In this document: positions 1-64,000 of the stretch, piece by piece
Layout: each line of letters starts with the position of its first letter
How positions within the stretch are numbered: position 1 is the stretch's first letter
Made by a program: the position numbers and the translations under genes
The notes under the pieces: generated by a model
What the model saw: the letters and a program-made list of their open reading frames with translations, nothing else
What the model was told of the DNA's origin: nothing
Database searches by the model: none
DNA from: Carbonactinospora thermoautotrophica
GTDB taxonomy: Bacteria; Actinomycetota; Actinomycetes; Streptomycetales; Carbonactinosporaceae
Direction: 5' to 3'
DNA length: 64,000 bases
NCBI RefSeq assembly: GCF_001543895.1
Contig: NZ_JYIJ01000019.1
Location: 930,001 to 994,000 of the forward strand

Positions 1-279
1 GATGGGGCGGAACGGCAGCCCCGGCATCGCGTCGGGTAGCACCGGCTGCTGCGCAGCCGCGATCTTGACCTTGACCGAGCGGTCTTGGTGCCGGACCTCC
101 GAGTCGGCGTCGTAGACCTCCACCGCCCACACCGGGTCGTTGGTCACCCGGTCCCGGGCCTGCACCTGCGCCCCGCCCTTGGACCGCTCGAAGTCCAGCA
201 CCGGGGTCACGTTCACCGCGTACGCCCCGTGCGGGAACACGTCCTCGAACCGCACCGGAATCGCACCCTTGATCGCCAC
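1..279 (-). CDS. pra: Pra-like AICE replication/excision activator, partial
   Basis: The C-terminus runs off the left edge and 93 codons are visible. The reading begins MAIKGAIPVRFEDVFPHGAY and continues with VNVTPVLDFERS and DPVWAVEVYDAD, which matches my memory of the 'plasmid replication, integration and excision activator' family (pSAM2 Pra). In pSAM2, Pra activates replication, excision and integration functions and is repressed by KorSA. GTG at 279 is preferred because GGAGG lies 6 nt upstream; an ATG two codons earlier abuts that Shine-Dalgarno site. A perfect palindrome just upstream and the KorSA-like gene next door fit repression of this gene. Confidence 0.7.
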   Translation of the reverse strand, partial: MAIKGAIPVRFEDVFPHGAYAVNVTPVLDFERSKGGAQVQARDRVTNDPVWAVEVYDADSEVRHQDRSVKVKIAAAQQPVLPDAMPGLPFRPI

Positions 280-310
280 ACTCATCCTCCTTCAGCATCT
301 TGTAACTATG

Positions 311-329
311 AGTGCTAACACTTAGCACT
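311..329. promoter_or_regulatory. Palindromic operator upstream of pra
   Basis: AGTGCTAA-CAC-TTAGCACT is a perfect 8-bp inverted repeat with a 3-nt centre, 32 bp upstream of the pra start codon and between pra and the GntR gene. KorSA of pSAM2 is known to repress pra by binding upstream of it. Assigning this site to the neighbouring GntR protein is inference. Confidence 0.6.
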
Positions 330-373
330 ACAAGTCACGGTAGGAAGGCATCCGGCGAGGTGTCAAGCATGAT

Positions 374-1102
374 TCAGATGAGGGGGTAGGTGTCTTCCAG
401 CTCGTGCCGGTCGCCGGGAAGCACGAGCTGGGCGACCTGGAGCGGGCGGCCGGTCGCGTCGTACGCCGTGACCGTGAGCGCGAGGACGGGGGTGCGCTTC
501 GAGGTGATCGCCAGCAGCTCGGCTTCCTCCGCCGACGGCGGCCGCGCGACGATCCGCTCGGTCATGTGGTCGTAGCGGACCTTGCGGCGAGTCTCGACGT
601 GGCGCCGGACGCCCTCCGGCAGGGGCTTGTCCGAGCCGAGTTCCGTGCCGTACGCGATGTCGAGCGGGAAGTACGCGGTGACCAGCTCGCTCGGCTCCCC
701 GTCCCGCACGACCAGGCGGCGACGCATCAGCACCGCCTCGCCCTTCTTGAGGTTCAACGCCGCGGCCACGGCATCAGGCGCGATCACGTGCCTGACGTGG
801 ACAAGCCGGCTGTCGGCGCTCTCGTCTTCCTCCAGGGCTTCCCGGCCCGGCCGTGGACGCTCGGCCGCGCTCGCCGGCCGGCCGCGGACGAACCGGCCCT
901 TGCCCTGGTGGGAGTCGATCCAGCCCTGTTGGTTCAGGATCTGCAAGGCCCGGATCACCGTGGTCCGCGAGACGCCGAACTCCTTCAGCAACTGCTCTTC
1001 GCTCGGCAGCATCGAGCCGGGCGGGTACGTGCCGTTCGTGATGCGCTCTTGCAGTGCCGCCACCACCCGGGCGTACTTCGGAGGAGCCATCTCGAACGGC
1101 AT
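374..1102 (-). CDS. GntR/HutC-family repressor, KorSA-like
   Basis: This 242-residue protein has an N-terminal winged helix (about residues 5-75: PPGSMLPSEEQLLKEFGVSR, then TTVIRALQILNQQGW and the wing) and a C-terminal UTRA effector domain (about 90-235). The architecture is that of HutC-type GntR repressors and of KorSA, which controls pra and limits replication and transfer of pSAM2. ATG at 1102 is preferred because GAGGCGG lies 5 nt upstream; an upstream in-frame TTG at 1123 lacks a ribosome-binding site. Palindromes lie both in front of this gene and in front of pra. Autoregulation is inferred; the effector is unknown. Confidence 0.8.
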   Translation of the reverse strand: MPFEMAPPKYARVVAALQERITNGTYPPGSMLPSEEQLLKEFGVSRTTVIRALQILNQQGWIDSHQGKGRFVRGRPASAAERPRPGREALEEDESADSRLVHVRHVIAPDAVAAALNLKKGEAVLMRRRLVVRDGEPSELVTAYFPLDIAYGTELGSDKPLPEGVRRHVETRRKVRYDHMTERIVARPPSAEEAELLAITSKRTPVLALTVTAYDATGRPLQVAQLVLPGDRHELEDTYPLI

Positions 1103-1144
1103 CGTCACCGCCTCATAACTCAACGTCTTAACGCATCAAGCTAC

Positions 1145-1162
1145 TACCAAGAAAACTTGGTA
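1145..1162. promoter_or_regulatory. Candidate GntR autoregulatory operator
   Basis: TACCAAG-AAAA-CTTGGTA is a perfect 7-bp inverted repeat with a 4-nt spacer, 43 bp upstream of the GntR start. The GT...AC half-site spacing fits HutC-subfamily operators. It differs in sequence from the palindrome in front of pra, so one of the two may serve another regulator. Confidence 0.5.
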
Positions 1163-1210
1163 ATAACCAGCCACTGCGGTGTCCAGTCCCCGCAGGAGTG
1201 GCGGGTTGAG

Positions 1211-1287
1211 GTACGGGCCGTGCCGGCCCGGGGGCTGGCGTCAGCGTGGGAGGCGTGGGGGGCGCTGACTGCCGGCACGGCCCGCAC
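1211..1287 (-). terminator. Large stem-loop, probable terminator of the 2313-1347 operon
   Basis: Arms at 1214-1227 and 1271-1284 (CGGGCCGTGCCGGC and its complement) pair perfectly over 14 bp. A nested 7-bp pair at 1240-1246 and 1263-1269 (GTCAGCG/CGCTGAC) extends the fold. It begins 60 bp past the stop of the last minus-strand gene. There is no T-tract, so termination is inferred; an attenuator or structural role is possible. Confidence 0.45.
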
Positions 1288-1346
1288 GTGTGGGGGAGCG
1301 GCCCCCGGGCCGGGGTGCGGCACGGCGGGGGGCGCTCCGGCTCGTG

Positions 1347-1730
1347 TCATCCGATGCCGCGTACCGCTTCCCTGCGGTAGGGGAGTTGGACGGCGTGCAG
1401 GGTCAGGCCTTCGGGTGGGTTGGCGAAGGCGAGGAACCGGCCCGGCCGGGAGGTGGCCGCCAGCAGGTCACCGCGGATCTGCGGATGCAGCGGCACCAGT
1501 TCCGGTCGGGCGATCAGCACTCCGGAGAACGCACCGTCGCGCAGATCGGCGAGGAGTTCCCGCAATCCGAGCTGGTCGGATGCCCACAGCGGGCACGCCC
1601 CGTCCTGGTACACGCCGTGGACCTCCCAGCCCATCCAGGTGGCGAACTCCTGGCACTCCCCGTCCTGGCGGGCCAGCTCCACCGGATCGAACACCGGAGT
1701 GCACACCCACACCCCCACCCGGACCACCAC
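1347..1730 (-). CDS. Small serine-recombinase-fold protein, apparently non-catalytic
   Basis: About 127 residues. The segment DGECQEFATWMGWEVHGVYQ, followed by LRELLADLRDGAFSGVLIAR, reproduces the N-terminal resolvase pattern in which a DQ..C..YA..GW.VV..Y stretch is followed by the second helix and strand. The family's ARVST signature with the nucleophilic serine is replaced by VWVCTPVF, and no DNA-binding or zinc-ribbon domain follows, so recombination is unlikely. The start is uncertain: in-frame GTG codons end at 1730 and 1727, near the stop of the upstream ATPase gene. It is the last gene of a three-gene minus-strand operon. Function unknown. Confidence 0.55.
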   Translation of the reverse strand: MVVRVGVWVCTPVFDPVELARQDGECQEFATWMGWEVHGVYQDGACPLWASDQLGLRELLADLRDGAFSGVLIARPELVPLHPQIRGDLLAATSRPGRFLAFANPPEGLTLHAVQLPYRREAVRGIG

Positions 1731-1732
1731 CG

Positions 1733-2155
1733 CTACACCCCCTCCCGGTACGCGGGGATCTCGGCGAACACGAACTTCCCACCCGTGCGCTTGGGCAGAT
1801 GCCCCCACCGGGCGGCGAGCGCGTCGACCAGCACCAGGCCGCGCCCTTCGGTGTCCTGGTCGGTGGCCCACGTGAGGACCGGGCCTTGCGGGTTGCGGTC
1901 GTGGACCTCGACCCGGAACACCTCCCCGCGCCACCGCGCCACGACCAGCACCGCGCGGCCGTCCTGCTTGCCGTGCTTGAGCGCGTTGACGAACAACTCG
2001 GTGGCGACCAGGCCCACGGCCTCCACCGGGAACCGGTCCAGTAACCCCCAGCGCAGGAGGCAGTCCTCCAGATGCCGGCGTACCTGCCGCGCTGACTCCG
2101 GTTCCGGTGGGACCCATACCCGGTACAGGAGCCCGCCTGTCTCCATGCCGGTCAT
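1733..2155 (-). CDS. HATPase_c (RsbW-like) ATP-binding regulator
   Basis: The 140-residue protein has the fold of anti-sigma-factor kinases. The N-box is seen in VATELFVNALKHG, the G1 region in VEVHDRNPQGP, and the lid in TEGRGLVLVDALAARWG. Actinomycetes have many such single-domain proteins, and most have unknown partners. The start ATG overlaps the stop of the upstream zinc-finger gene as ATGA, indicating translational coupling. Its position within a mobile element suggests element-encoded regulation, but no sigma factor or anti-anti-sigma factor is visible nearby. Confidence 0.8.
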   Translation of the reverse strand: MTGMETGGLLYRVWVPPEPESARQVRRHLEDCLLRWGLLDRFPVEAVGLVATELFVNALKHGKQDGRAVLVVARWRGEVFRVEVHDRNPQGPVLTWATDQDTEGRGLVLVDALAARWGHLPKRTGGKFVFAEIPAYREGV

Positions 2156-2313
2156 GACGCCGCCCCCGTGCCGCCGCAGCCGTCGCAGGGCCGCTGATCG
2201 ACTGTGCCGGCGACGCCTTCGAGCGCGCTCCAGGACGCGGCCAGCCGCGATGTCACCCGCTTCACTCCACGGCCCCCGCACCAGTCACACGGCGGGCCGG
2301 AGATGTCGCGCAT
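2152..2313 (-). CDS. Small protein with paired DnaJ-type CxxCxGxG zinc motifs
   Basis: This 53-residue protein carries CDWCGGRG near its N-terminus and CDGCGGTG near its C-terminus, two CxxCxGxG elements that together could hold one zinc ion as in the DnaJ zinc finger. ATG at 2313 is chosen because an AGGGGAG element lies just upstream. It is the first gene of an operon with the ATPase (ATGA overlap) and the resolvase-like protein. No J-domain is present, so a chaperone role is not implied. Another CxxC mini-protein occurs at 6392 in the same element. Confidence 0.6.
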   Translation of the reverse strand: MRDISGPPCDWCGGRGVKRVTSRLAASWSALEGVAGTVDQRPCDGCGGTGAAS

Positions 2314-2404
2314 GCCCCCGTCTCCCCTCTGGCCAACGGCACCGCGTTTGGCGGACACTGGCGATCACGACGGTGAGGAAGCTAAAGCCGCCGAATGAGG
2401 GGAA

Positions 2405-2423
2405 CCCGGAAAAATCTTCCGGG
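2405..2423. promoter_or_regulatory. Inverted repeat in divergent promoter region
   Basis: CCCGGAA-AAATC-TTCCGGG has 7-bp perfect arms with a 5-nt centre. It lies between the minus-strand zinc-finger operon (start 2313) and the XRE gene (start 2456), so it could be the operator of the XRE protein on both promoters. This is inferred from position and symmetry only. Confidence 0.45.
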
Positions 2424-2455
2424 GTCTGTCGGGGGAGCGCTGCGAGGCTTGCCGC

Positions 2456-3679
2456 ATGCGTGGGATGACCGAGACGTTGACGATCGGCGAGCGGGTCGCC
2501 TGGTACCGCCGCCGTCGCGGAATGTCGCAAGAGGTGCTGGCCGGCCTGGTGGGTCGTACGACCGACTGGCTGAGCAAGGTCGAGAACAACAAGATCGACC
2601 TGGACCGGCTATCCGTGATCAAGGCCCTCGCCGACGCGCTCGACGTGACCATCGGTGACCTGCTGGGCGAGCCGTCCCTGATGGACTGGACCGCCGACGC
2701 CCGGGGCCGGACGGTGCCCGCGCTGCGGGAAGCGCTCATGGACTACCGGCAGCTGACGCCGCTGCTGCGCGCCATCCAAGCTGATGAGCGGCCGGACCTG
2801 GACGACCTTCACCGTCAGGTGGGCGACGTGTGGACCGCCTACCAGCGGTCCCGGTACGCCTACGCCACCCGCGACCTCCCCACGCTCCTGGCCCAGGCCC
2901 AGACGGCCGCCCAGGAACACGACGGCGACGAGCGCCTACGCGCCCATGCCTTGTTGGCCCTGACCTACCAGGGCGCGGCCATGGTGCTCACCAAGATCGG
3001 GGAAACCGACCTCGCCTGGATCGCCGCCGACCGGGGCCTGAACGCCGCCCAGACCTCCGGCGACCCCCTGGTGATCGGCTCCCTGTTCCGCTCGGTCACC
3101 CACTGCCTGCTGTCCAACGGCCGCTTCGCCGCCGCCAAGCAGCTCACCGAGGACGCCGCCGCCTACCTCCAACCCGGCCTCAGCTCCGCCTCACCCGAAT
3201 ACCTGTCGATCTACGGCACCCTGTTCCTCGCCGGCTCGGTGGCCGCCGCGCGTTCGGAGGACCGCGCCACCACCCGAGCGTTCCTCGCCGAGGCCGACGA
3301 GGCAGCCCGGCGACTCGGCGTGGACGCCAACCACCTGTGGACCGCGTTCGGCCCCACCAACGTCGCCATCCACCGCGTCACCGCCGCCATGGAACTCGGA
3401 GACGTACAGATCGCCCTCGACCAGGGGCCGAAGATCGACGCCTCCGCCCTCCCGATCGAACGCCGGGTACGTCACGCCCTGGAACTCGCCCGCGCCTACA
3501 GCGCCCGCAACCGCGTCGACAAGGCCCTGTCCACCCTGCTCGACGCCGAACAACTCGCCCCCGAACAGGTCCGCTACCACTTCATCAGCCGCCAGCTCGT
3601 CACCAGCTGGGTCCGCCAGCAGCGCGGCAAGCCCAGCTACCAGCTCGCCGAACTCGCCCGTCGCCTCCGCGTGATCTAG
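2456..3679 (+). CDS. XRE-family regulator with helical-repeat C-terminus
   Basis: The 407-residue protein begins with an HTH_31/XRE domain (about residues 9-72: ERVAWYRRRRGMSQEVLAGL, then TDWLSKVENNK). A long all-helical region follows that looks TPR-like (repeated ALLALTYQG, ERRVRHALELARAYS and similar). This architecture is common in streptomycete regulators and AICE-borne genes. ATG at 2456 has GAGG 8 nt upstream; ATG at 2465 is an alternative. The Nudix gene follows after 27 bp on the same strand, an arrangement recalling the immunity/transfer-control genes of pSAM2-type elements. The signal sensed by the repeat domain is unknown. Confidence 0.8.
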   Translation: MRGMTETLTIGERVAWYRRRRGMSQEVLAGLVGRTTDWLSKVENNKIDLDRLSVIKALADALDVTIGDLLGEPSLMDWTADARGRTVPALREALMDYRQLTPLLRAIQADERPDLDDLHRQVGDVWTAYQRSRYAYATRDLPTLLAQAQTAAQEHDGDERLRAHALLALTYQGAAMVLTKIGETDLAWIAADRGLNAAQTSGDPLVIGSLFRSVTHCLLSNGRFAAAKQLTEDAAAYLQPGLSSASPEYLSIYGTLFLAGSVAAARSEDRATTRAFLAEADEAARRLGVDANHLWTAFGPTNVAIHRVTAAMELGDVQIALDQGPKIDASALPIERRVRHALELARAYSARNRVDKALSTLLDAEQLAPEQVRYHFISRQLVTSWVRQQRGKPSYQLAELARRLRVI

Positions 3680-3693
3680 CCAAGCACCGCGGC

Positions 3694-3707
3694 TAGAGTC
3701 ATAGCCG
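3694..3707 (+). promoter_or_regulatory. Possible leaderless promoter of the Nudix gene
   Basis: TAGAGT at 3694-3699 fits the actinobacterial -10 pattern TANNNT and places the start of transcription at or next to the GTG codon at 3707. No Shine-Dalgarno sequence precedes that GTG. A leaderless transcript is therefore likely, though read-through from the XRE gene is also possible. Confidence 0.45.
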
Positions 3708-4195
3708 TGACCGAGACCCAGCACGCCGAGCCCATGGCCCGCCCCAGGGTCGCGGCCGGCGTGTTGTTCTTCGACGAGAACGACCGGGTGCTGCTGGTCC
3801 GCCCCTCCTACAAGCCCGGCTGGGACATCCCCGGCGGCTACCTCCACCCTGGGGAGACTCCGACCCAGGCTGCCGCGCGTGAAGTCCACGAGGAGTTGGG
3901 CATCAAACCGCCGATTGGTCCGTTGCTGGTCGCCGACTGGGCACCCCACCCGGCCGAGGGCGACAAGCTGCTGTTCGTCTTCGACGGCGGTGTTCTCTCC
4001 GCAGAGCACCGGGCACAGATCCGGCTCGACCCCGGCGAGATCGCCGAATACGCCTTCCACGACCCCGCCCTCCTCGGCCACCTGCTCATCCCCCGGCTCG
4101 CCCGCCGCATCACCACCGCCATCGAAGCCCGCCAGCTCGGCCAGCCCGTGTACCTCGAACACGGCACACGCCCAGACGGCGCATTGCCGAATTAA
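3707..4195 (+). CDS. Nudix hydrolase, Pif-like
   Basis: The 162-residue protein has a complete Nudix box: G44, E50, R58-E59, E62-E63 and G65 satisfy GX5EX7REUXEEXGU, so metal-dependent pyrophosphohydrolase activity is expected. In pSAM2, the immunity factor Pif contains a Nudix motif and blocks redundant transfer between element-carrying cells; the AICE context makes a Pif-like role plausible, but a general housekeeping Nudix enzyme is the alternative. The GTG start at 3707 appears leaderless. The last 7 codons lie in a 36-bp tandem duplication, and the 3' end overlaps a minus-strand gene by 86 bp. Confidence 0.8.
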   Translation: MTETQHAEPMARPRVAAGVLFFDENDRVLLVRPSYKPGWDIPGGYLHPGETPTQAAAREVHEELGIKPPIGPLLVADWAPHPAEGDKLLFVFDGGVLSAEHRAQIRLDPGEIAEYAFHDPALLGHLLIPRLARRITTAIEARQLGQPVYLEHGTRPDGALPN

Positions 4196-4403
4196 GCCCT
4201 ACTGGATCCAGACGGCGCATTGCCGAATTAAGCCCTACTGGATCGAGGTCGAACGTCTCCTTCGCCTGCTCGAGGGCGGCCCGCCACTCGGCCTCGAACT
4301 CCGCCCGCCAGTCGGGGTCGAGGGCTTCTCGCACCGCGGCGGGGGTCTTGTCCACGCGGGGCGCGTAGGGGCTCAGCACGGGGGTGTCGTCGCTGTGGCT
4401 CAT
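4110..4403 (-). CDS. DUF6247-like small protein with duplicated C-terminal segment
   Basis: About 97 residues. The N-terminal part, with TPAAVREALDPDWRAEFEAE and then WRAALEQAKETFDLDPV, resembles the actinobacterial DUF6247 family, whose members often sit beside toxin-like genes. The C-terminus carries the 12-residue unit LDPVGLNSAMRR twice, exactly the 36-bp DNA duplication, and then runs antisense through the end of the Nudix gene. The natural C-terminus is probably disrupted: the reading stays open only because the repeat length is divisible by three. No clear ribosome-binding site is seen. Family assignment is from memory of the motif. Confidence 0.45.
   Translation of the reverse strand: MSHSDDTPVLSPYAPRVDKTPAAVREALDPDWRAEFEAEWRAALEQAKETFDLDPVGLNSAMRRLDPVGLNSAMRRLGVCRVRGTRAGRAGGLRWRW
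4173..4244. repeat. 36-bp tandem direct repeat, two copies
   Basis: Positions 4173-4208 and 4209-4244 appear identical. The unit contains the stop codon of the Nudix gene in copy one and part of the minus-strand DUF6247-like gene in both copies. Since 36 is a multiple of three, the minus-strand gene stays in frame. Confidence 0.9.
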
Positions 4404-4502
4404 GCGGCCGATTGTGGCTGCCCTGCTGGTCGGGTGCCTGGCTGTCGCGCCGGCTCGTCGCCCATGTGGGTGAGGGGTTGGCGTGATCCCGCCGCATACA
4501 AC

Positions 4503-4540
4503 GAGCCGCCCGGTCCCTCACGCGAGGGGCCGGGCGGCTC
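4503..4540 (+). terminator. Intrinsic terminator-like hairpin
   Basis: GAGCCGCCCGG pairs with CCGGGCGGCTC and the inner TCCCTC with GAGGGG, giving a long GC stem around a short loop. TTGCTGTTT follows on the plus strand. It lies between the Nudix/DUF6247 pair and the second XRE gene. Confidence 0.65.
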
Positions 4541-4662
4541 TTGCTGTTTCAGGCTCGGCGCGCGCCTTAGCCTGATGAGGAGTAACCGATCACCAGCAGG
4601 CTACCGGGCACCGCTGCCACGCGCCACAGGGTGGCCCGGAGCCCGCAGCGAGAGGATGACCG

Positions 4663-5871
4663 ATGCCCGATCACGAAACCCTCGGCGACCGCATCGCTCG
4701 CCTGCGCAACCGCCGTCGCCTCACCCAAGACCAGCTTGCCGCGGAAGCCCGCGTCAGCGTGGACGTGATCCGCAAGCTGGAGCAGCACCAGCGCCACTCC
4801 GCCCGCCTCTCAACCATCGGGGCGATCGCCCGCGCCCTCGACGTCGACCCGGCCGAGCTGGTCGGCCGGGAACGTGGCCTGGGGGACAGCGCCGAGGACA
4901 GCGAGATGTACCACCTCCGGCGGGCGACCCTGGACCTCATCCCCTACCCGGACGAGCCGCTGCCGGACCTGGCCGTCTTGGACACGCAGGTCCGCGACCT
5001 GTGGGACCAGTACTGGGTGGGCCGCTACGGGTACTTGGCCCGCGCCCTGCCCGCCCTCGTCACCCAGGTGCGCGCCACCGCCCAGGCCGCCGCCGGCGGG
5101 AACCGCGTGCCCGCGCACGCCACCCTCGCGAGCGTCCTGCAGCTCATGGCGGCGCTGCTCACCCGGCTCGCGCATGAGGACCTGGCCCACATCGCCCTGG
5201 CCGATGCCACCCGCGCCGCCGAGGTCACGGGGGACGAGCTGCTGCACGCCTCCCAGCAGGCCGCCCGCGTCTGGCTGTTGAGCTGCCAGGGCCTCCACAC
5301 GGAGGCCGAGCAGCTCGCCGTGGACATCGCCCACCAGGTTGAGCCCGCGCTTTCCCGCGACAGCGCGGATCGTATAGCGGTGTGGGGTGAGCTGCTGCGC
5401 TATGCCACGCACGCCGCCGCCGGGACACCGCAGCGTGAGGCGGAGGCGCGCGAGCTGCAGCGGCTGGTGTCCGCCGCGGCCGAGGCCCTCGGCCCCCGCC
5501 AGCCCACCATCGGCCCGGCCACAGTGTTCTCGCCCACCGTGGCCGGCATGAACGGGGTCACGGTATGCGTTGAACTCGACGACCCGCGCACCGCCCTGAC
5601 CCGGGCCGCCCAGGTGGAGAGCCCAGAGTCCGCGCCACCGGCGATCCAGGTGCGCTACCTGCTGGCGGTAGCGATGGCGCAGACCATGACGTGGGACAAC
5701 CAGGCCGCCGTGGACACGCTGCTGCGCGCTGAGCAGATCTCAGCGGAGCTTATGCGCCACATGGTGCTCGCCCGCACAGTAGTGGAGGAACTGCTGCCGC
5801 GCCGCCGCACGCAACGGCTTCCCGGGCTGACGTCACTGGCTGGCCGTCTCGGCATCAAGGTCCACGAGTAG
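4663..5871 (+). CDS. XRE-family regulator with helical-repeat C-terminus (second copy)
   Basis: The 402-residue protein has an N-terminal XRE domain (about residues 6-68: DRIARLRNRRRLTQDQLAAE, then VSVDVIRKLEQHQR) followed by a long helical region of TPR-like character. It is the same architecture as the protein at 2456, but the sequences differ widely, so this is not a recent duplicate. AGAGG lies 7 nt before the ATG. A strong hairpin follows immediately, so the gene is probably monocistronic. Ligand and targets are unknown. Confidence 0.8.
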   Translation: MPDHETLGDRIARLRNRRRLTQDQLAAEARVSVDVIRKLEQHQRHSARLSTIGAIARALDVDPAELVGRERGLGDSAEDSEMYHLRRATLDLIPYPDEPLPDLAVLDTQVRDLWDQYWVGRYGYLARALPALVTQVRATAQAAAGGNRVPAHATLASVLQLMAALLTRLAHEDLAHIALADATRAAEVTGDELLHASQQAARVWLLSCQGLHTEAEQLAVDIAHQVEPALSRDSADRIAVWGELLRYATHAAAGTPQREAEARELQRLVSAAAEALGPRQPTIGPATVFSPTVAGMNGVTVCVELDDPRTALTRAAQVESPESAPPAIQVRYLLAVAMAQTMTWDNQAAVDTLLRAEQISAELMRHMVLARTVVEELLPRRRTQRLPGLTSLAGRLGIKVHE

Positions 5872-5880
5872 TACGACACT

Positions 5881-5923
5881 ACGTCCCACCTCCGGCATGT
5901 GATCAGTGCCGGGGGTGGGACGT
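5881..5923 (+). terminator. Terminator of the second XRE gene
   Basis: ACGTCCCACC (5881-5890) pairs with GGTGGGACGT (5914-5923), and the inner CCGGCA with TGCCGG, around a short AT-containing loop. CTCGTCTTATCT follows. The hairpin starts 10 nt past the stop codon. Confidence 0.8.
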
Positions 5924-5988
5924 CTCGTCTTATCTGCGTATGACGGTGTGGATCTACGGTCACTCCCAACCGATCTTGAGGAGTACCG

Positions 5989-6147
5989 ATGGTCAGCCGC
6001 GAGCATCTTGAGCGCGTTCTCACCGCGTTACAGCGCAGCCAGCCGACCCAGCCGCCCGTTCTGATCCGCCTGGTCCCGGACGACGCCCCGCTGCCGCGGC
6101 GGACCCCGGCCAGGATCCCCACCCAGCGGCGAGGAGGGGACAGGTGA
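5989..6147 (+). CDS. Small hypothetical protein (first gene of mini-operon)
   Basis: This 52-residue protein begins MVSREHLERVLTALQRSQ and ends in an Arg/Pro-rich tail. GAGGAG sits 5 nt upstream of the ATG, a strong ribosome-binding site. Its stop overlaps the next start (GTGA), a mark of translational coupling. I recognise no domain. The coupled trio 5989-6682 is preceded by a terminator and looks like an element-encoded operon. Confidence 0.6.
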   Translation: MVSREHLERVLTALQRSQPTQPPVLIRLVPDDAPLPRRTPARIPTQRRGGDR

Positions 6148-6395
6148 CCATCCCCCCGCAGCAGAGCCCCAACGGCCACGTCACCCACTTCCCGCCGGCC
6201 CCGCCCACGCTGGAGGAGTACCTGCAGGGCATCCGCGCCGGGGCGCAACTCCAGAACCCGACCCTGGCCGACCTGATGACCTACCGGGAGTGGGTCAAGC
6301 TGTTCGTCGACCTGGTCGCGAACCTGCTCGAGACCCACCCGAACATTCGGCCCAGCGTCGAGGCCCACGCCCGGAGCTGGGGGTGGAAGGGATGA
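6144..6395 (+). CDS. Small hypothetical protein (second gene of mini-operon)
   Basis: The 83-residue protein has a Pro-rich N-terminus (HFPPAPPTLEEY) and a helical remainder ending in RSWGWKG. The GTG start overlaps the previous stop, with GAGGAGGGG just upstream inside the preceding gene; the stop overlaps the next start as ATGA. No known domain is recognised. Its tight coupling on both sides argues that it is a real gene despite its size. Confidence 0.6.
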   Translation: MTIPPQQSPNGHVTHFPPAPPTLEEYLQGIRAGAQLQNPTLADLMTYREWVKLFVDLVANLLETHPNIRPSVEAHARSWGWKG

Positions 6396-6682
6396 ACGAA
6401 CAGGCGATGAACCCGACTCCGGCTGACATCGCCGTCACACCCGCAGACCCCGACTGCGCCACCTGCCACGGCAAAGGCAAGGTCGTCGGCCGCGACGGGC
6501 GGGAGTGGCCCTGTCTCCCATGCCAGGTGCGTCTGGACTATGAGGAGAGCCGCTCCCGCGCCTGGCTGACCCCCACAAGCCGCCTGAGCCGTGAAACCGA
6601 GGTCGCGCTGATCATCGTCTTCAGCCTGATCCTCATGGCGCTCCCCGGCGTGCTGCACGCCTTGGGCTGGCTACCCCGCTGA
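6392..6682 (+). CDS. CxxC-motif small membrane protein
   Basis: The 96-residue protein contains CATCHGKG followed 23 residues later by CLPC, forming a probable zinc ribbon at about residues 24-50. One hydrophobic segment (VALIIVFSLILMALPGVLHA) near the C-terminus should span the membrane, leaving the ribbon in the cytoplasm. The ATG overlaps the upstream stop. It shares the CxxCxGxG-like flavour of the mini-protein at 2152. Function unknown; a role in element maintenance or transfer would be speculation. Confidence 0.6.
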   Translation: MNEQAMNPTPADIAVTPADPDCATCHGKGKVVGRDGREWPCLPCQVRLDYEESRSRAWLTPTSRLSRETEVALIIVFSLILMALPGVLHALGWLPR

Positions 6683-6791
6683 CCAGCCCAGCCCCGGCCG
6701 CCCCGACCCCACCGCCCTCCCCGGGGCGGGGACGGCCACCACGTCCCGGCCGGAACACCGTCCCCCGAGGTGCCCCGCCGGCCGGGCATAA

Positions 6792-6838
6792 CCGCGGGCA
6801 TAGGCGGGTCATAGCCCGCACCCGCCTATACCCCGCGG
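6792..6838. repeat. Long imperfect inverted repeat in gene-free stretch
   Basis: ATAGGCGGGT (6800-6809) pairs perfectly with ACCCGCCTAT (6820-6829). After one mismatch, CCGCGGG (6792-6798) pairs with CCCGCGG further out. The arms total about 17 bp. The surrounding 6683-7161 has no credible gene and is rich in GGGCATA/ATAGGCC-type repeats. The structure could be an origin or transfer-site element, but nothing here identifies it. Confidence 0.5.
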
Positions 6839-7077
6839 CCATAGGCCGCCCGGTGCTCGACTCTCGCGCCGCACCCATGAGCGCCGGGCGGCCACCCCCA
6901 GGCCGGCGGGCCGTGCGGGCCCGGACTCAAGCGCCACCGATTGCTCACTTCGCCCCCTTGACCGGTGACCCGAGAGGAACCGCCCGCAAGGCCCGCCATC
7001 CAAGCCCCGGCGTGCCCGCCCTACCCGCACCGGTGCCCACCGGGCACGCCGGGCCAACACCAGCCCATGCAAACGCA

Positions 7078-7105
7078 GAGGCCCGCGTGCCATCACGCGG
7101 GCCTC
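7078..7105. terminator. Perfect 12-bp hairpin
   Basis: GAGGCCCGCGTG (7078-7089) and CACGCGGGCCTC (7094-7105) form a perfect stem around the loop CCAT. No T-tract follows in either direction. It lies between the mini-operon and the TnpB element and may terminate transcription from either side. Confidence 0.5.
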
Positions 7106-7170
7106 GCACCCACCCGCCGCAACGAGTGGGGGGATCTGGCTACCGATTGAGCGCGAGAGTGCTCCGGCCT

Positions 7171-7377
7171 TCAGGCCGGAGGTGAATCGCGCTTGCGGCG
7201 GGCTGGATGCTTAGCACGCCAGTTGATCAGCGTCTGCCGGTCGAATAGCAGGGTGCGGCCGATCTTCACCGGTTGCGGGAAGTCCTTCAGGCGACGCACG
7301 TAGGTGTACAGAGAGCGCCGTTTAATACCCAGCAGTTCAGCAGCCTCGTCAGCGGTCGCGTAGTCGGTGATGTTCAC
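7171..7377 (-). CDS. AlpA/excisionase-type HTH protein
   Basis: The 68-residue protein contains TADEAAELLGIKRRSLYTYV and then VKIGRTLLFDRQTLINW, the MerR-like winged-helix pattern of AlpA and phage or AICE excisionases, followed by a basic tail. The start is GTG at 7377, divergent from tnpB with only 46 bp between starts. Its stop codon lies inside the left-end hairpin of the TnpB element. Either it is cargo of that element or it is the AICE's own excisionase-like gene next to which tnpB landed; the overlap with the hairpin favours the first. Confidence 0.65.
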   Translation of the reverse strand: MNITDYATADEAAELLGIKRRSLYTYVRRLKDFPQPVKIGRTLLFDRQTLINWRAKHPARRKRDSPPA

Positions 7378-7423
7378 ACTCAGTACGATAAACTGCCCTT
7401 GTTCGCACTCAAGGAGGTGTGGG

Positions 7424-8623
7424 GTGCAGCTCCGGTACAACTTCCGCCTGTACCCCACGCCCGGCCAGGCGCAGGCCCTGGCGAAGGCGTTCGGGTGCGC
7501 ACGGGTGGTGTTCAATGACGCCTTGGCCGCGCGAAGGGCGGCCCACGAGGCCGGGCTGCCCTGGATCCCGGACGCCGAGCTGCAACGCCGGGTCATCACC
7601 GAGGCGAAGAAGACGCCGGAGCGTGCCTGGCTTGCCGAGGTGTCCGCAGTGGTGCTGCAACAGGCCGTGGCCGACCTGAACACCGCCTACCGGAACTTCT
7701 TCGCCTCGGCCACCGGCCAGCGCAAAGGGCCGAAGGTCGCCCCGCCCCGGTTCAAGTCGAAGAAGGACCGCCGGCAGGCGATCCGGTTCACCCGCAACGC
7801 CCGGTTCCGGATCACCCCGGGCGGGAAGCTGGCCCTGCCGAAGATCGGCGAGATCGAGGTGCGCTGGTCCCGGCCGCTGCCGGCGGAGCCCTCCTCGGTC
7901 ACGGTGATCAAGGACGCGGCGGGCCGGTACTTCGCCTCCTTCGTCGTCGAGGTCGACCCCGAGCCGCTGCCAGAGACCGACACCGAGGTCGGCATCGACC
8001 TTGGTCTCACTCACTTCGCTGTCCTGTCCAACGGGTGCAAGGTGGCGTCCCCGAAGTTCCTGCGCCGGGCCGAACGCCGCCTGAAGAGAGCGCAGCGGGC
8101 GCTGTCCCGCAAACAAAAGGGCTCGAAGAACCGGGAGAAGGCCCGTCGGCGGGTCGCCAGGGCGCACGCGAGGGTGGCGGACGCGCGCCGGGACTTCCAC
8201 CACCAGCTCTCCACGAGGATCGTCCGCGAGAACCAAGCGGTGTACGTGGAGGACCTGGCGGTGTGCGGCCTGGCGCGCACCCGGCTGGCCAAGAGCGTCC
8301 ACGACGCCGGGTGGGGTGCGTTCCTGGCCATGCTGGAGTACAAGGCCGCCCGGTACGGGCGGGGCTTCGCCCGGGTCGGACGCTTCGAGCCCACCTCCCA
8401 GGTGTGCTCGGCCTGCGGGATCAAGGACGGCCCCAAGCCGCTGCACGTCCGCACCTGGACCTGCCAGCACTGCGGGACGAGTCACGACCGGGACCTCAAC
8501 GCCGCGAAGAACATCCTCGCCGCCGGGCGGGCGGAGAGGCTAAACGCCTGTGGAGCCGGTGTAAGACCACCGCTCGCGGTGGCTGCTGGCGGTGAAGCAG
8601 GAACCCACCGAGGTGCCGCGTAA
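7424..8623 (+). CDS. tnpB: TnpB RNA-guided nuclease (OrfB family)
   Basis: The 399-residue protein has the usual TnpB length and order: N-terminal wedge/REC-like region (QLRYNFRLYPTPGQ), split RuvC domain and a zinc ribbon (CSACGIKDG, then CQHCG). Catalytic residues are all present: D192 in GIDLG, E276 in YVEDLA and D357 in HDRDLNAA, close in position to D191/E278/D361 of ISDra2 TnpB. AAGGAGG lies 6 nt before GTG 7424, which fixes the start. Family members cut DNA guided by an RNA made from the element's 3' end. Activity here is inferred from intact motifs. Confidence 0.9.
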   Translation: MQLRYNFRLYPTPGQAQALAKAFGCARVVFNDALAARRAAHEAGLPWIPDAELQRRVITEAKKTPERAWLAEVSAVVLQQAVADLNTAYRNFFASATGQRKGPKVAPPRFKSKKDRRQAIRFTRNARFRITPGGKLALPKIGEIEVRWSRPLPAEPSSVTVIKDAAGRYFASFVVEVDPEPLPETDTEVGIDLGLTHFAVLSNGCKVASPKFLRRAERRLKRAQRALSRKQKGSKNREKARRRVARAHARVADARRDFHHQLSTRIVRENQAVYVEDLAVCGLARTRLAKSVHDAGWGAFLAMLEYKAARYGRGFARVGRFEPTSQVCSACGIKDGPKPLHVRTWTCQHCGTSHDRDLNAAKNILAAGRAERLNACGAGVRPPLAVAAGGEAGTHRGAA

Positions 8624-8670
8624 GGCGGCACGGCAGGAATCCCCGCCCTTCAGGGCGGGGAGGACGTCAA
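8540..8670 (+). ncRNA. Candidate omega/reRNA overlapping the tnpB 3' end and right end
   Basis: TnpB guide RNAs derive from the 3' end of tnpB plus the right end of the element and carry a guide copied from flanking DNA. Here the tnpB tail and the 47 nt beyond it contain several short stems (for example GCCGC/GCGGC near 8620-8635) and end in the hairpin 8641-8660 followed by AGGACGTCAA. The guide would then begin at about 8671. Its 5' limit is a guess. Confidence 0.5.
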
Positions 8671-8850
8671 AGGGGAACTGTAGGGCGTGGCGAGCGGCTG
8701 CGCGCCGGCTTTCGTGGATAACGGTTTGATAACTGGTTTGGCTTGAATCAAGGGCGTGAAAAGATCGGTTACCAACCATCTGATTCCCGCGTTTCCGTTT
8801 GACAGTGACCAGCGTTTACGCAGGCCAGCACGCCGTTCGCACGGCGATAC

Positions 8851-8892
8851 CTACGGATCAGAAGGTTGGGGGTTCGAGTCCCTTCGAGCGCG
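8851..8892 (+). other. tRNA-Arg(ACG) 3' fragment: attachment site
   Basis: From CTACGGATCAGAAGG through the T-arm (GGTTCGAGTCCC) to the 3' acceptor strand CGAGCGC and discriminator G, this matches the 3' half of actinobacterial tRNA-Arg(ACG) as I remember it. The D-arm and 5' acceptor strand are absent, so it is not a functional tRNA. Such a fragment is the duplicated att core left at the far end of an element integrated in the tRNA gene. Confidence 0.75.
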
Positions 8893-8903
8893 CTGCCAGA
8901 TGT

Positions 8904-8927
8904 CCAGGTCAGCGGCTTGTGACCTGG
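8904..8927. terminator. Hairpin just past the att site
   Basis: CCAGGTCA (8904-8911) pairs with TGACCTGG (8920-8927) around GCGGCTTG, and further pairing with one wobble extends outward. In the empty chromosome it would lie just downstream of the tRNA-Arg gene and serve as its terminator. It also covers the stop codon of the integrase remnant. Confidence 0.55.
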
Positions 8928-9170
8928 GCATCATCGTCATTTGTCGGCGATCTTGCTAACGCGATCGCTGACAGCGGCCCGCACGAGGCTCGCTCGCCAT
9001 CGACCGACCGCGTGAGGATGTCGGCCACACTGGCCGCGTGCCCGTGGATCACGTGCGTGTAGACCCGCAGCGTGATCGGCGGCGTGGCCCAGCCGGCCGG
9101 CGACCACGTGTACCGGTACGCCGACGAGCAGCAGCGTGGTCGCGTGGATGTACCGCGGGTCGTGCAGCCG
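8909..9170 (-). pseudogene. Tyrosine integrase C-terminal remnant
   Basis: On the minus strand, the reading RLHDPRYIHATTLLLVGVPV followed by HVVAGRLGHA gives the catalytic Arg and H..R region of tyrosine recombinases. After a frame change near 9090 it continues as PITLRVYTHVIHGHAASVAD, containing the catalytic Tyr box, to a stop at 8909. The N-terminal two-thirds is missing. Its 3' end abuts the tRNA-Arg fragment, as in functional int-att arrangements, so it probably marks an older element that used the same site. Confidence 0.7.
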
Positions 9171-9289
9171 GGCCGGGGCAGCGGCTCGACTGGGCGGTTG
9201 TCCTTACTTGTAGGCCTTGATCAGCTCAGCCATCGGTCCAGTGGCGGGCGGCGCCGGTTGCGGCCTGATTGGCGGGGAAAACCGCATGC

Positions 9290-9499
9290 ATGCGTCTATC
9301 CACACGGAACCATTTGCGTGCCACCGTCGCCGACGTTCACCTCGGCGAGGTGATGGCGGCGGTCAAGGCCACGCTCGGCGACGGGCAGCAGATAACCGCG
9401 TTGATCAGCCGTGAGGCTGCCCAGGATCTCGGGCTGAGTCCGGGGGACCAGGTCATCGTCCTGATCAAGTCCACCGAGGTCATGCTGGGCAAGGAGTAG
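9290..9499 (+). CDS. Mop/TOBE molybdate-binding-type protein
   Basis: This 69-residue protein (MRLSTRNHLRATVADVHLGE, then VMAAVKATLGDGQQITALIS) has the length and pattern of single TOBE (Mop) domains. These assemble into rings that bind molybdate or tungstate for storage or as regulatory modules of ModE and ModC. ATG at 9290 is preferred over the ATG-like upstream codons because GGGGAAAA precedes it. No molybdate transporter lies nearby, and the gene is isolated within a scar zone next to the att site. Confidence 0.7.
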   Translation: MRLSTRNHLRATVADVHLGEVMAAVKATLGDGQQITALISREAAQDLGLSPGDQVIVLIKSTEVMLGKE

Positions 9500-9896
9500 C
9501 GGGTCCACAGGGGCGTACGCAGCTGCGGACTTGGCCACGTCCGGCGGGGCGTCTTCGGGCTGACGTCGTCGCTCATGTCCAGAGATCCCCGGACCAGGAA
9601 CCCACCGAAGGCATCACTTCTCAGGTAGTGAGCACGACCCTGGTGCCTTGGACACTGCAACAGACCGGACGAGAGTAGCCAAGCCGATACACGCGACGCC
9701 GGCTGATCGGCAGGCCCGCGCATCTCGGGCCCGGCGAGATCGAGCCCCATCCCGGTACCGCAGCCGGCTGGTCGATGCCTTCCCCTGGCACCTCGCCTTA
9801 GACCACCTCGATCAACACCTCCACCGTCCCGGCGCATGACCGAGATCCGACACGCGATGGCCCTGCCCCGGCTCGCCCGCCGCAGCAGCAAGGCGA
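9500..9896. other. Gene-free stretch in scar zone
   Basis: I see no ORF with family resemblance or a convincing ribosome-binding site here. The stretch lies between the Mop gene and the AHSA1 remnant and probably contains eroded coding DNA. Confidence 0.5.
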
Positions 9897-9902
9897 CGGT
9901 CA

Positions 9903-10065
9903 GTGGCCTTCACCGACCTCGGCGACAAGACTGAGCTGGCGTTCCGCCGGGATCACCACGGAAGAAGGGCACGCCAACGCCGAGGCCGGCTGGGCCGAGT
10001 CCTTCGAGCGCCTGGCCGAGTACGTGGCGCAGGCCCGTTCCCGTACGGACGGAAGGACGATATGA
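9903..10065 (+). pseudogene. AHSA1/SRPBCC-family C-terminal remnant
   Basis: Frame one reads VAFTDLGDKTELAF. After a one-base frame change near 9950, another frame reads GITTEEGHANAEAGWAESFE and then RLAEYVAQAR before a stop. Together these match the C-terminal strand and long helix of the activator-of-Hsp90-ATPase-like SRPBCC domain. The N-terminal part is missing or unrecognisable. Confidence 0.55.
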
Positions 10066-10136
10066 CGTACATGCTGCTCTGCTACGCGCCCGGGGGCAGG
10101 CCCCGCGCGAACGCAATCGTCGAGAGGTGTGCGCAC

Positions 10137-10922
10137 ATGACACTCCTGGGGTACGACCGCTACTGCGACGAAGTCGTCACGCAGACCGACCTGCTCAGGG
10201 AACTCCTGAGGGGCGCCGACCTGTCCGCGGCCGTGCCCACTTGCCCGGACTGGACGCTTGCCGCGCTCGTCCGGCACATCGGCGGCAACCTCCGCTCGGT
10301 CGAGACGGCCGTACGAACCGGAGCGAGTGTGGACGCTCCGGACGAGCAGGTCCCCGACGTGGCGGGGCCGGATGACCCCACTGCGCTGGACGCCTGGCTC
10401 GCCGAGGGGGCCGCGAGGTTCGCCGACACGCTGCGCGAGGCGGGCCCTGATGCCGAAGCGCGGGTCTGGGGGTTCCAGAAGAGCACGGCCTTCTGGGCCC
10501 GCCGTGCCACGCACGACCTGGTGATCCACCGGGCGGACGCGGCCGGCACGGTGGGCGCCGACTACACCGTTGCTCCGCAGCTGGCGGCCGACGGCATCGA
10601 CGAGTTGTTGGAGCTGGTCAGCGACCCGCAGGTCGCCGCCTCCTCACCGCGCCTCGCGGAGCTGCGCGGCCCCGGCAAGAGCATCCACCTCCACGCAACC
10701 GACACCGAGGCCGAGGTGGCGGCCGAGTGGCTCATCGAGCTCGGGGCGGACGGCTTCACCTGGCGCCGCGGCCACGACAAGGCCACCGTCGCGCTGCGCG
10801 GCCCGCTCGCCGATGTGCTGCGGGTCTTCTACCGGCGGCTGCCCGCGGACAGCGAGCGGGTGGGGGTGCTGGGCGAGGCAGCGCTGCTGGACTTCTGGCT
10901 GGAGCGCGTCTCCCTTGGCTGA
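10137..10922 (+). CDS. Maleylpyruvate isomerase family (mycothiol-dependent, DinB-like) protein
   Basis: The 261-residue protein has an N-terminal MDMPI domain (residues 1-150) with the metal-binding CPDWTLAALVRHIGG and THDLVIHR stretches, and a C-terminal SCP2-like domain. Members are actinobacterial thiol-dependent transferases or isomerases using mycothiol; the substrate is unknown. ATG at 10137 has GAGAGG upstream. The same frame extends upstream through MTYMLLCYAP, which resembles the start of a YCII/DGPF domain and may be a fused fossil of another gene. Confidence 0.8.
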   Translation: MTLLGYDRYCDEVVTQTDLLRELLRGADLSAAVPTCPDWTLAALVRHIGGNLRSVETAVRTGASVDAPDEQVPDVAGPDDPTALDAWLAEGAARFADTLREAGPDAEARVWGFQKSTAFWARRATHDLVIHRADAAGTVGADYTVAPQLAADGIDELLELVSDPQVAASSPRLAELRGPGKSIHLHATDTEAEVAAEWLIELGADGFTWRRGHDKATVALRGPLADVLRVFYRRLPADSERVGVLGEAALLDFWLERVSLG

Positions 10923-11237
10923 ATCCGTCGAGTTCTCCCCGGTGTCGAGGTCCGCACCGGCGTGCGGGTCCGGCGCCGTGACCAGGAGACCCGTGACCGG
11001 GTCCCTGCGCCACGGCCCCAGGCGCTCCGCGATCCGCTGCGGCCCTGTGGCCCCACCCGCAGGTACGTCACTCGTCTCGACCTTCGAATCCTCGCCGGCT
11101 TCGGACCCTGACCGGCACTTCCGAGTCGATCAGGTAAGCGGGCAGACGCTGCCGTCGATCGGGCGATCCCCTGCCACACACCGGAACACCCGCTGTTCGG
11201 CACGCGCGGGTAACGTGGTGAAAGTACGGACCTTTCC
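10923..11237. other. Gene-free stretch with eroded sequence
   Basis: No gene, RNA or clear repeat is supported here. The segment leads into a VOC-family fragment and probably contains further decayed coding DNA. Confidence 0.4.
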
Positions 11238-11303
11238 TGCGGCGATATCGATCCGGACGGCAACTACATCCAGATCAGCGAGAAGTACCTCGCGTCTCGA
11301 TGA
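11238..11303 (+). pseudogene. VOC (glyoxalase-like) C-terminal fragment
   Basis: The reading CGDIDPDGNYIQISEKYLAS before a stop is the typical last strand and metal-ligand Glu region of VOC-fold proteins (DPDGN..Q). Nothing upstream extends the domain in any frame. An intact VOC gene follows 100 bp downstream, so this may be the remnant of a tandem relative. Confidence 0.55.
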
Positions 11304-11404
11304 CCTGACCACCTTGGCAGCGCCCAGCGGTCGATCGAGCGGGCGCCTTCCGACGGCGGCTGGCCAGTTCTGCTGACTGGATGACAAACGCGAAGGAGAC
11401 AGTC

Positions 11405-11776
11405 ATGTTCCGGAAAACCAGGGCTTTCAGCGGCTTTTCAGTGGACGATGTGCAGAAGGCCAAGGAGTTCTACGCCGGGAAGCTCGGGCTGAGCGTGTCC
11501 GAGGAGTACGGCAATTTGCAGCTGCACCTCGCTGGTGGTAGGGACATTCTGGTCTACCCCAAGCCTGACCACACCCCGGCGTCGTTCACTATTCTCAATT
11601 TCCCGGTGGAGGACATCGAGAAGGCCGTTGACGAGCTGACAGAGCGCGGAGTGCGCTTCGAGAGGTACGCCGGCCTCGAAACGGACGAGAAGGGCATCTT
11701 CCGAGGCGGAGGCCCGTACATCGCATGGTTCAAGGACCCCGCCGGCAACGTCCTGTCCGTACTCCAGGAAAGGTGA
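11405..11776 (+). CDS. VOC-family protein
   Basis: The 123-residue protein has two paired beta-alpha-beta-beta-beta modules typical of the vicinal oxygen chelate fold: [19 protein letters not shown] in the first, and [20 protein letters not shown], then [15 protein letters not shown], in the second. AAGGAG lies 6 nt before the ATG at 11405, preferred over ATG 11381. VOC proteins include glyoxalases, dioxygenases and antibiotic-binding proteins. Substrate and metal cannot be assigned. Confidence 0.8.
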
Positions 11777-12091
11777 GCGTCCCGGACGGGGATCCTCAAC
11801 CGGGATACGCGCCGACGTCCGATCAGCGGCAGGAGCTTGACCCGGCGTCGGCCCGGGACTCGACACGCGCCATCGCTGTCATGTATGCCGATGTCGCTGA
11901 CGACCCCGCAGCGCTCATGGACAGCGGGCGTTGGCCGGCCAATAGCTGCGTGCCGCGTCCCGGCCGGCATCTCTCGGGGCATCTTGGGTCGGGTGACCTC
12001 ATTCCGGTCAAGCGGTCACCCTGACCGCAGCGGCGGCGCCGCCGAGACGGGTACCGTGAGGTTGGGCTTGCCGACTGCCGGGGAGGTTCCT
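11777..12091. other. Intergenic stretch, no gene seen
   Basis: The 315 bp between the VOC and DUF309 genes contain no supported gene. The DUF309 promoter should lie in its right part. Confidence 0.4.
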
Positions 12092-12568
12092 GTGAGCGGC
12101 CTGGGTCGTGACCGGGACGCCGCGGGCCGTCCGCACAGTGCGCGCCCACGCGACGCGCTGGGGCGGCCGATGCCGCGCAACGCGGAAGGCGCGTTCCGGG
12201 TGCCCGATGACCTCGACCTGCCGCCCGCCCAGGCGCTGGCGGAGGCGCAGCGGCTGTTCGATGAGGGTTACCCCTTCCACGCGCACGAGGTGCTGGAGGC
12301 GGTGTGGAAGTCGTGCCCGCAGGCCGAGCGTGACCTCTGGCAGGGTCTCGCCCAACTCGCGGTAGGCCTCACCCACGTGCTCCGCGGCAACCGGCTCGGC
12401 GGGGCGCGGCTGCTCCGCCGTGGCTCGGCGCGGGTGCGGCCCTACGCCGGCGACCCACCGTACGGGGTCGACGCCGCCGGCCTCGTGGCCTGGGCGGACA
12501 ATCTCGCCGACCGGCTGGATGCCGGCCTGAACGTGGACACCGCACCGCCCCGGCTCACGCGCGCCTGA
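12092..12568 (+). CDS. DUF309 family protein
   Basis: The 158-residue protein contains the DUF309 core (about residues 55-130: LFDEGYPFHAHEVLEAVWKS, then LWQGLAQLAVGLTH). This is a small all-alpha domain with conserved His and Glu residues whose biochemical role is unknown. GGAGG lies 6 nt before GTG 12092. The N-terminal 45 residues are Arg-rich and variable. It ends 8 bp from the convergent truncated-haemoglobin gene. Confidence 0.8.
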   Translation: MSGLGRDRDAAGRPHSARPRDALGRPMPRNAEGAFRVPDDLDLPPAQALAEAQRLFDEGYPFHAHEVLEAVWKSCPQAERDLWQGLAQLAVGLTHVLRGNRLGGARLLRRGSARVRPYAGDPPYGVDAAGLVAWADNLADRLDAGLNVDTAPPRLTRA

Positions 12569-12575
12569 ACCGCCG

Positions 12576-12992
12576 CTACGCAGGCGGTGGCCCAGAACGC
12601 GGCGAAGCGGCGACGATGGCGTCTTTCGTGCTCTCGACGATGGTGACGAGCTCCCTCCCCTCCGCGGCTGGCACGTGGAACTTCGTGAGCGACTGGTGCA
12701 GGTCGTCCATGAAGGCGGCCCACTCGTCCTCGGTGATGTGAAGGTGCCGGTGCGAGTCACCCATCGACCGCCCCGAGTACTGCTGTGGTCCGCCAGCCGC
12801 CCAGCACACCATTTCCGTGACGAAGTATTTGAACCCCGGCGGGGTCACTCGATGATGCGCCTCGTCGACGGCCGGGTTCTTGTTCAGCCGGTCGTCGGCC
12901 ATGACCCGGTCGATGAGGTCGTCGACCACGACGGCGATGTTGTAGACGCCGCCGAGGCGGTCGTAGAGCGACGGGGACTGGTCGGGCTGCAT
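12576..12992 (-). CDS. Truncated haemoglobin, group I-like
   Basis: This 138-residue protein begins SLYDRLGGVYNIAVVVDDLI and continues with HHRVTPPGFKYFVTEMVCWA, the helix pattern of two-over-two truncated globins, and has the proximal-His region in SHRHLHI. Such proteins bind O2 or NO and often serve in NO detoxification or oxygen handling under the cytoplasmic membrane. AAGGAGG lies 5 nt before the ATG at 12992. No partner reductase gene is adjacent. Confidence 0.8.
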   Translation of the reverse strand: MQPDQSPSLYDRLGGVYNIAVVVDDLIDRVMADDRLNKNPAVDEAHHRVTPPGFKYFVTEMVCWAAGGPQQYSGRSMGDSHRHLHITEDEWAAFMDDLHQSLTKFHVPAAEGRELVTIVESTKDAIVAASPRSGPPPA

Positions 12993-13282
12993 TGCGCCCT
13001 CCTTTGTTCGTACGGCGACGTGCGGGCTCGCCTGTGGCATCCGCTCGGTGCCGCACGTCCCGATACCGCCCAGTCTTGTGGGCTTTCATAATCAGATCAA
13101 ACCCGGCTATCCGGATGTGTGAAAGCGGCTGGGATTTTCGTGCGGGCCGCTGCGCCGGCTGCGGAATACGCGCGAAATAACCAAGGAACTCGGGAGGCGC
13201 GATCCCGGTCCTAACCAGGTAAGGGGACCGCATTGTAGACGTCGCGGCGATCGCGCTGGGGCCAGGCCGGGCCGTGCGCCGC

Positions 13283-13675
13283 TCAGGCCTGGCGTAGCCG
13301 GAACACCGGATGGTCGGCGGGATCGGGGAGAGCTTGGAAGAACCGCCGGACCTGTGAGTCCCACCGCTCGCGATACGCGGCGATGACCGGCTCCCGGTCC
13401 TCCACCGGCACCTCCTCGGCCACGTAGCGGTACACCCGACCCCGGCGCCGCAGTTCACACTCGCCAGCCGCTCGGAGGTTGCGCACCCACTGGGTCTCGC
13501 CACGCACGGCGACGAGGTAGCGGCCTCCCTCGTAGTCGAGCACGTTGACGGGAACCGCCTGGGTCTTCCCGGTCACCCGAGCGCGCACGACAAGGGTCGT
13601 GGCGGCTCCGAACCGCATCACCAGCGGGTTGACGACCGCACGCACCAGTCGGCCGGGGGCGATGTAGCGGGCCAC
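13283..13675 (-). CDS. Deazaflavin (F420)-dependent nitroreductase-family protein
   Basis: The 130-residue protein has the split beta-barrel pattern of the Ddn/FDOR family: VVRARVTGKTQAVPVNVLDY, YLVAVRGETQWVRNLRAAGE and a basic strand RRGRVYRY. The family binds coenzyme F420, or sometimes heme, FAD or fatty acids, and is abundant in mycobacteria and other actinomycetes. The substrate is unknown. Start ATG at 13675. It is a single gene near another mycothiol/DinB-type enzyme gene. Confidence 0.8.
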   Translation of the reverse strand: MARYIAPGRLVRAVVNPLVMRFGAATTLVVRARVTGKTQAVPVNVLDYEGGRYLVAVRGETQWVRNLRAAGECELRRRGRVYRYVAEEVPVEDREPVIAAYRERWDSQVRRFFQALPDPADHPVFRLRQA

Positions 13676-13811
13676 GATCGACCACCGTACCGCGCGCCCC
13701 CGAGGACCCGCCGGAAACCCGGCGTGCCCCCGGGGCTCCGGCCGCTGCTCCCCGGTACCCCGCCGCCTCGCTCGCCTTCCCCGGGACGGCGGCGCCCTGT
13801 CGGCCGGAAGT

Positions 13812-14348
13812 TCAGACCGCGCGGCCCAGGAACGCGAGCAACCGGGTCTGCTCGTCCGCCCCTGGCGGCGGCTCGAGCTTGGGGCCGCAGACGCCGGGAC
13901 GGCGCATCATCTCGTCCATCGGCTTCGCGGTTTCGAAGACCCTGTGCACCTCCTCGGGGTCGAGCCGCTCGTCGAGCCCCGCCGCCCGCGCCAGGTCCCA
14001 GGTGTGGACCAGCAGGTCGAAGCAGCCGAACTGGCCCACGATCTGCTCGAACGACATGCGGCCGAACATGGTGTCGCGCTCGGTGGCGGCCGTCTCGGGA
14101 TCGTCCAAGGCGGCCTGTACGGCGTCGCGCGCCTGGATCCACGCCGCGACCGGGTCAGCGGATGGCCGGGACGGCGCCTCGCGCCCCGACCATGCCTTGT
14201 CGCACACCTCGACCAGGTGCCAGACGACGTCGCGTGCGGTCCAGCCCTCGCAGGGCGAAGGGCTGGACCAGCGGTCCTCGGGGACCGACTCGACCCGGCG
14301 CGTGAAATCAGCGGCTAGCTTGCGGAAACGCTGGGCAACATCACTCAT
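13812..14348 (-). CDS. TIGR03086-type DinB-like metal-binding protein
   Basis: The 178-residue protein shows the actinobacterial TIGR03086 pattern: SPSPCEGWTARDVVWHLVEV near the N-terminus, with conserved His, and FDLLVHTWDLARAAGLDERL in the second half. These are four-helix DinB/YfiT-like proteins related to mycothiol-dependent enzymes, with unknown reactions. ATG at 14348 (MSDVAQRF) is favoured over an upstream ATG because family members begin there. No operon partner is evident. Confidence 0.75.
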   Translation of the reverse strand: MSDVAQRFRKLAADFTRRVESVPEDRWSSPSPCEGWTARDVVWHLVEVCDKAWSGREAPSRPSADPVAAWIQARDAVQAALDDPETAATERDTMFGRMSFEQIVGQFGCFDLLVHTWDLARAAGLDERLDPEEVHRVFETAKPMDEMMRRPGVCGPKLEPPPGADEQTRLLAFLGRAV

Positions 14349-14664
14349 GGGGCCGACCGTAGTCGGCGGCCACCACAATTCGTCCCCTGCGCTTCGCGTC
14401 GATCGAGCCGGGTGATCCCGTACCCGACCACCGGTCCAAACCCCACGACCTCGGGTCGGCGAGCCGCTGTCCCGTCACCCGGTTCGGGACCGCCGAGGCG
14501 TACCTGGCGCGAGCGCCTCTTCGCCGGGTGGGACGGCGACATCGCTGGAGCGATCAAGTCGCCCGGCAGGCGTTGACCTGGTCCTGGAATCCGGGCGGCG
14601 CATTCCGACGGTACTGGCGGTCGCTCGGGTATGAGACCAGTGTGCCGTCTGTGAAATCCGTCGC
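14349..14664. other. Divergent intergenic region, no gene seen
   Basis: The 316 bp between the TIGR03086-type gene (minus) and the MEDS gene (plus) contain no supported ORF. TATGAGA about 35 bp before the MEDS start may act as a -10 element. Confidence 0.4.
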
Positions 14665-15630
14665 ATGAAAACGACCACGATTGCGGCGAGGGGCGTGGCG
14701 GGCGCCGGTTTCCGCCACGAGGCCTACCTGTACGCCGGGCAGGAGCAGTTCCTGCGCGGCACCGTGCCGTTCATCCGCGACGCGTTCGCCGCCGACGAGT
14801 CCGTTCTCGTGGTGGTGATCAGGGAGAAGATCGACAGGTTGCGCGCGGAGTTGGGGGGCGACGTCGACCGGGTGTCCTTCCTGGACATGCGGGAGGTGGG
14901 CCGCAACCCCGCCTGCCTCATCCCGGCCTGGCACGACTGGGTCTGCGACCAGACGGCGGACGGCGTCCGGGTTCGTGGCGTCGGGGAGCCGATCTGGGTC
15001 GGCCGTGCTCCCGCGGAAATCGCCGAGTGCCAGCTACACGAACACCTGTTCAACCTGGCGTTCGCCGACGGCCCGGGGTGGTGGTTGTTGTGCCTGTACG
15101 ACACCGCGGCGCTCGACGCCGAGGTGATCCGCGAGGCTCGGCGCAGCCACCCCTTCGTCTTCGAAGGCGGCGTTCACCGGGAGAGCGCCGAGTACGAGAC
15201 CGGGATCGAGCTCGTGCTGTTCAGGACTCCGTTGCCCGAGCCGGGGGTGCGGCCGGAGGAGATGACCTTCCGCACCGATGGTCTGCTCACGGTGCGGGAC
15301 GCGGTGACCCGCTACGCGGTCGGTGCCGAGCTGCCCGACCCGCGCGTCACGGACCTGGTGCTGGCCGTCAACGAAGTGGCGGCGAACAGCATCCGCCATG
15401 GGCGGGGACGGGGCATTCTCCGGCTGTGGCGGGACGAGGGCATGCTCGTCTGCGAGATACACGACGAGGGCCACATCGACCAGCCGCTCGTCGGCCGGAA
15501 ACGCCCGACGGTGAGCCAGAACGGCGGACGCGGCCTGTGGCTGGTGCACCAGCTGTGCGATCTGGTCCAGATCCGGTCGTCGGCCGAAGCCGGTACGGTC
15601 GTGCGCATGTTCGTGTCGCTGCGGAGCTGA
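14665..15630 (+). CDS. MEDS-domain/HATPase anti-sigma regulatory protein (RsbA-like)
   Basis: The 321-residue protein joins an N-terminal MEDS (DcmR-type sensory) domain (about residues 12-190: HEAYLYAGQEQFLRGTVPFI, and the Asp/Glu-rich FLDMREVGRNP) to a C-terminal HATPase_c domain (about 205-320). The N-box is in LAVNEVAANSIRHG, the G1 box in IHDEGHI and the lid in GGRGLWLVHQLCD. Streptomycete proteins of this type are annotated as RsbA-family regulators of the sigma-B-like stress cascade. No sigma factor is adjacent. Confidence 0.8.
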   Translation: MKTTTIAARGVAGAGFRHEAYLYAGQEQFLRGTVPFIRDAFAADESVLVVVIREKIDRLRAELGGDVDRVSFLDMREVGRNPACLIPAWHDWVCDQTADGVRVRGVGEPIWVGRAPAEIAECQLHEHLFNLAFADGPGWWLLCLYDTAALDAEVIREARRSHPFVFEGGVHRESAEYETGIELVLFRTPLPEPGVRPEEMTFRTDGLLTVRDAVTRYAVGAELPDPRVTDLVLAVNEVAANSIRHGRGRGILRLWRDEGMLVCEIHDEGHIDQPLVGRKRPTVSQNGGRGLWLVHQLCDLVQIRSSAEAGTVVRMFVSLRS

Positions 15631-15767
15631 CCGAGCGGGCCACGGCTGGTATCGGCCTCCCGACGCCGGACGCCACCTCGGCGTGCCCCCGCGCCGGCTC
15701 GGGCGCGGGAAGCTGGCGGCCTTCCCGGGGTCCGGCCCCACTGTTTCCCTGGGGGTTCCCAGGAAGG

Positions 15768-16373
15768 TCAGCGGGTGTAGAACTCGACGACCAACTGCTC
15801 GTCGCAGATGACCGGGATCTCGGCCCGCCGCGGGACCCGGGTCAGTCGCGCCCGGAGGTTCGCGGTGTCCACCTCCAGGTACGGCGGGACCCTGGCGGCG
15901 TGCTCACCGGTCGCGGCGATGACGAACGGCGGCTTGCTCTTGCTGCGCTCGGCGATCTCGATCACCTCGCCGGGTGCGACCCGGTACGACGGCCTGTCGA
16001 CCCTGCGACCGTTCACCGTGACGTGTCCGTGGGACACCGCCTGGCGAGCCTGGTAGATCGTGCGCGCGAAACCGGCCCGCAGCACCAGCACGTCGAGCCG
16101 CCTCTCCAGGTCGGCCAGCAGCGCCTCGCCGGTCCTCGCCCGGCTCTTCGCCGCCCGGGCCAGCGCCAGGCGTAGCTGTGTCTCGCTGATGTGGTACTGG
16201 GCGCGCAGGCGCTGCTTCTCCCGCAGCCGGACCTGGTAATCGCTGGCCTTCTTCCGGGCGCGCCCGTGCTGCCCGGGTCCGTATGGACGCCGCTCCATGA
16301 GCCGGGCGGCCTTCGGCGTGAGGGCAATGCCGAGGGCACGGCTCAGCCGGACCTTCGACTTCGCAATCTTCAT
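15768..16373 (-). CDS. rpsD: Ribosomal protein S4, probable secondary paralogue
   Basis: The 201-residue protein is a full S4: an N-terminal region ([20 protein letters not shown]), an S4 RNA-binding domain ([20 protein letters not shown], then [20 protein letters not shown]) and a C-terminus ending [18 protein letters not shown]4 is a primary 16S rRNA-binding assembly protein. A strong GGAGG precedes the ATG at 16373. The gene is alone, not beside alaS or in the alpha operon, and a 24-bp near-palindrome lies upstream. This suggests a conditionally expressed paralogue, as with zinc-regulated alternative ribosomal proteins; no cysteine pairs are present. The paralogue status is inferred. Confidence 0.85.
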
Positions 16374-16406
16374 TGATTCACCTCCTCCCACTTAAGAAAT
16401 GTGCGC

Positions 16407-16430
16407 TTATACGGATAATTACCCGCATAA
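16407..16430. promoter_or_regulatory. 24-bp near-palindrome upstream of S4 gene
   Basis: TTATACGGATAA (16407-16418) faces TTACCCGCATAA (16419-16430). The two halves are complementary except for two positions, each a transition. The site is 34 bp upstream of the S4 start and AT-rich in a GC-rich genome. Size and symmetry fit a Fur-family (for example Zur) or other dimeric repressor, but it does not match the published actinobacterial Zur consensus closely. Confidence 0.5.
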
Positions 16431-16528
16431 CAAAGGCCAGATGGGCCCCATTCCGGGCGGCGCCAGGACAGCGCCAGGACAGCTGCCATCCACCCGGGAT
16501 TGATGGTGATCCCGCCGTCGCAGGACGA

Positions 16529-16570
16529 CGCGGTTCTCCTCCGGTGCGGACGCACCGGAGGAGAACCGCG
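16529..16570. repeat. Perfect 20-bp inverted repeat
   Basis: Arms 16529-16548 and 16551-16570 are perfectly complementary, separated by two bases. It lies in the 374-bp gap between ctaD and the S4 gene, downstream of ctaD on the minus strand. It could back up the ctaD terminator at 16687-16725. Confidence 0.7.
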
Positions 16571-16686
16571 GGCGGCGGTGCTGGGCGCCCCGGGTTCCGG
16601 TAGCACCTGGCCATGCGGCGCCCGGCGCACCGCCTCTGGTGAGGGTGGGTCCCGCCCTCTCCGGCACCCCTGGACGGGTCGAGCCT

Positions 16687-16725
16687 GGGGCCGTGGCGGA
16701 CGCCGGCGGCGTCCGCCACGGCCCC
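16687..16725 (-). terminator. ctaD terminator hairpin
   Basis: GGGGCCGTGGCGGACGCC (16687-16704) and its complement (16708-16725) form an 18-bp perfect stem around a 3-nt loop. It lies 23 bp past the ctaD stop codon on the minus strand. A T-tract is lacking, as is usual in high-GC actinomycetes. Confidence 0.75.
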
Positions 16726-16747
16726 ACGGTCTACGGGGGCGGCTGCG

Positions 16748-18559
16748 TCACCGCTCCCGCGGCCGGTCGTCGCGGCCGGACGGTGAGCGATAGGTCGCCT
16801 GTTCCCGCTGGGTCAGGTCCGGGCCGCCGATGGCCTGGGCCAGCCGGCCCTCGTTCGAGGTCGGGTACTCCAACGCGGCTGTCTCCGGGTGGTGCAGGTC
16901 GAAGGCCGGGGACTCGGACCGGATGCGCGGCAGGAAGGTGAAGTTGTGCCGCGGCGGGGGGCAGGAGGTGGCCCACTCCAGGGACCGGGCGTAACCCCAC
17001 GGGTCGTCCACGGTGACCCGCTGGCCCTTCTTCGCTGTCTTGTACACGTTGTACAGGAACGGCAGGGTGGACAGGCCGAGCAGGAACGACCCGATCGAGG
17101 AGACCATGTTCATCCCGGTGAAGCCGTCGCTGGCCAGGTAGTCGACGTAGCGGCGGGGCATGCCCGCCGCGCCCAGCCAGTGCTGGACCAGGAACGTGGT
17201 GTGGAAGCCGACGAACAGCGTCCAAAAGTGGATCTTGCCGAGCCGCTCGTCCAGCATCTTGCCGGTCCACTTCGGCCACCAGAAGTAGAAGCCGGCGAAC
17301 ATGGCGAACACCACGGTGCCGAACAGCACGTAGTGGAAGTGCGCGACCACGAAGTAGCTGTCGGTGACGTGGAAGTCCAGCGGCGGGGAGGCGAGGATGA
17401 CCCCGGTCAGCCCGCCCAGCAGGAACGTCACCAGGAAGCCGATCGACCACAGCATCGGGGTCTCGAAGCTGAGCGAGCCCCGCCACATGGTGCCGATCCA
17501 GTTGAAGAACTTCACCCCGGTGGGGATGGCGATCAGGAACGACATGAAGGAGAAGAACGGCAGCATGACCGCGCCGGTGGCGAACATGTGGTGCGCCCAC
17601 ACCGTCACCGACAGGCCCGCGATGGCGATGGTGGCCGCGACCAGCCCCTTGTAGCCGAAGACCGGCTTGCGGGAGAACACCGGGATGATCTCGGTGACGA
17701 TGCCGAAGAACGGCAGGGCGACGATATACACCTCGGGGTGGCCGAAGAACCAGAACAGGTGCTGCCACAGGATCGGCCCGCCGTTGGCGGCGTCGAAGAT
17801 GTGCGCCCCGAACTTGCGGTCGACCTCCAACGCCAGCAGCGCCGCCGCCAGCGGCGGGAAGGCCATCAGCACCAGGATCGAGGTGAGCAGCACGTTCCAG
17901 GTGAAGATCGGCATCCGGAACATGGTCATGCCCGGGGCGCGCATGCAGATGATCGTGGTGATGAAGTTCACCGCGCCGAGGATGGTGCCCAGGCCGGACA
18001 GCGTCAGGCCCATGATCCACAGGTCGGCGCCGATGCCCGGCGAGCGGACGGTGTCGGTCAGCGGCGCGTAGGCGAACCACCCGAAGTCCGCCGCGCCGTC
18101 CGGGGTCAGGAACCCCGCGATGACGATGAGCCCGCCGAACAAAAACAGCCAGTACCCGAGCATGTTCAGCCGCGGGAACGCCACGTCCGGGCTGCCGATC
18201 TGCAGCGGCATGACCGCGTTCGCGAACCCGGCGAACAGCGGGGTCGCGAACAGCAGCAGCATGATCGTGCCGTGCATGGTGAACAGCTGGTTGTACTGCT
18301 CGTTCGACACGAACTGCAGGCCCGGCTGCGCCAGCTCCGCGCGGATGATCAGCGCCATCAGCCCGGCCACCAGGAAGAAGCAGAACGAGGTGATCAGGTA
18401 CAGGTACCCGATCACCTTGTGATCGGTGGTGCTGGCCACGTTCACCAGCACCTGGAGTCGTGACGCCCGCCTGGTCGCGATCCCCGTTCCGGCTCGGTTC
18501 CGCCTGGCGTCGGCGAGTGTCATCGCACCCCACCGCCTTTTGTTCGCCGGCTCGTCCAT
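16748..18559 (-). CDS. ctaD: Cytochrome c oxidase subunit I (aa3 type)
   Basis: The 603-residue membrane protein is a haem-copper oxidase subunit I with about 12 membrane segments. Ligands are visible: the haem a His in TMHGTIM, the CuB His and cross-linked Tyr in FFGHPEVY, the CuB pair in AHHMF, and the haem a3/a ligands in HFHYVLFG. It reduces O2 to water and pumps protons in the cytoplasmic membrane. GAGG precedes ATG 18559. Other subunits (ctaC, ctaE, ctaF, qcr) are not in this window, so it is a detached ctaD, as in some actinomycetes with several copies. Confidence 0.95.
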
Positions 18560-18886
18560 GTCCACGCCTCACCCCACGGGCGCGCGGAACGCCCCCGCCC
18601 TGGCATCCCCGGTTCGGCGGGGAACGCGCCCCGGGGCGGGCAGAGTCCCGGTGACCCGGCGCCGGGGGAGCCGGGTGCGGTACGTTCGGCCATCACGCCC
18701 TCTTCTCCGCCAGCCAGCCGGCCGGCTATGACGGCCAGCCGACCGGCCGGCTATGACGGACGCCCTGCCGCTACCCCCGTGCCGCCCGCTCAAACGTTTC
18801 GATTCCGCTCCAACGCGCAGGTTCGGCGACCGCCGAATTCGCGGGGGTAGTGGGCTTCCGGCTCGTGTGGACCGGCCGGGGCGGCG
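18560..18886. other. Intergenic region with 17-bp direct repeat
   Basis: CCGGCCGGCTATGACGG occurs at 18718-18734 and again at 18743-18759, a 25-bp period. No gene is supported in these 327 bp. The ctaD promoter should lie in the left part, and the repeats are far enough upstream to be regulator sites. Confidence 0.5.
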
Positions 18887-19384
18887 TCAGTCGCGGAGCT
18901 GCCCGCGGATGGCGCCGTCCGGGTAGCGCGTCGTGTGGACCTGGACGTAGAAGGCGGAGGGGTTCCTGCTGATCTGGTTGAGCTCGCGCCGGCTCAGCCT
19001 GTTCCTGGTGTCCCTGTCGTTGGGCACGGCCCTGATGCAGGCGCTGACGGTGCCGTTCCTCGGCGGGACGGCGAGCCTAACCACGGCGGGACCGGTCCTG
19101 CCCATGCGGCCGCGGTGGATGTACGCGGCGGTGGGCCGCTGGCTGACCCTGACCGTCAGCCGGTAGCACAGCCGTTGATCGTCGATCCGGTACGAGAAAC
19201 GTCCGCTGCCGTTCCTGTCGCCTCTGCCGGGCACTACCTGGCCGCTGGTCAGGTTCGCGGACCCGGTGACGACCTGGGGGCGGGCCGGGGCGGTCTCGAC
19301 GGCGGCGGCCGGGCTCGCGGGGAGAACGGCCAGCGCGACCGCGCAGCCCGCGACCGGGATACCGAAGGCGAGTGGCTTGCGCAT
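18887..19384 (-). CDS. Secreted CHRD-domain protein
   Basis: The 165-residue protein starts with a signal peptide (MRKPLAFG, hydrophobic core, cleavage probably after PAAA near residue 28). The mature part is a CHRD domain: RFSYRIDDQRLCYRLTVRVS, then the AAYIHRGRMGRTGPAVV loop, ending FYVQVHTTRYPDGAIRGQL, the hallmark of the family. CHRD domains are extracellular beta-sandwiches of unclear bacterial function. GGAAG lies just before the ATG. It is divergent from the PucR regulator gene. Confidence 0.85.
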   Translation of the reverse strand: MRKPLAFGIPVAGCAVALAVLPASPAAAVETAPARPQVVTGSANLTSGQVVPGRGDRNGSGRFSYRIDDQRLCYRLTVRVSQRPTAAYIHRGRMGRTGPAVVRLAVPPRNGTVSACIRAVPNDRDTRNRLSRRELNQISRNPSAFYVQVHTTRYPDGAIRGQLRD

Positions 19385-19785
19385 GATTATCTTCCTTTCA
19401 TATCAGGGGATGATTTGCGCCCCTACCCGACACTGAGAACGTTTAACGAACGCCCCGAATGGTTTCCCAATTCTTTACGACGATCAATTGCACCAGGGTG
19501 AGCAGAACAACAGGCATTCAGCGGGTCGCGCATCGCGCGAAAAGAAAAAGAAATCAGCGCGTATCCAGGCATTCCATGGGAACCGGACGACACTTCTCGT
19601 AGGACACTCGTGGGCGCGTCGGCGCCGGGCGGCGTCGATGCCGGAGGCCCGACGGGCGACTCGATGGCAGGCCCGGTACCGGCGGAACGTATGGGTCCGC
19701 CAGCCGCGCGGGAGCCACCGGTTGCGGCGGTACCCGCGTGGGCAGGGGCTGGATGTCAGGCGCGGTCGTGGTGGAAGGTGTCGGC
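19385..19785. other. Divergent promoter region, CHRD/pucR
   Basis: The 401 bp between the CHRD gene and the PucR-family gene contain no supported coding gene. Short ORFs in the right half lack ribosome-binding sites and family resemblance. Promoters for both flanking genes are expected here. Confidence 0.4.
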
Positions 19786-21369
19786 ATGGTCGAGGTGCGG
19801 CGCGTGCTCGACGCGATCGGCGCCACACTGCTGACCGTGGTCCGTGCGGGCGCCGACCGGGCGGTACGGGACGTGGTGATCGTCGAGCCCGGGCACGAGG
19901 ACGAGATCAGGGCCGGCGACCTTGTGCTGGGAGTGGGGGTCACGGTCCACGCCGCGCGGGAGCTGGTCGCGGTCGCCGCGCGGAGCCGGGCCGCGGCCGT
20001 GCTGCTCAAGCCGCCCTACGCGACCGAGCCCGCGGTCACGAAGGCGGCTGAGACCGGCGGCGTGACCCTGGTCGAGGTGCGCCAGCAGGTGTCGTGGGCG
20101 CAGCTGGTGTGGCTGCTGCGGAGCGTGCTCGACGCCGGGGACGTGTACCACACCCGCGACACCGGGGTGTTCCACGACCTGTTCGCGCTCGCCGACGCGG
20201 TCGCGGCGGTTGTGGACGCGCCCGTCACGATCGAGGACGCACACAGCCGGGTGCTGGCGTACTCGGCGCGGCAGGACCGCGCCGACCCGGCCCGGCTGTC
20301 GACGATCATCGGCCGGCGCGTGCCGGACGACGTGCTCCACCAGTTCCGCGCCAAGGGCGTGTTCCGCAAGCTCGGCAAGGGGACCGAGCCGGTGTTCGTG
20401 CCGGGGCAGCCGGACGGCACCCTCCCCCGGCTCATCGTGCCGATCCGGGCAGGCGAGGAACTGCTGGGCTCGATCTGGGCGATCGTGCCCGGCCCGGTGC
20501 CGCCGGAGCGGGCGCAGGCGTTCGCGGACACCGCCGCGGTGGTCGCCCTGCACCTGTTGCGGCTGCGCGCCCAGGCCGACATCGCCCGCCGGGCGACCAG
20601 CGACCGGCTGCGCGCGGTGCTGGAGGGCGGGGAGGCCGCGCCGGCCGCCGCCGAGGAGCTGGGGCTGCGTGAGGGCCCGTACCGCGTGGTCGCCCTGGAG
20701 GTGCACGCCGGGGACGCCGAGGGGCGCCGCCTGGCGCTGTGGGAGTCGATCTCCCGGCATCACGGCTGGCGCCGCCCGCTGGTCGCGGAGCTGGCGGGGG
20801 TGCTCTTCGCCGTGGTGTCCGAGCGGGGCGGGCCGGCTGAGTCCGGGACGTGGCCGTGGCTGCGCCGGGTGATCGCGGACGTCGCCCACGACGAGCCGGA
20901 CCTGCTGGTAGCCGCCGGCGGCCTGGCCGGCACGGTGGCCGAGCTGCCCACCTCCCGCGCCCAGGCCGAGGAGGTGCTGCGGCTGCTGGCCGGCGGCGCG
21001 CTCCGTGGCCCCGTGGTCGCGTACGACGACGTGTGGGCGACCCTGGTGCTGTACCGGGCGACCGGCGCGGTCCCGCTGCGGGAGCTGGTCAGCGGCGGCC
21101 CGCTGCCGGTGTTGCTCGCCCATGACGCCGAGCACGGCACCCGGTACGTCGAGACGCTGCGCGCCTGGCTGGAGCGGCAAGGCGACCCGACGGCCGCGAG
21201 CCGGCAGCTGCACATCCACCCGAACACGTTCCGGTACCGGATGAAGCGGCTGCTGGAGGTGACGCCGATCGACCTGGCCTCGCCGGAGGTACGGCTGGCG
21301 CTGTCGGTGCAGCTCGCGGCGTTGCGGCTGCACCGCGAGGACGTTGTGCCGGGCGAACAAGGCGGCTAG
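19786..21369 (+). CDS. PucR-family transcriptional regulator
   Basis: The 527-residue protein has the PucR layout: an N-terminal purine-catabolism-type domain (residues 1-125), a GAF-like middle (about 145-270) and a C-terminal HTH_30 domain (about 465-515: AASRQLHIHPNTFRYRMKRL). ATG 19786 is chosen for GGAAGG 7 nt upstream; earlier in-frame starts lack a site. It is followed by ald on the same strand after 118 bp, so it probably activates alanine dehydrogenase in response to an amino acid or nitrogen signal; PucR-like AdeR does this for ald in Bacillus. The control link is inferred. Confidence 0.85.
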   Translation: MVEVRRVLDAIGATLLTVVRAGADRAVRDVVIVEPGHEDEIRAGDLVLGVGVTVHAARELVAVAARSRAAAVLLKPPYATEPAVTKAAETGGVTLVEVRQQVSWAQLVWLLRSVLDAGDVYHTRDTGVFHDLFALADAVAAVVDAPVTIEDAHSRVLAYSARQDRADPARLSTIIGRRVPDDVLHQFRAKGVFRKLGKGTEPVFVPGQPDGTLPRLIVPIRAGEELLGSIWAIVPGPVPPERAQAFADTAAVVALHLLRLRAQADIARRATSDRLRAVLEGGEAAPAAAEELGLREGPYRVVALEVHAGDAEGRRLALWESISRHHGWRRPLVAELAGVLFAVVSERGGPAESGTWPWLRRVIADVAHDEPDLLVAAGGLAGTVAELPTSRAQAEEVLRLLAGGALRGPVVAYDDVWATLVLYRATGAVPLRELVSGGPLPVLLAHDAEHGTRYVETLRAWLERQGDPTAASRQLHIHPNTFRYRMKRLLEVTPIDLASPEVRLALSVQLAALRLHREDVVPGEQGG

Positions 21370-21487
21370 GCGACATCGTTCTGACCCCACGATGACGCGG
21401 TTGGGGAAACGCTCGCAGGATGCCGATACCTCTCCAGGCGACTTCCTGCGCGAGGGAGTCGACGAGCGTCTCCTCGGAAGGACACAC

Positions 21488-22606
21488 ATGAAGATCGGCG
21501 TCCCCCGTGAGGTGAAGAACCACGAGTACCGGGTGGCGATCACCCCGGCGGGTGTGCACGAGCTGGTGCGCCACGGGCACGAGGTGTTCGTGGAGCGTGA
21601 CGCCGGCTCCGGTTCCTCGATCCGCGACGAGGACTACCTGGCCGCAGGTGCCAAGATCCTGGACTCGGCCGACGAGGTGTGGGGCGAGGCCGAGCTGGTG
21701 CTGAAGGTGAAGGAGCCGGTGGCCGAGGAGTTCCACCGGATGAGCGCGGGTCAGGTCCTGTTCACCTACCTGCACCTGGCGGCCTCCCGGGAGTGCACCG
21801 ACGCGCTGCTCGACCGCAAGGTGACCGCGATCGCCTACGAGACCGTGCAGCTGCCGAACGGCGCGCTGCCGCTGCTGGCGCCGATGAGCGAGGTCGCCGG
21901 CCGGCTGGCCGCGCAGGTCGGGGCGTACTCGCTGATGCGTGCCGCCGGCGGCCGCGGGGTGCTCATGGGCGGGGTGCCCGGTGTGCACCCGGCCAAGGTC
22001 GTCGTCATCGGAGCGGGCGTGGCCGGGTACAACGCCGCGATCGTCGCCGCCGGCATGGGCGCCGACGTGTTGCTGCTGGACCGCAACGTGGAGCGGCTGC
22101 GTCAGCTCGACCAGGTGCTGCCCCGTAACGTCCGCACCCTCGCCTCCAACGCTTACGCGGTCGAGCGTGCGGTGCTGGACGCGGATGTGGTCGTGGGCGC
22201 GGTGCTCATCCCCGGCGCGAAGGCTCCCAAGCTGGTCGGCAACGAGCTGGTGGCGCGGATGAAGCCGGGCAGCGTGCTAGTCGACATCTCCATCGACCAG
22301 GGCGGCTGCTTCGCCGACTCCCGCCCCACCACGCACGCCGAGCCCACCTTCCAGGTGCACGAGTCGGTGTTCTACTGCGTGGCCAACATGCCCGGCGTGG
22401 TACCCAACACCTCCACCTACGCGCTGACCAACGTCACCCTCCCCTACGCGGTCGAGCTGGCGAACAAGGGCTGGCGGCAGGCGCTGCGGGACGACCCGGC
22501 GCTCGCCCTGGGCCTGAACACCCACGCCGGCCAGTTGACCAACCAGCCCGTGGCCGACGCGCACGGCCTGCCGTACCTGCCGGTGGACGAGGTCCTGGCG
22601 GGCTGA
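21488..22606 (+). CDS. ald: Alanine dehydrogenase
   Basis: The 372-residue protein is a full-length NAD-dependent L-alanine dehydrogenase, interconverting alanine and pyruvate plus ammonia. It shows KVKEP and YLHLAAS active-site segments, the Rossmann motif GAGVAGYNAA and the family signature NMPGVVPNTSTYALTN. GGAAGG lies 7 nt before ATG 21488. It follows a PucR-type regulator, as in bacilli with AdeR-ald. It belongs to the same AlaDh/PNT superfamily as the transhydrogenase alpha subunit encoded at 28550. Role: alanine catabolism or nitrogen assimilation feeding pyruvate. Confidence 0.95.
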   Translation: MKIGVPREVKNHEYRVAITPAGVHELVRHGHEVFVERDAGSGSSIRDEDYLAAGAKILDSADEVWGEAELVLKVKEPVAEEFHRMSAGQVLFTYLHLAASRECTDALLDRKVTAIAYETVQLPNGALPLLAPMSEVAGRLAAQVGAYSLMRAAGGRGVLMGGVPGVHPAKVVVIGAGVAGYNAAIVAAGMGADVLLLDRNVERLRQLDQVLPRNVRTLASNAYAVERAVLDADVVVGAVLIPGAKAPKLVGNELVARMKPGSVLVDISIDQGGCFADSRPTTHAEPTFQVHESVFYCVANMPGVVPNTSTYALTNVTLPYAVELANKGWRQALRDDPALALGLNTHAGQLTNQPVADAHGLPYLPVDEVLAG

Positions 22607-22671
22607 GGCCGCCGGAACATCCGCCCGGGTCCCGGACGTTGCATCGGTGTCGCCTCGATGCGGAGGTAGCG

Positions 22672-23022
22672 ATGAAGCGACGCAGGGCGCTGTTCGCGCT
22701 CGCCCGGGTGTTCCACGGCAGCCGTCGCCCGGGTGCGCCCGGGCTCGGCGCGCGCCTCGCCGCGATCCCACGACTGGTCCGGGCCACGCTGCGTAGGGAG
22801 TACGGCGGTCTCAGCCGTGCCCGGCTCGTCCTGCTGGCGCTTGGCCTGGGCTACCTCGTCTCTCCGGTCGACCTCGCGCCCGAAGCGCTGTTCGCGGTCT
22901 TCGGACTGGCCGATGACGCGATCCTCGCGGTCTGGCTGGCCGGCAGCGTGCTCGACGAGACCGAGCGATTCCTCGCCTGGGAGACCAGCCGGCGGCGCCT
23001 GGTCCCCCTGCAGTCCGTCTGA
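22672..23022 (+). CDS. YkvA/DUF1232 small membrane protein
   Basis: This 116-residue protein has a basic N-terminal half and a DUF1232 core (LLALGLGYLVSPVDLAPEAL, then GLADDAILAVWLAG), a short membrane-associated helical hairpin with the conserved SPVDL..E element. Function is unknown. GGAGG lies 5 nt before ATG 22672. It follows ald after 65 bp on the same strand and may be co-transcribed; the hairpin at 23075 closes the unit. Confidence 0.8.
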   Translation: MKRRRALFALARVFHGSRRPGAPGLGARLAAIPRLVRATLRREYGGLSRARLVLLALGLGYLVSPVDLAPEALFAVFGLADDAILAVWLAGSVLDETERFLAWETSRRRLVPLQSV

Positions 23023-23074
23023 CGACGCCGTCAAACGGTCCCCAGGGGGACCGAGCAAGTCTCCGGACACGCGT

Positions 23075-23105
23075 GAGGCCCTACCCGTGGCTCGGGTAGG
23101 GCCTC
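23075..23105. terminator. Bidirectional terminator
   Basis: GAGGCCCTACCCG (23075-23087) and CGGGTAGGGCCTC (23093-23105) form a perfect 13-bp stem with a 5-nt loop between convergent genes, the YkvA gene (plus) and the LAXTG protein gene (minus). Confidence 0.85.
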
Positions 23106-23133
23106 AGCGCGCAGACGCGCGTGGTCGCTGGGG

Positions 23134-24129
23134 TCAGGCGTTGGCCTTGCGACGGCGAGCCAGGTACAGGGCACCACCGCCGACGGCCAGCAGACCGGCC
23201 GCGGCACCGGCGATCGGCAGCAGGCCGTTGGCACCGGTCTTGGCCAGGTCGGAGTTCTGGCCGTTGTTGCCGCCGTTGTCACCGCCGTTGTTGCCGCCGT
23301 TGTCACCGCCGTTGTTGCCGCCGTTGTTGCCGCCGTTGTCACCGCCTGCGGGCGGGGTGGACGGGCCGTTGCCGTCGCTCGGCGGAGTGCTCGGGTTGCC
23401 GGAGGGCTCGCTCGGCTCGGGCGACGGCTCGACCGACGGGCCACCCTTGGTGGAGCACTTGGCCTGGCTGATGATGATGTCGCCCTTGACGACGTCCGGG
23501 GCCACACCCTCCACCGCGTTCAGCTTGACGTGGATGGCGTTGACGGTCAGGCCGTCCTCGGTCTCCTTCTGCTCGTTCAGGATGACCTTGCCGACGCCCT
23601 TCACCTCGACCACGGTGTTGGGGTTGGCCACCACGGCGTCGGCGTCGATGAGCTGGCCGCCCACCTTCAGGTCGACCAGGTTGGAGCCGCCCTTGACGCC
23701 CTGCGGCGTGGCGACGCAGTGGGCCTCGACCAGCTTGGCCGACAGCTTCAACACGTCCTCAAGCTTCAGCTTCAGGTCGGCAACGCTCGCCTCGCTCTTG
23801 AGCTTGCCGTCCTTCAGGTCCGAGGACGCGTTGAGCACGCCGAGCTCCAGCTTCGAGTTCGGAGCGATGTTGGTGCCCTTGAGCACGTCCTGGCCGGTGA
23901 CCTTGATCAGCGACTTGTCCGCACCGGCCGGGTAGCTCGCCTTCGGCTGCGGCGCGATCTTCAGGCCGACCGTGCCGTTCAGCAGCGAGACCTCGCTCTT
24001 GATGGCGAAGGCGGAGCCCGTGGGCGCGAAGTCACCCGTCGCGTTCGCCGCCGGGGCGACCGCCATGCCCGTCAGCGCGAGCGCACCAGTGAGGCCGCCG
24101 ACGAGCGGCAGCATCCGAGTCAGACGCAC
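23134..24129 (-). CDS. LAXTG-anchored surface protein, choice-of-anchor P-like
   Basis: The 331-residue precursor has a signal peptide (cleavage near APAANA, residue 30), a beta-rich domain (about 33-225) of the choice-of-anchor P type with two cysteines (HCVAT and AKCST), a Pro/Ser/Glu-rich stretch, a low-complexity (GGNNGGD)n stalk and a C-terminal sorting signal: LAKTG, hydrophobic helix, RRRKANA. LAXTG is recognised by actinomycete class E sortases, so the mature protein should be linked to peptidoglycan. No sortase gene is nearby. A CRP-type site lies 280 bp upstream. Confidence 0.85.
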   Translation of the reverse strand: MRLTRMLPLVGGLTGALALTGMAVAPAANATGDFAPTGSAFAIKSEVSLLNGTVGLKIAPQPKASYPAGADKSLIKVTGQDVLKGTNIAPNSKLELGVLNASSDLKDGKLKSEASVADLKLKLEDVLKLSAKLVEAHCVATPQGVKGGSNLVDLKVGGQLIDADAVVANPNTVVEVKGVGKVILNEQKETEDGLTVNAIHVKLNAVEGVAPDVVKGDIIISQAKCSTKGGPSVEPSPEPSEPSGNPSTPPSDGNGPSTPPAGGDNGGNNGGNNGGDNGGNNGGDNGGNNGQNSDLAKTGANGLLPIAGAAAGLLAVGGGALYLARRRKANA

Positions 24130-24408
24130 GGAATTTCCCCCAAGTACAGAGAGGCGTTGGAAGGGACTGAATGTTTCGGTGGTCCCGGAGCCGGGAAAAT
24201 GATGGCATAAAACAGGTGCCCGTGGGCAAGTCCGCGATAACGCTTGGGTAACGCCATAAGCCGATTCCGACGCAGCGGAATCAGATTCGGTAACGATTTA
24301 TCGCGTCCCCAGTAACCTTTCGGGCCTTCGCTCGTTAGTAGATCCTCGATCTGTCCGGTGCGCGCGCCTGACCTGCGACATCTTTATTTTCGCAGGCCTG
24401 TCGCGAGC

Positions 24409-24424
24409 TGTGATATAAATCACA
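24409..24424. promoter_or_regulatory. CRP/FNR-type palindrome
   Basis: TGTGA-TATAAA-TCACA matches the TGTGA-N6-TCACA consensus of CRP-family regulators exactly. It lies 280 bp upstream of the LAXTG protein start and 78 bp beyond the lutC stop, so the surface-protein gene is the likelier target. A Crp homologue (as in mycobacteria and streptomycetes) is the presumed binder. Confidence 0.65.
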
Positions 24425-24436
24425 TCACAAAGAACG

Positions 24437-24470
24437 GGAGCCGCGATCGAGCGTGCTCGATCACGGCTCC
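24437..24470 (-). terminator. lut operon terminator
   Basis: Arms 24437-24452 and 24455-24470 (GGAGCCG...GATCGAGC type) pair with a single mismatch. On the minus strand the stem is followed by CGTTCTTTGTG, a fairly T-rich run. It lies 32 bp past the lutC stop codon. Confidence 0.75.
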
Positions 24471-24501
24471 ACGGCAATGCGATACGCCCGATTCATTCGG
24501 T

Positions 24502-25116
24502 TTAGTGGGTGATGACTACTTCGAGATTGCGTGGCCCGTGCACCCCTTCGACCCGGTTCAATTCGATGTCGCTCGTGGCGGACGGACCGCTGACGAAGGT
24601 GAGCGGCCGGCGCGGATCCAGCCGCGCGAGGGCTTCCGGCACCGTCCCGGCGATCTGGTCCGCCCGGACCACGCACAGGTGGTAGTCGGGCACCAGGGTC
24701 AGCGCACGCCGGCCCTGCCCGGCTCCGCCGTCCAGCACGATCGTCCCGGTCTCCGCGATCGCCACCGCGCAGCCGGTCACCACCCCGTCCACCGCGTCGA
24801 GCTCCACGGTCGGCAGGGGCGGGGAGTCCGGGACGAACTCCACCCCGCTCGCCTCGGCCAGCCACTCCCGCGGCAGGTCCGCGGGCACGCAGACCCGCCG
24901 GGCGCCACGCCTCTCCAGGCATGCGGCGACCAACGCGCCCAGCTCCCCGGGCGCGGCCCGGTGCACGACCGCCCGGTAGTCCGCGACCCGCTCGGCGAAC
25001 AGCCCGTCGGCCAGCGGCCGGGACCGCGCGTATTCGCGGGGAACCGGCTCCTCCGGACCGCCGGAAGAGCCCACCGCGGTGCGGATGCGTCGCAGGATCT
25101 CGTCGCGGGCGTTCAC
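24502..25116 (-). CDS. lutC: Lactate utilization protein C (LUD domain)
   Basis: This 204-residue LUD-domain protein is the small subunit of the LutABC L-lactate oxidation complex. It has the conserved C-terminal segment [20 protein letters not shown] ending in EVVITH. GTG 25116 is favoured because GAGAGGA precedes it and it overlaps the lutB stop (GTGA). An earlier in-frame GTG at 25134 is possible. It is the last gene of lutABC, and a hairpin follows. Confidence 0.9.
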
Positions 25117-26531
25117 CGGTGCGTCCTCTCCCACCAGTCACGGAACGTCTCGGCCGGGGGCGCCGGCAGGTCACGGGCATCGGTCCAGCGGGCGAGCGGG
25201 CCGGGCAGGCGCCGGATCCGGCCCCGCCGGGCCAGCAGCCGGCCGAACCAGATGCCCAGTCGCTGCACCCGCGCCAGCCGCCCCGGATCGCTCAGCACGT
25301 ACTGCGCGGCCCGCATCGCCAGCCGCTCCGGTGTGGCGCGGCGCGCCTCGACCACCCGGGACCGCAGGTGCAGCAGCACCTTCGGGATGTCGATCTTCAC
25401 CGGGCAGACGTCGTAGCACGCCCCGCACAGCGACGAGGCGTAGGGCAGGGAGGCGTCCCACTCCGACGACACCCCGTGCAACAGCGGGTTCAGGATCGCG
25501 CCGATCGGCCCCGGGTACACCGACCCGTACGCGTGCCCGCCGGTCCGCTCGTACACCGGGCAGACGTTCAGGCAGGCCGAGCAGCGGATGCACGCCAGCG
25601 CCTGCCGCCCCACGGGATCGGCGAGCGCCCGCGTCCGCCCGTTGTCCAGCAGCACCAGGTGGAACTCACGCGGCCCGTCCCCGGCCGTCACCCCGGTCCA
25701 CGTCGAGGTGTACGGGTTCATCCGCTCGCCCGTGGACGAGCGCGGCAGCAGTTGGAGGAACACCTCCAGGTCCTGCCACGTCGGCACCACCTTCTCGATG
25801 CCGACGACCGAGATCAGCGTCTTGGGCAGGGTCAGGCACATGCGGCCGTTGCTCTCGGACTCGACCACGACCAGCGTGCCGGTCTCGGCCACCATGAAGT
25901 TCGCGCCCGAGATCGCCACCTTCGCGGTCAGGAACTTCTCCCGCAGGTGCCGGCGTGCCGCCTCGGCCAGCTCGCGAGGGTCGTCGGTCAGGTCGCGCGG
26001 CGCCGACGGCATCCGGCGCAGGAAGATCTCCCGGATCTCCGCGCGGTTGCGGTGGATGGCCGGCACCAGGATGTGCGACGGCCGGTCGTCGCCGAGCTGC
26101 ACGATCAGCTCGGCCAGGTCGGTCTCGTACGCGGCGATCCCGGCGTGCTCCAGCGCCTCGTTGAGGCCGATCTCCTGGGTGGCCATCGACTTGACCTTGA
26201 CCACCTCGCGCTCGCCGGTGCGCCGGACCAGGTCGATCACGATCCGGTTGGCCTCGGCCGCGTCGCGCGCCCAGTGCACCTGGCCGCCGGCCGCGGTCAC
26301 CGCCCGCTCGAGCTGTTCCAGGTACCGGTCGAGGTTGCGCAGCGTGTGCTCCTTGATCGCGCGCCCGGCCTCGCGCAGCTCCTCCCAGTCCGGCACCTCG
26401 CCCACGACCGCGGCCCGCTTGCCGCGGATCGTGCGCGTGGCCCGGTACAGGTTGCGCCGTAGCTGCGTGTCGGCCAGCGCGCCCCTGGCCGCCTCCGGGA
26501 ACTTGGGCATCCCCACGAACACCGCGCTCAT
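25113..26531 (-). CDS. lutB: Lactate utilization iron-sulfur protein B
   Basis: The 472-residue protein has an N-terminal LUD domain and two 4Fe-4S motifs in the C-terminal third: [14 protein letters not shown], then [16 protein letters not shown]. It transfers electrons during oxidation of L-lactate to pyruvate with LutA and LutC. The start overlaps the lutA stop as ATGA and the stop overlaps the lutC start, so the three are translationally coupled. The segment [20 protein letters not shown] is a typical LUD signature. Confidence 0.93.
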
Positions 26532-27265
26532 GCCGGCTCCTCCTCGGTCGACGCCAGGATCTCGGCCAGGTGCACGGTCCGCACGCCCGAGTTGAGCCGG
26601 GACAGCACGCCGCCGATGTGCGCCAGGCAGGAGTTGTCGGCCGCGCACAGCACCTCGGCCCCGGTCCTGTGGACGTTCGCCACCTTGTCGCCGGCCATCG
26701 CCACCGACACCTCGGCGTTCTTCAGCGCGAACGTGCCGCCGAACCCGCAGCACTCCTCCGCGCCCGGCAGGTCCACCAGCTCCAGGCCGCGCACCGCCCG
26801 CAGCAGCCGCAGCGGCCGGTCGCCCAGCCGCAGCACGCGCAGGGAGTGACAGGTCGGGTGGTACGTGACGCGGTGCGGGAAGTAGGCGCCCACGTCGGTC
26901 ACCCCGAGCACGTCGACCAGGAACTCGGTCAGCTCGTACGTCCGGTCCGCGACCCCGCTGGCGCGTTCGCGCAGCGCGCCGCTGACCTCGCCGTGGAAGT
27001 CCCGCACCATGCCGACGCACGACGCCGAGGGCGCGACCACGGCGTCGTACGGCTCGAACACCTCCGCGAACCGGCGGACCAGGGGCAGGCACTCGCGCCG
27101 GTACCCGGTGTTGAAGTGCATCTGCCCGCAGCAGGTCTGCCCCAGCGGGAACTCGACGGTGAAGTCGAACGACCGGCCGAGCCGTTCGAGCAGCCTCACC
27201 ACCGCCTGTCCGGTGCGCGGGAAGAGCGTGTCGTTGAAGCAGGTGATGAACAGGGCGACTCTCAC
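26528..27265 (-). CDS. lutA: Lactate utilization protein A (cysteine-rich CCG domains)
   Basis: The 245-residue protein carries two cysteine-rich CCG domains, seen as [12 protein letters not shown] and [15 protein letters not shown], typical of LutA/GlcF/HdrB-like subunits that bind an Fe-S cluster. GTG 27265 has AAGGAG upstream. It is the first gene of lutABC. No LutR-type GntR regulator or lactate permease is adjacent. With ald and pnt nearby, the region is rich in pyruvate/redox enzymes. Confidence 0.92.
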
Positions 27266-27423
27266 GTCACTCCTTTGCCCGTTGCCGCTGCCTGTTCTAC
27301 AAGGCGTTCATGGGCCGGCGAGTGACGCTCGCGGGTGTCCTTCGGGTCGGAAGGCCTGTGCCGGCTGACCAGATTCGGTCTCCTGACCACGTCGTGAAAC
27401 GGTCCTGAGGGGCCGGGCGGGGT

Positions 27424-27930
27424 TCACCTCTTACCGAAGAGCAGGTCGCAGATCTCCAGGTAGAGGATGTCGGGGTCGGGGACGTAGTCGACCGTGGAGA
27501 GGGCCTGGTCCTGTCCGGCGGACTCCATGACGAAGACCCCGTAGCCGAGGATGCGGCCCAGGATGGGCCGGTCGTACCGCATGTCGGTGACCTTCACCAA
27601 GGGCATCATGGCGACCTTGCGGTTGATGATGCCGTAGGTCAGGATCAGCCGCCGGTTCGTGATGATGAAGCGGTCGTAGTACCACTCGATGATCTGCCAG
27701 ACGAGCCAGCCGAACAGCACGAACCAGCCCAGTACGAGCAGGTCACGCAGGTACGGCAGGTCCTCCGGGAGCCATGCGTCGAGGAAGAAGACCAGGAACA
27801 GGCCGCCGATCGTGGCGAAGGCGGGCTTGAGCAGGATCGCCATGTGCCGGCGGGTCGCGGCGACCAGCCGTTCGTCGGAGGTGAGGTACCGGCGGATGGC
27901 CCTCTCCTCAGGGGTGAGGTTGGCGTCCAT
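27424..27930 (-). CDS. Membrane protein with bacterial PH (bPH2/YdbS-like) domain
   Basis: The 168-residue protein has two adjacent hydrophobic segments (about residues 33-80: FATIGGLFLVFFLDAWLP and LVLGWFVLFGWLVW) followed by a PH-like domain (YDRFIITNRRLILTYGIINR, then MMPLVKVTDMRYDRP), the pattern of DUF304/YdbS proteins. Those domains sit on the cytoplasmic face of the membrane; the ligand is unknown. It is downstream of the 53-codon gene at 27953 on the same strand. Confidence 0.8.
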   Translation of the reverse strand: MDANLTPEERAIRRYLTSDERLVAATRRHMAILLKPAFATIGGLFLVFFLDAWLPEDLPYLRDLLVLGWFVLFGWLVWQIIEWYYDRFIITNRRLILTYGIINRKVAMMPLVKVTDMRYDRPILGRILGYGVFVMESAGQDQALSTVDYVPDPDILYLEICDLLFGKR

Positions 27931-27952
27931 GGGAGGAGGGCGGGTCGAGGGC

Positions 27953-28114
27953 CTAGGAGATCAGGGCGTCGAAGAAGCGCCCGATGGACTGCGCGCTGCC
28001 CGCGACCGCGTTGAACGCCGAGTGGACCAGGTCCGCCGCCTTGGCGGGCGAGTTGATTACCGTATAGAGCGCGAAGATCACGAGGATCCAGATGACGACC
28101 TTCTTCGGCTTCAT
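27953..28114 (-). CDS. Small membrane protein (53 aa)
   Basis: The protein begins MKPKKVVIWILVIFALYTVI, one N-terminal membrane anchor after a basic tip, followed by an amphipathic tail (NSPAKAADLVHSAFNAVAGS). GGAGGG lies 7 nt before the ATG at 28114. It precedes the PH-domain gene by 22 bp, so the two are likely an operon. Similar mini-proteins are common in actinomycetes; function unknown. A perfect 20-bp palindrome lies 19 bp upstream. Confidence 0.65.
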   Translation of the reverse strand: MKPKKVVIWILVIFALYTVINSPAKAADLVHSAFNAVAGSAQSIGRFFDALIS

Positions 28115-28132
28115 CAGTCCGCCCTCCTCGGA

Positions 28133-28152
28133 AGTGCGTACCCGTACGCACT
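28133..28152. promoter_or_regulatory. 20-bp palindromic operator candidate
   Basis: AGTGCGTAC-CC-GTACGCACT has perfect 9-bp arms. It lies just upstream of the 53-codon membrane-protein gene, overlapping its probable promoter, and suggests a dimeric repressor controlling this gene and the PH-domain gene. No regulator gene is adjacent. Confidence 0.55.
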
Positions 28153-28549
28153 CGCGGTGATCATATCTGGCACCTCGAGCCGCGCCAGGTACAGCGCGAC
28201 GGATGTACCACTACTGTTGTGTCGACTGTGTCGACGTGGCCCGGGGTCGCCGGGCCCGAGCCCTAGCATGCCCAACTGATCCGACAGCCGCGAGGAACCC
28301 CGCGCGGCGCACCAAGATCGTGGCGCGAAGCTGCTGGCCGCTTCCTGGCGTGTCGATCGAATCGAAGCTTAAGCGGTCCTGAGATCGTTTTTTGCGTTTT
28401 GCGCCACATCGACGCCAGGAAGAGAGCCAGAAGGGGTAAGTGAATGGGACGCGAATCCTGATCACATGGCATTTACCGGAGACGTGTTCACGCGTTAGGT
28501 TGTGCCGCGCAAGGGGCAGGGTCAGCACACCCGGCCGGAGGTGGTGTTC
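28153..28549. other. Intergenic region upstream of pnt
   Basis: No gene is supported in these 397 bp. TGTGTCGAC is repeated in tandem at 28218-28235. The right part should contain the pntAA promoter, including an AT-rich stretch near 28380-28400 (GATCGTTTTTTGCG). Confidence 0.4.
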
Positions 28550-29677
28550 ATGGCCAAAGTCGGTGTCCCCGCCGAGACGCGTTCCGGGGAGCGCCGAGTC
28601 GCGCTCGTGCCGGAGGTCGTGCCACGGCTTCTCGACGCGGGCTTGGAGGTGTACGTCCAGTCCGGGGCGGGGCGGCACGCGTACGCGAGCGACGAGGACT
28701 ACCGGGCGGCCGGAGCGAAGATCGTCGACGGCGACGTGTTGGCCGACAGCGACATCGTGCTCACCGTCCAGCCGCTGGAGCCGGCCGCCGCCCGGCGGCT
28801 GCGGCCGGGCGCGACCGTGATCGGCTTCCTCGCCCCCAGCCTGGAGCTGGACACGATCCGGGCGCTGCGGGACCGCGAGGCGACCGCGTTCGCGCTGGAG
28901 CTGGTGCCGCGCATCTCCCGCGCCCAGGCGATGGACGCGCTGTCGTCCCAGGCGCTCGTGGCCGGGTACCGGGCGGCGCTGGTCGCGGCCGAGCGCCTGC
29001 CGAAGTTCTTCCCGTTGTTCATGACCGCCGCCGGGACGGTACCACCGGCCAAGGTGCTCGTGCTCGGCGCGGGCGTGGCCGGCCTGCAGGCCATCGCCAC
29101 CGCCCGCCGGCTCGGCGCGGTCGTCGAGGCGTACGACGTGCGCGCGGCCGCCGCCGAGGAGGTGCGATCGCTCGGCGCGCGGTTCATCGAGCTGGAGCTG
29201 GAGACTCAGGATGGCGCCGGCGGGTACGCCAAGGAGCAGTCCGCGGAGTTCCTGCGCCGCCAGCGCGAGCTGATCGGGCAGCACGTCGCCGCTTCCGACG
29301 CGGTCATCACGACCGCGGCCGTGCCGGGCAGGCCGGCGCCGTTGCTGGTCACCACCGAGATGGTCGAGCGGATGCGGCCCGGCTCGGTCGTCGTAGACCT
29401 GGCCGCGGAGTCGGGCGGCAACTGCGAGCTGTCCCGCCCGGGCGAGGAGGTCGTCCACCGGGACGTGCTCATCTGGGGCGGGCGCAACGTACCGTCGCAG
29501 CTCCCGGTGCACGCCAGCCAGTTGTACGCGAAGAACGTCGCCAACCTGCTGCTGCACATCATCCGGGACGGCGAGATCAGGTTCGACTTCGACGACGAGA
29601 TCGTGACCGGCTGCTGTGTGACGCACGCGGGCGAGGTTCGCCAGGAGAGCATCCGCCAGCTGGTCGAGGGGAGGTAG
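28550..29677 (+). CDS. pntAA: NAD(P) transhydrogenase subunit alpha part 1
   Basis: The 375-residue soluble subunit (domain I) binds NAD(H). It has the AlaDh/PNT N-terminal fold (MAKVGVPAETRSGERRVALV), the Rossmann motif GAGVAGLQAIATARRLG and the mobile loop region RDVLIWGGRN. With PntAB and PntB it couples hydride transfer from NADH to NADP+ to inward proton movement. GGAGG precedes the ATG at 28550. The gene is 3 bp from pntAB. It is the three-polypeptide type found in many actinobacteria and alphaproteobacteria. Confidence 0.93.
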   Translation: MAKVGVPAETRSGERRVALVPEVVPRLLDAGLEVYVQSGAGRHAYASDEDYRAAGAKIVDGDVLADSDIVLTVQPLEPAAARRLRPGATVIGFLAPSLELDTIRALRDREATAFALELVPRISRAQAMDALSSQALVAGYRAALVAAERLPKFFPLFMTAAGTVPPAKVLVLGAGVAGLQAIATARRLGAVVEAYDVRAAAAEEVRSLGARFIELELETQDGAGGYAKEQSAEFLRRQRELIGQHVAASDAVITTAAVPGRPAPLLVTTEMVERMRPGSVVVDLAAESGGNCELSRPGEEVVHRDVLIWGGRNVPSQLPVHASQLYAKNVANLLLHIIRDGEIRFDFDDEIVTGCCVTHAGEVRQESIRQLVEGR

Positions 29678-29680
29678 CCG

Positions 29681-29998
29681 GTGGACTCCGGGGTGGCGCT
29701 GCTCACGATCTTCGTGCTCGCGGTGTTCGTGGGCTTCGAGGTGATCTCGAAGGTCTCCACGACCCTGCACACGCCGCTCATGTCGGGTGCGAACGCGATC
29801 CACGGGGTGATCCTGGTCGGCGCGATCATCATCACCGGGCGCGCCGAGACCGGTGTGGAGCTGGGGCTCGGGCTGGTGGCGATCGTGCTGGCGACGCTCA
29901 ACATGGTCGGCGGCTTCGTGGTCACCGACCGGATGCTGGAGATGTTCTCCGGCCGCCGTCGGCCGGGCCAGGTCGAGACCGAGGAGACGCGACGGTGA
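29681..29998 (+). CDS. pntAB: NAD(P) transhydrogenase subunit alpha part 2
   Basis: The 105-residue membrane protein has three hydrophobic segments (LLTIFVLAVFVGFEVIS; AIHGVILVGAIIIT; LGLVAIVLATLNMVGGFVV) and ends DRMLEMFSGRRRP, as in PntAB. It supplies part of the proton channel (domain II). GTG start at 29681 right after pntAA; its stop overlaps the pntB start by 4 bp. Confidence 0.93.
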   Translation: MDSGVALLTIFVLAVFVGFEVISKVSTTLHTPLMSGANAIHGVILVGAIIITGRAETGVELGLGLVAIVLATLNMVGGFVVTDRMLEMFSGRRRPGQVETEETRR

Positions 29999-31404
29999 AC
30001 GTGGCGGTGAACACGGCAGTGAACGAGCCTGTGCACAGCGCCTGGGTCGACCTGGCCTACCTGGTCGCCGCGGTCTGCTTCATCGTCGCGCTCAAGGCGC
30101 TCTCCTCGCCCAAGTCTGCCCGCTGGGGCAACCTGGTGGGCGCGGCCGGCGCGGTGCTCGCCGTGGGAGTCGTCTTCGCCTCCGAGCGGCTGGACCACCT
30201 GCCGTTGATCATCGGCGCGATCGCGCTCGGCACGCTGTGCGGTGTGCCGGCCGCGCGCCGGGTCAAGATGACCGCCATGCCGCAGTTGGTCGCGCTGTTC
30301 AACGGCGTCGGCGGCGGCGCGGCCGCGATCGTGGCGATCGTGGAGTTCCTGCGTGCCTCGCACGGCGAGCTGCTCGCGGCGCTCCTCGCGACCGTCTTCA
30401 CCGTGGTCGTCGGCTGTGTGAGCTTCTCCGGCAGCATGGTCACCTTCGCGAAGCTCCAGGAGTTGATCACGACCCGGCCGATCGTGCTGCCCGGCGGTCG
30501 CTGGATCGGCATCGGCACGGCGGCCCTCACCCTCCTGCTCGCCATCGCGGTGCTGGTCACCGGGCTCACCCCGGCCATGGTCCTGCTCGCCCTGGCGGCG
30601 CTCGTGCTCGGCGTGCTGGTCGTGCTCCCGGTCGGCGGCGCCGACGTGCCGATCGTGATCTCGCTGCTGAACGCGTTCACCGGCCTGACCGTGGCCGCGT
30701 CCGGGTACGTGCTGGGCAACACGCTGCTGATCGTCGCCGGCACCCTGGTCGGCGCCTCCGGCACCCTGCTCACCCGGCTGATGGCGCAGGCGATGGGCCG
30801 GTCGGTCACCAACATCCTGTTCGGCGCGTTCACCGCGGCGGGCCCGGGCGGCGCGGGGACGGCGGAGCAGCGCTCGGTTCGGTCCGCCAGCCCTGAGGAC
30901 GTCGCGATCCTGCTCGGGTACGCCCGCAAGGTCGTCATCGTCCCCGGCTACGGCCTGGCGGTCGCGCAGGCCCAGCACACCGTCCGCGAGCTGGCCGACC
31001 TGCTCGCCGAACGCGGCGTGCGGGTCGAGTACGGCATCCACCCGGTCGCCGGCCGGATGCCCGGCCACATGAACGTTCTGCTCGCCGAGGCCAACGTCCC
31101 GTACGAGCAGCTGCGGGAGATGGACGAGATCAACTCGGAGCTGCCCAGCACCGACGTCGCCTTGGTGGTCGGCGCCAACGACGTGGTGAACCCCGCGGCG
31201 CGCAACTCGCCCGGCAGCCCCATCTACGGTATGCCGATCATCAACGTCGACCAGGCGCAGCACGTGGTCTTCCTCAAGCGGTCGATGCGGCCCGGCTTCT
31301 CCGGGGTGGAGAACGAGCTGCTGTACGACCCGAAGACCACGCTGCTGTTCGGCGACGCCAAGGAGACGCTGGCGAAGGTGGTGGCGGCGGTGAAGAGCCT
31401 GTGA
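29995..31404 (+). CDS. pntB: NAD(P) transhydrogenase subunit beta
   Basis: The 469-residue subunit has about nine membrane helices (residues 20-265) and a soluble NADP(H)-binding domain III (about 295-469). Domain III shows VVIVPGYGLAVAQAQHTVRE, the HPVAGRMPGHMNVLLAEA stretch and GANDVVNPAA, all family signatures. The start is GTG 29995, coupled to pntAB. The operon balances NADH and NADPH pools at the cytoplasmic membrane using the proton gradient. Confidence 0.95.
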   Translation: MNVAVNTAVNEPVHSAWVDLAYLVAAVCFIVALKALSSPKSARWGNLVGAAGAVLAVGVVFASERLDHLPLIIGAIALGTLCGVPAARRVKMTAMPQLVALFNGVGGGAAAIVAIVEFLRASHGELLAALLATVFTVVVGCVSFSGSMVTFAKLQELITTRPIVLPGGRWIGIGTAALTLLLAIAVLVTGLTPAMVLLALAALVLGVLVVLPVGGADVPIVISLLNAFTGLTVAASGYVLGNTLLIVAGTLVGASGTLLTRLMAQAMGRSVTNILFGAFTAAGPGGAGTAEQRSVRSASPEDVAILLGYARKVVIVPGYGLAVAQAQHTVRELADLLAERGVRVEYGIHPVAGRMPGHMNVLLAEANVPYEQLREMDEINSELPSTDVALVVGANDVVNPAARNSPGSPIYGMPIINVDQAQHVVFLKRSMRPGFSGVENELLYDPKTTLLFGDAKETLAKVVAAVKSL

Positions 31405-31463
31405 TCAGGGCGTGTGCCGCGAATCTCCGTCCGGCTCGCCGGCCCGACGCTGGTTGAGTTCCC

Positions 31464-31488
31464 GGTCAAGGCACGGCGAGCCTTGACC
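31464..31488. terminator. Terminator between pntB and upp
   Basis: GGTCAAGGC (31464-31472) and GCCTTGACC (31480-31488) form a perfect 9-bp stem with a 7-nt loop. It lies between convergent pntB and upp and may serve both. Confidence 0.65.
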
Positions 31489-31540
31489 GGTGCCTTGCCA
31501 GCCGATGCCGGCTCACCCGGCAAGATCCACAAAACGCGCC

Positions 31541-32179
31541 CTAAGCGATCCCGTACAGCCGATCGCCGGCGTCCCCCAGGCCGGGCACGATGTAGCCCTT
31601 GTCGTTGAGCCGCTCGTCCACTGCGGCGGTGACGATCGTGAGGGGGACGTGCGCGTCCCGGAACGCCTCCTCCATCACCGCCATGCCCTCGGGCGCGGCG
31701 AGCAGGCAGACGCACGTGATGTGGTCCGCGCCGCGGTCGATGAGCAGCTCGACCGCGGCGGACAGCGTCCCCCCGGTCGCCAGCATCGGATCCAGCACGT
31801 AGCACTGGCGTCCGGACAGGTCCTCCGGCAGTCGGGTCGCGTACATGGAGACGGTCAGCGTGCCCTCGTCCCGGATCATGCCGAGGAACCCGACCTCCGC
31901 CGTCGGCAGCAGGCGCACCATGCCCTCGAGCATGCCCAGACCGGCTCGCAGGATCGGCACCACCAGCGGTTTGGGTGAGGCCAGCTTCACACCGACCGCT
32001 GGAGCCACCGGGGTTTTGATGGTGATGGGTTCGGTACGTACATCTCTAGTGGCCTCGTAGGCGAGAAGGGTGACGAGTTCGTCCACCAGACGGCGGAATG
32101 TAGGAGAGTCCGTCCGCTCGTCTCGCAGCGCGGTCAGTTTGTGGGCGACGAGGGGGTGGTCAGCGATGTGGATCCGCAT
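31541..32179 (-). CDS. upp: Uracil phosphoribosyltransferase
   Basis: The 212-residue enzyme makes UMP from uracil and PRPP (pyrimidine salvage). It shows the PRPP-binding loop [16 protein letters not shown], the segment [20 protein letters not shown] and the uracil-binding C-terminus [15 protein letters not shown]. Length is normal. ATG 32179. It lies divergent to a short charged-protein gene and the tadA pair, a frequent actinobacterial neighbourhood. Confidence 0.95.
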
Positions 32180-32294
32180 GGGGGCTCAAGGTAGCCGGTT
32201 CGCGTCCAGCGCGGTAACCGGTTGCCCGAGGAGCACGTCATGTGGGAACTCTATGTAAGAGTCCGATACGCCGGGACAGCTGGGGAGAAACACC

Positions 32295-32516
32295 GTGACC
32301 AGCAACAACGAACAGGCGGCACCGGAAGACCCGGAGGAAGGGTTGGCCACCGGCCAGGACCTGAGCCCGGAGGAGGCGGCCGAACGGCGACGACGACGGG
32401 CGGTCTTTTTGAAGGAGCTGGCGGAGGCCCGCGAGCTGCGTGAGCGGGTCACCCCGCGGCGGTCGAAGGCCGCGCGACTGCGGCAGGCCATGCGGATGCG
32501 CTCCTTTCGGACCTGA
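32295..32516 (+). CDS. Small highly charged protein
   Basis: This 73-residue protein is Glu-rich in its N-terminal half (APEDPEEGLATGQDLSPEEA) and Arg-rich in the C-terminal half (RRRRRAVFLKELAEARELRE). It probably forms one long helix. GGGGAG precedes GTG 32295. Short proteins of this composition occur upstream of tadA in related actinomycetes; function unknown. Confidence 0.6.
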   Translation: MTSNNEQAAPEDPEEGLATGQDLSPEEAAERRRRRAVFLKELAEARELRERVTPRRSKAARLRQAMRMRSFRT

Positions 32517-32656
32517 TAATCCGTACCTGATATCGCGATATACGCGCGGGAGGGCCTGCCGAACGCCGGCTCTTTCTGCGACGATGCGTGATGGAGTTCG
32601 GGGATCTTTGTTTGGGGTCAAGAACCGGCCAAGGCTGAGCTACTGGGAGAGTTTCG

Positions 32657-33139
32657 GTGGCGTACTTCGCCGCACTGTTGGCACGCAGTGGTAGCGGTTG
32701 GACCGTGAGCGACCTCGACCTGGACGAGGTCGAGGACCTCGACAGTCTCACCGAGATCATGCGTGAGTCCGTCGAGGATGACGAAACGGCGCTCCTGCTG
32801 CTCGAGCAGGAGGACAGCTGGTTCGGTGTCGTGCGCGTCGACGGCGAGGATGACCCGCGCGTCTTCGTCTCCGATCCGTCCGCCGCCGCGCGCAGCGCGT
32901 ACGGGGAGATCCTGCTCTCCGCGGAGGGGATCGACTACGAGGAGGACGAATACGACGACGAGGAGGAGAGCCGCCCGCCGTCGGCGCCGGTAGGGGACAG
33001 TGAGCTGCTCGCCGACCTGGGCACCTCGGAGGCGGAGCTGCTCGGCATGGTGAACGAGGACGGGCTGCTCCCGACCGATGCGCTCGACCGGATCGCGGCG
33101 AAGCTCGGCTGCGCCGAGGAGCTCGAGTCGCTGCGGTGA
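32657..33139 (+). CDS. tRNA adenosine deaminase-associated protein
   Basis: The 160-residue acidic protein (MAYFAALLARSGSGWTVSDL; internal EEDEYDDEEES; C-terminal LPTDALDRIAAKLGCAEELE) is the conserved actinobacterial protein encoded directly upstream of tadA. Its stop overlaps the tadA GTG by 4 bp, so the pair is translationally coupled. Biochemical role is unproven; association with TadA is inferred from constant linkage. GTG start at 32657. Confidence 0.85.
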   Translation: MAYFAALLARSGSGWTVSDLDLDEVEDLDSLTEIMRESVEDDETALLLLEQEDSWFGVVRVDGEDDPRVFVSDPSAAARSAYGEILLSAEGIDYEEDEYDDEEESRPPSAPVGDSELLADLGTSEAELLGMVNEDGLLPTDALDRIAAKLGCAEELESLR

Positions 33140-33636
33140 CCCCGCGCTCCGGCCGCCGTACCGTCCACCCGGTCCACGCGCGGTACGCCGACGCCATGCG
33201 GCTCGCGCTGGACGAGGCCCGGCTGGCCCCCGCCACCGGGGACGTCCCGGTCGGGTGCGTGATCCTCGACCCGACCGGAGCCGTCATCGGGCGCGGGCAC
33301 AACGAACGCGAGGAGTTCGGCGACCCGACGGCGCACGCCGAGATGGTCGCGATCCGGCAGGCCGCGGCGGCGCGCGGGGAGTGGCGGCTGTCCGGCTGCA
33401 CCCTCGTCGTCACGCTCGAGCCCTGCACGATGTGCGCCGGCGCGATCGTGCAGGCGCGCGTGGACCGGCTGGTGTACGGCGCGGTGGACGAGAAGGCCGG
33501 GGCGGTGGGTTCGCTCTGGGACGTGGTCCGGGACCGCCGGCTCAACCACCGTCCCGAGGTTATCGGCGGCGTGCTCGCCGAGGAGTGCGGAGCGCTCCTG
33601 AGCACGTTTTTCGCATCGCATCGGGATCTCGGGTAG
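33136..33636 (+). CDS. tadA: tRNA-specific adenosine deaminase
   Basis: The 166-residue enzyme converts A34 to inosine in tRNA-Arg(ACG), allowing it to read CGU, CGC and CGA codons. The zinc site is complete: His67 and catalytic Glu69 in HAE, and Cys97 and Cys100 in PCTMC. GTG start at 33136. Note that the AICE at the left end is integrated in the gene for the very tRNA this enzyme modifies. A tRNA-Ser gene follows 10 bp later. Confidence 0.93.
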   Translation: MTPRSGRRTVHPVHARYADAMRLALDEARLAPATGDVPVGCVILDPTGAVIGRGHNEREEFGDPTAHAEMVAIRQAAAARGEWRLSGCTLVVTLEPCTMCAGAIVQARVDRLVYGAVDEKAGAVGSLWDVVRDRRLNHRPEVIGGVLAEECGALLSTFFASHRDLG

Positions 33637-33646
33637 GCTACGCGCC

Positions 33647-33733
33647 GGTGGTGTGTCCGAGCGGCCGAAGGAGCACGCCTCGAAAGCGTGTGAGGGCTTG
33701 CGCCCTCCGTGGGTTCAAATCCCACCGCCACCG
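33647..33733 (+). tRNA. tRNA-Ser (anticodon CGA)
   Basis: An 87-nt class II tRNA: acceptor GGTGGTG pairs with CGCCACC, the anticodon stem-loop is CACGC-CTCGAAA-GCGTG with anticodon CGA, a long variable arm follows (GAGGGC/GCCCTC type), and the T-arm is GTGGG-TTCAAAT-CCCAC. The discriminator is G and CCA is not encoded. Confidence 0.95.
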
Positions 33734-33742
33734 CAGTGGTGG

Positions 33743-33780
33743 GCCATAGCCCCTGACCGGTACCGGTCAGGGGCTATGGC
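33743..33780 (+). terminator. tRNA-Ser terminator, perfect 38-bp palindrome
   Basis: Positions 33743-33780 form a perfect palindrome with arms beginning GCCATAGCCCCTGACCGG. It lies 9 nt past the tRNA 3' end. The plus strand then reads ATCTCAAG, so there is no strong T-tract. Confidence 0.8.
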
Positions 33781-33952
33781 ATCTCAAGATCATGACAGTA
33801 CCGGACGGTGATCAGCCCACTGCCGTCTTGGGCATGGCATCCGTCAGCGAGCGCACCCGCGAGGACCGGCGTATCTCCGTCCGACGCCTCGGTGGCACGA
33901 GGCAGGGCAAGCAACAGCAGGTGACCGGGCACACCCCCTTGCCGAAGCTGGC

Positions 33953-34588
33953 TCAGCCTCCGACCCTGCTCCCGCACGAGGCAGAGCCCAACCACGTGTG
34001 CGGGTTGCCGGCCCAGCACCAGCCGAGCCTCGGACTGCCCCCACTGATCCATATCGCGGTGACGCGGCGGTCGCCGCAGCGGGAGCCGAGGAGGGAAAAG
34101 CAGTTCCTCGTCTTGAGGACCTCCGGGTAGTGGGTGACCAGCGCGACGCCTTCATCGATCGTCAGCGGCGAGCGGTTCTCCCGGGCGATCGTCTTGATCG
34201 CTTCATCCGGTGTGACGTTCAGGGTGCCGCCGCCTGTGTCGAGGTCAGCAACGAGGTACGCCGCACCGGGAGGGATCTGCACGCCCGCTACAGGGGTGAA
34301 GCGCTTGAGATCGTCCGCCTCCATCTGGGTGAAGCCCCGCTTGCCATCCAGCTCCACGAGGGAGATGGCCTTGTCGGCGGGGACCAGGCTGACCACGATG
34401 ACGAACGGGATGCGCCCCTGTTCCCGGCTCGTGGGCGGTTCGGGAAGCCGCTCCTTGAGCGGTGCGAGGTGCCGCAGGAACACGCCCTCCGGCAGGCCCG
34501 CGAGCTCGGGGTATCCCTTGCGGAGCAAGTTCTCGACTTGGCGGTCGAACTCTCTTCCCAGCTCAGCGTCAGATCCGTTCTCAGGCAC
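33953..34588 (-). CDS. DUF5701 family protein
   Basis: The 211-residue protein matches what I remember of actinobacterial DUF5701: N-terminal FDRQVENLLRKGYPELAGLP, middle PFVIVVSLVPADKAISLVEL, and C-terminal NCFSLLGSRCGDRRVTAIWI followed by RLGWCWAGNPHTWLGSASC. The fold and role are unknown. Length appears complete. It is monocistronic, downstream of tRNA-Ser on the opposite strand. The gaps 33781-33952 and 34589-34852 contain no supported gene. Confidence 0.7.
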   Translation of the reverse strand: MPENGSDAELGREFDRQVENLLRKGYPELAGLPEGVFLRHLAPLKERLPEPPTSREQGRIPFVIVVSLVPADKAISLVELDGKRGFTQMEADDLKRFTPVAGVQIPPGAAYLVADLDTGGGTLNVTPDEAIKTIARENRSPLTIDEGVALVTHYPEVLKTRNCFSLLGSRCGDRRVTAIWISGGSPRLGWCWAGNPHTWLGSASCGSRVGG

Positions 34589-34852
34589 CGGCTGGTCCTC
34601 TCATCCTGGCGGTGGGAAAGGGCAGGGGTTGCGCGAGCTGAATGTCCCCTTCGCAACGTGCAGGCCGGGGTTTCCGTTCCCCACGGACGCCTCAGGCACC
34701 TTCGCGACGGACGTAACCCGGCGATCAACCTGCGGTTCCCCAGGGACCCGGAGACGTTTCGCTCAGCTCCATGCTGGCGCCTGCCCGGCGGCCGCGCGGG
34801 CCCAGTGTCGGATCCATGCGCCGGGCCTCGCTCACGATCCGCCGGGTGCGGC

Positions 34853-35446
34853 TCAGCACGTCCCGGTGGGCCGCGGCTGCGGTAGGGCGGCCAGCGCGGC
34901 GGCGACCTGCTGGTCGGTGCGCAGCCGGGTGAACCGCTGGCCGAGCACCAGGTCGACCGTCTCGTCGGCACGCTTGTCCACGTGCTGGGTGGCGCCGTCC
35001 ACGAAGGCGGCCAGGAGCGTCATCCGGTCGCGGCCCCGCGTGCCGCCTCGGACCTGGGCGGTGCCCGTGATCGTGGCGTTCAACGGGTCGTTGTCGATCA
35101 TGCCGATCCGGAAACCGCGCTGCCTCAACTGATCAGCGATGCCGCGGGCCAGGCCGGTGCGCGTGGTCGCGTTGTACACGTTGACCGTCACCTGCTGCGG
35201 GGTCAGCGCCCGGTACCGGATCGCCTGGACGCCCTGGCCCGGACCGGGCGGCGTCGTGGTCGGGCAGGCGGTGGCCGTGGCGTGCTCGGCCGGGCTGTCC
35301 AGCACCAGCTTCCACGCGGCGAGCCCGAGGCCGGCCAGCACGGTCAGCGCCACGAGCACGGCAGCCACCCGCCGCCGGTTCGGTCGGCGCTGCCGGCGGT
35401 AGTAGGAGGGATACCCCGCCCGGTAGCCGGGTGAGAGCATGCTCAC
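34853..35446 (-). CDS. LytR C-terminal domain protein, membrane-anchored
   Basis: The 197-residue protein has a basic, Tyr-rich N-terminus, one membrane helix (VAAVLVALTVLAGLGLAAW, about residues 28-46) and an extracytoplasmic LytR_C domain (VTVNVYNATTRTGLARGIAD, then QLRQRGFRIGMIDND). LytR_C domains accompany LCP-type glycopolymer transferases in actinomycete cell-wall assembly; here the LCP domain is absent. GTG 35446 or ATG 35440 may be the start. The next gene upstream (35516) is on the same strand. Confidence 0.8.
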   Translation of the reverse strand: MSMLSPGYRAGYPSYYRRQRRPNRRRVAAVLVALTVLAGLGLAAWKLVLDSPAEHATATACPTTTPPGPGQGVQAIRYRALTPQQVTVNVYNATTRTGLARGIADQLRQRGFRIGMIDNDPLNATITGTAQVRGGTRGRDRMTLLAAFVDGATQHVDKRADETVDLVLGQRFTRLRTDQQVAAALAALPQPRPTGTC

Positions 35447-35515
35447 CGGGACACCCCGCTCGTCATAGCCGCAGGGTAGTCCGTCAGGAGCGGGAATATC
35501 CGGATGGCGGGGCGG

Positions 35516-35812
35516 TCAGTCGCCCAGTTCGAGTACCCGGGCGTGCAGCACCTGCCGCTGTTGCAGGGCGGCGCGAACCGCCCGGTGCAGGCCGTCCTCC
35601 AGGTACAGTTCGCCCTTCCACTTGACCACGTGCGCGAACAGGTCGCCGTAGAAGGTGGAGTCCTCGGCCAGCAGGTGATCGAGGTCGAGATGCCGCTTGG
35701 TGGTGATGAGCTGATCCAGGCGCACCTGCCGAGGCGGCACTTGGGCCCAGTCGCGTGCCGTCTTCCCGTGGTCCGGGTACGGCCGCCCATCGCCGACGCG
35801 CTTGAAGATCAC
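35516..35812 (-). CDS. Conserved protein annotated in relatives as VapB-family antitoxin
   Basis: The 98-residue protein begins MIFKRVGDGRPYPDHGKTAR and ends EDGLHRAVRAALQQRQVLHA. It is highly conserved in actinomycetes upstream of the LytR_C gene. Some databases label it a VapB antitoxin, but the KWKGELYLEDGLHRAVRAAL pattern looks more like the ParB/Srx nucleotide-binding motif, and no PIN-domain toxin gene is adjacent. Function should be treated as unknown. It likely forms an operon with the LytR_C gene. Confidence 0.65.
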   Translation of the reverse strand: MIFKRVGDGRPYPDHGKTARDWAQVPPRQVRLDQLITTKRHLDLDHLLAEDSTFYGDLFAHVVKWKGELYLEDGLHRAVRAALQQRQVLHARVLELGD

Positions 35813-35943
35813 GCTTCAAAGGGTACCGAGACTGTCGTGGGCAGCGGGATAGGTGGTTGAAAACCAGATCATAGGCTGGCCGACGAGCAGGGCTACGCCC
35901 GCTCACCCGGCGTCGGCGCGGCCGAGGCGGGAATCATCCGTTC

Positions 35944-36666
35944 GTGCAGTGCCTCGTCGGCACATCCGGCTGGCAGTACCGGCACTGGCGCGGGGTCCTC
36001 TACCCGCCCGGGCTGCCGCAGCGGCGCTGGTTGGAGGAGTACGCGCGGCACTTTCCCACGGTGGAGGTCAACAACGCGTTCTACCGGTTGCCGGAGCGGC
36101 ACGTCTTCGCGGACTGGCGGGCGCGGACCCCGGACGGCTTCGTCGTCGCGGTCAAGGCCAGCCGGTACCTCACCCACGTCAGGCGGCTCGCCGACCCGGA
36201 GGAGCCGGTCCACCGGCTGATGGAGCGGGTCACCGCTCTCGGCGACCGGCTCGGCCCGATCCTGCTCCAGTTGCCGCCGAACCTCCACGCCGTGCCGGAC
36301 CGGCTGGACGCCTGCCTGCGGGCGTTCCCCCGGGAGGTGCGCGTCGCGGTCGAGCCGCGGCACCGGTCCTGGTGGTCCGAGGAGGTCCGGGCGGTCCTGG
36401 AGCGGCACGGGGCCGCCCTGTGCTGGGCCGACCGGGACAGCCGGCCGGTCACCCCGCTGTGGCGTACCGCCGACTGGGGTTACCTGCGCCTGCACCACGG
36501 CCTCGCCGCCCCCTGGCCCCGGTACGGCCGGCGGGCGCTGGCGTCCTGGATCCGGCGGCTGCGGGAGGCGTTCGGCGACGGGGACTGCTACGCGTACTTC
36601 AACAACGACGCGGGCGGTGCCGCCGTCGAGGACGCCCGGACGTTCCTGAAGCTGCTCCGGGCGTAG
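35944..36666 (+). CDS. DUF72 (YecE-like) protein
   Basis: The 240-residue protein has the DUF72 TIM-barrel pattern: CLVGTSGWQYRHWRGVLYPP, then YARHFPTVEVNNAFYRLP, FVVAVKASRYLTH, VAVEPRHRSWW and CYAYFNNDAGG. Its function is unknown, though the barrel resembles xylose-isomerase-like enzymes. GTG start at 35944 lacks a clear ribosome-binding site. It is convergent with the M28 peptidase gene 27 bp away. Confidence 0.85.
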   Translation: MQCLVGTSGWQYRHWRGVLYPPGLPQRRWLEEYARHFPTVEVNNAFYRLPERHVFADWRARTPDGFVVAVKASRYLTHVRRLADPEEPVHRLMERVTALGDRLGPILLQLPPNLHAVPDRLDACLRAFPREVRVAVEPRHRSWWSEEVRAVLERHGAALCWADRDSRPVTPLWRTADWGYLRLHHGLAAPWPRYGRRALASWIRRLREAFGDGDCYAYFNNDAGGAAVEDARTFLKLLRA

Positions 36667-36693
36667 GGGCCGCGCACGACCGGGCACGGCCGG

Positions 36694-38232
36694 TCAGGCC
36701 GCGGCGTCCTCCTGGTGGCCGACCGGCTGCTTCTTGACTCGCGCGGCCTTGCCGGCGTTGCCGGCGGTGAGCTTGCCGTTCACCGAGGAGGTGTCCAGCG
36801 CGTACGTGGCCGTGGCATGCGCCACCGCGTCGGCGTTGGTGTCCAGCGCGTACGCGTTGAGGTTGTTGATCGTGTCGCACGCCTGGTGGTAGCAGTAGTC
36901 GAACGCGACCCCGGCGATGCCGCCGTACTTCGCGACCTGCTGCGGTGTCTTCTGCTCCTCGGCGCCGGTGAACAGGCCGCCGGCCGGGATGCCGACCGCG
37001 ATGAACGGGCCGTAGTCGGAGCGCCCGGTGAAGTCCGTGCCCTCGTACGGCAGGCCCTCGGCCGCGAAGTGCCGCTCGAACAGCTTCTCGATCTGCGCCG
37101 AGCCCTCCGGGCCGGGACCGGCCCCGACCTTGTCCGAGTCGTCGCCGTCGTAGACGAGGCGGGCGTAGTTCGGCGACCCGACCATGTCGAAGTTGAGGTA
37201 CAGCGCGATCTTCTTCCGCTCCCCCTCGGGCAGGCTGGCCACGTAGTGCTCGGACCCGAGCAGGCCCAGCTCCTCAGCGCTCCACCAGGCGAACCGCACC
37301 TGGTTCCGCGGCTGGATGCCGCTGCGCGCCAGCTGCAGGGCGGTCTCCAGGATCACCGCGCTGCCCGAGCCGTTGTCGTTGATGCCCGGCCCGCCGACGA
37401 CCGAGTCCAGGTGGGCGCCGAGCATCACCACGTTGTCGGCGCGGCCCTTCCTGGTCTGCGCGATCACGTTGCGGGTCTTGCGCGTCTCGACGATCGTGTC
37501 CGTCTTGACCCGCGCGGTCGTGCCCGGCTGCGCCAGTTCCTGGCCGACCGCGAAGCTCGCCCCGAGCACCGGGATCGACACGACCGGGCCGCCGAGGGTG
37601 GCGGCGAAGGCGTCGGTGTGGCCCGGCGTGCCCTGGTTGAACACGATCACGGCCTTGGCGCCGGCCGCCGCCGCGTTCCGCGCCTTCTGCCCGAACGTGC
37701 AGGTGCCGCGCTGGACCAGCGCGATGTGGCCGGGGGTGAACCCGGCGAAGTCGCTCGCCTCGCAGCCGCTGGTCGAGGCCGCCGGGTCGGCCAGCGCCAG
37801 GTCGACCGGCTGGACCGGCGCGGTCACGTCACCGGTGCCGGAGTACGTCATCGTCCGGTAGTCGCCGCCCTGCTGGTACGACTTCGGCTCCGGGGTCACC
37901 CGCTGCAGGACCGCGGGGCTCTTCTCCTGGAAGAACGGGAAGTCGAACTCCTGCAGCGTCACCTGGTAGCCGGCGCGCTTCAGCTGGTCGGCCACGTAGC
38001 TGACGGTCAGCTCGTAGCCGGGGGTACCGCTCGCGCGCGTGCCGCTGTTCGCGTTCGCGAACTGCTGGAACGCCTGCATGTGCCGCATCACGCCGTCCAG
38101 CGTGACCGCGTGGCGCAGCTGCTCCGAAGCCCGGTCGACCGGGTCGGTGGCGGCCGACGAGATCGAGGTCGCGACGATCGGTGGCGCCAGAGCTGCCGCG
38201 GTCACCGTGGCGAGCAGGGATCTCCGCTTCAT
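36694..38232 (-). CDS. Secreted M28-family aminopeptidase with PA domain
   Basis: The 512-residue precursor has a signal peptide with twin Arg (MKRRSLLATVTAAALAPP), a PA insert (ALVQRGTCTFGQKARNAAAA) and an M28 peptidase domain. Zinc and catalytic residues are visible: His/Asp in GAHLDSV, Asp in GINDNGSGSA, Glu-Glu in SAEELGLLGS, Asp in NFDMVG and His in CYHQACDT. It resembles streptomycete leucine aminopeptidases that trim peptides outside the cell. GAGAGG precedes ATG 38232. The Tat signal is possible (RRSLL) but not certain. Confidence 0.9.
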   Translation of the reverse strand: MKRRSLLATVTAAALAPPIVATSISSAATDPVDRASEQLRHAVTLDGVMRHMQAFQQFANANSGTRASGTPGYELTVSYVADQLKRAGYQVTLQEFDFPFFQEKSPAVLQRVTPEPKSYQQGGDYRTMTYSGTGDVTAPVQPVDLALADPAASTSGCEASDFAGFTPGHIALVQRGTCTFGQKARNAAAAGAKAVIVFNQGTPGHTDAFAATLGGPVVSIPVLGASFAVGQELAQPGTTARVKTDTIVETRKTRNVIAQTRKGRADNVVMLGAHLDSVVGGPGINDNGSGSAVILETALQLARSGIQPRNQVRFAWWSAEELGLLGSEHYVASLPEGERKKIALYLNFDMVGSPNYARLVYDGDDSDKVGAGPGPEGSAQIEKLFERHFAAEGLPYEGTDFTGRSDYGPFIAVGIPAGGLFTGAEEQKTPQQVAKYGGIAGVAFDYCYHQACDTINNLNAYALDTNADAVAHATATYALDTSSVNGKLTAGNAGKAARVKKQPVGHQEDAAA

Positions 38233-38481
38233 CGAGGTGATTCCTCTCCGCATGCCGGCGGGCGGGCGCGCCCGCCCGGAGGCGACGCTAACGGGATCAT
38301 GGCGACTTCGCGTCGGTTTTACGGAAACGACTTTGAAACGACGCCGGGAGCCCCGCGGTGTCCTCCGGCCTGGCGGGTGTCGCGCGTCAATCGCCTTCGA
38401 CGCTGAGCACCCGCTGGACACCGCGGGCCCGGAGTTCCTGCTTCCGCGGCTTCCCGGACGAACTCAGATCTGCCGCCGTGC

Positions 38482-39738
38482 TCACAGGGAGCCCTGAGCT
38501 TGCGGACGACGCGCGGCCAGGACAAGCCCGGCGAGGGAGATCAGCATCCATGCGGTGAGGTAGGTGAAGGCGGCGGCCGGGGAGACCACTGTCCACAGCG
38601 CTCCGGCGATGCCGCTCGCGGCGAGGTTGCCGAACGCCTGGATGGCGGCGAGCAGTCCGAACGCCGAGCCCCGGACGTCGGCGGGCGCCAGCGCGGCGAC
38701 GGCGGAGTGCTGGGCGGTTTCCACGCAGCCGATCGCGACCCCGGCGGCGGCGAACGGCAGGGCGAGCGCGAAGAGGTTCGAGTCGGTGAGCGCGAAGCCT
38801 GCGTAGGCGGCGGCGAACAACGCCACACCGGCGGAGAGCACGCGGGTCGGACCGCTGGGCCCCAGCCAGTCGGCGACCTTGCCCGCGGGCAGCGACGCCA
38901 CCGTGGCGGTGACGTTGTAGAGCGTGTAGAGCCCGAGCGCGATCGTGGTGGCGGTCTTGGCGCCGTGGCCAGGGGTGAGCAGCTCGGTGGCGCGCAGGAT
39001 CAGCAGCGTGGCGGCGACGTTGCCGACCTCGAAGCAGGCGACGGCGGCCAGGAGGCGGCCGAGCTGGCCGCGCAGTACCGGACGCACCCGGATGCGGATC
39101 GGTACGTGTTCGCGGCGCTCGAGCCGGGGAGCGTGGCGGATGGCGTACACGATCGCCGCGGCGGCGAGCAGCCCGGGGATCACCGACAGCCCGATCGCCC
39201 ACCGCACCCCCACGGCCGCGACCAGGCCCAGGGCGAGCAGCGGCCCGACGATCGCCCCGAGGTTGTCCATCATCCGCTCGAACCCGTAGGCCCGCCCGTA
39301 GGCGGAGGGGTCGACGACGTCGGCGAGCAGTGCGTTCCGGGCGGGCACCCGCAGGCCGCGGGCCGCCCACGCGCCGGCGCGCAGCAGCCCGACCTGCCAT
39401 ACGGCGGTGGCGGCGCCGGTGAGCGAGGACAGCACGGCGGTGGCGGTGTAACCGCCCACAGCCACCCGCCGTCGGCGCGCTGGGTCGTCGGCGAGCGCCC
39501 CGCCCGCGACCCGCGCGGCGCCGGCCAGACCGTCGGAGACACCCTCGATCAGGCCCAATGCCGCAGCGGGGGCGCCCAGGGCGGAGGTGAGCAGGCTCGG
39601 CAGCAACGCGGTGGGCACCTCGTGCCCGACGTCGGAGAGCAGACTGGCGGCGCCGATCCCGCCGACCCCTCGGGTCAGCCACCGCCTTTCGGCGCCGGGG
39701 CTTTCGGTGCCCGGGGGTTGCGCGGCTGGTGCGGTCAT
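38482..39738 (-). CDS. MFS transporter
   Basis: The 418-residue protein has about 12 membrane helices and MFS motifs (GGALADDPARRRRVAVGGYT between helices 2 and 3; GKVADWLGP in the second half). The first loop LLSDVGHEVPTALLPSLL occurs in actinobacterial drug/metabolite exporters. Substrate unknown. It lies 112 bp from the next MFS gene upstream but differs from it in sequence, so the two are not recent duplicates. Confidence 0.8.
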   Translation of the reverse strand: MTAPAAQPPGTESPGAERRWLTRGVGGIGAASLLSDVGHEVPTALLPSLLTSALGAPAAALGLIEGVSDGLAGAARVAGGALADDPARRRRVAVGGYTATAVLSSLTGAATAVWQVGLLRAGAWAARGLRVPARNALLADVVDPSAYGRAYGFERMMDNLGAIVGPLLALGLVAAVGVRWAIGLSVIPGLLAAAAIVYAIRHAPRLERREHVPIRIRVRPVLRGQLGRLLAAVACFEVGNVAATLLILRATELLTPGHGAKTATTIALGLYTLYNVTATVASLPAGKVADWLGPSGPTRVLSAGVALFAAAYAGFALTDSNLFALALPFAAAGVAIGCVETAQHSAVAALAPADVRGSAFGLLAAIQAFGNLAASGIAGALWTVVSPAAAFTYLTAWMLISLAGLVLAARRPQAQGSL

Positions 39739-39850
39739 GTCCGCCAGTGTGGCCCATCTGCTCCCCGCCTTGGCGGCGCGCGGCGGAAAGACGACGCCGG
39801 GCCAGGGTCAGTCGGTGCGACACTCGCGGCAGCGGTGCTGCGGCGTGCGC

Positions 39851-41152
39851 TTAGTCCTGGCCCGGTAGGCGGTCATGTCGGGGGTGTGTCTCGTACATGC
39901 GTACCGCGACCAGCAGGCCGGATGCGGCGGTGAGGGCGGCGACGGCCCAGACGGCGGCGCGGATGCCGAAGACGTCGGCGAGGCCTCCGGCGAGCAGGGC
40001 GCCGGCGGCGAAGCCACCGTCGCGCCACAGCCGGTAGACGCCGACGGCGCGGGCCCGCCAGGTGGGGTGGGCGACGTCGCCGACGGCGGCGAGCAGGGTG
40101 GGGTACACCATGGCGGTGCCCAGGCCGAGCAGCGCCGCGGCCACCGCCCAGGCGGTGAACGTGCCGGCGAGGGCGACAGCGGCGAGGGCCAGGGCCTGCA
40201 GCAGCATCCCGGAGGCGATGAGCCGCTTGCGCCCGTGGCGGTCCGACAGCGCGCTGGTGGCGAGCTGGGCGAGGCCCCACACGCCGGGGTAGACGGCGGC
40301 GAGGATCCCGATCTGGCCGACGGTCAGCCCGCCGGCGGCGAACAGGATGGGGAACAGGCCCCACGCCAGGCCGTCGTTGAGGTTGTTCACCAGGCCGGCT
40401 TGGCTGGCGGCGGCCAGGGCGGGTTCGCGCAGGCTGGTGAGGGCGAAGACCTGGCGGGTGGTCAGCTGCTCGGGCAGGGGCTCCCGGCGGGTGGCGGCTT
40501 CGTGGCGGGCGTGGGCGCGGGTCTCGCGGACGAAGACGGCCGACAGGCCCAGGCCGAGGGCGGCGTAGGCGGCGGCGAGCAGGAACGGGGCGGGGCGCAG
40601 CCCGTAGCGGACGGCGAGGAACCCGGTGGCCATGGCGGTGGCGGCGACGGCGAGGTAGCCGGCGGCTTCGTTCAGGCCCATGGCCAGGCCGCGGCGGGCG
40701 GGGCCGACCAGGTCGATCTTCATGATGACGGTGGTGGACCAGGCCAGGCCCTGGTTGACGCCGAGCAGTACGTTCGCGGCCACGACCCAGCCCCAGTGCG
40801 GCGCCCAGATCAGCAGCAGGGGGACGGGGAGGCCGGCGAGCCAGCCGGCGATGAGGACAGGTTTGCGGCCGAAGCGGTCGGCGAGGGCGCCGGCGGTGAA
40901 GTTGGTGAGCGCCTTGACCACGCCGAAGGCGAGGATGAACGTCAGGGCCGTGGTGTAGTCGGGCAGGTGGAACTGGCGTTGGGCCAGCAGCGGCAGCACG
41001 GTGCGCTCGGCGCCGAGCAGGCCGCCGACCAGGGCGTTGACCGCGACCAGCAGGGTGAACTGGGCGGCGTTGACGGCCAACCCCAGCCGCACCCCCGCGA
41101 CCCGCGTCGAGGCCGTCGAATCTGGCGCCGTCGAATTCGATGCGGCGGTCAT
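39851..41152 (-). CDS. MFS transporter of the sulfur-stress locus
   Basis: The 433-residue protein has 12 predicted helices, with motif A-like GALADRFGRKPVLIAGWLAG and SDRHGRKRLIASGMLL. Its ATG overlaps the stop of the MBL-rhodanese gene (ATGA), so both are translated from one mRNA with the ArsR-rhodanese regulator divergent upstream. This context suggests export of a sulfur compound such as thiosulfate, sulfite or a persulfide product, but nothing in the sequence shows the substrate. Confidence 0.8.
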   Translation of the reverse strand: MTAASNSTAPDSTASTRVAGVRLGLAVNAAQFTLLVAVNALVGGLLGAERTVLPLLAQRQFHLPDYTTALTFILAFGVVKALTNFTAGALADRFGRKPVLIAGWLAGLPVPLLLIWAPHWGWVVAANVLLGVNQGLAWSTTVIMKIDLVGPARRGLAMGLNEAAGYLAVAATAMATGFLAVRYGLRPAPFLLAAAYAALGLGLSAVFVRETRAHARHEAATRREPLPEQLTTRQVFALTSLREPALAAASQAGLVNNLNDGLAWGLFPILFAAGGLTVGQIGILAAVYPGVWGLAQLATSALSDRHGRKRLIASGMLLQALALAAVALAGTFTAWAVAAALLGLGTAMVYPTLLAAVGDVAHPTWRARAVGVYRLWRDGGFAAGALLAGGLADVFGIRAAVWAVAALTAASGLLVAVRMYETHPRHDRLPGQD

Positions 41153-42487
41153 GCGCCCTGTGTCAGCGTCCGGCCGGTGGTCTTCGCCCAGTCGTCGGCG
41201 CCGCCGACCAGGACGGCGACCTGGCGGTGGCCGGCGCGTTCCAGCAGGCTCGCGGCGCTCATGGCGCGTTCGCCGTGCCCGCACATCACCACCCTCGGTC
41301 CGTCCGCCAGCTCGTGGGCCCGGAGGGCACCGAGTTCGAGGTGGTCGGCACCGGGCAGGTGCCCGGCCGCGTACTCGGCGTCTTGCCGGACATCGAGCAC
41401 CGGGGCGTCCCCGATCGCATCCGGGGTGACCAGCCGGATGCGCCGCAGCGGCCCGCCCGCCGCGACCCAGGCGTCGATCCCCAACTCCCCGGCCAGCCGC
41501 TCGTAGCTGATCTTCAGGGCCTGCCAGCAGATCTCGGCCGGATCCTGATCGGCGTTGCGGACGAAGACCAGCGGCGCGTCGGGGGGGGGCAGCAGCCAGC
41601 CCAGCCAGGTGGCGAACTGCGGCCGCAGCGGGATGGAGACCGCGCCGGGCACGTGCCCGGCGGCGAAGTCCACCACCGGGCGCACGTCCACCAGCTGAGC
41701 GCCGTCGGCCAGCAGGGCGCGCACCCGGGCGGCGTCCAGCGGCGCCAGGGCCGGGTCACCCACCACGACCTTCGGGCCTCGACGGTTGGCTTCGGCGAGC
41801 CAGGAGAAGTAGGTCGGGTAGCTCCCCAAACTGCCCAGCAACTGCTTCACGAAGGTGTCCTCATCGGGGGCGGCCAGCAACGGGTTGCTCGCCTTCTGCT
41901 CCCCGATCGTGGAGGTGCGCTTGGCCGCGGCCGGGGCGGAGCAGAACGAACCGGCCCCGTGCGTAGGCCACACCGCCACCTCCTCCGGCAGGGTGCTCAG
42001 GCGCCGCAGCGAGGCGTACTGGGCGCGGGCCAGTTCCTCGGCCCGCTCGGCACCCAGCAGGTCGGTCCGCGCCGCCGAGCCCACCAGCAGCGATCCGCCG
42101 GTGAACACCCCCAGCGGCCGGTCCCCGTCCAGCAGCAGGAAGGCCAGGTGCTCGTCGGTGTGCCCCGGGGTGGCCCACGCGCGCAGCACCAGACCCCCCA
42201 GATCCACCTCATCCCCGTCACCCAGCCCCACGTGGTCGAAGGCCCGCCCCCCCGCCTGCCGATGCCAGGATCCGCGCCCCGTCGTCGGCGGCCAGCCGCA
42301 CGGCGCCGGACAGGAAGTCCGCGTGCAGATGTGTCTCCGCGGCCCACGCGATCCGCAGCCCCCGTCGTTTCGCCGCCGCCCGCACCGCGCGCAGATCCCG
42401 AGGGGGATCCACCACCAGCGCCCGCCCGTCGCCGGTGTCCAGCAGGTAGCAGGTGTTGCCCAGGCCCTCGTCGACCAGCGGTTCCAC
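41149..42487 (-). pseudogene. MBL-fold/double-rhodanese protein (persulfide dioxygenase-like), frameshifted
   Basis: The 5' part (42487 to about 42240) encodes the N-terminal metallo-beta-lactamase segment with the ETHLHADFLSGA zinc motif. The rest of the domain (LRAWATPGHTDEHLAFLLLD) and two rhodanese domains follow in another frame. The break is at a run of seven G on the minus strand (42247-42253): deleting one G joins ILASAGG to RAFDHVGL. The first rhodanese lacks its Cys; the second has MCGHGER. Persulfide dioxygenase/rhodanese fusions oxidise persulfides to sulfite or thiosulfate. A sequencing error, mutation or slippage could explain the break. GTG 42487 is the likely start. Confidence 0.75.
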
Positions 42488-42543
42488 GTCGACCCCGGGT
42501 CATGGCCATCCTCCCGCCTGCCGGTACGCTAACCTCAAAGGAC

Positions 42544-42562
42544 AAATATTCCAAAGAATTTT
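42544..42562. promoter_or_regulatory. Candidate ArsR-family operator in divergent promoter
   Basis: AAATATTC-CAAA-GAATTTT is an AT-rich imperfect inverted repeat between the divergent MBL-rhodanese (start 42487) and ArsR-rhodanese (start 42577) genes. It resembles ATTC..GAAT-type sites bound by ArsR/BigR-family repressors. Assignment is by position and form. Confidence 0.5.
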
Positions 42563-42576
42563 GGAGGACGCTAGAG

Positions 42577-43242
42577 GTGGGTGACCGCGAACGCAGGGAG
42601 GCGTTGTTCGCCCAGTTCGCCCGCGTCGGCAAGGCGCTGGCGAACCCCAAGCGCCTGGAACTGCTGGACCTGCTCGCCCAGGGCGAACGTCCCGTGGAGG
42701 CTCTCGCCGCCGCGGCCGGGCTGTCGGTGACGTTGACCTCGGCTCACCTGCAGACCCTGCGCCAAGCCGGGTTGCTGGCGGTGCGCCGCCACGGCACCAA
42801 GGCGTACTACCGGCTCGCCGGTGACGACGTCGCCCGGTTGTACGCGCTGGTACGCGCGGTCGCCCACGCCCACCTGCCCGACGTCGAAGCCGCCCGTGCC
42901 GCCTATCTCGGCCCCGAGACCGAGCAGGTCGACCGCGACGAACTCCTGCGCCGCGTCCGGGCCGGGGACGTCGTCGTCCTCGATGTGCGCCCGGCTGAGG
43001 AGTACGCGGCCGGTCACATCCCAGGCGCGGTCTCCATCCCGTTGCCCGAGCTCGCGCAGCGCCTGGCCGAACTGCCGGCCGACCGGGAGATCGTCGCCTA
43101 CTGCCGCGGCGCCTACTGCGTGCTCGCCCACGACGCCGTCCGCCTGCTCACCGCCTCCGGACGGCGCGCCCGGCGCCTGGCCGAGGGCATGCTCGAATGG
43201 CGCCTGGCCGGCCTCCCGGTGGCCACCGCCCCGGCGGCCTGA
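42577..43242 (+). CDS. ArsR-family regulator fused to rhodanese domain
   Basis: The 221-residue protein joins an ArsR-type winged helix (about residues 8-100: ALANPKRLELLDLLAQGERP, then LSVTLTSAHLQTLRQAGLLA) to a rhodanese domain (about 120-215). The only two cysteines I find are in the rhodanese loop YCRGAYC, so sulfane-sulfur sensing would have to occur there rather than through the dithiol of BigR/SqrR-type ArsR proteins. GGAGG lies 9 nt before GTG 42577; ATG 42502 is an alternative lacking a site. Divergent from the MBL-rhodanese/MFS operon, which it probably represses. Confidence 0.85.
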   Translation: MGDRERREALFAQFARVGKALANPKRLELLDLLAQGERPVEALAAAAGLSVTLTSAHLQTLRQAGLLAVRRHGTKAYYRLAGDDVARLYALVRAVAHAHLPDVEAARAAYLGPETEQVDRDELLRRVRAGDVVVLDVRPAEEYAAGHIPGAVSIPLPELAQRLAELPADREIVAYCRGAYCVLAHDAVRLLTASGRRARRLAEGMLEWRLAGLPVATAPAA

Positions 43243-43465
43243 AGACCCCGGCTGGTCACCCGGGCGCGGAGGACGGCACCCTCGACCGGGCCGTACCGCG
43301 CTCCACACCCGCCACGCCCGAACAGCGGCAAGCGCCCTGCCCGGGGCGTGGCCGACCGCGGGGACGACAGCGTCCAACGGTCTGCTGTTGCGCATGCCTT
43401 TCAGGTGATTACGGTGTGTTGATCGCGGGATGCTGCAGGGGGCGTTTTCTGTCACGCTGGGTCGC

Positions 43466-44596
43466 ATGCGTGCGGAAGACCACCACGAGCACCTGATCGC
43501 GGAGGCTTCGGAACGCCCCCGGGATCGGCACCACGACCACCACCATCCTGATCACGGTCACCCTGCCGGCAATCCTGCCCATCCAGAGGGTCACGATCAC
43601 CGCCACGGCCGGCGACTGCATCGGCTGCGACACCTGCTCGTGCCGCACACACACGAGGCACCGACCACGGACCGGGCGTTGGAGACCAGCCGCGAGGGGA
43701 TGCGGGCGCTGTGGATCTCCTTGGCCGGGCTCGGGCTGACAGCGCTGGCGCAGGCGCTGGTGGCGTGGGTGTCGGGGTCGGTCGCGCTGTTGGGTGACAC
43801 GCTGCACAACGTGGCGGACACGTTGACGGCGGTGCCGCTGGCGGTGGCGTTCACGGTGGGGCGGCGGCCGGCGAACCGCCGCTACACCTACGGTTACGGG
43901 CGCGCCGAGGACCTGGCCGGCATCGTGATCGTGGCGACGATCGCCGCCTCGGCGGTGGTCGTGGCGTACGAGTCGGTCGACCGGCTCATGCACCCGCGCC
44001 CGGTGTCCCACGTGCCGTGGGTCGCGGTGGCCGCGCTGGTCGGGTTCGCGGGCAACGAGCTGGTCGCCCGGTATCGGATCCGGGTAGGCCGGCGCATCGG
44101 GTCGGCGGCGCTGGTGGCCGACGGGCTGCACGCCCGAACCGACGCGCTGACCTCGCTGGCGGTGCTGGCTGGTGCCGGTGGGGTGGCGCTGGGCTGGCCG
44201 GCGGCCGACGCCGTGGTCGGACTGCTGATCACCGTGGCGATCCTGGCGGTGTTGTGGGGTGCCGCGCGGGAGGTGTACCGGCGGCTGATGGACGCGGTCG
44301 ACCCCGAGCTCGTCAGCACCGCGGAGGCGACCCTGCGTGCCGTGCCGCAGGTTCTCGACGTCGGGGATCTGCGGCTGCGGTGGATCGGCCACCGGCTGCG
44401 CGCGGAAGCGGAGATCGTGGTCGACCGCGAGCTCACCCTCGTGGAGGCGCACCGCGTCGCGGTCGAGGCCGAACACGCGCTGATCCACGCGATCCCCCGG
44501 CTCACCGCGGCCCTGGTCCACCCCGACCCCTGTCCGCATCCCGGAACCGACTACCACGAGCCCCTCGCCCACCACGTCGGCGAAGGCCGCCGGTGA
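43466..44596 (+). CDS. Cation diffusion facilitator with His-rich N-terminus
   Basis: The 376-residue protein has a strongly His-rich N-terminal region (DRHHDHHHPDHGHP), six membrane helices and a cytoplasmic C-terminal domain. Metal site A is visible as HNVAD in helix 2 and HARTD in helix 5. CDF proteins export Zn2+, Co2+, Cd2+ or related ions in exchange for protons. The start may be ATG 43466 or 43430; neither has a good ribosome-binding site. A second CDF gene and its CmtR-like repressor lie 0.6-2 kb away. Confidence 0.85.
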   Translation: MRAEDHHEHLIAEASERPRDRHHDHHHPDHGHPAGNPAHPEGHDHRHGRRLHRLRHLLVPHTHEAPTTDRALETSREGMRALWISLAGLGLTALAQALVAWVSGSVALLGDTLHNVADTLTAVPLAVAFTVGRRPANRRYTYGYGRAEDLAGIVIVATIAASAVVVAYESVDRLMHPRPVSHVPWVAVAALVGFAGNELVARYRIRVGRRIGSAALVADGLHARTDALTSLAVLAGAGGVALGWPAADAVVGLLITVAILAVLWGAAREVYRRLMDAVDPELVSTAEATLRAVPQVLDVGDLRLRWIGHRLRAEAEIVVDRELTLVEAHRVAVEAEHALIHAIPRLTAALVHPDPCPHPGTDYHEPLAHHVGEGRR

Positions 44597-44713
44597 CGAC
44601 GAGGCTGACCCCCGAGGCCGCCGGCAGGCGGCGCGAGCGACTCCCGGCGTGCTCCGACAGCCGGTGCCGCCGGGGTCGCTGGCGGTGACGTTCCCGGTCG
44701 CGCGGCCGGCCGT

Positions 44714-45046
44714 TCAGGAACGCGGGGCGTACATGATGACCGCGACACCGACCAGGCAGAGGAACACGCCGAGGATGTCCCAGCGGTCGGGGCGGAACCC
44801 GTCCATGACCATGCCCCACAGCAGCGAACCGGCGACGAAGACCCCTCCGTACGCCGCCAGGACACGGCCGAAATGCGGATCAGGTTGGAACGTGGCCACG
44901 AACCCGTACCCGCCCAGCGCCAGCATCCCGGCTCCGGTCCAGGCCAGCCCGCGATGTTCCCGTACGCCTTGCCAGACCAGCCACGCGCCGCCGATCTCGG
45001 CGAGGGCGGCCAGCATGAACAGCAGGATCGAACGAAGCACGGTCAT
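44714..45046 (-). CDS. YnfA family (UPF0060) membrane protein
   Basis: The 110-residue protein has four hydrophobic helices, starting [20 protein letters not shown] and ending [20 protein letters not shown], with the conserved [20 protein letters not shown] loop of YnfA. It belongs to the drug/metabolite superfamily of small transporters. ATG 45046 is chosen to match family starts. It lies between two CDF transporters, which hints at a shared metal or stress role. Confidence 0.8.
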
Positions 45047-45197
45047 CCCCGTCACGCTAGGACCGGCCCGAGAAGACCGCCACCGCGGCTCGCCCGGGCC
45101 GGTTCTGCTGTGTGGGTCTGGGGTGGGTGTGTGGCCGGTTTCGGGTTGTGGGTCGGTGGTTCCCGGTGCCGCTGGGGAGGGGTGCTGGTGGTGTGGG

Positions 45198-46108
<911 letters not shown>

Positions 46109-46109
<1 letters not shown>

Positions 46110-46507
46110 CAGCGGCCTCCCGGCCCGGGCTCGGCCTGGCCGTGTCGCAGGTGCTCGCGGTACAGGTCGAGCAGCATCCGCACGTGCGCATCGGCGAGCC
46201 GGTAGTAGACCATGCGGCCCGCCCTGCGTGTGGCGACGATCCCGGCCACGCGCAGCAGCCGCAGCGCGTGCGACACCGCGGTGTCGCTCATCCGCACGGT
46301 GGCGGCCAGGTCGCACACGCACAGCTCGCCGGCCTCCAACAGCGCGTACAGGACCCGGACCCGGTTGGGGTCGGCCAGCAGCCGGAACTGGGTGGCGAGG
46401 ACTTCGGCTTCCTCGGCGGGGAGCAGCCGGTCGCGTACCGCCGCCACCCGCCGCGGGTCCACCGTTTTGGCCGCGCACGCGTCCAAGGGCGTCACCGGAT
46501 CAGCCAT
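46109..46507 (-). CDS. ArsR/SmtB-family metal-sensing repressor (CmtR/CadC-like)
   Basis: The 132-residue protein has an ArsR winged helix (RLLADPNRVRVLYALLEAGE; VRMSDTAVSHALRLLRVAGI). ELCVCDL in the recognition-helix region gives the Cys-x-Cys site of CadC/CmtR/ArsR-type sensors, and a further Cys near the N-terminus (DACAAK) may complete it. A C-terminal His (REHLRHGQ) is also present. It precedes the CDF gene with a 1-nt overlap. Its operator overlaps the start region. Confidence 0.9.
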
Positions 46508-46509
46508 CT

Positions 46510-46553
46510 CATCACCCCAACACTTGAATAGCTTTTCAGATGTTGGGGTGATG
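46510..46553. promoter_or_regulatory. 12-2-12-type ArsR/SmtB operator inside a longer palindrome
   Basis: ACTTGAATAGCTTTTCAGAT (46522-46541 approximately) has the TGAA..TTCA core of SmtB/CadC operators. It is flanked by perfect 13-bp arms CATCACCCCAACA (46510-46522) and TGTTGGGGTGATG (46541-46553). It lies directly upstream of the repressor start at 46507, so binding would block transcription of the repressor-exporter operon. Confidence 0.8.
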
Positions 46554-46720
46554 TCCGCGGGGCTGTCAACCCGGCCGGGGAACCTCTTCCTGACCAGGGG
46601 TGAGGTGACGGATCGCGCGGGTCGAGGTCAGCGGTCCTGGCGTGGTCCCCGAGTGGGTAGCCGGCCCCGCGGGCCGCGGCGAAGGAACGGCCGGTGGACC
46701 GCGACTGCGCCGTGTGCGGC

Positions 46721-47875
46721 TCAGCCGTCCGCCCGTGCCGCCCGTACCGCGCGCAGCATCCGGCGCAGCAGGAGCGGCAACAGAAGCACACCGCCGAGGC
46801 CCTGGAGGATCAGCAGGGGAACGACGACGGTGACGAGGGCGGGGTCGCGGGGCAGGACGGCGGCGGCCAGCGTCGCGCCCGCGGGCGCGACTATGAGCAG
46901 CGCCCACACGACGACCCCTACCCCGCCGACGCGCCGGGCCAACCAGCGGCGCGCGGGACGGGGGAGGCGCACCACGGCGCGGACCAGCAGCGCCCAGGCC
47001 GTCAGGAGGGCGCCGCCGAGCACCCGCCGGACGGCGTCGCCGTCGGTGGCGGCGAGCGCGACCGCCATCGCGATCAGCCCGATGACGGTGAGCATCTGGG
47101 CCGCCCGGACCAGCCGGCCGGCGATCACCCCGAGGTTGTACAGCGGGATCGGCGAGGCAGGGTTCGCCGTGTACGAGGTCATGAAGCGTCGCGCGGCGAG
47201 GCCGAGCCGCCACCGGGCCAGGTCGGTCAACGCGAGGTTGTTCAGTGCCACGTCATCCGTCGGGTCGAGCGCCAGCGCCTGCTCGAAGTGCCGTCGCGCC
47301 TGCCGGCGCCGTCGCGCCCGGTACGCGGCCACGCCGGCAGCGATGTGCGCCCCCGCCTCGTACGGGCCGAGCTCCACGGCACGGCGCGCCGGCTCCAGCG
47401 CCTTGCGTCGAATCCACGGCAACGGGTGGAAAGCGCGCGCCTCGGCGAGCACGGCGTGCGTGTACCACCGGGCCGGGTCGAGCCGCACGGCCTCCAAGGC
47501 CGCTCGCTCCGCCTGCGCGGGGCGGCCCAGGTCCAGGTGGGCCCGTGCGGTCACCCAGTACGCCTCTACGTGCCCCGGGTCGGCCCGCAGCGCGCCCTGC
47601 CCGGCCGTGAGCGCCGCCTCCGGGGAGCCGAGGCTCAGCTCGCACCGGGCGAGCAGCGTCCAGGCTTCCGCGTGGCCGGGCGCGGCCGCGACCGCCTTGG
47701 CCAGGATCTCCCGAGCCTTCGCCGCCTGTCTCATCCGCAGGAGCGCCGCGGCCTGCCGCACGGTCAGCGCTGTCGTCTCCTCCAATACCGCCCACCCCCA
47801 ACGCCCTGCCGCCGGACGGCCCGGACTCGCCGGAGACGGATGCCCGGGCGCCACGGACCGGTCCGCGAGAGCCAT
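46721..47875 (-). CDS. TPR-repeat membrane protein
   Basis: The 384-residue protein contains about five TPR motifs (for example EAWTLLARCELSLGSPEAAL, AYWVTARAHLDLGRPAQAER and HFEQALALDPTDDVALNNLA), ending near residue 245. Three or more hydrophobic helices follow (LTVIGLIAMAVALAAT; VGVVVWALLIVAPAGATLAA; VVVPLLILQGLGGVLLLPLL). Repeats would face the cytoplasm if the N-terminus is inside. No enzymatic domain. ATG 47875 may be too early; a GTG near residue 30 is possible. Confidence 0.75.
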   Translation of the reverse strand: MALADRSVAPGHPSPASPGRPAAGRWGWAVLEETTALTVRQAAALLRMRQAAKAREILAKAVAAAPGHAEAWTLLARCELSLGSPEAALTAGQGALRADPGHVEAYWVTARAHLDLGRPAQAERAALEAVRLDPARWYTHAVLAEARAFHPLPWIRRKALEPARRAVELGPYEAGAHIAAGVAAYRARRRRQARRHFEQALALDPTDDVALNNLALTDLARWRLGLAARRFMTSYTANPASPIPLYNLGVIAGRLVRAAQMLTVIGLIAMAVALAATDGDAVRRVLGGALLTAWALLVRAVVRLPRPARRWLARRVGGVGVVVWALLIVAPAGATLAAAVLPRDPALVTVVVPLLILQGLGGVLLLPLLLRRMLRAVRAARADG

Positions 47876-48038
47876 CGGACACCTTAGGAGATCTGGCGTA
47901 CGGCCGGCTCCGTCCGGTAGCCCGGTTCAGGGTTCGGCCGGCGAGCGCAGGGTGAGCCCGACGCCGGCGAACACGGCCGTCGTCTGGAGCGGCCGGGGCG
48001 GGCGAAGGCCGAGGTGGGGAGCGGGGCCGCGAGACGAC

Positions 48039-48686
48039 TCAGCCTGCCGGCGCCGCCGCCGCGCCGCCCGTCACCTCGACGCTCCTGCGCCCCGCGGCGC
48101 GGAGCCGGAACGCCCCGAGGATCATGAGCACGCCGTACACGACCAGCCATATGCCGAGGAAGACCGTGAGGACGAGGAGGGAGATCCCCGGGTAGGACAG
48201 GACGACGACGCCCGCGAGGACGGCGAGCACCCCGGAGACCATGGTCAGCCCGCGGTGCGGCCGGGAACGCTGCAGGATCGCGGCGACGACTTGGATGATG
48301 CCGCCGACCAGCCAGAACAGGCCGAGGAGCAGGGCGAGCAGGACGACCGTCTGCAAGATGTTCCGCAGGCACAGCACGCCGACGACGATCGAGAGCACCC
48401 CGAGCAGGGCCAACAGGACGCGCGCCGTTCCGCCGGCCTCGTCGGCCGCGAAAGACTCGATGAGCCGGAACACGCCGTAAATGAGGAGGTACACGCCGAA
48501 CAGCACGGCCACGGCCGTGACGGTGACGTTCGGCCAGACGATGAGGAGGATCCCGATGACGAGGCTTGTCCCCCCGACGAGGAGGGGAAGCACCCAGGCG
48601 TCACCGAACCAGCGCATCAGGTCCGCGACGTCGCGGCTCTCGCGGACGGGTCCGCCAGGGACTCCGGAAACTGCGTGATCGGACAT
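48039..48686 (-). CDS. HdeD/DUF308 family membrane protein
   Basis: The 215-residue protein has six membrane helices in DUF308 pattern (VGGTSLVIGILLIVWPNVTV; LFGVYLLIYGVFRLIESFA; LLGLFWLVGGIIQVVAAIL; FLGIWLVVYGVLMILGAF). HdeD helps acid resistance at high cell density in E. coli, but the actinobacterial members are uncharacterised. ATG 48686 has GGAG upstream. It is monocistronic. Confidence 0.8.
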   Translation of the reverse strand: MSDHAVSGVPGGPVRESRDVADLMRWFGDAWVLPLLVGGTSLVIGILLIVWPNVTVTAVAVLFGVYLLIYGVFRLIESFAADEAGGTARVLLALLGVLSIVVGVLCLRNILQTVVLLALLLGLFWLVGGIIQVVAAILQRSRPHRGLTMVSGVLAVLAGVVVLSYPGISLLVLTVFLGIWLVVYGVLMILGAFRLRAAGRRSVEVTGGAAAAPAG

Positions 48687-49245
48687 GGCTGCTCCTGTTT
48701 CCCGGGAGGAACGTGGGCGTCCCTCGGCCGGTACGTGCTGAGGCTGACGATCAGGGCCGGCCGTCTCGTCGACGCGCCCGGGGCCGCAGGCGTGCCCTTG
48801 CGACCGATTGGACCGGTTCGGTGCTGACCTCCTTGACGTCCGTTGGCTCGACGGTCACGGAACGGCCAGCGGCGTCCACCTATGCGTCACCGCTGGATTC
48901 CCGGTCAGACTCCGCAGGAACCGGTTCCGGGACGTGGGTCCGGATCCTTCGACCGGCCAGGGATCCCGGAAGGCCGTTACCGCCTCCGGGCTTGATCTTC
49001 CTTGAGACGATTTTCCAATCCACAAAATATGGTAATGAGGGGAATGAAAGTCGCACTAGGGTATGAAATGGAATAATCGCGCCTGCTGTCCAACCTCTGA
49101 CGGCCCGCGACCACTGGCCGTGCGGCCACAGCTGGGACGGCGTCCCGCCTGAGGTCACCACGGGCGCGTCAGACCGCCTCGTTCACCCGTGAGGCAGCGA
49201 CCCTCAGGGCCGGAACGAGACGCACGATCGCGGAGAGGTGTCCAA
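48687..49245. other. Divergent intergenic region, no gene seen
   Basis: These 559 bp hold no supported gene. An AT-rich island at 49010-49075, unusual for this genome, includes GGGTAT at 49059-49064, similar to the -10 element of SigB-type stress promoters. It could drive the plus-strand DUF7144 gene at 49246. Confidence 0.4.
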
Positions 49246-49680
49246 ATGGCAGCACCACAACAGGTTCCCCGGGACTTCTACGGCGAGGTTCAGCCGACCG
49301 GCTGGCTCGGCTGGATCTTGTTCGCCGGCCTCGTCATGCTTCTCCTCGGGATCTTCCACGCCATCGCCGGTCTGATCGCCTTGTTCAATGCCAACTACTA
49401 CCTCGTCACCCCCAATGGGCTGGTCGTCAACGTCGACTTCGCCGTATGGGGCTGGGTGCACCTGATCCTCGGCATCGTGGTAGCCGTCGCCGGGTGGGCC
49501 GTCATGGTCGGTCAGACCTGGGGACGGGTCGTCGGAATCGTCCTCGCCCTGCTCAGCGCGATCATCAACCTCGGCTTCCTGCCTGCCTACCCGGTCTGGT
49601 CGGTCATCTTCATCGCGTTGGACGTCGTCGTGATCTACGCGCTGGCTGTCCACGGCAAGGAAGCACGAACCCTCGCCTGA
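49246..49680 (+). CDS. DUF7144-type four-helix membrane protein
   Basis: The 144-residue protein has four hydrophobic helices (ILFAGLVMLLLGIFHAIAGL; VWGWVHLILGIVVAVAGWAV; VVGIVLALLSAIINLGFLPA; WSVIFIALDVVVIYALAVHG). This is a common actinomycete stress-linked membrane family as I recall it. GGAGAGG lies 7 nt before ATG 49246. Like HdeD next door it may belong to a general stress response; this is inferred from the family. Confidence 0.75.
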   Translation: MAAPQQVPRDFYGEVQPTGWLGWILFAGLVMLLLGIFHAIAGLIALFNANYYLVTPNGLVVNVDFAVWGWVHLILGIVVAVAGWAVMVGQTWGRVVGIVLALLSAIINLGFLPAYPVWSVIFIALDVVVIYALAVHGKEARTLA

Positions 49681-49764
49681 GGGTGTTCTCGCCTGGCACG
49701 CCGGCTCGACGCCGGCTACCGGAGTGTGAGGGTATTCCCGCAAGACGCGGCACACTGACCAAAG

Positions 49765-49805
49765 GCCGCTCAAGGCACGTATGAGTCACACGCGCCTTGA
49801 GCGGC
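49765..49805 (+). terminator. Terminator downstream of DUF7144 gene
   Basis: GCCGCTCAAGGC (49765-49776) and GCCTTGAGCGGC (49794-49805) form a perfect 12-bp stem around a 17-nt loop, followed by GCTTTGTC. Confidence 0.75.
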
Positions 49806-50230
49806 GCTTTGTCGGCGGTGGGCTGCTTCGGGTTGTCTTCTCGGCCTTCGGCCGGTGCCGAGTCGCTGATCGGCTGGGGAACGCCATGCGTGTCGGCCGG
49901 GAAAGTCCATCGTCGGGGCAATGTCCCAGAGTGACGCGCGGTGGGGGAGGCGGGAACCCTGATGCCTCCAATCAGGGAAAAGTTTCGCCAGTACGGACTA
50001 CCCCGATCATTGAGACGCGAACGAGGGGGGAATGCCTGCAATCGGTGACGCCGCCCGGCGATCACCAGGGACGCGTTCCAGCACGCGCGGCTGGCCGTCC
50101 CGTGACGGAGGCGAGGCGCCTCCGTCGGGCAGCGTGCCCCCACAACTGAAAGCTGTCCCCAACAACCCCCTGCAAGCCTGCCTGCATTTACCCCGGTCCG
50201 TCCGTATTCCGCCATGGAGAAAGGACGACC
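49806..50230. other. Long leader/promoter region of the repeat protein
   Basis: No gene is supported in these 425 bp. A 10-bp hairpin, GACGGAGGCG/CGCCTCCGTC at 50104-50126, lies about 105 bp before the start codon of the repeat protein and could be part of its 5' leader. An AT-richer patch with GGGAAAAGTTTCGCC near 49975 may be promoter DNA. I could not match the leader to a known riboswitch. Confidence 0.4.
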
Positions 50231-52201
50231 ATGGAGAAGAATGTCAGCCGCTGGCTGTTCGTCGCCTTCGCGGCCGTGGGCATGTGGACCCTCGGCCAGT
50301 CGACGGCGAACGCCGTGGCTCAGGTGCCGACGATCGCATCGGCCCTGACCTCCGTTGCAGACCACCGTGAGGACAACGGTGGCTACGACGGCAAGGGTGA
50401 TCACCGTGATGGAAAGGGTGATCACCACGGCAAGGGTGGCCACGACGACAAGGGTGGCTACGGCAAGGGCCACGACGGCAAGGGTGGCCACGACGACAAG
50501 GGTGGCTACGGCAAGGGCCACGACGGCAAGGGTGGCCACGACGACAAGGGTGGCTACGGCAAGGGCCACGACGGCAAGGGTGGCTACGGCAAGAAGCACG
50601 ACGACGGCGACGTGACCGTCGCGAAGAGCGGTGACGGTGGTAAGGGTGGCGCCGGTGGTGACGCTGACAGCAAGAACGTCGCGGTCAGCGGGGATTCCGG
50701 TGACTCCGGCGACTCCGGCCACACCGGTCGCAACAAGAGCGAGGTCTGGTGTGTCTCCCTCTTCAATGAGGTGAACTGCGACGTCGACACCATCTCCGGG
50801 GACTCTGGTGACACCGGTGACACCGGCGACACCGGCGACGCCACCAACATCAGCAGCACCGAGGGTGGTCACGGTGGCAAGGGCGGTCGCGGCGGGGACG
50901 CCGTAGCCGTGAACAAGAGCGGCGGCCACAAGGACAAGGGCCACCACGGCAAGAAACACGACGGCAAGAAGCACGACGACAAGGGCCACCACGGTAAGAA
51001 GCACGACGGTAAGAAGCACGACGACGACGGCGATGTGACCGTCGCGAAGAGCGGTGACGGTGGTAAGGGTGGCGCCGGTGGTGACGCTGACAGCAAGAAC
51101 GTCGCGGTCAGCGGGGATTCCGGTGACTCCGGCGACTCCGGCCACACCGGTCGCAACAAGAGCGAGGTCTGGTGTGTCTCCATCTTCGGTGAGGTGAACT
51201 GCGACGTCGACACCATCTCCGGGGACTCTGGTGACACCGGTGACACCGGCGACACCGGCGACGCCACCAACATCAGCAGCACCAAGGGTGGTCACGGTGG
51301 CAAGGGCGGTCGCGGCGGGGACGCCGTAGCCGTGAAGGCCAACGACGACCACGGCAAGAAGCACGACGGCAAGGGCCACGACGGCAAGGGCCACGACGGC
51401 AAGGGTGGCTACGGCAAGGGCGGCTACGACGACAAGGATGACCACGACGACAAGGGCCGCCACGGCAAGGGCCACGACGACAAGGGTGGCTACGGCAGGG
51501 GCGGCTACGACGACAAGGGCCGCTACGGCAAGGGCGGCTACGACGACAAGGATGACCACGACGGCAAGGGTGGCTACGGCAAGGGCCACGACGACAAGGG
51601 TGGCCACGACGACAAGGGCCACGACGGTAAGAAGCACGACGACGACGGCGATGTGACCGTCGCGAAGAGCGGTGACGGTGGTAAGGGTGGCGCCGGTGGT
51701 GACGCTGACAGCAAGAACGTCGCGGTCAGCGGGGATTCCGGTGACTCCGGTGACTCCGGTCACACCGGCCGCAACGAGTCCTACCCGTTCGCCTTCGCGT
51801 TCACCGATGACGTGGACGCCGACTTCTTCGTGGGCTCGGGCGACTCCGGTGACACCGGTGACACCGGTGAGACCGGCAACGCGCTGAATGTCAACTACAC
51901 CGCCGGCGGCGACGGTGGTAAGGGCGGTCGCGGCGGGGACGCCGTGGCCGTGAACAAGGACGTCGACCACTACGGCAAGGCCCACTACGGCGAGAAGCAC
52001 TACGGCAAGGCCCACTACGGCAAGAAGCACTACGGCAAGAAGCACTACGGCAAGGCCCACTACGGCAAGAAGCACTACGCCAAGGGCTACAAGGGCAAGG
52101 GCAAGGCCCACTACGGCAAGGCCCACTACGGCAAGAAGCACTACGCCAAGGGCTACAAGGCCAAGGGCTACAAGGCCAAGGACCGCTACCGCGCGGCTTG
52201 A
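50231..52201 (+). CDS. Secreted Gly/Asp/His/Lys-rich modular repeat protein with HYGK tail
   Basis: The 656-residue precursor has a signal peptide (MEKNVSRWLFVAFAAVGMWT, cleavage near TANA, residue 28). Then come: a linker with a 16-residue repeat (GKGGHDDKGGYGKGHD three times); three modules of about 100 residues at roughly 128-228, 269-368 and 475-575; His/Lys/Asp-rich linkers; and a tail of about 11 xHYGK-type pentads plus GYKAK units. Each module is symmetric: GDGGKGGAGGDADSKNVAVS, then (GDS)n-GHTGRN, a central stretch, (GDS/GDT)n and GGKGGRGGDAVAV. Modules 1 and 2 hold two Cys each (EVWC, EVNC); module 3 none. AAAGGA precedes the ATG. It looks like a structural surface, coat or adhesive protein; I recognise no characterised family. 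Confidence 0.8.
   Translation: MEKNVSRWLFVAFAAVGMWTLGQSTANAVAQVPTIASALTSVADHREDNGGYDGKGDHRDGKGDHHGKGGHDDKGGYGKGHDGKGGHDDKGGYGKGHDGKGGHDDKGGYGKGHDGKGGYGKKHDDGDVTVAKSGDGGKGGAGGDADSKNVAVSGDSGDSGDSGHTGRNKSEVWCVSLFNEVNCDVDTISGDSGDTGDTGDTGDATNISSTEGGHGGKGGRGGDAVAVNKSGGHKDKGHHGKKHDGKKHDDKGHHGKKHDGKKHDDDGDVTVAKSGDGGKGGAGGDADSKNVAVSGDSGDSGDSGHTGRNKSEVWCVSIFGEVNCDVDTISGDSGDTGDTGDTGDATNISSTKGGHGGKGGRGGDAVAVKANDDHGKKHDGKGHDGKGHDGKGGYGKGGYDDKDDHDDKGRHGKGHDDKGGYGRGGYDDKGRYGKGGYDDKDDHDGKGGYGKGHDDKGGHDDKGHDGKKHDDDGDVTVAKSGDGGKGGAGGDADSKNVAVSGDSGDSGDSGHTGRNESYPFAFAFTDDVDADFFVGSGDSGDTGDTGETGNALNVNYTAGGDGGKGGRGGDAVAVNKDVDHYGKAHYGEKHYGKAHYGKKHYGKKHYGKAHYGKKHYAKGYKGKGKAHYGKAHYGKKHYAKGYKAKGYKAKDRYRAA
50429..50574 (+). 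repeat. 48-bp tandem repeat, three units plus a partial
   Basis: Units begin at 50429, 50477 and 50525, with a partial fourth from 50573. Each encodes GKGGHDDKGGYGKGHD. The near-identity at DNA level indicates recent slippage expansion within the repeat-protein gene. Confidence 0.85.
50612..50914 (+). repeat. Gly-Asp-Ser/Thr module 1 of the repeat protein
   Basis: It starts at GTGACCGTCGCGAAGAGC. Its first roughly 140 bp appear identical to those of the modules at 51035 and 51653. It encodes the two-Cys central stretch with EVWCVSLFNEVNCDV. Confidence 0.85.
51035..51334 (+). repeat. Gly-Asp-Ser/Thr module 2 of the repeat protein
   Basis: Nearly identical to module 1 over its whole length. 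The central stretch differs only slightly (SIFGEVNCDV in place of SLFNEVNCDV). Both cysteines are kept. Confidence 0.85.
51653..51956 (+). repeat. Gly-Asp-Ser/Thr module 3 of the repeat protein
   Basis: The left half matches modules 1 and 2. The central stretch is replaced by an aromatic, Cys-free sequence (YPFAFAFTDDVDADFFVG) and the right half is diverged (GETGNALNVNYTAGGDGG). Confidence 0.85.
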
Positions 52202-52220
52202 CGGACGAACCCCTACTCCC

Positions 52221-52249
52221 GGGGGCTGCTCCAGCCAGGAGCGGCCCCC
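52221..52249 (+). terminator. Terminator of the repeat-protein gene
   Basis: GGGGGCTGCTCC (52221-52232) pairs with GGAGCGGCCCCC (52238-52249) with one mismatch around a 5-nt loop. TTCGGGGTCT follows. It lies 20 bp past the stop codon. Confidence 0.8.
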
Positions 52250-52570
52250 TTCGGGGTCTGAGATAGGCCCGCCCAGACAGGCCCGGCCGCACCTCGCGGC
52301 CGGGCCTGCGGTCGCTCAGCGAAGCACCAAGTTGTACTCCGTGGCCGGGGCCAGGGTGACCAGCGACCCGCACCGGGTCTGTGTCGAGCAGGCAGTACGC
52401 GGATCGCTATCCGTTTCCGAAGGGTCGGCAACCGGCTCCGGGACCCTTTCGTCGACTGAGCGAGGTGCGCAGCGGGAGCCCCCATCTCCGAGGCTCCCCC
52501 TGCGCGATGAGTGGATGGATCGTTATCCGCTGCGCGCGGACCGCGGCCTCCAGCCGGCCGAATGGCCGAA
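52250..52570. other. Intergenic stretch, no gene seen
   Basis: Between the repeat-protein terminator and the end of cbtA no gene is supported; long ORFs on either strand lack family resemblance. Confidence 0.4.
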
Positions 52571-53305
52571 TCACGCCGCCCCGTCAGCGGGAGCGGGCCG
52601 CAGGGCACGCTCCCCGAGCAGGCCGAACACCGCGCCCAAACCGCCCCACAGCACCAGCTGGGTGGCCACCGACAGCAGGCGGAACTGCCACAGCAGATGG
52701 GCCGGCACCTCGATCGGGTCGGTGTTCGCGGGCAGCAGCCATATGCCGGCGAGCGCGGCGACCACGATCGCCGCCATCGCCAGATGCTGCACCGGCTCGG
52801 GTCGGCCCTGTTCGGCGAGCCGCCGCCGGGCCCACCAGGCCAGCCCCACACCGAGCACGCCCAGCACGATCGCCATCAGCCAGGCTGCCGTCCGTTGGTT
52901 GACGGTGGCCGGGTCGCCTACTCCCGGGGGGTTGGCCGGGTACTTGAGGAACGGCAGCAGGAACACCCCGACGAACCCCGCGGCCGCGAGCGCGAGCGCT
53001 TGCCGCCACGGCCGTTTCCGGCGGTCCCGCGCGTACACCCCGGCGTACACGAGCCCGAACAGCAGGCCGAGCGAGCCGCCCGTGACCGTGGTCGCCACCA
53101 CCAGGCCGAACTGCTGCACACCCCGGGAGAACACCTCCTGTTCCGCCGGTTCGCCGCCCGCGGTGTGCGCATGCGCGTGCTCGCCCTCCAGCCGGATCGC
53201 CGCGCCGATCGTGGGCTCGGCGGCGGCGAGCCCGAACAGGCCGGCGAAGAGGCCGGCCAGGAGGCCGGCCAGCAGTCCTCGCCGCAACAAGGCTGGGACC
53301 GTCAC
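52571..53305 (-). CDS. cbtA: CbtA family cobalt transporter subunit
   Basis: The 244-residue membrane protein has about six helices and the CbtA pattern: LLRRGLLAGLLAGLFAGLFG, the GEPAEQEVFSRGVQQFGLVV region, LGLLFGLVYAGVYARDRRKR and FLKYPANPPGVGDPATVNQR. An extracellular His-rich loop (GEHAHAHTAGG) may gather metal. GTG 53305 is preferred because GAGCGGGA lies upstream and homologues begin there; GTG 53335 would overlap cbtB. With CbtB it is thought to take up cobalt, in line with the cobalamin riboswitch upstream. Confidence 0.88.
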   Translation of the reverse strand: MTVPALLRRGLLAGLLAGLFAGLFGLAAAEPTIGAAIRLEGEHAHAHTAGGEPAEQEVFSRGVQQFGLVVATTVTGGSLGLLFGLVYAGVYARDRRKRPWRQALALAAAGFVGVFLLPFLKYPANPPGVGDPATVNQRTAAWLMAIVLGVLGVGLAWWARRRLAEQGRPEPVQHLAMAAIVVAALAGIWLLPANTDPIEVPAHLLWQFRLLSVATQLVLWGGLGAVFGLLGERALRPAPADGAA

Positions 53306-53318
53306 AATGAGGTCCCGC

Positions 53319-53519
53319 TCAGTGACAGGGCGCACCGAGCAGGTGGCGGCCGTCGTGCGTGAACTCGTGCAGGTAGTTGGCGGTCTGCGCGGCCTTGCCC
53401 AGGACCGGGGTGAGCAGTTGGCCCTGGTCCAGCAGCGTGGCGAACAGGGCGAACAGCGCGGCCAGGACCGCGAGCGTACCGGCGAGGACGGCCGGGTTCT
53501 TCAGAACGTGTGCCGACAT
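53319..53519 (-). CDS. cbtB: CbtB family cobalt transporter subunit
   Basis: The 66-residue protein has one membrane helix (AVLAGTLAVLAALFALFATL) and the family's C-terminal metal motif HEFTHDGRHLLGAPCH. AGGAGG lies 6 nt before ATG 53519. cbtB precedes cbtA by 13 bp, the standard order, and both lie downstream of a cobalamin riboswitch on the same strand. Confidence 0.9.
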   Translation of the reverse strand: MSAHVLKNPAVLAGTLAVLAALFALFATLLDQGQLLTPVLGKAAQTANYLHEFTHDGRHLLGAPCH

Positions 53520-53559
53520 CATCAGCCTCCTTCGGGGTCTACCGCCCCATCTGGATCGG

Positions 53560-53785
53560 CAGCGACGGGCCAGTGTCCTGACTCCCGGATCATCGCTTCC
53601 CCCGGCCTTCCAGCCCTCGCGGGCCGTGGCCATCGCGGGTCCGGCTCCCCGATCGGCCAGCGGAGCGCGGGCCGTGCCGGCTCCGTGGCGATCGGTCGGC
53701 CTTCCCAGGGTTCTGCTCCCCGGTCACAGTGGCGGGACCGTGCCGGACTCGCACCGGCTTCCTGGCTTTCCGTCGCACGAAATCA
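53560..53785 (-). promoter_or_regulatory. Cobalamin (AdoCbl) riboswitch upstream of cbtBA
   Basis: Read on the minus strand from about 53785, it starts GGAAAGCCAGGAAGCCGGTG, reaches the B12-box-type core CCGCCACTGTGACC, then AACCCTGGGAAGGCC, and near 53566 ends with GTCAGGACACTGGCCCG. These are the conserved landmarks of actinobacterial cobalamin riboswitches. It should repress cbtBA when cobalamin is plentiful. Exact ends are approximate. Confidence 0.88.
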
Positions 53786-53851
53786 TCCGGAGCGTACAGA
53801 TCCCGTCCGGCTGGATCAAGGCTTGCGGGCCGGTTCGTCCAGTCGCCCGCG

Positions 53852-54457
53852 TCACATCCCGTCGCCCCGGGTAGGTCGCCGGCGCAGCATCCAGGCGGCG
53901 AGCAGCCCGCCGAGCAGCCCGAACAGGTGGGCCTGCCAGGAGATGTCCCGGTGGGTGGGGAGGACGCCCCACAGGATGCCGCCGTACAGGAGGAGCACCA
54001 GCAGGCCGATCGCGATGTCGCCGAGCCGGAGGTCCAGGAAACCGCGCACGACCAGGTACGCGAAGTACCCGAACACGATCCCGCTCGCGCCGAGCGTCAC
54101 GCTGCCCGTGGGCGCGACCAGCCACACTCCGAGCCCGCTGACCACGATGACCACCAGGGTGATCGCGAGGAACCGGACGAGCCCGCGCAGCGCGGCCAGG
54201 AACCCGAGCACCGCGAGCGGGATGCTGTTGCCGACCAGGTGCCCGAAGTTCAGGTGCAGGAATGGTGCGGTGAAGATGTGCACCAGCCCGTCCTCGCGGC
54301 GGGGGGTGATGCCGTACGTGAGCATCAGGCCGGGGTCCAGCGCCGCGACGAGCTTCAGGCACCACATCACCCCAAGCAGGGCCAGCACGGTCACGACGGC
54401 ACGGCGCACCCGGTCACGGATGCCTTGCCGCGGGGTCTGTGCGGCTGTACGGGGCAT
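53852..54457 (-). CDS. Rhomboid-family intramembrane serine protease
   Basis: The 201-residue protein has six membrane helices and the rhomboid catalytic dyad: Ser in TLGASGIVFG and His in WQAHLFGLLGGLLAA. It also shows the HLNFGHLVGNSIPLAVLG helix with the conserved HxxxN region. Rhomboids cut membrane proteins within the bilayer. It lies downstream of two PrsW-like protease genes on the same strand (3 bp after the first), so three membrane proteases are clustered. Confidence 0.9.
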   Translation of the reverse strand: MPRTAAQTPRQGIRDRVRRAVVTVLALLGVMWCLKLVAALDPGLMLTYGITPRREDGLVHIFTAPFLHLNFGHLVGNSIPLAVLGFLAALRGLVRFLAITLVVIVVSGLGVWLVAPTGSVTLGASGIVFGYFAYLVVRGFLDLRLGDIAIGLLVLLLYGGILWGVLPTHRDISWQAHLFGLLGGLLAAWMLRRRPTRGDGM

Positions 54458-54460
54458 CGC

Positions 54461-55783
54461 CTACGGGGTTCGGTAGGAGTCCTGCGGAGGGACGCCAGGG
54501 TACCCGCTGGGCGGGTACGACGGACCAGGCGGTGGCAGGGATACGCCATCCGGGTGACTGAGCGGGCCGACGGGAGGCGGCGGTCCGCCGCTCGGTTGGG
54601 TGGGGATCGGTGCGGTGCCGAAGGGCTGTTGGGCGGCGGCGGGCTGGAGGATCTGCTTGCGGGCGGACAGCAGGCCGAGCAGTTGTTGTTCGCGCTGGCT
54701 GAAGTCGTGCAGGTCCTGGCCGCGGGAGGCTTTCTCGCGCAGGAAGGCGAGTTCGGTGGCGGCGAGCTGGAGGTCGATCATGGCTCGTTTGCCGCGGTCG
54801 CCGAGGGTGCGCTTGGCCCAGTCGCGGGCGCGCTTGCGGCCGGGGAAGGTGCACAGGGCGGGTAGTTCCCAGTTGGCGATCCAGCCGGCGGCGGCGTAGG
54901 CGGGCAGGTGGCGCTCCAGCACCTTCAGCTCCATCCGCCGCGACCAGCGGATGAGCGCGACCCACCCGACGAACACCGGCACCATCACGAGCACGTACGT
55001 GACCAGGAGCGAGATGGGGAGGTAGCCCGAGCCGTTCCAGATCAGGTGCAGCAGCACGCCGGCGGACCAGCCGCCGACCGGGGCCAGCACCTTCAGCGCC
55101 GGGTTGCGGGTGGTCACCGCCACACCCAAGCCGATGCCGGTGAGCGAGGTGTACAGCGGGTGGGCGAACGGCCTGAAGACGCCGCGCAGGAGGAACTGGC
55201 CCACCGCGCCGCCGACGCCCAGCTCGGCGAACTGGGTGGAGATGTACAGGATGTTCTCGGTGAACGCGAACCCCGCCCCGATGATCCCGCCGAGCACGAT
55301 GCCGTCGACGACGCCGTCGAACTCCCGGCGCCGCAACAGCACGAACACCAGGAGGCCGAGCCCTTTGACGGCTTCCTCGGCGAAGGGCGCCACCAGGGTT
55401 CCGGGGACGCCGAGCAGGGCGCCGACGCCCTGGTTCAGGAAGATCGCCAGGAACGTGGCCACACCGGCGCCCCACCCGAAGGCGAACACCAGGAAGCCGA
55501 TCGGCTCGGGCTCCAGCCGGTCGAGCCACATGAACGTGGCGATGACCACCGGCACCGGCAGGATGGCCAGCGGCAGGCCGATGAAGAGCGGGGCCACGCC
55601 GACGCCGCCCACGATGACGGCCATCACGTACAGGAAGCCGATCAGGAAGACCGCCGTGATGGCGACCCACTTGAGGACGCGCTGCGCGTTGGCGGAGCGG
55701 GCTGGCCGGTAGGGGCCGGAGACGGACACCGGAGCCGGTCCTGGGTACGACGGCTGAGGGGGCGGGTAAGGCGGAGTAGTCAC
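54461..55783 (-). CDS. PrsW-family intramembrane metalloprotease (copy 1)
   Basis: The 440-residue protein has a Pro/Tyr-rich N-terminus, seven to eight helices with the PrsW motif PFAEEAVKGLGLL (EExxK), EFDGVVDGIVLGG and HPLYTSLTGIGLGV, then a cytoplasmic helical C-terminal region. PrsW-type proteases cut anti-sigma factors such as RsiW by site-1-like cleavage. GTG start at 55783. The C-terminal third shares about 366 bp of apparently identical DNA with copy 2. The rhomboid gene follows. Confidence 0.85.
   Translation of the reverse strand: MTTPPYPPPQPSYPGPAPVSVSGPYRPARSANAQRVLKWVAITAVFLIGFLYVMAVIVGGVGVAPLFIGLPLAILPVPVVIATFMWLDRLEPEPIGFLVFAFGWGAGVATFLAIFLNQGVGALLGVPGTLVAPFAEEAVKGLGLLVFVLLRRREFDGVVDGIVLGGIIGAGFAFTENILYISTQFAELGVGGAVGQFLLRGVFRPFAHPLYTSLTGIGLGVAVTTRNPALKVLAPVGGWSAGVLLHLIWNGSGYLPISLLVTYVLVMVPVFVGWVALIRWSRRMELKVLERHLPAYAAAGWIANWELPALCTFPGRKRARDWAKRTLGDRGKRAMIDLQLAATELAFLREKASRGQDLHDFSQREQQLLGLLSARKQILQPAAAQQPFGTAPIPTQPSGGPPPPVGPLSHPDGVSLPPPGPSYPPSGYPGVPPQDSYRTP
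54581..54946 (-). repeat. 366-bp direct repeat (copy in first PrsW gene)
   Basis: Positions 54581-54946 appear identical to 55952-56317, an offset of 1371 bp. It encodes a large part of the cytoplasmic C-terminal region. A second shared block at 55051-55128 has the same offset (56422-56499). Confidence 0.85.
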
Positions 55784-55820
55784 GCCCTGAAGTTAGCGAG
55801 GTCGCCTCGGTTGGGCGAGC

Positions 55821-55863
55821 CCTGAGTGTGGGCTCCGCACCCGGTGCGGAGCCCACACTCAGG
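55821..55863 (-). terminator. 21-bp hairpin after PrsW copy 2
   Basis: Arms 55821-55841 and 55843-55863 are perfectly complementary around a single base. The hairpin begins 5 nt past the stop codon of the second PrsW gene on the minus strand and separates the two paralogues transcriptionally. Confidence 0.85.
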
Positions 55864-55867
55864 CGCC

Positions 55868-57169
55868 TCAGCGGGGCATGCCCGGCGGGAACTGGGGTGG
55901 GAACTGCGACGGGAACTGGGGTGGGAACTGGGACGAAACCTGGGGTGGGACCGGTCCGCCGCTCGGTTGGGTGGGGATCGGTGCGGTGCCGAAGGGCTGT
56001 TGGGCGGCGGCGGGCTGGAGGATCTGCTTGCGGGCGGACAGCAGGCCGAGCAGTTGTTGTTCGCGCTGGCTGAAGTCGTGCAGGTCCTGGCCGCGGGAGG
56101 CTTTCTCGCGCAGGAAGGCGAGTTCGGTGGCGGCGAGCTGGAGGTCGATCATGGCTCGTTTGCCGCGGTCGCCGAGGGTGCGCTTGGCCCAGTCGCGGGC
56201 GCGCTTGCGGCCGGGGAAGGTGCACAGGGCGGGTAGTTCCCAGTTGGCGATCCAGCCGGCGGCGGCGTAGGCGGGCAGGTGGCGCTCCAGCACCTTCAGC
56301 TCCATCCGCCGCGACCACTGCACCAGGAGGAGCCAGCCGACGAACACCGGCACCATGAACAGGATGTACGTGACGAAGTAGGCGAGCTGGTTGAACGTCG
56401 AGAAGTTCCAGATGAAGTGGAGCAGCACGCCGGCGGACCAGCCGCCGACCGGGGCCAGCACCTTCAGCGCCGGGTTGCGGGTGGTCACCGCCACACCCAG
56501 CCCGATGCCCGTCATGGCGGTGTACAGCGAGTGGGCGAACAGGCCCATCCCGTCGCGGATGAGGAAGAGGAACACCGTCGCGAGGAAGCCGGCGCCCGCG
56601 CCATGTGCCTCAGCGGTCGCCTGGAACTGGATGCCGTAGTACTGGATGTTCTCGATGAAGGAGAAGCCGCCGCCGATGATGCCGCCGAGCACGATGCCGT
56701 CGACGACGCCGTCGAACTCCCTGCGCCGGAACAGCGCGAACAGCAGTACACCCAGGCCCTTCAGGGTCTCCTCGACGAACGGCGACACCAGCGGGGCGGG
56801 CACGCCCAGCAGGGCGGCGCCCAGTTCGTTGAGAAAGCCGCTGAAGACGGTCGCGATGAGGGCGCCCCAGGCGAACGCGAAGAGCAGGTGCTTGAGCGGC
56901 TCCGGTTCCAGGCGGTCGATCCACAGGAAGGTGGCGATGAGGATCGGCATCGGGAGCGCGGCCAGCACCACGCCGAGGGCGAACCCGATCGGGCCGCCCA
57001 TGGCGAAGAGCCCCACGAGGGTGAGCAGGCCGAGCAGAAGGAAGACGAGGCCGCCCGCGATCCACAGCAGGACACGAACGGCGTTCCCCGAGCGGGCCGG
57101 TCGGTAGGGGCCAGGCATCGGCCCCGGGGACATCTGGTGTGGTGGTGGTGCATACGGCTGCGTGTTCAC
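55868..57169 (-). CDS. PrsW-family intramembrane metalloprotease (copy 2)
   Basis: The 433-residue paralogue of the gene at 54461 has the same layout: Pro-rich tip, helices with PFVEETLKGLGVL, EFDGVVDGIVLGGIIGGGFS, and HSLYTAMTGIGLGV, then the shared C-terminal region. It differs in ending with a short FPPQFPSQFPPQFP repeat. The membrane domains are diverged while the C-terminal region is almost identical, so the latter is probably kept uniform by gene conversion. GTG start at 57169. Own terminator at 55821. Confidence 0.85.
   Translation of the reverse strand: MNTQPYAPPPHQMSPGPMPGPYRPARSGNAVRVLLWIAGGLVFLLLGLLTLVGLFAMGGPIGFALGVVLAALPMPILIATFLWIDRLEPEPLKHLLFAFAWGALIATVFSGFLNELGAALLGVPAPLVSPFVEETLKGLGVLLFALFRRREFDGVVDGIVLGGIIGGGFSFIENIQYYGIQFQATAEAHGAGAGFLATVFLFLIRDGMGLFAHSLYTAMTGIGLGVAVTTRNPALKVLAPVGGWSAGVLLHFIWNFSTFNQLAYFVTYILFMVPVFVGWLLLVQWSRRMELKVLERHLPAYAAAGWIANWELPALCTFPGRKRARDWAKRTLGDRGKRAMIDLQLAATELAFLREKASRGQDLHDFSQREQQLLGLLSARKQILQPAAAQQPFGTAPIPTQPSGGPVPPQVSSQFPPQFPSQFPPQFPPGMPR
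55952..56317 (-). repeat. 366-bp direct repeat (copy in second PrsW gene)
   Basis: Partner of 54581-54946, apparently without mismatch. Such identity between otherwise diverged paralogues indicates recent conversion or unequal exchange. Confidence 0.85.
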
Positions 57170-57262
57170 GTCGCTGAACCCTAGCCAGCGGGTACGGCCA
57201 CGTCGAGGCGCTCGGGGCGAATTCGCCTTGTGCCGCCGGGTGTTTTCCGCCCCGGCAAGGGG

Positions 57263-58339
57263 TCAGCAGGGCAGCGCGGCCCGTACCTCCATGTGCCCGT
57301 TGGGGCGGATGTGGGCGGAGAACCGGCCGCCGGCCCGCTCGACGCGTCGGCGGGCGAGGCCGAGCGCGGCCATCGCCGGGCGGACGTCGCGCCGGCCGAC
57401 GTCCAGCAGCACCGAGACGGTGAGGCCGGCGTCGGAGCGCTGGAGCCGGACTCGCGCCGGCGGCCGGCCGATGTGCTCGACGGCACGCGCCAGTGTCTCC
57501 TGGACGACCTCGTACGCCACCTGGCCGACCGGCTCGGGCACGTCCCGCACGTCCGGGGCGGCCGTGTACCGGATCTCCATCCCGGCCCGCGCCACGCCGG
57601 CCACCAGCACTTCCACCCGGGAGTGCCAGCTCGGTCGGGCGTCGGCCCGGGCCTGCGGGGGAGCGGCGAGGGCGGCCAGCACGTTGCGCAGCTCGGTCAA
57701 CGTGCGCCGCTTGTCGGCGGCCCGGACGTACCAGGGCGCGTCCCGACCGGTGACGACCGTGGCCAGGGTCGTCTCCTCGACCGGGGTGCGGTGCGCGAAG
57801 ACCTCCTGGAGGTCGCGGATCAGGTACATCCGCTGCTCCCGGTACGCGCGGGACAGCGCGGCCGCGCGGACGGCGCCGGCCCAAGGCCAGCGCACCCGCC
57901 GGCGGCGCACGGTCAGGCCCAGGAAGCAGGCCCCGACCACGATCGCGGTGTCCAGCATGAGGATCCGCTGCGGATGCCCGAGGACGAGCAGCACGGGCAG
58001 GTACACCAGGGCCGCGCCGGTGGCGAGGTACCAGAGCCGCTCGGCCGCGTACTGGCCGAGGGTGTACGCGGCGAACGCCAGCGCGGGAACCACGATCTGC
58101 GATCTCGGGGTGGTCAGCGTGCTGAGCAGCCAGACCGCGCTCACCAGCGCGAAGACCAGGCCGGGGCGGCGCCGGCGCCACAGCAGCAGGCAGGCTCCGA
58201 CGTAGACGAACGCGAACTGGGGGAACGCGTGGAAGGGGATGTCCGGCTGTGCCGCGGCTATCCCGACGCCTCCGTTGAGGGACGCGGCCGCGATGAGCAG
58301 GTCCACGGCCCGCGGCCTGTCCTTGTCGTACTTGGCCAC
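57263..58339 (-). CDS. Degenerate NarL-type sensor kinase
   Basis: The 358-residue protein has four to five N-terminal helices (residues 10-150), a linker and a region matching HisKA_3 plus HATPase. The phospho-acceptor box reads IRDLQEVFAHR, with Gln where the family has His. The N-box reads YEVVQETLARAVEHIG, lacking the Asn, and no DxGxG box is visible (DVGRRD at that place). It therefore probably neither autophosphorylates nor binds ATP normally. No response regulator gene is adjacent. It may act as a scaffold or be decaying. Confidence 0.75.
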   Translation of the reverse strand: MAKYDKDRPRAVDLLIAAASLNGGVGIAAAQPDIPFHAFPQFAFVYVGACLLLWRRRRPGLVFALVSAVWLLSTLTTPRSQIVVPALAFAAYTLGQYAAERLWYLATGAALVYLPVLLVLGHPQRILMLDTAIVVGACFLGLTVRRRRVRWPWAGAVRAAALSRAYREQRMYLIRDLQEVFAHRTPVEETTLATVVTGRDAPWYVRAADKRRTLTELRNVLAALAAPPQARADARPSWHSRVEVLVAGVARAGMEIRYTAAPDVRDVPEPVGQVAYEVVQETLARAVEHIGRPPARVRLQRSDAGLTVSVLLDVGRRDVRPAMAALGLARRRVERAGGRFSAHIRPNGHMEVRAALPC

Positions 58340-58797
58340 CCAACGCTCCAGGTATGGTCGGCCACCGCTCCCCGGCGGGGAGTGTAGGTCGGCGTCGCGA
58401 TCACGAGAAGTATTCGATAGCTATCAAGTCAGGCAAACATCTATTAATTGGACACGGGTTCACCCAAGTAGGTGACATCTGGTCCGCGTGGGCCATGATC
58501 GGATCATGCGTGGGCCATCTCGCCATGATCCGGATCGCCTAGTCGTGCCTCGGCCGTCCCGTCGCGAGGCCCTCCGGGCGCCTTGGCGGTCTTGGCAGAT
58601 GTTGTCGGTCGGAAGGGGGAGAGAAGGCTGGCAAACCTTTACATACTCCCTTGATTTTGGGTGCATGCATGATCACTCTGTACAACAGTCCTGATTTGAT
58701 CGCACAGTACGTTGATCGCATTGATCTCGCCCCGTAGCGCGGGGCGGGCAGGGTTGAGGGGGCGAAGTTGAGTAAGGGCGCTTGGGGGGTATAGCGA
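58340..58797. other. Divergent intergenic region, AT-richer than surroundings
   Basis: No gene is supported in these 458 bp. The GC content is visibly lower than around it, and the palindrome at 58494-58508 is the main feature. Promoters of the degenerate kinase and of the acyl-CoA dehydrogenase-like gene are expected here. Confidence 0.45.
58494..58508. promoter_or_regulatory. Palindromic operator candidate
   Basis: CATGATC-G-GATCATG is a perfect 15-bp palindrome, with a related partial site CATGATC-CGGATC at 58524. It lies 290 bp upstream of the acyl-CoA dehydrogenase-like gene. A dimeric regulator is inferred; none is encoded nearby. Confidence 0.45.
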
Positions 58798-60051
58798 ATG
58801 GATTACTTCTGCGGACCAGATCACCTCGCCCTGCGTGAGGAGGTACGCGAGTTCGCCGAGCGTGAGGTGCGACCTCTGGTCCCCGTGATGGAGGCGCGCC
58901 AGACCGTGGAGCTCGAACTCTCCCGGAAGATCGCCCGGCAGGGGTGGATCGGTGCCACCATCCCGCGCCGCTACGGCGGCATGGGGCTCGGACACCTGGC
59001 CAAGACGATCATCATCGAGGAGCTGTCGCGGGTGAGCGGGGCCATGGGCGCGATGGTCCAGGCTTCACAGCTCGGGGTGGCGAAGGTCATCCACTACGGC
59101 ACCGAACGCCAGAAGCAGCAGTGGCTCCCGCTGTTCGCCTCGGGCGAGGTGATGCCGACCATCGCGGTGACCGAGCCCGAGTCCGGCGGGCACGTGCTCG
59201 CCATGCGTAGCACCGCGGTCCGGGACGGTGACTCGTACATACTCAATGGCCGCAAGTGGTTCGTGGGCAACTCCCACATCGGTGACGTGCACGGCGTGGT
59301 CGTGCGGACCGGCGAGGGCTCGCGGGGACTCACCGCGTTCCTCGTCGAGAGCGACCGACCAGGGTTCCGCCTCGGCTCGCGGGGCTCCCAGGCCGGCCTG
59401 TACGGTTTCAGCTACGGCGAGCTGATCTTCGAGGACTGCCGGGTGCCGATCGAGAACCGGATCGGCGAGGAGGGCCAGGGGCTCGACGTGGCGTACTCGT
59501 CGAGCACCCTCTACGGTCGCCCCAACCTGGCCGCGGTCGCGCTCGGCATCCACCAGGCGATCCTGGAGGACACCGTGCGCTTCTGCGAGGAGCGCGTGCT
59601 GTACGGCAAGCCGCTGCGCGACCTGCCGTCGGTGAACCTGAAGGTCGGTGAGATGAACTCGCGCCTGCTCACCGCCCGGATCACCCTGTACCACGCGTCG
59701 CACCTGCTCGACTCCGGCGCGGCCTGCGACGCCGAGCTGATGAACGCCAAGCTCGTGAACTGCGAGTACGCGCTCACCTCGGCGCGTGCCGCGCTGGAGA
59801 TCTTCGCCGCCCGCGGCTGTCAGAAGGAGTACAACATCGAGCGGTACCTGCGGGACGTGATCCACGCCTTCCCAGCCGCCGGTACCTCCGACGTCCAGCG
59901 CCTGCGGCTCGCCCAGGCCGCGTTCGGCCAGTACGCGGGCGAGTGGTCCGCCCGGCTGCGGGACCTGGTCCGGGCGGACGTGGATGCCTGGTGCTGTGAT
60001 CTGGGGGTCGTCGGCCCGCTGCCGGAACAGGTGTCAGAGAACTCGCGGTAG
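58798..60051 (+). CDS. Acyl-CoA dehydrogenase-like flavoprotein, atypical active site
   Basis: The 417-residue protein has the three ACAD domains: N-terminal helices (EEVREFAEREVRPLVPVMEA), the middle beta-domain with AVTEPESGGH and ILNGRKWFVGNS, and the C-terminal helical bundle. FAD-binding contacts appear intact. The catalytic Glu normally found in the YEGTS motif is missing: the segment reads HAFPAAGTSDVQRLRLAQAA. It is thus more like the ACAD-type enzymes of secondary metabolism than beta-oxidation enzymes; a Glu elsewhere is possible. ATG 58798 is followed convergently by the SpoIIE gene, overlapping by 18 bp. Confidence 0.8.
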   Translation: MDYFCGPDHLALREEVREFAEREVRPLVPVMEARQTVELELSRKIARQGWIGATIPRRYGGMGLGHLAKTIIIEELSRVSGAMGAMVQASQLGVAKVIHYGTERQKQQWLPLFASGEVMPTIAVTEPESGGHVLAMRSTAVRDGDSYILNGRKWFVGNSHIGDVHGVVVRTGEGSRGLTAFLVESDRPGFRLGSRGSQAGLYGFSYGELIFEDCRVPIENRIGEEGQGLDVAYSSSTLYGRPNLAAVALGIHQAILEDTVRFCEERVLYGKPLRDLPSVNLKVGEMNSRLLTARITLYHASHLLDSGAACDAELMNAKLVNCEYALTSARAALEIFAARGCQKEYNIERYLRDVIHAFPAAGTSDVQRLRLAQAAFGQYAGEWSARLRDLVRADVDAWCCDLGVVGPLPEQVSENSR

Positions 60052-62016
60052 CGGGAACTGACACCAGACTGATTTACCGGTCTCGGTCCGGCGCGCGCCC
60101 CATCGCTGGCTGAGCGCCTCGACCAGGCGCAGGCCCCGGCCTTTCTCCTCCAGCGGCTCCGCCGGGCGCAGGTGCGGGATCGTCGGGTTGGCGTCGCGGA
60201 CCTCGACGTACAACTGCCCGCACGCCTCGCGCAGGCGCAGCTCACCCGGGATGATGCCGTGTTGTAGAGCGTTCGAGACCAGTTCGCTCACCACCACGAC
60301 GACCTCCCGCGCCAGCGGCTCGGGGACCTGCCAGGTCCGCAGGCAGCTCTCCGCGAAGCGGCGCGCGTCCCGGACCGAGACCATCTCCGTCGAGAGGGGC
60401 AGGACCGCTTGCCGCTGCCGCCACGTGTCCGACACCCGGAACAACAGCAGGGCGATGTCGTCGGGCTGCTGGTTGGCCAGGGGCAGCTCCTTGAGGATGC
60501 GGTCGCAGGTCTGCTGCAGGTCGCCCCGGTGGTTGCCGAGGATCTTCATCAGGACCTCCACGCCGATGTCGATGTCCTGACCGCGCTCCTCGACCAAGCC
60601 GTCCGTGTACAAAGCGACGGTCGTGCCCGGCCGGAGTTCGACCCGGCCGGAGTGGAACGGGCCGGCCTTCACCCCGAGCGGCGCGCCGTGGGCCAGCTCC
60701 AGCCGGTGGACCGTGTGGTCGGGATTCACGAGCAGCGGCGGCAGGTGACCGGCGCTGGCGTAGCAGAGGACGCCGTCGGCCGGATCGTAGATCGCGTACA
60801 CGCAGGTCACGATCTGGTCGTCGGCGACCTCCTGCACGACGCCGTCCAGCAACTCCAGCACCTCGCTCGGCGGCAGGTCGAGCCGGGCGTACGCCCGGAC
60901 GGCGCTGCGGAGCTGGCCCATGACGGCTGCCGCGTGCACGCCCTGGCCCATGACGTCGCCGATCACCAGCGCGGTGCGGTCCGCGCCGAGAGGGACCACG
61001 TCGAGCCAGTCGCCGCTGACCGCCGCGTCCGGCGAGCCGGGCAGGTAGCGCCCCGCGATCTCCAGGGAGTCCGGCTGGTAGAGCCGGCCGGGCAGCAGGC
61101 TCTGCTGGAGGGTGAGCGCGGTCTCCCGCAGCTCCTCGCGGGCGCGCGTCTGCTCGGTCACGTCGACGCCGACGATCAGGACCCCGTCGACGTCACCGGA
61201 AGCCGCCCGGAGCGGGCTGAACACGAACGTGAAGCAGCCCTGCACGGTGCCGTCCGGCCCCTTCCAGAGCACCGTCTTCTCCGGGATCCGCACCGGCTCT
61301 CCCGACCGGTACGCCTGGTCCACGCAGCCGCGGAACTCCTCGTCGGACAGCGCCGGCCAGGCCTGGCGGGCGGGCGTGCCCTGCTGGAACGGCCCGAACA
61401 CCCGGACGAAGGCGGCGTTCGCCATAGTGATCACGCGTTCCCGGCCCCGCAGGATGGCCACCAGGGACGGCGCGTGCTCGAACGCCTCGAGGAGTCGTGC
61501 CTGCTCCTCGGCGTACTCGCGCAGCGTGATCTCGGAGAAGATCGTGGTGGCCAGGTCGTGCAGCGTCTGCAGGTCCGCCTCCGTCCAATACCGGGGACGG
61601 GAGTCGATGACGCACAGGGTGCCCAGCGCCCGGCCGTCCTGGTCGATCAGTGGTATGCCGGCGTACGCGACGATGCCGAGATTGTCGATGGCCGGATCGT
61701 CCCGGAATTGCGGCAGCACCCTGACGTCATTGAACAGGACCGGCTTTCCCGAGGACAGGGTTATCGGGCAGAAACCCCAGTCGGCCGGCATCCGCCGGGT
61801 GGAGGCCCACGGTTCTTCCAGCCCGAAGCAGCCCTGGAAGCACTGGTGTTCCTCGTCGATGAAATTCACCAGGGCGATCGGGGCGTGGAGCAGCTTGGCG
61901 GCGAGCCGCGCCAGCCGGTCGAACGCCTCGTTCGGGCGAGTCCCCGGGGCGTTGACGCGACGCAACGCGGCGAGCCGCGCCGGATCCCGCAGAACTGCCT
62001 CATCGGGATGCGCCAT
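60034..62016 (-). CDS. GAF/PAS/SpoIIE phosphatase/HATPase regulator
   Basis: The 660-residue protein has a GAF domain (about residues 20-165), a PAS domain (about 175-295), a PP2C-type SpoIIE phosphatase (about 320-515: SGDWLDVVPLGADRTALVIG, DVMGQGVHAA, GHLPPLLV, YTDGLVEERG) and a C-terminal HATPase (about 540-655: VVVSELVSNALQHG, KGRGLRLVEALSQRWG). This switch-protein architecture controls sigma-B-like partner switching in streptomycetes: the phosphatase reactivates an anti-anti-sigma factor and the ATPase part acts as its kinase. The partners are not adjacent. Acidic metal ligands are present. Confidence 0.88.
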   Translation of the reverse strand: MAHPDEAVLRDPARLAALRRVNAPGTRPNEAFDRLARLAAKLLHAPIALVNFIDEEHQCFQGCFGLEEPWASTRRMPADWGFCPITLSSGKPVLFNDVRVLPQFRDDPAIDNLGIVAYAGIPLIDQDGRALGTLCVIDSRPRYWTEADLQTLHDLATTIFSEITLREYAEEQARLLEAFEHAPSLVAILRGRERVITMANAAFVRVFGPFQQGTPARQAWPALSDEEFRGCVDQAYRSGEPVRIPEKTVLWKGPDGTVQGCFTFVFSPLRAASGDVDGVLIVGVDVTEQTRAREELRETALTLQQSLLPGRLYQPDSLEIAGRYLPGSPDAAVSGDWLDVVPLGADRTALVIGDVMGQGVHAAAVMGQLRSAVRAYARLDLPPSEVLELLDGVVQEVADDQIVTCVYAIYDPADGVLCYASAGHLPPLLVNPDHTVHRLELAHGAPLGVKAGPFHSGRVELRPGTTVALYTDGLVEERGQDIDIGVEVLMKILGNHRGDLQQTCDRILKELPLANQQPDDIALLLFRVSDTWRQRQAVLPLSTEMVSVRDARRFAESCLRTWQVPEPLAREVVVVVSELVSNALQHGIIPGELRLREACGQLYVEVRDANPTIPHLRPAEPLEEKGRGLRLVEALSQRWGARRTETGKSVWCQFPLPRVL

Positions 62017-62285
62017 GCGCCTCTTATACCGGAGCCGAACCGGGGAGTCACGTGATCCACCCGGCGTTCCTCCGGATCCGCGAGCCCGCCGCGTGGCGCA
62101 TTCGGCGGACCAGGGAGGAATCCGATACGCCCTGATAACCGCGAATTGCTAATACGTCACGCATGCCGTCAGGAAACGCTTGAATCGTTCTCCCCGCCGC
62201 GCTTTGGCCTGATTACGACACCCGGGTGAGGAAGCGCCGCGCACCGGCACGCACTTTTGGCCGTTTTCCGGGTACCGGACATGGT

Positions 62286-62552
62286 GTGACAGAACCGTTG
62301 GACCCGGGTTACCCGGTACCGGACGGCTGGACCGCCCACGGAGTGGTGGAGTTGACCGGCGGGTGCGTCGTGCTGGTCACCGAGGCCGAGCGGATCGCGC
62401 TGGTCGGGCCACGTGTCCGTGAGCTGCGGCACGGCCAGCCGGTCACCGTCCGCGGCCGGGTCGCGCCGCTCCCCCCTGACTGCCCCGCGGACCGGGCACT
62501 GCTGGTGACCGACCTCGAGGACGATCTCCCGTTCGGCCGGTTTCAGTGGTGA
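62286..62552 (+). CDS. Small hypothetical protein, possible OB-like fold
   Basis: About 88 residues from GTG 62286 (an earlier in-frame GTG is at 62226). The alternating pattern WTAHGVVELTGGCVVLVTEA and REVRVRG-like strands (RHGQPVTVRGRVAPLPPDCP) suggests a five-strand OB-like barrel, but I recognise no family. No clear ribosome-binding site is visible, so it may be leaderless. Confidence that it is a real gene rests on codon bias and plausible composition. Confidence 0.45.
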   Translation: MTEPLDPGYPVPDGWTAHGVVELTGGCVVLVTEAERIALVGPRVRELRHGQPVTVRGRVAPLPPDCPADRALLVTDLEDDLPFGRFQW

Positions 62553-62609
62553 TCGCTCCCAGGAGCCGGCACGCTCGGCCATCGGCTGATCACCGGCGCT
62601 CCGGGCGCC

Positions 62610-62828
62610 TCAGGTGAGCAGGTCGTCGAAGTCGCCGGTCTTCACGCCGCTGGTGAAGGCGGTCCATTCGGCGGAGGTGAAGACGAGCTTGGGGCCGTGG
62701 GGGTTCTTGGAGTCGCGGACCGCGACGTAGCCCTGGACACGGGCGACCTCGACGCAGTTGGCCCCGGACTCGCTGCGACGGCTCTTGCGCCACCGCGCGT
62801 TGGTGAAGTCCAGACCATTGCCGCTCAT
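62610..62828 (-). CDS. DUF397 protein
   Basis: The 72-residue protein has the DUF397 pattern (ARWRKSRRSESGANCVEVAR, then VAVRDSKNPHGPKLVFTSAE), a small actinomycete domain nearly always encoded beside an XRE/DUF5753 regulator. Its start overlaps the regulator's stop as ATGA. Such pairs are thought to act like regulator/effector or toxin-antitoxin pairs, but most are uncharacterised. Confidence 0.92.
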   Translation of the reverse strand: MSGNGLDFTNARWRKSRRSESGANCVEVARVQGYVAVRDSKNPHGPKLVFTSAEWTAFTSGVKTGDFDDLLT

Positions 62829-63688
62829 GCCAAGTCCTTCGCCGTCTCAGTGATCATCTCGCGCGACTCCTTGGGCGGGAGCGCCGTCGCGCGCAGCAGG
62901 TTGAACGCCTTCTCGTACAGCTCGATCTCGTCCGGCTCCTCCAGGTAGAGCCCACCGGCCGCGTTCTCCAGGAACAACACGTCGAGATCTGCCGGTTCGG
63001 GAAGCTCCAGCAGGATGAACGGCCCCCCGTTCCACGCCGGAGCACCTGCCGAAAAGGGTAATACCTGGATCTCGATGTTGGTCTGATGCGAGCACTCGAG
63101 CAGGTAGTCGAGCTGGTCGCGCAGCACCGCCCGCCCACCGATCTCACGGCGGAGCACCGCCTCGTCGATGACGGCCCACAGCCGCAACGGCTCCGGCCTG
63201 TCCAGCGCTTTCCGGCGCTGCTGGCGCACCGCGAGCAGCGCCTGGGCTTCCTCCTCGCCGTAGTCGTACAGGCCGAACCCCTCGATCAGGGCGCGGGTGT
63301 AGTCCTCGGTCTGCAGGAGCCCGGGGACGACCTGCGGCTGATACGTCCGGCACGCCACCGCGCCGGCTTCCAGGCTCAGGTAGTCCCGGTACGGCTTCTC
63401 CAGCTGGTTGCCGTACCTGACCCACCACCCGCGTTTGCGCGCCTGCTCGGCGAGGAGGATCAGCCCCTGCCGGGTCGCCTCGTCGGTGACCTGGTACAGG
63501 TCGAGCAGTAACCGTACGTCTCGGGTCCGGATACCGGACCGGCCGTTCTCCATCCGGCTCACCGTGGACGGCGCGACGTCCATCGCCGCCGCCACCTGAT
63601 CGAGGGTCATGCCGGCTTGTTCGCGAAGGCGACGCAGTTCCGCACCGAGTCGGCGATTGCGCAGGGTAGGGCTCTTTCGCGTGGGCAT
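62825..63688 (-). CDS. XRE regulator with DUF5753 domain (Scr1-like)
   Basis: The 287-residue protein has an XRE HTH (about residues 12-68: ELRRLREQAGMTLDQVAAAM, then APSTVSRMENGRSG) and a DUF5753 domain (about 90-275: YQPQVVPGLLQTEDYTRALI). It is the regulatory half of the pair with DUF397. ATG 63688 is chosen over far-upstream in-frame ATG codons because the conserved domain begins there. Pairs of this type occur dozens of times per streptomycete genome. Confidence 0.9.
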   Translation of the reverse strand: MPTRKSPTLRNRRLGAELRRLREQAGMTLDQVAAAMDVAPSTVSRMENGRSGIRTRDVRLLLDLYQVTDEATRQGLILLAEQARKRGWWVRYGNQLEKPYRDYLSLEAGAVACRTYQPQVVPGLLQTEDYTRALIEGFGLYDYGEEEAQALLAVRQQRRKALDRPEPLRLWAVIDEAVLRREIGGRAVLRDQLDYLLECSHQTNIEIQVLPFSAGAPAWNGGPFILLELPEPADLDVLFLENAAGGLYLEEPDEIELYEKAFNLLRATALPPKESREMITETAKDLA

Positions 63689-63806
63689 GCGCCAAGTGTG
63701 CCGAGATCGCGGCATCTCGCCAAAGCAAGAGCAAGGGTAAACGTCCGCTGAACCAGCGGTCGCAACTGACACTGGCCTTCCGTCACCGGGAGGCCGGTGC
63801 GACGGC

Positions 63807-64000
63807 TCATGGGCGCGCCGTGCCCGCGGCCGGGGTGTCACTCCCGGTCGAAGGCGCTTCGTCGCCCAAGACGACCTGGTAGCAGTCCACCGGGCGGTGG
63901 GGGACCGTGGTGGGGAACTCCAGGTGGATGGCCTTGCTGGGGAGGATGCCGGCGCCGCCGTGGCGCTCCATGACGCGGAGCTGGGCCACCACGTCCTCGC
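63807..64000 (-). CDS. Hypothetical protein, C-terminal part, cut by window edge
   Basis: The open frame runs in from the right edge and ends at 63807. The visible 64 residues include EDVVAQLRVMERHGGAGILP, then SKAIHLEFPTTVPHRPVDCY and a Thr/Ala-rich tail. It is acidic-basic mixed with no recognised motif. It reads towards the XRE gene on the same strand, 118 bp away. Confidence 0.5.
   Translation of the reverse strand, partial: EDVVAQLRVMERHGGAGILPSKAIHLEFPTTVPHRPVDCYQVVLGDEAPSTGSDTPAAGTARP

Follow-up and report, generated by a model that had tools for sequence, protein, structure and literature searches.

Within a 64,000-nucleotide stretch of the Carbonactinospora thermoautotrophica genome (hereafter the window; C19:930001-994000 of a 5.13 Mb genome), one open reading frame rich in Gly-Asp-Ser/Thr tracts raises the question of what kind of protein it encodes, whether that protein is an orphan, and what role it may play outside the cell. 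The ORF (50231-52201, ATG start) specifies 656 amino acids, with 25.5% Gly, 15.5% Asp, 13.0% Lys, 7.3% His (48 residues) and 4.4% Tyr, and with just two Pro and four Cys. Its GC by codon position (0.66/0.46/0.86) identifies it as a genuine high-GC gene. An 843-aa antisense ORF on the opposite strand was rejected as coding and is most plausibly an artefact of codon-position GC. The layout of the product (Table 1) confirms a preliminary description of the locus, which had listed a signal peptide, three modules, linkers rich in His, Lys, Asp and Gly, and about 11 terminal pentads; eleven were counted.

Table 1. Features of the module gene and its product, in window coordinates.
Feature	Position	Strand	Basis
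Whole gene, 656-aa secreted three-module protein	50231..52201	+	ORF, codon-position GC, homologues
Signal peptide MEKNVSRWLFVAFAAVGMWTLGQSTANA	50231..50314	+	Sequence; comparison with relatives
N-terminal region and first Gly/His/Asp/Lys linker, KGGHDDKGGYGKGHDG repeats	50315..50602	+	ORF
Module 1, residues 125-231, Cys-pair hairpin WCVSLFNEVNC	50603..50923	+	Profile A3 120.7 bits; A1/A2 matches
Module 1 arm A, GDGGKGGAGGDA, 4 triplets	50630..50665	+	Conserved Gly columns
Module 1 arm B, GDSGDSGDSGHTGRN, 5 triplets	50690..50734	+	Conserved Gly and Ser/Thr columns
Module 1 central hairpin KSEVWCVSLFNEVNCDVDTI, predicted two strands	50735..50794	+	AlphaFold block means 65 and 71
Module 1 arm C, GDSGDTGDTGDTGDA, 5 triplets	50798..50842	+	Conserved columns
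Module 1 arm D, GGHGGKGGRGGDA, 4 triplets	50864..50902	+	Conserved columns
Linker 1-2, 34 aa, His/Lys/Asp-rich (KKHDGKKHDDKGHHGKKHDG)	50924..51025	+	ORF; comparison with relatives
Module 2, residues 266-372, Cys-pair hairpin WCVSIFGEVNC	51026..51346	+	Profile A3 118.2 bits
Linker 2-3, 99 aa, Gly/Asp/His/Lys/Tyr-rich	51347..51643	+	ORF; comparison with relatives
Module 3, residues 472-578, centre without Cys (ESYPFAFAFTDDVDADFFVG)	51644..51964	+	Profile A3 109.6 bits
C-terminal tail, eleven xHY(G/A)(K/E) pentads and KGYKAKGYKAK	51965..52198	+	Pentad count; sequence
Hairpin GGGGGCTGCTCC/GGAGCGGCCCCC, possible terminator without T-run	52221..52249	+	Hairpin scan
Second strong downstream hairpin	52278..52308	+	Hairpin scan

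The three modules are about 107 aa long, with protein identities of 93% (modules 1 and 2) and 75% (modules 1 and 3). At the DNA level modules 1 and 2 are 97% identical, which points to a recent duplication, and module 3 is 80-81% identical to either; the A3 scores of 109.6-120.7 bits come from a profile partly built on these same modules. The GDS/GDT tracts, previously described as formally Gly-X-Y, are real, but each holds merely 4-5 triplets, arranged as four arms per module. Counted over runs of at least four triplets, glycine at every third residue accounts for 66 triplets in the protein; 2000 composition-matched shuffles averaged 8.3 and never exceeded 31, and chance therefore does not explain the pattern.

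The gene is isolated: a leader of about 550 nt lies between it and the preceding stop codon, and two strong hairpins (z = -4.2) occur downstream. The long leader reported earlier thus stands; a U-run is absent from both hairpins, the first of which is a possible terminator. A scan limited to sigma-70-type promoters found none for this gene, and there is no conserved operon partner, as no neighbor of the window gene recurs near its relatives. Directly upstream on the same strand lies a DUF7144 membrane protein gene (49189-49680 +). Convergent with the module gene are CbtA/CbtB-type cobalt transporter genes (52571-53633 -), the CbtB match falling slightly under the Pfam cut-off. Two tandem PrsW-type intramembrane protease genes (54461-55783 - and 55868-57169 -) lie next to each other.

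Neither the whole protein nor its profile matched any entry in Pfam, NCBIfam or PDB; tblastn against phages and plasmids gave no match, and no relative was found in viral contigs, where the DNA pattern used below had one match. Likewise, no believable relative emerged from an early contig scan with two module peptides, or from profile A1 (the three near-identical window modules) searched against 392 order and 395 class genomes, with 0 of the 391 other order genomes positive. Profile matches at E 0.001-0.1, read singly, proved unrelated (e.g., Obg GTPase), and the matches in 11 other genomes from a whole-protein search of the order were His/Lys/Tyr-rich stretches or wrong frames and were not counted. 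A DNA-pattern scan for GDxGDxGDxGxxG found the whole module in Lentzea albidocapillata and in a Thermoleophilia MAG; most of its 115 matches were simple GDT/GDS repeats, unrelated to the module. In a test independent of profile A3, a single window module matches two Lentzea genes at E 1.4e-18 and 5.9e-16, and the Thermoleophilia MAG at E 2.2e-12. A six-module profile added one distant actinobacterial genome (G1089, E 4e-12) from a 396-genome sample of the phylum, an eleven-module profile matched 26 of 249 genomes of Lentzea's family, Pseudonocardiaceae, and profile A3 gave no further match in 259 class genomes. Going by these counts from sampled order, class and family genomes, the family is patchy and concentrated in Pseudonocardiaceae. 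The apparent orphan status was a limit of the sampling and sensitivity of the early searches, and the label "unrecognised", in the sense of an orphan, is not borne out: full-length relatives share the same type of signal peptide and carry 3-6 modules. The variation in module copy number that might be sought in related genomes was indeed found, with up to six modules per protein, and several genomes have at least two such genes. That the window protein belongs to a conserved, uncatalogued actinobacterial family is well supported by these sequence comparisons. In a quick tree based on few columns, the window modules cluster together (SH-aLRT 99), suggesting that they probably multiplied within their own lineage or were homogenised, and Lentzea-type modules cluster by position. 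A Dehalococcoidia fragment (L069, 2-517 +) with similar GDS/GNS arms and a Cys-rich centre gave no profile match at 1e-3 and was not counted; it is possibly a distant relative. Lentzea-type genomes encode, ahead of the module gene, a conserved secreted protein with PVTxPV repeats (L175 458-1264 +, L208 4702-5574 +, L212 6740-7582 - and 15 other loci), which mostly ends in WCYxYGRxHPS or similar and has no Pfam match; the pair resembles a two-gene unit, which the window lacks.

Across the 134 modules collected in the family alignment, conserved columns define four arms with a glycine spacing of 3 and a plan of 4-5-5-4 triplets. Arms A and D (4 triplets) are of the GGx type and arms B and C (5 triplets) are G-x-S/T, with Ser/Thr conserved at the third triplet position; at the middle position Asp is common, with Asn, Ser, Thr or Ala instead in relatives. 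The A-B and C-D connectors are alike, about 11 residues long (NxA..SG and AxNxSxT.GG), and the B-C centre spans 16-20 residues in simple modules, most of which have two Cys. Exactly two Cys occur in 80 of the 134 modules, with 5 as the commonest spacing, and 46 have no Cys, like window module 3, so a disulfide is not essential. Many Lentzea-type proteins have, in their later modules, a long loop rich in His, Lys, Trp and Gly (e.g., HGWKHDWKNHGTKSW) in place of this centre. In orthologous module pairs dN is mostly well below dS (e.g., 0.054 vs. 0.38; weakly so in the L174/L214 pair, 0.178 vs. 0.22), which argues that the module is a protein under selection and not drifting low-complexity DNA.

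By eye, the N-terminus of the window protein is clearly a plain Sec signal peptide. Side by side, it resembles those of relatives (MHKYVQRGLLAAVLSGGFVLLGQTMASA, MRKNVKTGLLAAAVATGLVLAGPTASA), all of an M-x-K-x-V type, judged by eye, that nearly all intact copies carry; secretion of the family is considered well supported. The protein ends in KAKDRYRAA, with no sortase signal of the kind made up of LPxTG, membrane helix and basic tail. An LPFTG-TM-RR end occurs only in the Thermoleophilia relative (L176 1894-3585 +), which combines two modules with a Gly-Pro-Ala collagen region (PF01391); its LPFTG motif and membrane helix place it at the cell wall. His/Lys/aromatic segments recur among relatives, as (GHHKGY)n linkers in L234/L235 and as HGWKHDWKNHG centre loops in Lentzea-type modules, and linkers and tails are acidic and His-poor in several others (L174, L230). 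In the window protein and its relatives, these segments look cohesive. The preliminary view of a secreted, deliberately expressed modular protein thus gains support from relatives that appear secreted, one of them sortase-anchored, and the adhesive-like character it ascribed to the His/Lys/Tyr-rich segments is in keeping with the recurrence of this chemistry. The likeness to cross-linked His/Tyr/Lys adhesive or coat proteins is one of composition.

The fold of the module was approached by comparison with known glycine-rich bundles, in which antiparallel polyproline II/polyglycine II (PPII/PGII) helices of 3-4 G-x-x triplets pack with glycine inward (PMC10235112, PMC9436101). Short Gly-x-Ser/Thr arms with almost no Pro fit a PGII bundle better than collagen, and a four-arm bundle capped by the hairpin is proposed because PPII/PGII bundles use like arms. 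AlphaFold returned low confidence for seven modules (mean pLDDT 52, pTM 0.20, arms below 55), and for three modules too, its most confident part being the two-stranded central hairpin; given this low confidence, the bundle is not demonstrated and the arms could be disordered. In the proposed arrangement, the arms would pack antiparallel as PGII (PPII) helices with glycine inward, forming a compact rigid unit that would be stable extracellularly and in which the paired Cys of the central hairpin may form a disulfide. The modules would then act as spacers along the chain, and the His/Lys/Asp/Gly linkers and the HYGK tail as flexible cohesive segments that could tether the protein to the cell surface or join it to other chains through electrostatic and His/Tyr contacts, perhaps with metal or oxidative cross-links. 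Chains assembled in this way may help to build the coat of hyphae or spores, or an extracellular matrix, which would place the window member at the surface.

The low AlphaFold confidence would also suit a disordered matrix protein, a flexible chain whose His/Tyr/Lys repeats drive coacervation, with unfolded Gly-Ser/Asp modules as solubilising spacers, and the xHYGK pentads do resemble the phase-separating GHGxY repeats of histidine-rich beak proteins (PMC6884462). However, the 134 modules keep their Gly and Ser/Thr columns and fixed arm and connector lengths, which argues for a fold and renders this reading improbable. Were the GDS/GDT tracts of three chains instead to form short Gly-X-Y triple helices, with the rest as spacer, the protein would be collagen-like, an analogy drawn in the preliminary description. 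Glycine at every third residue, the genuine Gly-Pro-Ala region of the Thermoleophilia relative, and a weak likeness of two relatives to streptococcal Scl adhesins (NCBIfam, far below cut-off) all speak for it. This analogy has to be given up as very improbable because the tracts never exceed 5 triplets and are nearly Pro-free, PF01391 has no match in the window or in Pseudonocardiaceae proteins, and four symmetric arms of fixed length around a hairpin, with 11-residue connectors, suit an intramolecular fold and not a continuous rod. Least probable of all is a Ca-dependent RTX-like beta-roll, with Asp/Gly repeats folding on Ca2+ once secreted: the protein is secreted, its repeats are Asp/Gly-rich, with Asp common at the middle position, and T1SS-independent analogues are possible in principle, but the period is 3 rather than 9, neither GGxGxDxUx nonapeptides nor a hydrophobic residue at the RTX position is present, the hemolysin-type Pfam models have no match, and relatives exchange the Asp.

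The main rival to a coat or matrix function is a secreted metal-binding or metal-buffering protein, whose 48 His and many Asp would bind Zn, Ni, Co or Cu. The His and Asp contents, the His-rich relatives and the CbtA/CbtB-type genes immediately downstream on the other strand agree with such a role, but it is the modules and not the His segments that are conserved, the linkers and tails of L174 and L230 are acidic and His-poor, and the transporter genes are convergent in a neighborhood that does not recur near relatives; overall, this role is considered unlikely. Among coat, metal-binding matrix and adhesive, the three roles suggested beforehand, we therefore rank coat/matrix first, as the most economical function when the cohesive segments, a chaplin tail described below and the LPFTG relative are taken together. 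We give about even chances to the full reading of a Sec-secreted, multi-module coat or matrix protein with PPII/PGII four-arm modules and cohesive His/Lys/Tyr segments, belonging to an uncatalogued family of filamentous-type actinobacteria. The further proposal of a new architecture, in which tandem disulfide-capped four-arm PGII bundles with cohesive segments make up a hyphal or spore surface layer that acts beside the chaplins in some actinobacteria, is possible but doubtful.

Carbonactinospora (formerly Streptomyces) thermoautotrophica, placed by NCBI taxonomy in its own family within Kitasatosporales, is a sporulating thermophile with highly hydrophobic hyphae and spores; the decorations on its mature spores range from hairy to rugose (PMC4735515). 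Its genome encodes chaplins, on a contig other than that of the window, and a RuBisCO large chain gene is present. The same genome encodes a second secreted protein with a (KKHDDKK)n tail (L002 1234-1761; C18:96826-97080; also L243), which has two Cys (NACGND...DDTSCSN) and no convincing Pfam family, and which has the His/Lys/Asp tail chemistry in common with the window protein, not the module. Although the module is conserved beyond a single actinobacterial family and reaches at least one further class, it is missing from Pfam, NCBIfam and PDB, so that recognising it would give a name and a structural hypothesis to hundreds of proteins now classed as "hypothetical" or low-complexity. If the proposal holds, the module would represent a PGII bundle family distinct from the springtail and mycobacterial ones, a short, tandem form of a rare fold that is open to genetic study, and a natural design for protein materials that are both rigid and sticky, probably from a thermophile. 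Beyond the chaplin/rodlin system, the window protein also becomes a concrete candidate for what decorates the surface of aerial hyphae and spores.

Among known systems, the collembolan glycine-rich antifreeze proteins (HhAFP/sfAFP, GrAFP; PPII bundle) likewise have short G-x-x arms of 3-4 triplets, joined by loops and held by disulfides in a small rigid secreted-type unit (PMC10235112). The window protein differs from them in its 4-5-5-4 plan, Gly-x-Ser/Thr arms, tandem modules and His/Lys/Tyr segments; no PDB sequence match links the two, and there is no reason to expect ice binding in a probable thermophile. The GGxGGxGGDA arms look like the PGRS repeats of mycobacterial PE_PGRS proteins, which are secreted or surface proteins of actinobacteria whose PGII sandwich model consists of antiparallel helices, each with 3-4 triplets (PMC9436101). 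Unlike these, the window protein has discrete modules of about 100 aa instead of long sails, a central hairpin, and a signal peptide instead of ESX export, and neither a PE domain nor a GRPLI linker was found in it with Pfam and NCBIfam. The bacterial collagen-like surface proteins Scl1/Scl2 (PF01391) share glycine at every third residue and a surface role, but the window protein lacks their continuous Pro-rich tract and any PF01391 match. Tandem C-terminal His/Tyr/Gly pentapeptides are also found in the histidine-rich squid-beak proteins, where GHGxY pentads drive phase separation (PMC6884462); the organisms are unrelated, xHYGK adds Lys, and the resemblance is one of composition only. Chaplins (PF03777) are, like the window protein, secreted proteins of actinomycetes, and they form part of the coat; the chaplin domain is absent from the window protein (Pfam), and a different fold class is expected. 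A genuine chaplin of a Streptomyces of the same order (L007, ORF around 1252-1614 +; PF03777, 6e-28) carries a tail with KKDHGKKHHAKKDHGKKHYDKK, KKDHGKKHHAKKDHGKKHYDKKDHGKKDYGKKHH and KKDHGKKHH, which indicates that such tails do occur on a cell-surface protein.
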